A stretch of DNA of 25,664 bases from a bacterium (GTDB lineage Bacteria > Spirochaetota > UBA4802 > UBA5550), in contig JAAENB010000802.1 of assembly GCA_024224995.1 (NCBI GenBank), positions 1-25,664 of the forward strand, written 5' to 3'. Positions 1 to 25,664 of the stretch are shown piece after piece. Every line of letters begins with the position of its first letter. Position 1 is the first letter of the stretch. A program made the position numbers and the translations under genes. The notes under the pieces were generated by a model. It did not search any database. It was not told the DNA's origin and saw only the letters and a program-made list of their open reading frames with translations.

Positions 1-20
1 TAGTACTGCGGGCTGCATCT

Positions 21-108
21 GGCGTAGAAGTATGGGCTCTTTGGGTTGTGAGGACTGTTTGACCGGAGGGAGTTCCGCAGCAATCCAAAGAGCCCATGCT
101 TCTACGCC
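21..108. repeat. 28-bp imperfect inverted repeat (long hairpin)
   Basis: Positions 21-48 and 81-108 are reverse complements over 28 bp with two differences. Both differences (positions 31 and 45 against their partners) leave G-U pairs if the + strand is transcribed, so the RNA stem would be continuous. The loop is about 32 nt. No T-run follows, so it does not look like an ordinary terminator. It may be an intergenic palindromic element or the 3' structure of a gene lying left of the window. Confidence 0.7.
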
Positions 109-177
109 CGCGCACAAGCAAAAAGAGTTTCTTGAGAGAGCGCTAAAAACGTAGAGATGCTGCTTGTAACTAAAGTC

Positions 178-205
178 TTGACTTTTTAATAGTGGTTATT
201 ATGCT
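178..205 (+). promoter_or_regulatory. Putative sigma-70 promoter of the nfeD-slipin operon
   Basis: TTGACT at 178-183 is followed after 16 nt by TATGCT at 200-205. Transcription would start near 212, downstream of the GTG at 192, which supports choosing the ATG at 297. The 17-mer running from 177 to 193 recurs with one change at 16073-16089, upstream of the lipoprotein gene that starts at 16146. Confidence 0.4.
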
Positions 206-296
206 ATGTGCCGGAGTGCTCCTTCACCGTAATGGAACCTGGGCAATGATTATCGGACTAATATTCTTAATTCTTTTTTTTAACAGGATAACTAAA

Positions 297-1640
297 ATGA
301 GAAAAATTATAAATAAAACATTTTTTATCGTATGTACAATTATACTGAGCCATTCGGCGCTTTTTGCCGCTCATGAGTACGCGCTTTTAAAACTTGACGG
401 TGCAGTAAATCCCGTTGTGTCCGAGCACCTTGTCGATTCCATTAAAGCCGCCAACCGTGAGGAACTCCGGTTTATTGTTCTCCAGATGGATACGCCGGGC
501 GGTCTGGTCAGTTCCACGCGCGATATTATTAAAGGGATCATGAGTTCCGACATCCCGGTAATTGTGTATGCCTTTCCTAAAGGAGCCCAGGCCGCTTCTG
601 CCGGCGGTTATATTATGCTTTCCGCTCATGTAGCAGTGATGGCTCCCGGCACTGAGATAGGGGCCATGCACCCGGTGAGTCCAATGCTCAATTTTATGAA
701 AAAGGACAAAAAAGGGAGCCCCGAAGGGGTTATGGAAAAGAAAGTCCTGAACGATATGGTAGCCTATGCCCGGAGCCTGGCTCAAAAACGGGGACGGAAT
801 GTAAAATGGGCGGAACGGGCTGTTGAAAAGGCCATATCCAGTACCTACAAAGAGGCATTACAGCAAGGGGTTATTGATCTTGTTGCTGAGGATATGGAGG
901 ACCTGTTAAAGAAGCTGCATAAGCGGAAAATTACCATGGACAATAAAGAGGTCATTGTTCTCAATACGGAAGATGTCGTAGCCAGGGAATACGAACTCAA
1001 CTGGAAACAGCGATTGCTCAATTATTTCGCCGATCCACAGATTATTTTTCTCCTGTTTATTATTGCTGCCGTGGGAATCACGCTGGAAGTGAAAAATCCG
1101 GGAATGGTTGTTCCGGGTACTATTGGCGCAATCTCTATGTTTCTTTTTTTAATGGCTACCCAGATTATTCCCATAAATATTATTGGTCTTATTCTTATTA
1201 TACTTGGCGTAGTCCTTCTCATCCTGGAGCTGCAGATTGTCAGTTACGGGCTCCTTACTATTGGAGGGGTTTTGTCCTTTTTTATGGGAGCCATGCTCCT
1301 GTTCGATTCGCCGCTGCCGGGAGGTCATATTCCCATTTCCTCTATTGTTGTGGCGGTTTTGTTTATCCTGGGGTTTGTATTTATTGTTATCCGTGCTGTT
1401 GTTGACGCCCATAACAATAAGGTGACAACGGGAAAAGAGGGGCTTATTGGAGAAGAAGGGGTTGCGCTCAGGGATTTTACCGGCAAGGGAAAGATCCTTA
1501 TTCACGCGGAGATCTGGAAAGCCGAATCGAGTGAGGCGATTGTAAAAGATGACGTTGTTGAAGTGACTGAGGTTGATGGGATGACCCTGATTGTTAAGAA
1601 AAAAAGTATCGCACCTAATGAAGACGAGCAGGCGGAGTAA
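297..1640 (+). CDS. nfeD: NfeD-family membrane-bound serine protease (long form, ClpP-like)
   Basis: The predicted 447-residue protein is a full-length NfeD. It begins with a signal peptide (residues 1-24, cleavage after LFA). A ClpP-class protease domain follows, with the DTPGG turn at 65-69, the probable nucleophile S101 in the AASAGG motif and the probable general base K149 in the EKKVLND segment. Several membrane helices come next (about residues 240-370), then a C-terminal OB-fold NfeD domain. The longer frame from GTG 192 would add 35 residues with a second hydrophobic stretch. I chose ATG 297 because AGGA lies 9 nt upstream and the signal peptide then sits at the N terminus. In archaeal homologues (Pyrococcus PH1510) the Ser-Lys protease cleaves the partner stomatin/slipin, and the next gene here is exactly that partner. 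The job is probably membrane-protein quality control at the cytoplasmic membrane. Confidence 0.93.
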   Translation: MRKIINKTFFIVCTIILSHSALFAAHEYALLKLDGAVNPVVSEHLVDSIKAANREELRFIVLQMDTPGGLVSSTRDIIKGIMSSDIPVIVYAFPKGAQAASAGGYIMLSAHVAVMAPGTEIGAMHPVSPMLNFMKKDKKGSPEGVMEKKVLNDMVAYARSLAQKRGRNVKWAERAVEKAISSTYKEALQQGVIDLVAEDMEDLLKKLHKRKITMDNKEVIVLNTEDVVAREYELNWKQRLLNYFADPQIIFLLFIIAAVGITLEVKNPGMVVPGTIGAISMFLFLMATQIIPINIIGLILIILGVVLLILELQIVSYGLLTIGGVLSFFMGAMLLFDSPLPGGHIPISSIVVAVLFILGFVFIVIRAVVDAHNNKVTTGKEGLIGEEGVALRDFTGKGKILIHAEIWKAESSEAIVKDDVVEVTEVDGMTLIVKKKSIAPNEDEQAE

Positions 1641-1688
1641 GTAATCCCGTGTTTGTCTTTTGTGAATATAAATAACAGGAGGTTTTAA

Positions 1689-2453
1689 ATGTTTGGTGGA
1701 ATTGGATCTATTGCTACTACATTAATTGTATTGGCGTTGCTGGCTGTAATAGCATCGATCAAAATTGTAAAAGAATATGAAAGAGCTGTAGTATTTCGCC
1801 TGGGACGTCTTTTGAGTAAATCAAAAGGCCCTGGTCTTATTATAGTTCTTCCCGTAATTGATAAATGGGAACGGGTAAGTTTACGGCTTATTGCCATGGA
1901 TGTACCGCCCCAGGACGTTATTACAAAGGATAATGTTTCTGTAAAAGTTAACGCGGTTCTTTATTTCAGGGTTATGGACCCGAATAAAGCAATTACTGAA
2001 GTTGATGATTATCTTTATGCCACGTCCCAGCTTGCCCAGACTTCGCTGCGAAGTATCCTTGGTATGGCTGAATTGGACGAGCTTTTGAGTGAAAGAGATA
2101 AGATCAATGAAGAGCTCCAGGATGTTCTGGACAAGCAGACCGATCCCTGGGGGATCAAAGTTCAGGCAGTTGAAGTTAAGCACGTAGACCTGCCGCAGGA
2201 AATGCAGCGGGCTATGGCCAAGCAGGCTGAAGCAGAGCGGGAAAGAAGAGCTAAGATCATTAGCGCTGAAGGTGAATTCCAGGCTGCTGCCAAGATGGTA
2301 GACGCTGCCAAATTAATGGAAAAGCACCCTGTTTCCGTTCAACTGCGATATTTGCAAACCTTAAGTGAGATTGCCACAGAGAATAACTCCACAACACTTT
2401 TCCCCATTCCCATTGATATAATGGGGGCCTTTCTCGATAAGAAAAAGGGATAA
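1689..2453 (+). CDS. Slipin / stomatin-like SPFH-domain membrane protein
   Basis: This 254-residue protein has one N-terminal membrane helix (residues 5-25) and then the stomatin signature region: VFRLGRL at 36-42, GPGL at 48-51, and a typical SPFH/PHB domain. A charged coiled-coil segment follows (about 165-205, with a run of [13 protein letters not shown]) and a short hydrophobic tail. The ribosome-binding site AGGAGG is very strong and lies 7 nt before the ATG. It follows nfeD by 48 bp in the same direction, the conserved NfeD-slipin operon order. Slipins form large ring-like membrane assemblies and organise proteolysis by the neighbouring NfeD. A terminator closes the operon directly downstream. 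The product is about family-typical length and shows no damage. Confidence 0.93.
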
Positions 2454-2481
2454 GAGTTCAGGGTGATAAAAGAATTGAAGG

Positions 2482-2513
2482 AACCGTGCCTTTTGAAGGG
2501 GCACGGTTTTTTT
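2482..2513 (+). terminator. Rho-independent terminator of the nfeD-slipin operon
   Basis: AACCGTGCC at 2482-2490 pairs with GGCACGGTT at 2500-2508 across a 9-nt loop and runs into seven T (2507-2513). It lies 28 bp after the slipin stop. The convergent gene on the minus strand ends just beyond it; on that strand no T-run follows the stem. Confidence 0.9.
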
Positions 2514-2527
2514 ATGACTTATTTTGA

Positions 2528-3346
2528 TTAGACCATTATGAGGAATCGACCGCAGTGGGTACAGACCGGGATTCCGACCCGTTCTTTTATTTGCCTGATG
2601 TGGAACGGCGGGATTTCCAGGTTGCAGCCTGAGCAGCTGTTTTTTTCTACTATTGCGAAAGGATTGTTCCTTTTTTTCTTCATACGCTGGTAATAGGTTA
2701 AAGACCGGTTATTAACCAGTTTTTGTACTTCGTCAATCTTCGCGTTTATTTTTTCCGACTCTTGCCCTTCCTCAAGAAGATTATACAGTCTGTCCAGTCG
2801 AATAATGAGATCCAGGTCGGAAGAAGGAACACCGGAAAGGCTTTCTTCAACTTCCATGGCATTATTGTCTTTTTCCGCGATTGATCCAAAGTATGATGCT
2901 GTTTCTTTTTTAAGAAGAGTGTATATTTTAGCAGGAGTTCGAGCTTCGTCAATAAGACTTTTAGTCGCGTCACTTGAGAATATCCGTGCCATCATACCAA
3001 TAAGGTACAGGTATTTGGTACTCACTTCAGCGGGGAAAATACTGAGCAGGATATATTGAACCGGCTTCCCGTCATATGATTGGTAATCTATCCCTTCCTC
3101 TGCAACGCCGAGAATAGATATGAGTTCGGGTACTGTTTCCGTTCGAATATGGGGGATGGCAAAACAGTTGCCAATTCCTGTATTCTCTTCAGATTCACGA
3201 TGCATAACCTGTGTGTAGTATCGAACCGGGTTTTCAATCTGGCCAAGCTCACTCAGTTTGTCTATCATTTCTTTTAAAGCAGTCTGTTTTTCATTCGCTT
3301 TAAGTTTAATTACCTGTTCTTTAGGAAAGAAATTTGTTAAATCCAT
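2528..3346 (-). CDS. PTS EIIA (type 2 / EIIA-Ntr-like) domain fused to C4 zinc ribbon
   Basis: The frame stays open back into the tRNA gene, but the ATG at 3344-3346 is the sensible start: AAGGAG lies 12 nt upstream, and the protein (272 residues) then opens with the EIIA domain. Residues 1-150 match the PTS EIIA-2 fold. H66 in the segment NCFAIPHIR is the expected phosphoacceptor. A helical, charged linker (about 165-230) leads to a C-terminal zinc ribbon with C238/C241 and C262/C265, resembling the zf-RING_7 C4 zinc ribbon that follows coiled coils in other bacterial proteins. No sugar permease is nearby, so a regulatory (nitrogen-PTS-like) role is more likely than transport. The zinc ribbon suggests contact with nucleic acid or a protein partner, which is inference. 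It is preceded by tRNA-Pro and probably shares its transcript. Confidence 0.85.
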   Translation of the reverse strand: MDLTNFFPKEQVIKLKANEKQTALKEMIDKLSELGQIENPVRYYTQVMHRESEENTGIGNCFAIPHIRTETVPELISILGVAEEGIDYQSYDGKPVQYILLSIFPAEVSTKYLYLIGMMARIFSSDATKSLIDEARTPAKIYTLLKKETASYFGSIAEKDNNAMEVEESLSGVPSSDLDLIIRLDRLYNLLEEGQESEKINAKIDEVQKLVNNRSLTYYQRMKKKRNNPFAIVEKNSCSGCNLEIPPFHIRQIKERVGIPVCTHCGRFLIMV

Positions 3347-3417
3347 CCAGTATAGAAGCTCCTTTGGGGTGGCAGCTGGTTTTTGCTGCTCGAAATGACT
3401 TTGGAAGAAAATTATAT

Positions 3418-3491
3418 TCGGGATGACTGGATTTGAACCAGCGACCACATGACCCCCAGTCATGTGCGCTACCTGACTGCGCCACATCCCG
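3418..3491 (-). tRNA. tRNA-Pro (anticodon GGG)
   Basis: The minus strand folds into a full cloverleaf. The acceptor stem pairs CGGGATG (3491-3485) with CATCCCG (3425-3419) and the discriminator A is at 3418. The anticodon stem CATGA/TCATG encloses the loop CTGGGGG, giving anticodon GGG. The T-arm carries GGTTCAAATCC. CCA is not encoded. The apparent protein start upstream of the EIIA gene runs through this tRNA and is not real. Confidence 0.97.
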
Positions 3492-3969
3492 AATCAAATA
3501 AAATTGATTGTGTCAAATTTTACTATGCGGGGTTGTTTTGTAAAGGAAAATTCATATATATCTTGTAATATTTTTAAGGCGAGGGTTGAGGAGCGCAAGC
3601 CCCCCTCTTTTTTTTAATAAGTGACATAATCTGTAAATGTGTTTTGGTTTTAGCTGTTGAAGTTTGATCATAGTTAGTTTATTTTTTATACTTAAATAAT
3701 AATAAGCGAAAGAGAAGAGGCATTCTTTTGGCGTTTTTGGTCTGTTATGCGGGTTACGGTAGATAGCTCATGTATAAAGTGAGCTATCTACCGTAACCCG
3801 CGAAATCGTTCACTATGGCAGGATTGTGCCGCCGGGCGGCTGCTGAGTCGCATACGTTCTGTTAGTTTGCTTCCGTCCCGGAGTTTTTCTCTTTTTTTTG
3901 CATAAACAGGTATATTAAGAAAAAAAATTATTTACAAAATTTTCGTATCATGGATATTGAAATCAATCG
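3492..3969. other. Intergenic spacer with palindromes, no gene seen
   Basis: This stretch between tRNA-Pro and the putative leader at 3970 holds no supportable gene. It is AT-rich and contains a G/C-rich stem at 3581-3607 followed by an eight-T run (terminator-like on the + strand, but with no + gene before it). It also holds a perfect inverted repeat at 3749-3801 and a short GCCGCC/GGCGGC stem near 3828-3842. TTTACA at about 3937-3942, with a TATTGA-like box 18 nt further on, could start the transcript covering 3970-4281. Confidence 0.6.
3749..3801. repeat. Perfect 22-bp inverted repeat
   Basis: The arms 3749-3770 and 3780-3801 are exact reverse complements separated by 9 nt (TGTATAAAG). 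The outer part is G/C-rich (GCGGGTTACGG) and the inner part is mixed. No T-run follows on either strand, so a classical terminator is unlikely. It is unrelated in sequence to the repeat at 21-108. It could be a small palindromic mobile element, a recombination target or a strong RNA hairpin. Confidence 0.85.
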
Positions 3970-4125
3970 TGAGGGTGCCGGGCTTCTTCTATGTTCATTT
4001 TGTCATGTAGAACCATGCCGGTTCCATGGTGAGGGAACTACGGGAATATCCCGGTGTCGCAACGCAGGAAGCCTGCACTCTGTGTTGAATGAAAAACGGC
4101 GTTTCTGCGACCATAAAAATTGGAG
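3970..4125 (+). ncRNA. Hairpin-rich putative structured leader (family unknown)
   Basis: The stretch just upstream of the small membrane-protein gene can form consecutive stems. GTTCC 4021-4025 pairs with GGAAC 4034-4038, CGGGA 4041-4045 with TCCCG 4049-4053, and GCAGG with CCTGC near 4064-4076. A longer-range stem is also possible: GTCGCA 4056-4061 with TGCGAC 4106-4111, extended by ACGC 4062-4065 with GCGT 4099-4102. The GCAGG hairpin and the ACGC/GCGT extension compete for the same bases, as in switch-like leaders. I do not recognise a known riboswitch core. An ORF covering this stretch (3950-4225) has no family resemblance and overlaps a better gene, so I treat the stretch as non-coding. 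Confidence 0.35.
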
Positions 4126-4134
4126 GGAGATCGA

Positions 4135-4281
4135 ATGGAACCGAATGAAGAAAAACAGGGAATCGCCTGGGACAAAGTGCTGGCCGTGGTATGGGGGGGG
4201 TTGGGAATTGCCGGAGTGTTGTTAATCGCGGTACTTTATTTTTACCACAATAAAATTTTCCCCTTTAATTTAACGAATTAA
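4135..4281 (+). CDS. Small single-pass membrane protein (48 aa)
   Basis: This short gene is supported by a strong ribosome-binding site (GGAGGGAG ending 6 nt before the ATG) and a coherent product. A hydrophilic N terminus (MEPNEEKQGIAWDK) is followed by one membrane helix, residues about 15-39 (VLAVVWGGLGIAGVLLIAV and onward), and a short polar tail ending in TAA at 4279. The codons for W20-G21-G22 lie in a run of eight G (4193-4200), so a slip there would destroy the frame. The STAS-domain gene follows after 55 bp, with a hairpin in between, which suggests co-transcription. No family is recognised. The arrangement resembles small helper or regulatory membrane proteins, but nothing specific can be claimed. 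Confidence 0.65.
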   Translation: MEPNEEKQGIAWDKVLAVVWGGLGIAGVLLIAVLYFYHNKIFPFNLTN

Positions 4282-4291
4282 AATGATTTTC

Positions 4292-4319
4292 TTTCCCGGA
4301 GCGATTTTGCTCCAGGAAA
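4292..4319 (+). other. Intercistronic hairpin between small membrane gene and STAS gene
   Basis: TTTCCCGGAGC at 4292-4302 pairs with GCTCCAGGAAA at 4309-4319 with one mismatch and a 6-nt loop. A-rich sequence rather than a T-run follows, so it is more likely an RNA-stability or processing stem than a terminator. Confidence 0.5.
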
Positions 4320-4336
4320 AAAGGAATGGATAGAGT

Positions 4337-4693
4337 ATGGAAAATTCGAAATACCGCTTTCAATTGAAAAAAATTGAGAACAATGAGGAGGTTGCATTTC
4401 TTCTTGAAGAGATTGACATAAATTCAATTAAAATGGTTTTTCTTGAGCGATGGCTCACTGATGAATTTATCAGGAAAGACACTAGAGATATTATTATAGA
4501 CATGAAACATGTCGCAAAGGTCGATGAAAAATCCGTTCCCGGTTTTGCCCGTATGAACCATGAAATGGCTAAAAACGACCGTTCGTTTCGTCTCATAAAT
4601 ACAGCCGATCGTATTGTAAAGCTTTTTACAAAGCTCGGTCTGCAATCACTGCTTCCCTGGAAACAAAAAGGGAAAAGATCGTATGCCCGTTAA
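4337..4693 (+). CDS. STAS-domain protein (anti-anti-sigma-factor-like)
   Basis: This 118-residue protein has the pattern of a stand-alone STAS domain: alternating short strands and helices, with a central strand DIIIDMKHVAKVDEKSVPGF (residues 49-68) and a C-terminal helix DRIVKLFTKLGL. In anti-anti-sigma factors (SpoIIAA/RsbV) a phosphorylatable Ser sits in the loop after the central strand. Here S64 follows the D/E-rich loop and could fill that place, but the alignment is by eye. No kinase/anti-sigma partner or PP2C phosphatase is adjacent, so any signalling partner must lie elsewhere. The start is supported by AAGGA 11 nt upstream. It may share a transcript with the small membrane protein before it and ends before a convincing terminator at 4799. 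Confidence 0.75.
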   Translation: MENSKYRFQLKKIENNEEVAFLLEEIDINSIKMVFLERWLTDEFIRKDTRDIIIDMKHVAKVDEKSVPGFARMNHEMAKNDRSFRLINTADRIVKLFTKLGLQSLLPWKQKGKRSYAR

Positions 4694-4706
4694 ATCGTAT
4701 GCCTAT

Positions 4707-4797
4707 TTTTTTTATGCTCTTTAAAAATTTTAAAATCTCATCTTTCCGGCCTTTTTTCGCGAGCGCAGCCGCGTCGCTTCCGGCCGGGTAATTGGTG
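4707..4797 (-). pseudogene. Decayed 3' end of a second ankyrin-protein gene
   Basis: Read on the minus strand from 4796, this encodes TNYPAGSDAAALAKKGRKDE and onward, ending KSIKK at 4707. It matches the extreme C terminus of the neighbouring ankyrin protein (TSYPAGSDAAALAKTG...KSARKK). The first 44 bp (4754-4797) are identical to 4900-4943 except at two positions. The rest is clearly homologous but more divergent. The fragment begins abruptly at 4797, next to a terminator, has no start and has lost its in-frame stop. It is best explained as the remnant of a tandem paralogue. Confidence 0.75.
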
Positions 4798-4798
4798 T

Positions 4799-4833
4799 AC
4801 CCGGTTTCAATAGTGGAACCGGGTTTGTTTTTT
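4799..4833 (+). terminator. Rho-independent terminator downstream of the STAS gene
   Basis: ACCCGGTT at 4799-4806 pairs with AACCGGGT at 4817-4824 over a 10-nt loop, followed by TTTGTTTTTTT. It sits 105 bp after the STAS stop, beyond the ankyrin remnant, and points against the minus-strand ankyrin gene. Confidence 0.8.
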
Positions 4834-4846
4834 ACCCCGGTAGAAA

Positions 4847-6622
4847 TTATTTTTTCCGCGCGCTCTTTATTAGTTTAATCATTTTTTTCTTTTTGCCTGT
4901 TTTCGCGAGCGCTGCCGCGTCGCTTCCGGCCGGGTAACTGGTGCCCCACCGTTCAAGAGCAGCACCGGTTTTGGATTTCAGGCTTGCTCCTTTTTGTACA
5001 AGAATTTTTGCTGCCGGCACGTACCCGGCAATAATTGCCCGGTGCAGAGGCGTGGCTCCTTTTTTGTCCGTAATTTCCATACCGGCTTTATTCTTGAGTA
5101 AGATTTTTAACACATCAACTGAGTTGTTCCATGCCGCGTGATGGAGAGGCGTTAGTCCCTCTACGTCATGAGGAGAGACCGAGGCTCCTTTTTTTAGCAG
5201 CACTTTTGCTATAGCCGGTCTATTCAGTGAGGCCGAATAATGAAGAGGAGTCATTTTCCGGGAATCGGTATCATTTACATTGGCTCCTTTTTGTGCCAGA
5301 AGAATTGCTGTCGCGTTGTCTCCTGCGGCTGCCGCGTACAGAAGCGGGGTATTTCCTTTTTCATCACGTCCTTTTACCGGAGCTCCCTTACTGATGAGCA
5401 GCTTTGCTGTTTTAAATAATTTGTTCAGGGCCGCGTAGTGCAGGGGAGTCATATCGGTGTTGTTTTCTTTGTCCACTGCTGCTCCTTTATTCACAAGCAA
5501 AACCGCGTTTTTCACGCTTCCTCCCATGGCCGCGTAATGAAGTGTTGTATTATCCGCTTTGTCGGCTGCTAATACGTTCGCGCCGTTCGCGCACAGGAGT
5601 TCCAGGATCGCGCTGTTCGGTGACCGGGCTGCAAGGTGAACCGGGGTTACTCCTCCGTTGTTGCTCGTATTGACCGGGCTCTTTTTGCTTATGAGCATGG
5701 CACAGAGTCTTAAATCGGAGCTTGCGGCGGCAATGTGGAGCGGGATGCTGCCGGAGCGGTTTTTTAATTCAACCTTTGATCCTTTCCTCATGAGATAGTT
5801 TGCCATTGAATGGTTTTGAATTCTTACGGCAGCGAAAAGTGGGGTTTCTGCGTTCATTTCCCGTTCATTGAGATTTCCCCCATTCTCCGCCAGGAGCCGT
5901 ACCTGGGCTTCCAGGTTAAGAGCTGCCGCGTCATAGAGAAGTGTGCTTCCGAATTTATTCGGGCCGTTTACATTCATTTTTTTCTTTACCAGGTACTTGC
6001 TCCGGAAAATAGTAACTATTTTTTTGTATAAAGGAGTGGGGTGAAATTTAGAGCGTTCTTCTTTCCCTAATAATTTTTTTACGGTATTGGCAACCGCTTT
6101 TTTTGAAGCGGTAGCAGCTTCAATATGGACAGCCGGAGCGGTTGCGCTTTTCACCAGGAGTTTTTTTCCGCTTTCCGCGTCCAGTATTTTGACCCGTATG
6201 GTACATCTTTTCGACCGCATGGAAGCGCTGTACATTCTTACCATCGCGCTCTGATCCCGCGTTTCGGTTTTTACAATAGCTATTCCTCCGATACCGTTTT
6301 TTCGCAGCAGTTTTTTTATGTATCCGGAAATTCGTCCCTGCTGCAGGGATTTGATATACCGCTTATTGCGGCCGCTAAATGCCTTGAGTTCATGAGGTCT
6401 TACAAGGTATATTCCAGAGTCCTGCATTGCTTCCCGGAACTGTATCCCGGTTTCGGGAAAATTAGGATTGGTTTTTTTTCTTTCAAACCTTTCACTAATT
6501 ACCAGGAGTACGGTGGGGCCATTCTCTTTTGCGTAAAGAGCGTGAGTGTACAATTCGCTTGCGCATATCATGCAAATTATAAAGAATATTCCTCTTCGCA
6601 AATGATTCGGTTCTCGTTTCAT
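4847..6622 (-). CDS. Secreted protein with ten ankyrin repeats
   Basis: The 591-residue product has an N-terminal signal peptide (basic start, hydrophobic 11-21, likely cleavage after ALYA at 31). A mixed alpha/beta domain (about 35-190) follows, with GPTVLLVISERFERKK at its start. That domain recalls the LpoB/FlgT-like periplasmic fold seen in spirochaete and proteobacterial envelope proteins, a weak similarity judged by eye. Residues about 222-565 hold ten ankyrin repeats with recurrent G-x-TPLHYAA...LL-x-KGA-x-V signatures. The C terminus ends TSYPAGSDAAALAK and a Lys-rich tail. The protein is probably periplasmic or outer-membrane exposed and binds other proteins; no enzymatic motif is visible. 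GGGGGGAG just before the ATG is the ribosome-binding site. A remnant of a paralogous 3' end lies just downstream. Confidence 0.88.
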   Translation of the reverse strand: MKREPNHLRRGIFFIICMICASELYTHALYAKENGPTVLLVISERFERKKTNPNFPETGIQFREAMQDSGIYLVRPHELKAFSGRNKRYIKSLQQGRISGYIKKLLRKNGIGGIAIVKTETRDQSAMVRMYSASMRSKRCTIRVKILDAESGKKLLVKSATAPAVHIEAATASKKAVANTVKKLLGKEERSKFHPTPLYKKIVTIFRSKYLVKKKMNVNGPNKFGSTLLYDAAALNLEAQVRLLAENGGNLNEREMNAETPLFAAVRIQNHSMANYLMRKGSKVELKNRSGSIPLHIAAASSDLRLCAMLISKKSPVNTSNNGGVTPVHLAARSPNSAILELLCANGANVLAADKADNTTLHYAAMGGSVKNAVLLVNKGAAVDKENNTDMTPLHYAALNKLFKTAKLLISKGAPVKGRDEKGNTPLLYAAAAGDNATAILLAQKGANVNDTDSRKMTPLHYSASLNRPAIAKVLLKKGASVSPHDVEGLTPLHHAAWNNSVDVLKILLKNKAGMEITDKKGATPLHRAIIAGYVPAAKILVQKGASLKSKTGAALERWGTSYPAGSDAAALAKTGKKKKMIKLIKSARKK

Positions 6623-6693
6623 AATGGCTCCCCCCGGAATTGGTTTATTAAAATATATGCTGCTTAATAGTATAGCTCCTGTTTAAGCGCCTG

Positions 6694-7596
6694 TCAATGC
6701 ATTTCTTCTATTTCGAATTGCCCAATACGATCACGGGCTATCCCGGTGTAGTCCGTTTCGTTTTTTTTGAGATACCCAACCGGGGAACGGTATACGGTGA
6801 TATTTCCTTTTTCCAGGATCAGTTTTTTGTGGCGGTGGCCGCATATTATGCTGATATGTTTATCGCCCGGGATCGTTTCTATGTACTCTCCCAATTTCGA
6901 ACTCCCTTCATAGGCATCAAAGGGGTCGGGTGTTTCTTTCGGGATAATGCAGTCCCTGAATGGGGCCATATGCAGCACAATTATTATATTCTTAATCGAA
7001 GGAGGGATCTCTTCCAGGGCTGTTTGCAACTGCTGAAAGAACAGGGAAAAAACCTTGTTGCTGCTGTATTGCGTTCTTCGTTCCCGCCAGTTGGGGGAGC
7101 CGGGATTTTTGAGCCATACCGCGTATTTGGTGTCGTTCCAGGTTCCTTCAGTGAAGGTTCCCAGGCGGTAGTCTCTTGTGGTATATACGCTGTCGAGCCT
7201 GGTGTCGCGCAGGGTATAATCATACCAGCCGATGTTTCCTGCAATGGCACAGGAATCCAAATAATATGGGGCCTCAAGAGGAGCAATAAAACCGTTGTTC
7301 CTGCAAATTTCAGGTATGGCCTGCCGGTACTTGAAAAAGCTGTCTTTTCCTTTTTTGAGGCTATTTTTAGAATCAATCCATATGTCGTGATTTCCCGGGA
7401 CCATTACTTTTAGACAGGAAAGCTCCCGGAACGCCCGGAGCGAACTGTCAAGGTTCTTCAGGTTGTTTGAGATATCTCCTGCCAGGATAAAAATATGGGG
7501 ATCTATTTCTGCGACCCGGTTCACCAGGCCGGGGAGAAGGCGGGTGTTGTTTTCGGTTATGTCTGTATGTATGTCTGAGGTGTATGCTATTTTCAT
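6694..7596 (-). CDS. Calcineurin-like metallophosphoesterase
   Basis: Starting at the ATG at 7594-7596, which has GGAAGGAG 6-7 nt upstream, the product is 300 residues; the frame stays open 30 nt further but without signals. All metallophosphoesterase motifs are present in order: D8-I-H10 (metal I), GD at 40-41, GNHD at 68-71, a later H in VLHMAPF, and GHRH near the C terminus. These residues bind a di-metal centre that hydrolyses phosphomonoesters or diesters. There is no signal peptide, so it is cytoplasmic. The substrate cannot be told from sequence; members act on cyclic nucleotides, nucleic acids or phosphoproteins. It lies between the ankyrin gene and the 7702-9363 gene, all on the same strand, but a strong hairpin at 7663-7692 separates it from the latter. 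Confidence 0.9.
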   Translation of the reverse strand: MKIAYTSDIHTDITENNTRLLPGLVNRVAEIDPHIFILAGDISNNLKNLDSSLRAFRELSCLKVMVPGNHDIWIDSKNSLKKGKDSFFKYRQAIPEICRNNGFIAPLEAPYYLDSCAIAGNIGWYDYTLRDTRLDSVYTTRDYRLGTFTEGTWNDTKYAVWLKNPGSPNWRERRTQYSSNKVFSLFFQQLQTALEEIPPSIKNIIIVLHMAPFRDCIIPKETPDPFDAYEGSSKLGEYIETIPGDKHISIICGHRHKKLILEKGNITVYRSPVGYLKKNETDYTGIARDRIGQFEIEEMH

Positions 7597-7662
7597 TGTG
7601 TTCTCCTTCCTGGTACAGCGTTTCATAGTGGTAAAGATTTTTCAAGTCTAATTCATATAAGA

Positions 7663-7703
7663 CGTACGGGCACGGCACACCGTGCCCGTACGGGCGTTTT
7701 TTT
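7663..7703. terminator. Strong hairpin terminator after the 7702-9363 gene
   Basis: CGTACGGGCACGG at 7663-7675 pairs perfectly with CCGTGCCCGTACG at 7680-7692 (13 bp, loop CACA). On the + strand a seven-T run follows (7697-7703), overlapping the stop codon of the minus-strand gene. On the minus strand the stem is followed by TCTTATAT, a weaker U-rich tail. It probably ends the minus-strand message and blocks readthrough from the other side. Confidence 0.75.
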
Positions 7704-9363
7704 AGAGAGATTTTAGTTCTTTGATCTTCTCCTTTTTTGTGTAGTGGAGAAGGATTGAGGAGAGCATGGGGCTTTCCATTATCTCTTCCCGAATTCTTCG
7801 GAAAGCCATGTCGTATATCTCTTCGTCTTCTCCGGATTCGTTGTATTCATAGCCCATGATCTCTTCCACGTCATCAATTCCGGCATAGATAATCAGCAGA
7901 CAAAGCAGGTCGCTGTCCCTGACCTGGTCGATCCAGGTCCAGGCATCTTCCGTTAGTATAATCCCTTCATCCCTGGTTTTACGGATAAAGAGATCCAGGA
8001 GGTGTTCCGGCGGATGGTTGAACACTCCCGGAATCATCCCGGTATATTTTTCCAGGAGGATGTATAAATTTTCGCCCAGGGTCTTGAGCATTTTTTTTTC
8101 CTGTTCCGGTAACTGCTGCCGGTTTTTTGTTGTACTGAAAAAACGCCTCAGTTCCGGTTCATCATGAGGGACTTCAGGAAACCGGTTTTTGAACAGCAGC
8201 AAGGGCTCCCGTAAGTGTTCCAGCATGGTCTCAATTTTTTCCGTTTCTTCCTCGAATATTTTTTTTACGGCATTAAATGCTGAAGGAAATACGTCGTATA
8301 ACAAAGAGAGAACCTTTTCTTTTGGAATGGAGCGGGTGCTGTCTCTGCCCTGAAATCCCCAGAGTCCTAAGAAGTTTTCTTCAAGACGGCTGTGGGCTGT
8401 TGGAATTTTGTTTTTCGGATGCAGGAAAATTTCTATTCCCGTTTTCAGGGTCTGCGAAATAGTGATCCAGGTCCGGGCAAGGGCGGAAGCAAAATCGGCC
8501 GGTTCAAACCGGGGACCGTCTTCACGGACGCAGGAGATCGTGGCAAGCGCCGTAATGTCCGGATCGGTATTGAGCCAGGCAATATACATATCAATAACAT
8601 TCATTGTTATGGGTGAGTCATACCAGCACAAACGTTTCATGAACCAGGCGTGAACAAGGGGCTTGTCGTAAATATCGAATATCGCCTGGTAGGCGGAGCT
8701 TAAATCTCCCCGGTACAGTTGGCTGAAATCGTCGAGAGCGTCGGTTCCTTGCCGGGCAAGCGGTAAGTCTTTGACGCGTCCCAGCAAGCGGTAGTGATCG
8801 GTTCTTATGGGTAATGCCACTTCTTTGCCCAGAAGAGCCCGCACCATTTCTTGAGCATCCCGTGCCTGGACATGGTCAATATCACCCCCGGTAATCGCGT
8901 ATTGCGGAAAGGCATCTTCTATGAGCATGGCAAGAGCCAGAACCAGGGTGTGATACCCGCATCCACAGGTTTTACCGTTAAAAACCGGCAGCGAGAATTT
9001 GAAATCATACATAATGAAGTCCCGGATGATATCCCGGGATGGAACCATCGTATGAGTTCCCTTGCTGCGCATGCGAAGTTCCCGGTAAATATCAATATCG
9101 TGAAATAGTTCGAAGTTATCGCCAAACTCACGTGTGCTGTTTTCCCCGGCTATTTCCCAATGCCATAGTTTTGGTTCACCAGGGAAACATTCAATATCCC
9201 TGGCATAGGTATGGCGTTCCACTGTTCCCGCGTACTCTTTGCGCAGGCGCATTAATTCCTCCGGATAGCGTTTTAATAATTCAAGTGTTTCCCCATAAAT
9301 AGCTTTCCATGCGTTTGGATCAATGAAATCGGGTAAGATGTTAAGATAAATAAAAATTCCCAT
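7702..9363 (-). CDS. Uncharacterised 553-residue cytoplasmic protein
   Basis: I do not recognise a named family. No signal peptide or membrane helix is visible. The N terminus (MGIFIYLNI...DPNAWKAIYGETLELL) and a central segment (GCGYHTLVLALAMLIEDAFP, then GDIDHVQARDAQEM) recall, from memory only, large uncharacterised proteins of Firmicutes that open MG-x-YIYTN and carry a similar ACLIED...GDIT-x-GQ segment. The C-terminal half is helical and acidic (ETEKIETMLEHL, GYEYNESGEDEEIYDMAFRR). A CGC motif sits at about residues 133-135. AAAAAGGAG precedes the ATG closely. It is monocistronic, with the A-tract promoter element upstream and a hairpin at its end. The only visible regulatory clue is that the UvrD-like gene at 18394-19779 has the same upstream element. 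Confidence 0.8.
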   Translation of the reverse strand: MGIFIYLNILPDFIDPNAWKAIYGETLELLKRYPEELMRLRKEYAGTVERHTYARDIECFPGEPKLWHWEIAGENSTREFGDNFELFHDIDIYRELRMRSKGTHTMVPSRDIIRDFIMYDFKFSLPVFNGKTCGCGYHTLVLALAMLIEDAFPQYAITGGDIDHVQARDAQEMVRALLGKEVALPIRTDHYRLLGRVKDLPLARQGTDALDDFSQLYRGDLSSAYQAIFDIYDKPLVHAWFMKRLCWYDSPITMNVIDMYIAWLNTDPDITALATISCVREDGPRFEPADFASALARTWITISQTLKTGIEIFLHPKNKIPTAHSRLEENFLGLWGFQGRDSTRSIPKEKVLSLLYDVFPSAFNAVKKIFEEETEKIETMLEHLREPLLLFKNRFPEVPHDEPELRRFFSTTKNRQQLPEQEKKMLKTLGENLYILLEKYTGMIPGVFNHPPEHLLDLFIRKTRDEGIILTEDAWTWIDQVRDSDLLCLLIIYAGIDDVEEIMGYEYNESGEDEEIYDMAFRRIREEIMESPMLSSILLHYTKKEKIKELKSL

Positions 9364-9405
9364 TTGAGTCTCCTTTTTGTAAAAATAATAATGTAATTAA
9401 AAGTC

Positions 9406-9490
9406 CATACTATTAATACGAATGGGAACGCGTTTTCGAAAATGAAAACGGCAATTTTTTTTATTTTTTTTGAATTTTTTTTATTTTTGG
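9406..9490 (-). promoter_or_regulatory. A-tract promoter element, copy 1
   Basis: Read on the minus strand, four A-tracts (A5, A8, A8, A8, broken by T or TTC) are followed by about 30 nt and then TTCGTATTAATAGTATG. TATTAA is a plausible -10 box with no good -35, so the phased A-tracts would act as an UP element or bend. The same layout and the identical 12-mer ATTCGTATTAAT occur upstream of the UvrD-like gene at 19777-19862. Here the real start codon lies about 50 nt further down, with its own ribosome-binding site. Confidence 0.55.
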
Positions 9491-9618
9491 AAAAAAATAG
9501 TTGTTTTGAGCAAAAAATAGAGAATAAATTTAACCTGGCATGAAACGTGCGTGTGTAATATGTATTGTACTTTTGCCTTTTTTATTGCGAAGTGAACAAA
9601 ACTACGGAGGTCATTTTA

Positions 9619-10194
9619 CTATGAATCAACCCCTTTCTTCTCATTTACCAGGAGCTTTGCCCGCGAATAATTCCATCCCACGGGCTGTCTTTTATGGGGT
9701 CCGTTATGCCATGAATCATACAATACAATATTGCCGAATGATTCCAGAAGCTCCACCAGGCATTCCGTATCGCCAAAAGGAATACCAAAGGGGCGGTAAT
9801 ATAACACCGCTTCATTGGTGCCCCTGATTTTATGGATCTCAATTAACTCATAATTTCCCGCCAATATGGCATCAATAACAGAGTCGAAATGCCAGTTGCC
9901 GGGAGTTTTAAAAAAGGAACTCGTTGTTCGTATTTCCGGAGTGGTTAATTCCCATAATTTTCGGTATACTTTTCCTTCTTCACCCTCATAGTCGAATGTT
10001 TTTGCGTACCAGTCGAGCGCGTCTTTATCCAGAAACCCGGTCCACTTCGGAATGTCTGTTGTATTCCGGAGAGTAACTCCGGTATTATCGAATTGTTTGT
10101 TCTTGGTACACCGGAGTTTATTGAACAGTTGAACGAGTTTATTAAAACGATCCTCGTTTTTAACAGCAAATTTTATGTAACAATTATTTTTCAT
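9619..10194 (-). CDS. Hypothetical protein, 191 aa
   Basis: No known domain is recognised. The product is soluble, aromatic-rich and mildly basic, with the segments IPKWTGFLDKDALDWYAKTF and a C-terminal half resembling a small alpha/beta fold (YELIEIHKIRGTNEAVLYYR, then IPFGDTECLVELLESFG). The style is like immunity or adaptor proteins of accessory regions, but this is impression only. There is no ribosome-binding site before the ATG. Instead a near-consensus promoter is placed so that transcription would begin about 3 nt before the start codon, implying a leaderless mRNA. A + strand ORF (9540-9827) overlaps its 3' end and is judged spurious. Confidence 0.7.
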   Translation of the reverse strand: MKNNCYIKFAVKNEDRFNKLVQLFNKLRCTKNKQFDNTGVTLRNTTDIPKWTGFLDKDALDWYAKTFDYEGEEGKVYRKLWELTTPEIRTTSSFFKTPGNWHFDSVIDAILAGNYELIEIHKIRGTNEAVLYYRPFGIPFGDTECLVELLESFGNIVLYDSWHNGPHKRQPVGWNYSRAKLLVNEKKGVDS

Positions 10195-10203
10195 TATACG
10201 CGG

Positions 10204-10232
10204 ATTATACGTGATTTTTATTTTCTTGGCAA
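10204..10232 (-). promoter_or_regulatory. Near-consensus promoter giving a leaderless transcript
   Basis: On the minus strand TTGCCA (10232-10227) is followed after exactly 17 nt by TATAAT (10209-10204). The expected start of transcription is near 10197, while the ATG begins at 10194. A second TATAAT overlaps the start codon itself (CGTATAATCCGCGTATAATG). Confidence 0.7.
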
Positions 10233-10265
10233 CTATTGTTTTTTATTTCACCGGAAAATTTTTAG

Positions 10266-10577
10266 CTAATACTGCACGTTATTTTCTTTGGTATTCTCAA
10301 AGAGCGCGTCATACAGTTTCTCTACGTCAATAAATTCCATAATCTCTTTGTCTATATATCCGTGGGCTCTGAGCGTTCTGATTATTAATTCTATCCAGTT
10401 GCAAATTTTTACGGAATCATTGTCAACGCCGCCGTTTTCCGCAATAAATTTGATTACATAATCGTCTTCTGTTCCGGGTTTTTTATCGGTTGATTCAAAT
10501 ATTACACGTATCAATTTTTTTTCCCCTGTTTTTTCTTGAATGGCCTGATTATACCATGTTAGAGATTTTTTTTCCAT
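10266..10577 (-). CDS. Hypothetical protein, 103 aa
   Basis: This small acidic protein has no recognised family. It begins MEKKSLTWYNQAIQEKTGEK and contains the segment STDKKPGTEDDYVIKFIAENGG followed by helical stretches (SVKICNWIELIIRTLRAHGY, then DKEIMEFIDVEKLYDALFEN). No Shine-Dalgarno sequence is seen before the ATG. It is transcribed away from the zinc-ribbon-repeat gene, sharing a 120-bp divergent promoter region, and lies 71 bp upstream of the 191-aa hypothetical gene on the same strand. The length, acidity and place next to a DNA-binding-like gene would suit an antitoxin or immunity protein, but nothing in the sequence proves it. Confidence 0.6.
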   Translation of the reverse strand: MEKKSLTWYNQAIQEKTGEKKLIRVIFESTDKKPGTEDDYVIKFIAENGGVDNDSVKICNWIELIIRTLRAHGYIDKEIMEFIDVEKLYDALFENTKENNVQY

Positions 10578-10612
10578 AATAAAAATTGAATTGTGATGAT
10601 TTTTTTAAATAC

Positions 10613-10640
10613 TTGACATTTTTATTTATTTATATATATA
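10613..10640 (+). promoter_or_regulatory. Consensus sigma-70 promoter of the zinc-ribbon-repeat gene
   Basis: TTGACA at 10613-10618 and TATATA at 10635-10640 are separated by 16 nt. Transcription should start near 10647, about 50 nt before the ATG at 10698. Confidence 0.75.
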
Positions 10641-10697
10641 TGAGCCAGGACCGATGGACAAATTATCCAATTTAGAAATCTAATATGGAAAGGTATC

Positions 10698-11456
10698 ATG
10701 GTGAGAAAAAAATTAACATTAGAGCAAATCCAAAAAAAAGCAAAAGAGCGTGGCGGAGTATGTATATCGAAACGGTATGTGAACAGCAAGTTGCCGTTAA
10801 AATGGCAATGCAAAAACGGCCATGTGTGGCAGGCTCCGTATAGTTATATTCGCCAGGGTAATTGGTGTGCTGAGTGTTCCGGTAAAAAGAAATTAACAAT
10901 AAAACTGATGCGGGAAATAGCCCGGGAACGGGGTGGAAAATGTTTATCAAAAGAATACGTGAATAATGTTACCAAATTAAAGTGGCAGTGTAAAGAAGGA
11001 CATACCTGGGAGTCTATCCCCCGGAGTGTCAAAACCGGCCGCTGGTGCCCGGTATGCGGGAAAAAAGAAGGCGGGGAAAAAAGGAAAGCGTCCATAAAAG
11101 ATATGCAGAAAATAGCGAAAAAAAACGGCGGAAAATGTCTTTCCGTGAAATATGAAAACAGTTTAAGCAAACTTTCCTGGCAATGTAAAAAGGGCCATGT
11201 GTGGCAGGCTATTCCCAAAAGCGTAACCCAGGGGAACTGGTGCTCCGAATGCAGCGGTAAAAAGAAGCTGACTATTGAGCTCATGCGGCAAATGGCGAAG
11301 GAGCACGGCGGAAAATGTTTATCCAAAAAATATATTAATGGGAATGAAAAGCTCAGGTGGCAATGCAAGGAAAAACATGAATGGGACGCTGCTCCCCGAA
11401 CCATACGAAGAGGGACCTGGTGCCCGTTTTGCGCGAATAAAAAAAAGGGAAGATAA
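10698..11456 (+). CDS. Protein of four tandem zinc-ribbon (treble-clef) repeats
   Basis: The 252 residues are almost entirely four copies of a 55-60-residue unit (about 5-60, 65-120, 131-185 and 190-245). Each unit has a basic helix with M/I...A-x-ERGGKCLSK-x-Y-x-N, then WQC-x3-H-x-W, then a G-x-WC-x2-C knuckle. The metal ligands are C38/H42/C57/C60, C98/H102/C117/C120, C163/H167/C182/C185 and C223/H227/C242/C245, all intact. The unit matches the probable zinc-ribbon domain often attached to very-short-patch-repair-type or homing endonucleases (recalled as DUF4379-like), but no nuclease domain is present here. Strong basicity suggests nucleic-acid binding. AAAGG lies 5 nt before the ATG, and the promoter is excellent. 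The role could be a DNA-binding regulator, a nuclease accessory or an orphaned specificity module. Confidence 0.82.
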   Translation: MVRKKLTLEQIQKKAKERGGVCISKRYVNSKLPLKWQCKNGHVWQAPYSYIRQGNWCAECSGKKKLTIKLMREIARERGGKCLSKEYVNNVTKLKWQCKEGHTWESIPRSVKTGRWCPVCGKKEGGEKRKASIKDMQKIAKKNGGKCLSVKYENSLSKLSWQCKKGHVWQAIPKSVTQGNWCSECSGKKKLTIELMRQMAKEHGGKCLSKKYINGNEKLRWQCKEKHEWDAAPRTIRRGTWCPFCANKKKGR

Positions 11457-11536
11457 TAAGGAAAATATGAAAAATTTGCCGGGATAGCCGAAATTATCTT
11501 CTTGACAAAATCCCGCATGGTTGTCTTCGTTTTTAT

Positions 11537-12568
11537 ATGAACAAAGATACACTGCAAGAAATTTTAGAAAAACATGATGAGTGGTTATCTTCCGAAGGTG
11601 CGCTTGGGGAGAAAGCGATTCTGAATAATGCCGACCTGAGTTCCATGAGTCTCAGGGAAGTTAACCTGGGCAAAGCAAATCTCCAAAAAATAAATTTTAC
11701 CGGAACCAATCTTAATCTCGCCAATCTCAGTGGTGCCGACCTGAGTAGTGCCGCTCTCTCTGAAGCCGATCTCAGCGGTGCGGATTTACGCAACGCGAAT
11801 TTAAGCCGCGCCGGTCTTTCCGGAGTAGATCTGAGCGGTGCCGATTTAAGCGGTGCCGATTTAAGCGGAGCGGACCTGGGGGATGCCGATCTGAGTAGTG
11901 CCAATCTTCAAGGAGTGAACCTTTGCGGGGCTTTGTTTTCAAATACGGTTTTTACAAACGCAGAGCTGACTTCATTGAAAATTAATATCAGCACATTTGA
12001 ACGTATCCCCGGAGAAATTAGAAATAAATATGAAAAGACCTGGTTCTTCCTGGACAGCAGCGGTGACTATTTAAACAAAAACCATATTACGCGTTCAATT
12101 GAGTTCCCGCCCCAGTATCTTTCCGCCGGCGTTTCCATTCTTAATTACTTTGCTTCCGTGCTGCGGGAAAAATACCCGGATGAAAAATCAAAAGTGAGAA
12201 TTGACCAGGACGGAAATAAAGTCACTATGATTATTGAACACCCTGAGGGCGAGAAAGAGATTATTGAAAAAGAATTAAATGACTATGGGCTTGTTGTTAA
12301 AGGGGATATGCCCATTGAAGAATTTACTCAAGATCCGTTTCTTATTCTTGAGTTGAAAAATGAATTACGGTTCGCGCAATTTCGTATTGAGCAGCAAAAA
12401 GAAATGCTGCTGTTAAAAGACTCCTCGTTACGAGATAAAGATATTTTGATTGATAGCTTGAAAACGATTATCAGTCAGGGGGTGAAGAAAACTGCTCAGG
12501 AAGATATTTCTATTGAAGAGTTTTCCAACGCCTTTGATTCTTCCTGGAGGGCTAAAACCGGTGAATAA
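11537..12568 (+). CDS. Pentapeptide-repeat protein with C-terminal sensor-like domain and coiled coil
   Basis: This 343-residue protein opens with a helix (MNKDTLQEILEKHDEWLSSE). About 24 pentapeptide repeats of the A(D/N)LS-x type (residues 31-150) follow and will fold as a right-handed beta-helix. A second domain (about 185-285) reads IEFPPQYLSAGVSILNYFAS and onward to NDYGLVVKGDMPIEEF. From memory this SIL-YF...YGLVV module recurs in uncharacterised bacterial proteins, but I cannot name it. The end (about 285-330) is a coiled coil (ELRFAQFRIEQQKEMLLLKD). There is no signal peptide. No clear ribosome-binding site precedes the ATG; TTGACA at 11502-11507 is placed as for a leaderless or very short-leader message, but its -10 is poor. 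The stop overlaps the start of the next gene, so the two are translationally coupled. Confidence 0.8.
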   Translation: MNKDTLQEILEKHDEWLSSEGALGEKAILNNADLSSMSLREVNLGKANLQKINFTGTNLNLANLSGADLSSAALSEADLSGADLRNANLSRAGLSGVDLSGADLSGADLSGADLGDADLSSANLQGVNLCGALFSNTVFTNAELTSLKINISTFERIPGEIRNKYEKTWFFLDSSGDYLNKNHITRSIEFPPQYLSAGVSILNYFASVLREKYPDEKSKVRIDQDGNKVTMIIEHPEGEKEIIEKELNDYGLVVKGDMPIEEFTQDPFLILELKNELRFAQFRIEQQKEMLLLKDSSLRDKDILIDSLKTIISQGVKKTAQEDISIEEFSNAFDSSWRAKTGE

Positions 12569-12971
12569 GGATCCTTTTGAAATCGTTACCGAATATTGCC
12601 GTTCTATTAAAAAAGGCTCCTCTATTCGAAATACGGCTTTTTGCTTGTATTATAAAAAGTACCTCAGTGCCGTAAAAAAACATACCGCTGAAAAAGGGGG
12701 AGAGCTGTCTGTTGCTGAAATCGAGAATATTAAAAACACCCTCCTTACGGCAGAGGCTGTTGAGCATGATATTTTCCTGGCTGAGTCTGTTTTTAAAGAG
12801 AGTGCCGCTCAACTTGAAGTTTCTTTTAAAAAGAAATATAAACGGGGAAATTTTCACCTGTCTCTATGGGCCAGTGTTTTAGGCACGTTTATTTATTCGG
12901 TTTTATTGCTGGTTGTTTTTAAATTGGCAGAAGAGCAGGTTAAGGCCTGGCTTTCGGGGTTTATGAAATAG
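12561..12971 (+). CDS. Small helical protein with C-terminal membrane anchor
   Basis: I chose GTG 12561, which has GGAGG 10 nt upstream and overlaps the previous stop (GTGAATAA); an earlier ATG at 12513 lies inside the pentapeptide gene. The 136-residue product has a mainly helical soluble part (residues 1-98, with HTAEKGGELSVAEIENIKNT and a basic KKKYKRGNFH just before the membrane). One strong membrane helix follows at about 102-122 (LWASVLGTFIYSVLLLVVF), with a short tail. No enzymatic motif is seen. The tight coupling to the pentapeptide-repeat protein and the SLOG gene 29 bp downstream suggest it is the membrane partner, possibly the effector, of that cassette. It shows only one membrane helix, unlike the two of SLATT effectors. 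Confidence 0.75.
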   Translation: MNKDPFEIVTEYCRSIKKGSSIRNTAFCLYYKKYLSAVKKHTAEKGGELSVAEIENIKNTLLTAEAVEHDIFLAESVFKESAAQLEVSFKKKYKRGNFHLSLWASVLGTFIYSVLLLVVFKLAEEQVKAWLSGFMK

Positions 12972-13000
12972 ATCATTGATTTTTTTAAGGAAAATTAAGA

Positions 13001-13405
13001 ATGAAAATAGGCATAGTTGGAGCCAGGGACTTTAAAAACCTTCAATTAGTAAGAGACTACGTCAATCTTTTGCCGAATTTTTGCATAGTTTCAGGCGGCG
13101 CAAAAGGTGTTGACTCGACGGCGATTGACCAGGCTAAAAAGAATAAATGCCCGTATATTGAATTTTTACCCGATATTTCAAATTGTAAAACCGGGCATGA
13201 GTTTACAAAAAAATATTATGAAAGAAATAAAAAAATTGTTGATGAAGTTGATGTCCTGGTAGCCTTTACCGATAAACAAACCGGCGGTACCTGGGATACC
13301 ATAAGAAGGGCGGCAAATAAAGGAATACCCGTAAAAATATTTGAGTCTTCATCGGAGTTCGATGAATATGCAGCAGTGTTTGAGCAGCAGCAGGAATTAT
13401 TTTAG
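13001..13405 (+). CDS. SLOG-superfamily (DprA/YspA-like) nucleotide-binding protein
   Basis: The 134 residues form a Rossmann-like SLOG domain: MKIGIVGARDF at the start, then CIVSGGAKGVDSTAIDQAKK (residues 28-47) with the hallmark SGGA-x-GVD loop. Later come NKKIVDEVDVLVAFTD (strand plus acidic loop) and QTGGTWDTIRRAANKGIPVKIF, the second nucleotide-contact segment. This fits YspA/cpYpsA-type SLOG proteins, which bind nucleotides or derivatives; in conflict systems they are proposed sensors or producers of nucleotide signals. AAGGAAAATTAAG precedes the ATG. It is the third gene of the 11537-14008 cassette. Phage and plasmid genomes also carry such small SLOG proteins with unknown roles. Confidence 0.85.
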   Translation: MKIGIVGARDFKNLQLVRDYVNLLPNFCIVSGGAKGVDSTAIDQAKKNKCPYIEFLPDISNCKTGHEFTKKYYERNKKIVDEVDVLVAFTDKQTGGTWDTIRRAANKGIPVKIFESSSEFDEYAAVFEQQQELF

Positions 13406-13429
13406 AATTATTTAATCAAGGAGAAACAA

Positions 13430-14008
13430 ATGGGAATTACAATCTTTTATAAAGGCAATCTTAATGATCCGGACTTAATCGAATCCATATGCCTGGACCT
13501 GGAAAATATAGCAAAAGAACTTGAATGGGAATATCTCCGTAGTGAAAAAGATTATTCGAATAATACAATACATCTTAAAGGAATTATTCTCAGGCCCCAT
13601 AAAGACTGTGACTCTTTTTGCTTCAGTTTTACTGAGAAAGGCAAACTGTTGTTTGCTCCAATGCTGGAAGTGGACCCTGAAAATAAAAATATAGAAAAAT
13701 ATGATACCTTTGTTAAAACTCAATTTGCCCCGGTGGAAATTCATATGGCCATTATAAAAATATTAAAATTCATCAAATCGAAATATATGGCCGATCTTGA
13801 CGTGAGAGATGACGGCGGTTATTGGGAATCGGGGGATGAAGAAGAGTTAAAAGGGAATCTTGGGCAGGTGGGTCTTATGATGGATATTGCCACCAGCGCG
13901 ATATCGGAAATGAATGATGATGATAGTCGATCTCATGAAGAGTTGGTTGGGAAAATTGAGCGGGTTGTGAGTGAAAAGATGAAAGAGCACTATGACAAGG
14001 CGCATTGA
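13430..14008 (+). CDS. Uncharacterised acidic protein, 192 aa
   Basis: No named family is recognised, but the protein has features I recall from a widespread uncharacterised group. It starts MGITIFYKGNLNDPDLIE, has a central LKGIILRPHKDCDSFCFSF segment, and then KTQFAPVEIHMAIIKILKFI and SKYMADLDVRDDGGYWESGD, closing with a helical acidic tail. The conserved-looking PH, TQF-x2-E-x-H and D-x-GGYWE-x-GD blocks could form a binding or catalytic site, which is inference. AAGGAG lies 7-8 nt before the ATG and the gap from the SLOG gene is 24 bp, so it belongs to the same operon. The hairpin at 14012-14037 follows its stop. Confidence 0.72.
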   Translation: MGITIFYKGNLNDPDLIESICLDLENIAKELEWEYLRSEKDYSNNTIHLKGIILRPHKDCDSFCFSFTEKGKLLFAPMLEVDPENKNIEKYDTFVKTQFAPVEIHMAIIKILKFIKSKYMADLDVRDDGGYWESGDEEELKGNLGQVGLMMDIATSAISEMNDDDSRSHEELVGKIERVVSEKMKEHYDKAH

Positions 14009-14054
14009 CTATTTTGGGTGGAAAAATTATTTTCCTCCAAAACCACAAAACATC

Positions 14055-14083
14055 TTGACAGCCAGCTTAATATCCTTTCTAAT
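14055..14083 (+). promoter_or_regulatory. Promoter of the DUF4157-toxin gene
   Basis: TTGACA at 14055-14060 and TCTAAT at 14078-14083 are spaced by exactly 17 nt. Transcription would start near 14090, giving a short leader of about 23 nt that contains the G9 tract. Confidence 0.75.
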
Positions 14084-14098
14084 ATAAGATTATTACCT

Positions 14099-14107
14099 GG
14101 GGGGGGG
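14099..14107 (+). promoter_or_regulatory. G9 homopolymer serving as ribosome-binding site
   Basis: Nine consecutive G (14099-14107) end 5 nt before the ATG at 14113 and are the only possible Shine-Dalgarno sequence of the toxin gene. Homopolymers of this length gain and lose bases by slipped-strand mispairing, which would change ribosome binding or promoter-to-start spacing. Confidence 0.6.
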
Positions 14108-14112
14108 TTAAA

Positions 14113-15525
14113 ATGAGTTCTGATCAAAAAAACTATATTAAGAATAAAGCTTTTAATATGCGAGTTAACGCAAGTGGGGTAGCTCAACAGGTCAGAAGGA
14201 AATCAAAGAGAAGTGGTGACCCAACAATTGACTATACACAGGATCTTCAACGGACTCTTGGTAATCAAGGGGTTGAGCATTTAATCAGGAGTGGAATGAT
14301 CCAACCCGATAATATTAATAGACAAATTAATATTACCCCAGCACAAGAAGCAAAATCGGCTCTTGCATCAGTTATTGCAATGAAGAATTATTCTCTATTT
14401 AGTGAATTGAATAGTAAAGGGCTTTTTGGTGATATCCAGACGAAGATGACGGTTGGTGGAGCCAATGATATTTATGAACAGGAAGCAGACAGGGTTGCAG
14501 ATGCCGTTGTTAGTATGTCTGACGCTGATATTCAACAAAAAAGCAATAACATTGAAATCCAGGGCAAAGGGGCTTCTAACGGGGCTTTTACTGTTGGCTC
14601 AAATGTAGAATCCGGCATCCGGAGCATGAAAGGTGGCGGGCAGTCGCTTTCCACGCCTATGAAAAGATATTACCATGCCCGGTTTGATCGGGATTTTAGT
14701 AACGTGCGTGTCCATACAGGCGATAAAGCCCATAAGCTCACCAAAGCCATTAATGCCCGGGCCTTTACTACGGGCAACGATGTTTTTTTTGCCAGGGGTG
14801 AGTTTTCTCCTGATACGAAGGAGGGAAAAAAACTCATGGCTCATGAGTTGACCCATGTTGTGCAACAAAAAGGCGGGATAAAGAAAAAGAGTCCGGAGAT
14901 ACAGTTGAAACATCCGGCAACCGCTAAGAAAAATGATATAACTGCGAGCTTTGTTGGAATTTTGAACAGTGCCGCAAAAGAAATGAAAAAATCAGGTTAT
15001 TTCAGGGACTGGGTTGCTGCTCCCTGGACCGTTCCTAATGCAATGTTAATGAGTAATCTCAAAAAGAAACTACCTAATTTAACGGAAAAAGATATAAATG
15101 AATTGGTTACCGGGGATGTTCATTCTGATTTACAACGAACACCTTATTTATTTCGGGAGTTTTATAGTAAAGTGAGAACAGGAGCTAAGTGGGATGTCAA
15201 AAATGGTATATACAAGAAATTTAAGTCGGGAGTTGTTTTAGCGGGCAAACTCTATCCCTTAGATGTTACGGGTAACGTCTTATTTGGTTTTGCCGGTGCT
15301 GCTTCCGGGTTTTCCGGAGAGGTCTTAACGGTTATGGCAGGTCTGGCACAAAAGAATTTTGATATTAAAAAATATGGCAAGCCAAATTACACTAGTAGTT
15401 CAAATTATGATGACCCGCGAGACCAGGCTCAAATACTGATGGGAGTAGGAATGTATAAAAAACATGGCGCTGCCGTTACCGCCGCGATTCTTGGGAAATT
15501 TCTAACAAAATTTGGGATTTATTAG
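14113..15525 (+). CDS. DUF4157-domain cargo protein with polymorphic-toxin-44-like C terminus
   Basis: The 470-residue product has the layout of contractile-injection-system cargo. The N-terminal region carries DLQRTLGNQGVEHLI (residues 44-58), a motif common at the front of DUF4157 proteins. DIYEQEADRVADAVV (119-133) and the DUF4157 core (about 178-252) follow: LSTPMKRYYHARFDRDFSNV, RAFTTGNDVFFA and the metalloprotease-like MAHELTHVVQQ with H244-E245-x2-H248. After a Lys-rich linker, residues about 295-465 look like polymorphic toxin type 44: YFRDWV, GAKWDVKNGIYKKF, LDVTGNVLFGFAGAASG and the DDPRDQAQILMGVGMY block. No injection-system structural genes are in the window, so it is an orphan cargo here or loaded by a system elsewhere. 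It has its own promoter and a G9 ribosome-binding site, and its stop overlaps the next start. Confidence 0.85.
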   Translation: MSSDQKNYIKNKAFNMRVNASGVAQQVRRKSKRSGDPTIDYTQDLQRTLGNQGVEHLIRSGMIQPDNINRQINITPAQEAKSALASVIAMKNYSLFSELNSKGLFGDIQTKMTVGGANDIYEQEADRVADAVVSMSDADIQQKSNNIEIQGKGASNGAFTVGSNVESGIRSMKGGGQSLSTPMKRYYHARFDRDFSNVRVHTGDKAHKLTKAINARAFTTGNDVFFARGEFSPDTKEGKKLMAHELTHVVQQKGGIKKKSPEIQLKHPATAKKNDITASFVGILNSAAKEMKKSGYFRDWVAAPWTVPNAMLMSNLKKKLPNLTEKDINELVTGDVHSDLQRTPYLFREFYSKVRTGAKWDVKNGIYKKFKSGVVLAGKLYPLDVTGNVLFGFAGAASGFSGEVLTVMAGLAQKNFDIKKYGKPNYTSSSNYDDPRDQAQILMGVGMYKKHGAAVTAAILGKFLTKFGIY

Positions 15526-16031
15526 TGAACTATTTTAATAAATTCAAATTGTGTATTTCTATACTTTTACTGGTATTAAGTATTAATTGTACTCCAAAGG
15601 CTGAAAAAAATATGCACCATAACGATAATAAAATGATTGAAATCTTTAATCAAAAAAAAGATTTGCTTCATGAGCTGTTCGTATTGTTTGAAAATGATAA
15701 AGGTATCATTAGCTTATTTAAAGATTGGTCTAATCCACCTGACTTATCATTAGCCGGTATAAAGAAAGATAGAGAGATCAAATATCGAGAAATAATGGAA
15801 AAGATTGGTTTGATCGGTTTGGAAAGAGAACAGAACGCGTATTATTTTATTGTAACTACTGAAGGTATGTTGGATTCGGGAAGTTATAAAGGTTTTGCTT
15901 ATTTACCGGTGAATCCGGCTAATACGTATAATTCTCTTGATGTAAGAAAAAATATTGATGCTACTCAAAAAATCCTGTATAAAAAATTGTCAGGTAAGTG
16001 GTATATTTATATCTATGAAACCGAAGATTAG
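15525..16031 (+). CDS. Lipoprotein, probable immunity protein for the preceding toxin
   Basis: The GTG start overlaps the toxin stop by one base (TAGTG), so translation is coupled. The 168-residue product has a lipoprotein signal (FKLCISILLLVLSINC, lipidated Cys 22). Its lipobox has Asn before the Cys, acceptable in spirochaetes but unusual for enterobacteria. The mature part is a small alpha/beta protein with no recognised domain (ENDKGIISLFKDWSNPPDLS, then YYFIVTTEGMLDSG and a C-terminal YKKLSGKWYIYIYE). A lipoprotein encoded by such an overlap is the usual genetic form of a periplasm-acting immunity protein. If so, the toxin acts in the periplasm or on the envelope. This is inference from position and localisation only. 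Confidence 0.72.
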   Translation: MNYFNKFKLCISILLLVLSINCTPKAEKNMHHNDNKMIEIFNQKKDLLHELFVLFENDKGIISLFKDWSNPPDLSLAGIKKDREIKYREIMEKIGLIGLEREQNAYYFIVTTEGMLDSGSYKGFAYLPVNPANTYNSLDVRKNIDATQKILYKKLSGKWYIYIYETED

Positions 16032-16145
16032 ACAATTTAAAACGACATTATAAATATGAGATCTAAAAACTCCTTGACTCTTTAATAGTCACCCCTCACA
16101 GTATATCGAAAAAACACCTAACAAACAGGGCAGGGGAAAGGATCA

Positions 16146-18338
16146 ATGAGAAACAAGAAACTTTATTCAATACTCATCCTCGCAATCACAGTACTTTTTA
16201 TTTTTAATGTCTCTTCGTGTTCTCCGGGAACGACACCGGAAGAAAATAATCCCACACCTAACATCAGAATATATTTTACGGAACCGTTCAGTGATCCCGG
16301 TGTTGATGATGCCCTGGCAGCATTAATCAATAAGCACCCCGCAACAGAGTATCTCGATCTGTGTTTTTATGGCCTTGACAGGGAGAATATTCTCACCGCG
16401 ATTGAACAGGCGATTAACAGGGGAGTGCATGTACGGTTTGTCGGAAATAAAGACGGTTCCGGCACCGTTGAAAGTGAAACCGGTGATTACTATGAAGGAT
16501 ATCATAGAATTGCCAGGGCTCTTGATGCAGAATTCCCCATAACAGGTAAAAAGCGAATAAACTTTCCAACCGATACGGGGTTTGATGATTTTATATTAAC
16601 CAACAGCAGCATAATGCATAATAAATTTCTCCTGTCGCTTGATCCGGAAGGCAATAAACATCTATACATGGGAACGACTAACTGTACCGATACCGGGTTT
16701 GAACGGAATAATAATGGTTCAATAGTATTTAAGCATGCAGGAATATATGATACGTACCGGGCACAGTTTGAATACTTGCTGGGACTGAGCGGCTCATCTC
16801 CTGTTAGTTCCGTTGCCACCCATACGATTGATGGAATACGAGTTGATGTGTTGTTTGCCCCACAGAAACTTGACGGTAAAACCGTTATGGATCATTTAAT
16901 GGAACGGGTGGCAGCTGCCGACAGTTCAATACACTTTATGATCTTTTCTTTTCCCCATAGAGATTTGAATGACCTTATATTGCAAAAACATCAAAGTTCT
17001 ATTGAAGTTAAAGGAGTCTTCGACCAATCACAATTAAGCAACAGCTCTGAGGAATATTTAGCTCAACGAGGAGTTCCCTGTAAAATTGACGGGAACTATC
17101 ACAATGAAGGCAGTCATGGCGGCAAGCTGCATCACAAAACCATGATACTTGATTATTCACAGGATGACGCTGTTGTTGCGACAGGTTCTTTTAATTGGAG
17201 TGATAATGCCAATGAAAACAATGATGAAAATCTAATCTTTATTCATTCGAAAAAAATTGCCGGGATCTATATGGAAGAATGGACTAAGCGATGGGATGAA
17301 GGAACCGAAGTGGCAACGGTCAGTGAAGGAGACCATGCGCAGTATCAGGATGTACTTATAAATGAAGTAATGTGGATGGGGAATAGAAATAATTCCGAAA
17401 CGGCGACATGGCAGGATGAATTTATTGAACTGAAAAATAGAACTGCTCAAACAATAGATTTAAGCGGCTGGGCTATTAAAGGCGGATCAATGAGCGGGAA
17501 AGCTCTTTTACTTTCGGACTGTTATATTTTACCAAATGAGATGCTGGTAATTCATACCTTAAGTTTCAGTGAATCCGCGTACTCTCCCGCGCGGCATAAA
17601 ATGATTGATGATTTATGTATTTCAAACGGCAGGATTGAACTGGTTCTTGAAGATCCCGATTGTACTGCTATTGATTATGCGGGAGATGGAAGCGAAGGGG
17701 ATGATTTCGCCGGGGTTAATGGGTCCGGCAGTACGGGGCCAAAGAAAAGTATGGCCAGGAATGATAGTTATAGTGACGGCACTCTTTCTGCTAATTGGTT
17801 CACTTCTAATACACAGGAAAATATCAATACTGATTATTTGACATATACATTTGGAACTCCCGGGGAAGAGAATAACTCCGGAGCCGTATCGTATAACGAG
17901 CTCGATATTGTGTTCTCGGAAGTAGCCTGGGCCGGTACCGACACTTCTACTTATGATGAATGGGTTGAATTGTATAATAATACCGCTAGCGATATTGACC
18001 TGGGAGCCTGGTCAATATCCGGCGCTTTGACTCTTGAGCTTACGGGAACAATTCCGGCATATTCGCACTTTTTGCTTGAACGAACTAACGATGATTCCGT
18101 TCCGGGTAAAACCGCGGATCAGCTGTATACCGGGGGCTTAAGTAATTCCGGCGCCGATATTTCTTTGATCTATAACAGCACAACGATTGACAGTATTTCC
18201 ATGTCCTCGGGATGGGCTGCCGGTTCTAGCAGCCCCAAATTATCCATGGAAAGAAGTAATTTGACTATCCCGGGCGGCAACAGCAATTGGCAAAACGGGG
18301 CAGGGGATGTTGAAGGTGCCCAAAACAGCAGCGATTAG
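16146..18338 (+). CDS. Surface lipoprotein: phospholipase-D-like (two HKD motifs) plus two lamin-tail domains
   Basis: The 730-residue product starts with a lipoprotein signal (lipidated Cys 25 in NVSSC). The first PLD half has H158-x-K160 with D166 and GTTNCTDTGF; the second has H329-x-K331 with D336 and GSFNWSDNANENND. Both active-site motifs are intact, so a phosphatidyl-enzyme type phosphodiesterase acting on lipid or nucleic acid outside the cytoplasm is likely. Two lamin-tail domains follow. LTD1 is about 390-520 (INEVMWMG, EFIELKNRTAQTIDLSGWAI); LTD2 is about 590-705 (FSEVAWAG, EWVELYNNTASDIDLGAWSI). In bacteria LTDs often accompany secreted nucleases and phosphoesterases. GGGGAAAGG lies just before the ATG. 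The gene ends at a perfect terminator. Confidence 0.9.
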   Translation: MRNKKLYSILILAITVLFIFNVSSCSPGTTPEENNPTPNIRIYFTEPFSDPGVDDALAALINKHPATEYLDLCFYGLDRENILTAIEQAINRGVHVRFVGNKDGSGTVESETGDYYEGYHRIARALDAEFPITGKKRINFPTDTGFDDFILTNSSIMHNKFLLSLDPEGNKHLYMGTTNCTDTGFERNNNGSIVFKHAGIYDTYRAQFEYLLGLSGSSPVSSVATHTIDGIRVDVLFAPQKLDGKTVMDHLMERVAAADSSIHFMIFSFPHRDLNDLILQKHQSSIEVKGVFDQSQLSNSSEEYLAQRGVPCKIDGNYHNEGSHGGKLHHKTMILDYSQDDAVVATGSFNWSDNANENNDENLIFIHSKKIAGIYMEEWTKRWDEGTEVATVSEGDHAQYQDVLINEVMWMGNRNNSETATWQDEFIELKNRTAQTIDLSGWAIKGGSMSGKALLLSDCYILPNEMLVIHTLSFSESAYSPARHKMIDDLCISNGRIELVLEDPDCTAIDYAGDGSEGDDFAGVNGSGSTGPKKSMARNDSYSDGTLSANWFTSNTQENINTDYLTYTFGTPGEENNSGAVSYNELDIVFSEVAWAGTDTSTYDEWVELYNNTASDIDLGAWSISGALTLELTGTIPAYSHFLLERTNDDSVPGKTADQLYTGGLSNSGADISLIYNSTTIDSISMSSGWAAGSSSPKLSMERSNLTIPGGNSNWQNGAGDVEGAQNSSD

Positions 18339-18345
18339 TCTTTAC

Positions 18346-18388
18346 CCGCTCTCTTTGATGAAATTGATCAAAGAGAGCGGCTTTTATT
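18346..18388 (+). terminator. Rho-independent terminator of the PLD lipoprotein gene
   Basis: CCGCTCTCTTTGAT at 18346-18359 pairs perfectly with ATCAAAGAGAGCGG at 18367-18380 (14 bp, 7-nt loop), followed by CTTTTATT. It also lies just beyond the stop of the convergent helicase gene, where it has no U-run. Confidence 0.92.
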
Positions 18389-18393
18389 AACCA

Positions 18394-19779
18394 TTACTTC
18401 TTCCGCCGCTTCATCCCTAATTCCCTGCCAAAGCGGGAGACCACCCCTTCGTCATTAAAATGAGAAACTACATGGAGCCGTTCCTTCGCCCGGGACAGGG
18501 CAACATAGAACAGCCTTCGTTCCTCTTCAAGGTCTGTTGTTTTGTCGGGAATTATTTTGTCGGAAACTCCGGCTATAATGACCACGTCGAATTCCAGGCC
18601 TTTGGACGCGTGCATGGTCATGAATTGTACCTCCCGATACTCGTTTCCGGGTAAACGCAGGCCCCGGCGCAAGTGTTCTCCCTGCCAGTTGTTCCGGTAG
18701 AGTATCGCTATGTTTGGCGCTCGCCCATGGGTATATTCTTTTTGAATAATACTCTTTACGCGGGAAACTTCGTCTTCAATATCGCTTACGTGATAATAGA
18801 AAATTTTCCCGCCCTTTCCCTTGAAAGAAAGCAGCCGTTTTTTTGTTCTAAACCGGTTCTTCCGTATAAACGAGTTCGATATTTTTACAATCTCTTTTCG
18901 TGAGCGGTAATTTATGGTGAGCTTGTGTATGGCCGCGCCGGGAAAGTAACGCTGCATGCTGATAATGTACTCGACCCGGGCTTTTCTGAAACCGTAAATT
19001 GACTGCCAGTCGTCTCCTACGGCAAAAAGATTTTCTTTCCCTTCCGGCAGTAGAAGCCGGATGAGCTTAAAGTTATTATCGGACGTGTCCTGGAATTCAT
19101 CTACAAGGATGTAGCGATACCGCTGGTGAACGGCCGCGCGAAGCTCCGGGTCGCTTTCCAGAAGTTCTATAGTAAAGGACATCATATCATCGAAATCAAT
19201 AAGCGCCAGTTTTCGTTTTTCTTCGGCAAAAAGCCGGGTTACTTCCAGGAGCGCGTCAAAGAGCCCGGTGCTTTGCAGTTTGTTCTTTGTATGGTCACTT
19301 ATTGTATTCATTGATAGAGCCAGGGTAAGCACTACTGCTTTCGGCAGTCCCAGGAAATTTTTCAGTCTTGTTTCCAGGATTGCCGCGATGATCTCTTCCC
19401 TGCGATTATCGTCCAGAATCGCGGGGAAGGTTTTAAACCCGTAGGCGGAAATAAATTGTTCACGGTAGTCTTTGAGAAAACCCAGGCAAAAGGAATGAAA
19501 GGTGCCTGAGTTAATTCCGCTTGCCGATGTTTTAATATCAGCCATAACTCTTTCTTTTATTTCTTCCGCGGCTTTCCTGCTAAAGGTTAGGATGAGGATA
19601 TTTTCCGGCTTTATACTTCCTCCTGCCGGTGGGGTTTCCCGGGTTGATGAGTCTCGAATAATGTTTTGGACCTTTTCAACCAGGGTTTTTGTTTTTCCCG
19701 TTCCTGCTCCCGCGATTACCAGGGATATGCCGCCCGTGGGACGTGATGCTTTGAATTGTTGTTTGTTTAATTGTGTCAT
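18394..19779 (-). CDS. Compact UvrD/Rep-like superfamily 1 DNA helicase
   Basis: The 461 residues contain the SF1A set in order: Q-motif LNKQQ (4-8), Walker A GAGTGKT (24-30), LTFSRKAAEEI (Ia), LVDEFQDTSD (II), VGDDWQSIYGFRKA (III), INYRSRKEI (IV), FMTMHASKGLEFDVVIIAGV (V) and FYVALSRAKERLHVV (VI). It is much shorter than UvrD, PcrA or Rep (about 650-750 aa) because the 1B and 2B insertions are reduced. The helicase core itself is complete, so this is probably a functional short form rather than a fragment. No nuclease domain is fused. There is no ribosome-binding site before the ATG. The A-tract promoter element lies directly upstream and would start the message at or within a few bases of the start codon. 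Confidence 0.9.
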   Translation of the reverse strand: MTQLNKQQFKASRPTGGISLVIAGAGTGKTKTLVEKVQNIIRDSSTRETPPAGGSIKPENILILTFSRKAAEEIKERVMADIKTSASGINSGTFHSFCLGFLKDYREQFISAYGFKTFPAILDDNRREEIIAAILETRLKNFLGLPKAVVLTLALSMNTISDHTKNKLQSTGLFDALLEVTRLFAEEKRKLALIDFDDMMSFTIELLESDPELRAAVHQRYRYILVDEFQDTSDNNFKLIRLLLPEGKENLFAVGDDWQSIYGFRKARVEYIISMQRYFPGAAIHKLTINYRSRKEIVKISNSFIRKNRFRTKKRLLSFKGKGGKIFYYHVSDIEDEVSRVKSIIQKEYTHGRAPNIAILYRNNWQGEHLRRGLRLPGNEYREVQFMTMHASKGLEFDVVIIAGVSDKIIPDKTTDLEEERRLFYVALSRAKERLHVVSHFNDEGVVSRFGRELGMKRRKK

Positions 19780-19862
19780 ATAATTAATACGAATAAGGAT
19801 GCCTTTTCATTAAATAAAAACGCGATTTTTTTTGATTTTTTCGAATTTTTTTTGATTTTCGG
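19777..19862 (-). promoter_or_regulatory. A-tract promoter element, copy 2, reaching the start codon
   Basis: On the minus strand, four A-tracts (A4, A8, A6, A8) separated by TC or TTCG are followed by a spacer, then TTCGTATTAATTATATG, in which the last ATG is the helicase start. It has the same order, spacing and core 12-mer as 9406-9490. With TATTAA as -10, the transcript would have almost no leader. Confidence 0.55.
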
Positions 19863-19890
19863 GGTTTTGCTTATCGGGCGTGTAGGTTTT

Positions 19891-19931
19891 GGGGGGGGAG
19901 CCTGCCGGATTTTTATAATATTCCGGCAGGC
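19891..19931 (-). other. G8 tract and hairpin after the collar-lipoprotein gene
   Basis: GCCTGCCGGA at 19900-19909 pairs perfectly with TCCGGCAGGC at 19922-19931 over a 12-nt loop, just after the stop of the minus-strand gene. On the minus strand it is followed not by U but by CTCCCCCCCC (G8 on the + strand, 19891-19898). It may stabilise the 3' end or act as a terminator that does not depend on a U-run. Confidence 0.5.
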
Positions 19932-19941
19932 ATTATTCTAT

Positions 19942-20622
19942 TTATTTAATCTTAATGATCCATACTACAGACATATTTACGGGACGGGTTTCACTATCTC
20001 CGCCTTCTATCGAATGGCTGTGACTATCCGGTGATGTTGTACCTCCATTTACCGTTGGATATTCAAAAAGACCCAGTCCGGGGCCGTTGGCTTTTTGAGG
20101 AAGACTACTGGCGTAAGGGTCAGTGTATGCATGAGAATGAGTATACGGATTTGTGGTAAAACCATTAACCGGAAGGGCTGTTGTGTCCTCCTGCAATAGA
20201 CCGGAAATTGAGCCGCCTCTCAGGAATCTCCCGTCACTATTTAGATTCGGAGTATTCAGACCATAATAGATACTACCGGGATCATCAACTACGGCGCCAT
20301 TACATTCCATCCATCCTTCGGGTAATACCGGCGAGAGAGTCATGTCTTTATGCCAGGCCTGTATTGTGCCAATGGGGCTATTTTTTTGAGTCAGGTTATT
20401 AATTAGTTCCCCTTGGTCCCGGCTTAATTTTTTTAATGACTCAATTTCCTTACTCATATTTCTAACCTGGGTATACATATCGGAGAAACTGAATTTTTCA
20501 CCCTCACCACCTTCTGAATTACCGGAAGAATCATTGGATGTTAATCCGGCCTCACAACCCATAAAACCAAAAACCAAAATAACCAATAAACCTGTAAAAC
20601 TTAAACGGAGAAATTTTTTCAT
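19942..20622 (-). CDS. Lipoprotein with phage tail-collar-like domain
   Basis: The 226-residue product has a lipoprotein signal with lipidated Cys 23 (FGFMGCEAG), an acidic Gly/Ser linker (NDSSGNSEGGEGE) and a short coiled coil (SFSDMYTQVRNMSKEIESLK). A tail-collar-like domain then starts at about residue 83: PIGTIQAWHKDMTLSPVLPE, GWMECNGAVVDDPGS, TPNLNSDGRFLRGG, two HSH motifs (YTHSHAY and DSHSHSI) and the typical ending RPVNMSVVWIIKIK. The HxH pairs are the metal-binding signature of trimeric phage short-tail-fibre or collar tips. No other phage genes are near, and lipidation shows it is a cell-surface protein, perhaps a trimeric adhesin-like tip. AAGGAG precedes the ATG. Confidence 0.87.
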   Translation of the reverse strand: MKKFLRLSFTGLLVILVFGFMGCEAGLTSNDSSGNSEGGEGEKFSFSDMYTQVRNMSKEIESLKKLSRDQGELINNLTQKNSPIGTIQAWHKDMTLSPVLPEGWMECNGAVVDDPGSIYYGLNTPNLNSDGRFLRGGSISGLLQEDTTALPVNGFTTNPYTHSHAYTDPYASSLPQKANGPGLGLFEYPTVNGGTTSPDSHSHSIEGGDSETRPVNMSVVWIIKIK

Positions 20623-21538
20623 ACCCGTGCTCCTTGTATTAATTTTATTTTCAAAACATTTACATTAAATATGTAGATGTTTTTTTGATGCAGACATGAG
20701 GGCTAAAAAGGTCCGTGAATAGTATAAGATTTTCGAGTTGTAGGGAATTGTTAATTTGAGTCTGGTCTATGTTTTAAATGACCAGTGTTGAGTTGTAACT
20801 TCCATAACCCCTTTCTCCGGTGTTTAAAACTGTTTATGTGTTTCTGACTTTAATATAATATCATAAACGCCTAACGTCAAGAATGACTGTTGATTTTTTT
20901 ATCAAATTTTATGAAATATTGAGTTTTCGAGGAAGCAGCTTATTCCAATTCATCGGCTCCGATATCAAAGGCCGCCCCTATAATGCCGCATCAATAACAC
21001 CCGCTTGTGAACCGGAAAGCAGTATAGAGCGTGTTATTGTAAATCTTAACGCCCCTCGCGTTTTCAAGAACGATACCAACATCCCGGGTAGTATGCTCCA
21101 TTTAAATAGAGCCGTCTTCATCATAACGAGGGGCTGGAAGCCCCACGCTATGAGAAATCTCCATAGCCCTGGGAAACTAACTTATAAACAGAGCCTGTTC
21201 TCGAAGATATTATCCGGGGTTATGCTCTGCTGCCCTATGGGGTTAAAACCCCGGGCTAAGATTTGCCCATTTTCAAAAACTCTTGTGCCCCCTTTGGGGG
21301 TGCGCCCCCCTGGCACCCCTGGCACCCCTCGCAGGGGTCGCAGGGGTCGCACACCTTGCCGGAGCATCTTCGCAAAATAGACCCCGGTATCACCGCAGTT
21401 TTTTCCCTATTATTTCCCGGCCATCCGGTGTCTGAGCGGAGCCGAAGTGCTTGCGCGGAGAGCTGTACGAGGGGACACCTCTCCCGTTAAATGCTGCCTT
21501 GTTTAATTTTATTTTTTGTCGGTTCTACTGTGGGTGTT
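20623..21538. other. 916-bp spacer, repeat-rich right half, no gene supported
   Basis: The left half (20623-20880) is plain AT-rich DNA. From about 20990 composition becomes G/C-rich and palindromic. GGGGCT/AGCCCC lies at 21130-21144, GGGGTT/AACCCC at about 21239-21252, and a tandem 9-mer array at 21311-21346. GGTGTC/GACACC (21427-21432 with about 21474-21479) flanks a GAGCGGAGCCGAAG segment. ORFs here (20883-21380, 21263-21490) have Pro/Arg/Ser-rich products without family signal. The look is that of accumulated intergenic repeats or a decayed mobile element. Confidence 0.6.
21301..21352. repeat. Tandem 9-mers forming an inverted array
   Basis: Two copies of TGGCACCCC (21311-21328) are followed directly by two copies of TCGCAGGGG (21329-21346) and a partial third. 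The C4 blocks can pair with the G4 blocks, so the array folds into a long G/C hairpin. Preceding GGGGG/CCCCCC runs extend the structure. Confidence 0.8.
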
Positions 21539-22012
21539 CTAAATGAGCCTGCGTTCCAATAATTCCGCTGTTTTTTCAGGAAGCCCCCAGAAGAGCTGCC
21601 ATGAAATGACCCCATGCATCTCCGAGGAGCTTATAATATAATGGCGGAAGCGATAACTATCGTTCCGGCCCGGATCTTCAGGAGTCAGCCCCAGGATAGT
21701 ATCCAGGTACTCCTCCACAGCATACGCAACAACGGCGGAAACCGACATTTTCCGGAATTTCCGGAGATCCAAAAAAAACTCAAAATCGTCTTCTTGAAAC
21801 GAGATATGAAACGTATGCCAGTTATCGGGATCGGGATCATCGAATTGATATTGAATGGCACGGCCCATAGTAACGGGAAAATTTTTTTCGTTCATAACCA
21901 TTTTCAGGAGCCTGATAATAATCTTAGTCCGAGAAATTCCGAGCGAAACCGCAGCTTCGTTGATTTTATCCAAAACGGGAATATGAAAATTTATAGTAGT
22001 TCTAATAAGCAT
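21539..22012 (-). CDS. Ribbon-helix-helix (CopG/MetJ-type) protein, putative DNA-binding regulator
   Basis: The first 42 residues (LIRTTINFHIPVLDKINEAA, then VSLGISRTKIIIRLLKMVMN) have the RHH layout: a short strand with alternating basic/polar residues, a helix, a GISRTKII turn and a second helix. The rest (to residue 157) is an extra C-terminal domain of unknown type, with WHTFHISFQEDDFEFFLDLR, a second RHH-like helix pair (RKMSVSAVVAYAVEEYLDTI) and SYRFRHYIISS. Unlike antitoxins of this fold it is long, and no toxin gene is adjacent. AAAGGAG lies 7 nt before the ATG. The cluster of AAAAAAGT half-sites at 22134-22176 upstream is a natural candidate for its operator. Confidence 0.72.
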   Translation of the reverse strand: MLIRTTINFHIPVLDKINEAAVSLGISRTKIIIRLLKMVMNEKNFPVTMGRAIQYQFDDPDPDNWHTFHISFQEDDFEFFLDLRKFRKMSVSAVVAYAVEEYLDTILGLTPEDPGRNDSYRFRHYIISSSEMHGVISWQLFWGLPEKTAELLERRLI

Positions 22013-22133
22013 AACAATCTCCTTTTAGTCTATTATCAGCATAATTTTTATTTTTACCGATCACCGATAACCCGGCCCGGAGGGCCTCCGTTTACCAATC
22101 TTCATGCCCCTTACTTATAGAGCATCATTTTAG

Positions 22134-22176
22134 CCCAAAAAGTAACAAACTTTTTTGGGAATAATCAAAAAAGTTT
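22134..22176. promoter_or_regulatory. Three overlapping AAAAAGT half-sites with alternative pairings
   Basis: CCCAAAAAGT (22134-22143) can pair with ACTTTTTTGGG (22149-22159), and AAACTTTTTT (22147-22156) can instead pair perfectly with AAAAAAGTTT (22167-22176). The two stems are mutually exclusive. As DNA this reads as three half-sites in alternating orientation between the divergent RHH and membrane-protein genes. Confidence 0.5.
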
Positions 22177-22273
22177 AAAATTATCATAATATTATATTGT
22201 TTTTACTGTTTTAATCCAATTTTTTCATTTTCAATAAGGGTCCGGGCCAGGAGCCATAAATTTATCTTGATTA

Positions 22274-22296
22274 AAATCGTATATATTTTACGATTT
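22274..22296 (+). promoter_or_regulatory. 8-bp inverted repeat overlapping the promoter/start of the next gene
   Basis: AAATCGTA (22274-22281) and TACGATTT (22289-22296) are perfect reverse complements around TATATTT. TTGATT at 22267-22272 and TACGAT at 22289-22294 (16-nt spacing) could be the promoter, which would place transcription start at or near the ATG 22301. The repeat would then be an operator covering the -10. Confidence 0.4.
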
Positions 22297-22300
22297 GACC

Positions 22301-22777
22301 ATGAACCCGGACCCATCCACATCCAATGAAATCTATCCTGTGATAATACTGCTGGTCTCTTTTTTGGCCATTTGCATTGTGCCTGTGGTAATTTTTATCA
22401 TACGGCATCCCGGGAAATGGGAGGATCTTACAGGGCGATATCCGTCTGACAAATTGAACCAGATAACATTGATTGAAAACATTTTCGCAAGGGTCGGGAG
22501 CAGTTTTTTTAAGAGAACTCTTCATATTGGCGCGGCTCCTGAAGGATTTTATTTACACCCGTCAATTTCCTTTATGGCTTTAAGCACTCCCGTTCTCATT
22601 CCCTGGAACGATTTGTATATCAATAGAAAGGTCGGGATGTTTAAAAACAGGGTGGAGTTAAGACTGCGGACAATGAAACATCCTTCAATTATTATTCCCA
22701 GAGCATATGTGCTTGAAATGCAGGAAACTCTGAAATCGCACGATATTCAGATCGAGAATATTGGGCTTCTGGATTGA
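22301..22777 (+). CDS. Small membrane-anchored protein of unknown function
   Basis: Starting at ATG 22301 (a TTG two codons earlier is the alternative) the product is 158 residues. A short polar N terminus leads into one membrane helix (about residues 11-34, VIILLVSFLAICIVPVVIFI). A cytoplasmic domain follows with KWEDLTGRYPSDK, an EGFYLHPSISFMALSTPVLIPW stretch, and alternating strands to the end. The strand pattern is reminiscent of bacterial PH-like domains anchored by one helix, which is a guess. No ribosome-binding site precedes either start. It converges with the mrfB-like gene only 4 bp downstream of its stop, with no terminator between. Confidence 0.72.
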   Translation: MNPDPSTSNEIYPVIILLVSFLAICIVPVVIFIIRHPGKWEDLTGRYPSDKLNQITLIENIFARVGSSFFKRTLHIGAAPEGFYLHPSISFMALSTPVLIPWNDLYINRKVGMFKNRVELRLRTMKHPSIIIPRAYVLEMQETLKSHDIQIENIGLLD

Positions 22778-22781
22778 AATA

Positions 22782-23570
22782 CTACACAGCTTCCATAGCC
22801 ATTTGAAAAAATGAATCATTTTCCCTTGAATCCGGAGCCTCATTATCGGAAAAACAAAGCTCCCGGGCCAGAAGATACGTTGCCATAACATCGGCATTGC
22901 AATACTGAACAAGCTTGTTTAAAGAATTTAAATCACCCTTGAGCCACTGGTAATAGAGCTCCACCGCTTCAAACCCGTCAACCTCACAAATCTCCTGAGG
23001 ACGCCATATGCCCAGTTCTTTTTCTATGAGCTTAAGCCCGCCCCGGTATCCTTTATGGTAGGCCACCCACCTGAGATCAATATGGGGGCATTCTATTTGG
23101 GGGATGTTAAAAGTCTGTTCAATAAAGGGAACATCAAAACAATTGCCGTTAAAGGAAACAAGAAGATCGGCTTCATCAACAAGATCCAGGAAATCGTCCA
23201 TGTTTTCTCCGTAGAGGAACGTGTGAAGCTTGCCCCGGTGCCAGGCCGAAATTACCGTAACATGGCTTTCGTACCAGTAGAGGCCAGTAGTTTCAATATC
23301 GAAAAACGTGGCATTTTCAAAATAGGTATGCAGAATTCGCCAGTGTTCTTTGTTGGGAAACTGGTTCACCAGGAAACCAATGTCATTGGCCTGGTATGCC
23401 TCAATGCTGTTTTGTATGGCCTCAAGAAACTGCTCTTTTCTTTTTTTCTTAAAAGGCAGCTTTTCCTGTTCCCTGATGCTGTTTTCCCAGTTGTGAAATC
23501 CCAGTTCTTTTAAGCGGGTTTCCCGCTGGGGTCCAATTCCCGGGCAGTGTACAAATACTTCGTCAATCAA
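22782..23570 (-). CDS. mrfB: MrfB/YprB-like DEDD exonuclease
   Basis: The 262-residue product has an N-terminal helix-hairpin-helix-like segment (HCPGIGPQRETRLKELGFHN, residues 8-27) and then an RNase-H-like exonuclease domain. Exo I is FFDIETTGL with D91 and E93, Exo II is SFNGNCFDVPF with its D, and Exo III is YCNADVMATYLL with its D. This matches YprB, shown in Bacillus subtilis to be MrfB, the 3'-5' exonuclease of the mitomycin-C repair pathway. It starts with TTG and overlaps the stop of the helicase gene (TTGA), with GGGAG 10 nt upstream. The MrfA-MrfB operon order is therefore conserved here. Compared with B. subtilis YprB it is shorter and lacks the long C-terminal TPR region. Confidence 0.87.
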   Translation of the reverse strand: MIDEVFVHCPGIGPQRETRLKELGFHNWENSIREQEKLPFKKKRKEQFLEAIQNSIEAYQANDIGFLVNQFPNKEHWRILHTYFENATFFDIETTGLYWYESHVTVISAWHRGKLHTFLYGENMDDFLDLVDEADLLVSFNGNCFDVPFIEQTFNIPQIECPHIDLRWVAYHKGYRGGLKLIEKELGIWRPQEICEVDGFEAVELYYQWLKGDLNSLNKLVQYCNADVMATYLLARELCFSDNEAPDSRENDSFFQMAMEAV

Positions 23571-25664
23571 TGGAGGCGCTCCCTTTTCTTTTGTAAAATA
23601 TGAGATGCCCGGTTTAACTGGAGCACCATCCTCTGGTGTTCAAGGTCTTCTTCCGGCGGCTCTACCACAGGCTCAATGGGAATTTCCCGGATAGTAACTT
23701 CAGGGATTTCAATCTCTCCCGTAGTAAGACAGGTGAGGAGCGACTTTGTGCAGGCGATTGAGGCGTTCGATTCTATGAACAGGCGTTCAAGCTCTTCGTT
23801 ATTAACCCCCGGGGGAAGGGACGTCACACAGGAAGGACATCCCGATTCGCATTCGCAGGTCTCAATTATTTCTTTACAGAATTCCAGTGAAAGCTCAATC
23901 TTTTCAAAGATCTTTTCAGCGTAGCCGACACCCCCTTCAACAGTATCGTAGAGGAAGAGGGCGCTTTTCCACTGCTGATCTTCCCGTTCAACAAGACTGA
24001 TGTCTGTGGCGATATCGTTTTTGTCTGCCATGCAGAGGCAGGGAGCAGCGTGTTTGAGAATGGACCTGAGCCCGAAAAGGGCAGCATCAACATACCATTT
24101 ATTGATCTTTTCAATTGCCGAAGTCCAGCTTTGCGGCAGGAACAGGGAAAATCCCGTAGTATCGTATTCAAAAGGATCAAGGGTAATTGGGCCATACCCG
24201 ATATTTTCATAACTCCGTTCCCGGATCTTTTTATAGAGCTTTGGCTGTTTATTAATATTGATAAATCCGAACTCAAGAGAGGCATCACGAATAGCGGCCT
24301 CTTCAAGAACTTCGGTCATTACAACCCGGGCTTCCCAAACGGCATCGGTAAAATAGTCAACCTGCACCGGCTCAACCCGGCAGAGCTTCTTTTCAAGATC
24401 AAGATCCATTGACATATACCGCCGTCCCAGGTGCTGATAAATCGCGTCTTTGTACAGGGTTCCCCGCGCACCAATGGGATCGAGCTCGCCAATGACTTCA
24501 CTGCCGCAGAATATCTCTATGTTGTAATCGGTCATGCCGCGAAGGTTTACGCCCCTGGCAGGGTAATCCTGGAGCGCGTAGCGGTAACTGTTGTGGTAGG
24601 GAACTACCGTGCCGCCCTCCTTTAAAACTTCCAGGGCTTCTTTGTAAATATACTCGTTATATTCCGGCTCCTCATTACTGAGAGGATGCTCATGCGCGGC
24701 GCAGGGAAGATGCTGGAGCAGAATATAGGGATTGTCCGCGTTAAGCCATGCCTGTTCAATTGGAGCACCCGTGAGAAAATCGGGATGATGAACCAGGTAC
24801 TGGTCAATGGGATTGTCTTTTGCCGCAAAAACCACCAGGGACTCATTGCTCTTCCTGCCGACCCTGCCAGCCTGCTGCCAGAAACTGGCTACGGCACCGG
24901 GATGCCCTGAAAGAATGCAGAGCTGTAAATCGCCAATGTCAATTCCCAGCTCCAGGGCATTGGTGCTGATTATGGCAGTGAGTTTCCCGGAAACAAGATC
25001 CCGTTCCAGCTGCCGCCGTTCATTGGGAAGAAGCCCGCCTCTGTAGGGTTTGATCTTTTTTCGGAGCTCCGCGTTCCCGTCCGTAACAGAGCGGTAAAGC
25101 CGCTCCACCTCCTGGCGCGACCGGCAAAAACAGATTGTCCTGATCCCCAGCCTGCAGGCCTCACGAAGAAGCGGGATGGACACCGATGCCGGGCCTTTGC
25201 GGTATTGGGCATGCCCGTGGCTTTGTACCAGGGGCGGGTTGATGCAGTAAATCTCCCTTTTGGGACGGGGCGACCCGTCTTTGTCTATAACCGTAAACTT
25301 CTGATGAAAAAGCGCGGAAACATGCTCGTCCGGGTTTCCCACTGTGGCGGAAGAACAGACAAAGACCGGGCTGCTGCCGTGAATGGCGCAGATCCGCTGA
25401 AGCCTTCGGAAGACATTCGAAACATGAGAGCCGTATGCCCCGCTGTAGGTATGGACTTCATCCACCACAATGTAGCGAAGCCTGGAAAGAAATCCTTTCC
25501 AGCGCCGGTTGTGGTTAGGCAGTATGCCGCTATGGAGCATATCGGGATTGGTTATAATAAAATCGGACTGGCGCTGTATTTTAGCCCGTTCCTCACGGGG
25601 CGTGTCGCCGTCAAAGGTGCCCAGCATATTCTCTTTTTTAACCACGTTTAACAGGGGACCAAAA
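23567..25664 (-). CDS. mrfA: MrfA/YprA-like DEXH helicase with DUF1998 (5' end outside window)
   Basis: The reading frame runs open through the right edge, so the N-terminal part (including Walker A) is missing; the visible part is about 699 codons. Motifs seen in order are DGDTPREERAKI (Ib region), TNPDMLH, the DEXH box VVDEVHTYSGAYGSH, CSSATVGNP (III), CFCRSRQEVERLYRS (IV), ISTNALELGIDIGDL (V) and QQAGRVGRKS (VI). The C-terminal DUF1998-type region carries the four-Cys cluster CECESGCPSC together with an upstream CLCM. This is the layout of YprA/MrfA, a 3'-5' helicase repairing mitomycin-C adducts independently of UvrABC in B. subtilis. It overlaps mrfB by a TTGA junction. Assignment rests on domain order plus the partner gene. 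Confidence 0.9.
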   Translation of the reverse strand, partial: FGPLLNVVKKENMLGTFDGDTPREERAKIQRQSDFIITNPDMLHSGILPNHNRRWKGFLSRLRYIVVDEVHTYSGAYGSHVSNVFRRLQRICAIHGSSPVFVCSSATVGNPDEHVSALFHQKFTVIDKDGSPRPKREIYCINPPLVQSHGHAQYRKGPASVSIPLLREACRLGIRTICFCRSRQEVERLYRSVTDGNAELRKKIKPYRGGLLPNERRQLERDLVSGKLTAIISTNALELGIDIGDLQLCILSGHPGAVASFWQQAGRVGRKSNESLVVFAAKDNPIDQYLVHHPDFLTGAPIEQAWLNADNPYILLQHLPCAAHEHPLSNEEPEYNEYIYKEALEVLKEGGTVVPYHNSYRYALQDYPARGVNLRGMTDYNIEIFCGSEVIGELDPIGARGTLYKDAIYQHLGRRYMSMDLDLEKKLCRVEPVQVDYFTDAVWEARVVMTEVLEEAAIRDASLEFGFININKQPKLYKKIRERSYENIGYGPITLDPFEYDTTGFSLFLPQSWTSAIEKINKWYVDAALFGLRSILKHAAPCLCMADKNDIATDISLVEREDQQWKSALFLYDTVEGGVGYAEKIFEKIELSLEFCKEIIETCECESGCPSCVTSLPPGVNNEELERLFIESNASIACTKSLLTCLTTGEIEIPEVTIREIPIEPVVEPPEEDLEHQRMVLQLNRASHILQKKRERLH

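What the first reader, a model, noticed from the sequence alone, without database searches (positions are those of the whole stretch)
11537..14008. Four-gene cassette: pentapeptide/coiled-coil protein, membrane-anchored partner, SLOG sensor, unknown acidic protein
Gene order and spacing (overlap, 29 bp, 24 bp) show one operon. A beta-helical scaffold with a second recurring domain is translationally coupled to a one-helix membrane protein and followed by a SLOG nucleotide-binding protein. SLOG domains with membrane effectors are proposed parts of nucleotide-signal conflict systems. This combination, with a pentapeptide scaffold and the GGYWE-type protein, matches no system I can name. A defence or stress-sensing role is inference.
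Basis: partly seen in the sequence, partly recalled or inferred. Interest (0 to 1): 0.72.

Follow-up and report, generated by a model that had tools for sequence, protein, structure and literature searches.

The report
Swappable-input relay with membrane partner
Four adjacent bacterial genes, probably one operon, include a protein whose unnamed linker domain is fused to very different modules in other bacteria and in viral DNA; here it is predicted to relay a signal, likely through the membrane protein encoded next to it, while the other two genes were absent from the related loci examined.

Summary
Four same-strand genes lie at 11537-14008 (8-bp overlap, gaps of 29 and 24 bp). They encode a pentapeptide protein (P1), a single-pass membrane protein (P2), a SLOG protein and an acidic protein (P4).

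None of 49 loci encoding P1's C-terminal domain showed a P2, SLOG or P4 relative; none of 11 P4 loci showed SLOG, P1-domain or P2; and a word-based search of 5.8 billion proteins found no relative of P2.

The novelty is P1's C-terminal domain (about residues 186-258) plus coiled coil, for which no Pfam, PHROG, PADLOC or clear structural match was found. Elsewhere it joins swappable modules: pentapeptide, leucine-rich repeats, kinase, receiver, sigma-54 ATPase, FtsZ-like GTPase, ClpX zinc finger, Clp_N, with TIR as one C-terminal partner. It also occurs in viral contigs, two Vibrio phages and a plasmid. Some members have membrane genes next door; one cyanobacterium has a fused and a split version of the same C-terminal module.

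I propose that P1 and P2 form an input-relay-output pair with the membrane output as a separate protein. It resembles bacterial TRADD-N systems but fails their sequence tests. Function is untested.

The parts
11537..12568 (+). P1, 343 aa: pentapeptide beta-helix, junction domain and coiled coil
   Evidence: ORF; Pfam; modular relatives; coding signal
11618..11995 (+). Pentapeptide repeat region of P1, about residues 28-153 (predicted input arm)
   Evidence: PF00805 E 1.2e-40, PF13599, PF13576; outer limits read from the sequence
12092..12310 (+). Junction domain of P1, about residues 186-258, consensus RSIEFPPEY.QAG.SILNYF...LREKYP...AKV.IEQDG..V.MIIE...G..EIIEKAL.EY.LVV.G
   Evidence: Conserved block of alignments A1 and A3; no PDB or viral Foldseek match at E<=0.001; no PADLOC match and no PHROG match to this part
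12335..12499 (+). Long helix, predicted coiled coil, P1 residues 267-321
   Evidence: AlphaFold2 helix 106-160 of the folded fragment, block pLDDT 89-95
12561..12971 (+). P2, 136 aa, GTG start overlapping the P1 stop by 8 bp; C-terminal single transmembrane helix; no relative found
12852..12932 (+). Transmembrane stretch of P2, about residues 98-124
   Evidence: Hydropathy, peak 2.25
12546..12551 (+). Shine-Dalgarno-like GGAGGG for P2, inside the P1 coding region
   Evidence: Sequence printed
13001..13405 (+). Stand-alone SLOG protein, 134 aa (DprA/YspA-like); accessory, link to P1 not seen elsewhere
   Evidence: residues 3-58 also match PADLOC PsyrA 3.2e-9 and residues 3-56 ShosA 1.2e-7
13430..14008 (+). 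P4, 192 aa, MGITI...KTQFAP...GGYWE family; confident alpha/beta model; accessory, link to P1 not seen elsewhere
   Evidence: 53 relatives besides itself; AlphaFold2 mean pLDDT 90.8
14012..14042 (+). Hairpin after P4, a possible operon end (no T-run)
   Evidence: z -2.0

Best explanation
P1 and P2 likely form a two-protein signalling pair: P1's pentapeptide arm is predicted to receive a cue, its junction domain and coiled coil would relay it by changing or assembling the complex, and the membrane protein P2 would act as the output. Shown here: the gene order and overlap; P2's single hydrophobic helix; the junction domain's occurrence with many different modules; one chain that runs from an N-terminal hydrophobic (TM-like, by eye) region through this domain to a TIR domain (P0015); and, in one cyanobacterium, the same C-terminal module fused in one gene (L116) and encoded by a separate overlapping gene in another (L117). 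Inferred: that pentapeptides are the input, that P2 touches P1, that the output damages or gates the membrane, and that the trigger is invasion or stress. SLOG and P4 are probably co-transcribed passengers or local add-ons, not core parts.
For: Modularity: 35 homologues of P1 residues 160-343 besides itself, 33 genome loci, 16 viral-contig loci. Pfam-supported partners: pentapeptide, response receiver in P0006 and C-terminal TIR in P0015, and sigma-54 ATPase, protein kinase, FtsZ/tubulin, ClpX C4 zinc finger, Clp_N and leucine-rich repeats.

Output next door: L002, a SAR324 pentapeptide member, is followed 19 bp later by an ORF with one TM stretch and TPR-like repeats (repeats by eye). In 7 of 49 loci (L016, L025, L038, L040, L041, L042, L045; some near-identical) an ORF with 2-4 predicted TM stretches starts after a 6-bp gap or overlaps the end of the domain gene.

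Split versus fused: L117's separate product (119 or 153 aa, start uncertain) overlaps the domain gene by 16 bp. Its residues 56-152 match the fused C-terminus of L116 (54% over 99 columns, E 4e-28). Its N-terminal part shares a 23-residue motif (61%) with the domain protein's C-terminus (0 of 2000 shuffles). Pfam sees in it only a weak EAD1 (effector-associated domain 1) match, 16.8 against a cut-off of 24.2 bits.

P1 stops 22 residues after the coiled coil, while close relatives P0002 and P0003 continue for more than 100 residues. Translation overlap, SD site and coding signal make P2 a real, coupled gene.
Against: P2 has no detected relative, so nothing evolutionary ties it to P1 beyond adjacency in one contig. 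P1's tail and P2 share no paired motif (285 of 2000 shuffles score as well). Most of the 49 loci have no TM gene next door. The relatives' C-terminal tails are only mildly hydrophobic: no 19-residue window in the last 60 residues of the 83 non-redundant proteins, some of them truncated, reached 1.6. Three pentapeptide relatives (P0004, P0005, P0016) end, by eye, without a helical tail. The 7 TM-adjacent loci look like one lineage (Acinetobacter where the record is named), and chance adjacency was not modelled. No function was tested.
Confidence: 0.42

Rival explanations
1. The junction domain is a diverged bacterial TRADD-N domain and P1-P2 belongs to the bacterial TRADD-N conflict systems of Kaur and colleagues.
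For: Same position between two other modules; same partner types (pentapeptide, TIR). In passages of PMC8195603 and PMC7159879 TRADD-N is a constant bridging module. Cyanobacterial TRADD-N genes with C-terminal pentapeptides exist, such as L084 (PF20694 E 2.4e-11), whose locus was fetched through a neighbouring match to the membrane family CyanoTRADDas_TM. By eye the segment YP...I...G..I.IVIEG resembles P1's.
Against: P1 has no PF20694 match at E<=1. hhalign of A1 and A3 against 6 TRADD-N sequences gives 0.3% probability. The small-residue-plus-serine motif is present as GS in 1 of 42 rows. The model shows helix-strand-strand-strand-helix, not the RRM order, though its first 24 residues are poor.
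Confidence: 0.2
2. All four genes are one nucleotide-signal conflict cassette in which SLOG senses or makes a nucleotide signal and P2 is the membrane effector.
For: Operon spacing; SLOG matches PsyrA and ShosA over its N-terminal half.
Against: No co-occurrence seen: 0 of 49 P1-domain loci and 0 of 11 P4 loci. P4 was found in only 1 of 297 and 7 of 395 genomes of two phyla.
Confidence: 0.13
3. P1 is a gyrase- or DNA-binding-protein mimic of the Qnr/MfpA kind tethered to the membrane by P2.
For: Pentapeptide region scores against Qnr and MfpA models.
Against: All those scores lie far below the curated cut-offs (best Qnr-family 42.5 against 240 bits; MfpA 32.9 against 360). The same junction domain carries unrelated modules elsewhere, so the repeat is only one option.
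Confidence: 0.07
4. The genes are unrelated small cargo genes in a variable region beside an eCIS toxin gene, co-directional by chance.
For: No conserved adjacency seen for any pair; the next gene is an eCIS_core plus Ntox44 protein.
Against: P1 and P2 overlap by 8 bp with an SD site and the three spacings are tight; chance would not favour this.
Confidence: 0.18

Closest known systems
Bacterial TRADD-N systems (Kaur et al. 2020, 2021; PF20694 TRADD-like_N)
   Same: A small bridging domain between variable modules, including pentapeptides and TIR; a membrane family named after TRADD-N association exists (PF20712).
   Different: Sequence tests fail. In P1 the repeats are N-terminal and the proposed output is in trans; in the cyanobacterial TRADD-N examples seen here pentapeptides follow the domain.
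Bacterial amyloid signalling sequences (BASS): paired motifs at the ends of neighbouring proteins
   Same: In cyanobacterial relatives L117 and L122 the domain protein's C-terminus and a neighbouring product share a Gly/Asn/Asp-rich motif.
   Different: The window's P1-P2 pair lacks it. BASS as read in passages of PMC8086366 pairs Bell and NLR proteins; amyloid formation was not tested.
SLOG proteins of conflict systems (PsyrA, ShosA, YspA/YpsA)
   Same: DprA/YspA-like core.
   Different: Stand-alone 134-aa protein; only residues 3-58 match PsyrA and 3-56 ShosA.
Pentapeptide repeat proteins (Qnr, MfpA, HetL)
   Same: Pentapeptide repeats.
   Different: Below the cut-off of all 17 NCBIfam models listed and fused to the junction domain.

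Membership tests
Bacterial TRADD-N | Match to PF20694 TRADD-like_N | tested here: not met
   No PF20694 for P1 at E<=1. For the 42 A3 rows it is not among the 25 of 49 families displayed.
Bacterial TRADD-N | Tiny residue plus Ser in the beta2-beta3 turn | tested here: not met
   P1 has GN; GS in 1 of 42 rows at the aligned position. Motif as described in PMC8195603 (passage).
Bacterial TRADD-N | Profile-profile similarity | tested here: inconclusive
   hhalign 0.3%, but the TRADD-N side had only 6 sequences.
Bacterial TRADD-N | RRM-like fold | tested here: inconclusive
   Model mean pLDDT 79.7, first 24 residues under 50; Foldseek and VIA-align gave no clear match.
Bacterial TRADD-N | Sits between two other modules | tested here: met
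   Hydrophobic N-terminal region - domain - TIR in P0015; FtsZ, kinase, receiver or repeats N-terminal.
SLOG superfamily | Match to a curated SLOG model above cut-off | tested here: met
   PF02481 36.1 against 29.6 bits; PF10686 31.9 against 28.2.
SLOG nucleotide-signal conflict cassette | SLOG gene recurrently next to the membrane effector or sensor gene | tested here: not met
   0 of 49 P1-domain loci, 0 of 11 P4 loci; single-sequence queries.
PsyrTA / Shosta | Full-length PsyrA or ShosA plus partner gene | tested here: not met
   Only residues 3-58 and 3-56 match, profile positions 134-193 of 398 and 118-175 of 303; of the six proteins scanned no other matched a model of either system.
BASS amyloid signalling | Paired motif at the ends of neighbouring proteins | tested here: not met
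   P1 tail against P2: 285 of 2000 shuffles score as well. In relatives L117 (0 of 2000) and L122 (1 of 2000) a pair is present.
Qnr/MfpA | Score above subfamily cut-off | tested here: not met

The most novel reading that the evidence does not exclude
P1's junction domain defines an unnamed, phage-borne signalling platform whose N-terminal slot is filled with copies of host machines (ClpX zinc finger, Clp N-domain, FtsZ, sigma-54 ATPase, kinase, receiver) or repeat scaffolds. These act as integrated decoys that invaders hit, firing a swappable C-terminal or in-trans output at the membrane or through TIR: a prokaryotic counterpart of plant integrated-decoy receptors.
Probability: 0.12. Interest if true: 0.88.

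Novelty: new variant of a known kind. Interest (0 to 1): 0.52.

Why it matters
A domain for which I found no family model and nothing recognisable in the papers searched joins at least eight Pfam-recognised N-terminal modules to several kinds of C-terminus, across many bacterial groups and in mobile elements. If it is a relay, it would be a second bridging adaptor beside bacterial TRADD-N and would give a simple assay: swap the input, keep the relay, read the output. The housekeeping-like inputs (ClpX finger, Clp_N, FtsZ) would make the idea of bacterial decoy receptors directly testable.

Tried and rejected
Four-gene cassette as a unit: rejected for lack of co-occurrence.

TRADD-N membership: attractive by eye and by architecture, rejected by PF20694 and the serine motif; profile-profile was also negative but shallow.

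C-terminal tails as membrane helices: hydropathy under 1.6 in all 83 non-redundant proteins of 89, so not claimed. The tail tally used rough regular expressions (44 type i, 10 type ii, 2 type iii, 27 none of 83); some 'none' rows, such as L002, L017, P0003 and P0027, look like type i or ii by eye, and others are truncated. Its N-terminal regular expressions failed (71 of 83 unclassified) and are not used.

TM neighbours at larger gaps (L005, L032) were not counted. The Acinetobacter-type TM partners had no Pfam match above cut-off (two tested).

Neighbourhood tally: 110 ORFs out of 158 listed from 44 of the 49 loci, five near-duplicate loci left out. Displayed hits include 6 phage integrases and 3 Ogr/Delta (25 of 120 Pfam families shown) and 4 PbeA plus restriction enzymes (25 of 54 PADLOC families shown). 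There was no control set, so no enrichment is claimed. P4 in viral contigs: none confirmed.
Full report
What is there. The window (25,664 bases, 43% G+C) holds four co-directional genes at 11537-14008 exactly as described. P2 is best started at GTG 12561, which uses the GGAGGG site and gives an 8-bp overlap with P1; the other gaps are 29 and 24 bp, and all four frames carry coding signal. Upstream on the same strand, 80 bp away, is a DUF4379 zinc-finger repeat gene. Downstream, 104 bp away, is an eCIS_core plus Ntox44 gene. A hairpin without T-run follows P4. Transcription was not tested.

P1. Residues about 28-153 are pentapeptide repeats. The rest has no Pfam match above cut-off. Searching residues 160-343 found 36 proteins including P1 itself. 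Aligned, they share a block RSIEFPPEY..AG.SILNYF...LREKYP...KV.IEQDG..V.MIIE...G..EIIEKAL.EY.LVV (19 rows; 42 rows, mostly from loci), followed by a long helix in the model. I call it the junction domain; the name is mine.

Where the domain occurs. A genome scan found 33 loci in organisms named in the record titles as Desulfobacterales, SAR324, Vreelandella, Stahlbacteria, Marinoscillum, Flavobacterium, Acinetobacter, Vibrio, Burkholderia, Pseudomonas, Azospirillum, Planctomycetaceae, Gottfriedia, a Prochloraceae cyanobacterium and others. A viral scan found 16 loci. A tblastn with one member (L014) found 2 of 50,697 phage records, both Vibrio cyclitrophicus phages, and 1 of 72,556 plasmids. 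In the one phage region viewed, the gene lies beside a gene noted as tape measure, on the other strand. The domain is rare within groups: 1 of 297 genomes in the phylum of L001's genome, the centre itself, and 2 of 146 in the phylum of L022's genome, again including the centre; in some genomes only part of the first-look candidates was scored.

What it is fused to. N-terminal modules with Pfam support: pentapeptide (P1; P0002 and P0003; L031; precomputed for P0004, P0005, P0016); response receiver (P0006); sigma-54 activator ATPase (L004); protein kinase with zinc ribbon (L010); FtsZ/tubulin (L048); ClpX C4 zinc finger (L026); Clp_N (L028); leucine-rich repeats (L018) (all). L018's frame is interrupted inside the domain. 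A helix-turn-helix in L029 is below cut-off. Many other members are 440-480 residues long with an unassigned N-terminal region of about 190 residues. P0015 has N-terminal hydrophobic stretches (by eye), then the domain, then a C-terminal TIR domain. Desulfobacterales HSG2 has three tandem pentapeptide-domain genes, the first with five predicted membrane stretches.

Outputs in cis and in trans. Many relatives continue past the coiled coil with one of a few C-terminal modules (rough patterns). P1 does not: it ends 22 residues after the helix, and P2 starts. In the cyanobacterium of L022 one member (L116, 2340-3830) has a C-terminal module fused. In a second copy (L117, 920-2413) that module is absent, and a separate upstream gene overlapping by 16 bp encodes it (54% over 99 columns, E 4e-28). 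The two L117 products also share a 23-residue Asn/Gly-rich motif, 61% identical (0 of 2000 shuffles). The separate product has only a below-cut-off EAD1 match (16.8 against 24.2 bits). In another genome of that phylum (L122, domain gene cut by the contig start) the domain protein's tail and a nearby product share a GD-rich motif (1 of 2000 shuffles). P1 and P2 share none (285 of 2000). Membrane genes directly follow the domain gene in 7 of 49 loci, all of similar type, and in L002 an ORF with one TM stretch and TPR-like repeats follows a pentapeptide member by 19 bp. These parallels support, but do not prove, P2 as P1's output.

SLOG and P4. SLOG passes two curated Pfam cut-offs. P4 belongs to a family with 53 relatives besides itself, folds confidently (pLDDT 90.8), has no clear PDB match, was found in 1 of 297 and 7 of 395 genomes of two phyla, and sits in mixed neighbourhoods. 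Neither was found with P1's domain elsewhere.

Relation to TRADD-N. In the passages read of PMC8195603 (abstract and found passages) and PMC7159879 (found passages), bacterial TRADD-N is a bridging module coupled to pentapeptides, TIR, caspases and more. The junction domain works like that on paper. It is not filed there: no PF20694 match, GS in 1 of 42 rows, and hhalign 0.3% with a shallow partner profile.

Mechanism. My best reading is input (pentapeptides), relay (junction domain and coiled coil), output in trans (P2 at the membrane). Only the anatomy is shown. The trigger, the binding of P1 to P2 and the effect on the membrane are inferred; a conflict or stress role is suggested by phage carriage, the TIR fusion and neighbours such as restriction genes, without any control for chance.

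Literature. Searches for TRADD-N with death domain and SLOG, TRADD-N with bacterial, pentapeptide repeat with TRADD, bacterial amyloid signalling, pentapeptide with anti-phage defence, transmembrane and SLOG (no paper) and integrated decoy with FtsZ (no paper) gave nothing that I recognised as this domain; of the papers listed I read passages of three (PMC8195603, PMC7159879, PMC8086366). Supplementary lists could not be read, so the domain could be listed there.

Noticed in passing
14113-15525 (+), then 15525-16031 (+): eCIS_core protein with a C-terminal Ntox44 domain, followed at 1-bp overlap by a small lipoprotein-like gene that may be its immunity partner (inference).
   Followed up: no
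10698-11456 (+): Protein with four DUF4379 treble-clef zinc-finger matches, 80 bp upstream of P1 on the same strand.
   Followed up: no
L117 474-935 and 920-2413; L122 1-624 and 832-1479: Cyanobacterial relatives with paired Asn/Gly- or GD-rich motifs in neighbouring products, reminiscent of bacterial amyloid signalling motifs. Between the two L122 genes lies an ORF that looks like a BrnT toxin (recalled, not tested).
   Followed up: partly
L048 5023-6681, L049 916-2562: FtsZ/tubulin GTPase fused to the junction domain in viral contigs (L049 by sequence resemblance, Pfam run only on L048).
   Followed up: partly
L001 5245-10264: Three tandem pentapeptide plus junction-domain genes in Desulfobacterales HSG2; two share the C-terminal tail RRKWYEISGEGL...; the third stops at RRK.
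   Followed up: partly
L007 7479-8750; L018/L121 3698-5367: Junction-domain genes interrupted inside the domain; left as separate pieces.
   Followed up: no
L084 1896-3191: TRADD-like_N protein with C-terminal pentapeptides, next to a CyanoTRADDas_TM match: the mirror order of P1.
   Followed up: partly
16146-18338 (+); 23567-25645 and 22782-23570 (-): Large secreted-looking protein with HxK motifs like phospholipase D, and a helicase plus exonuclease-like pair resembling YprA/YprB (recalled, not tested).
   Followed up: no
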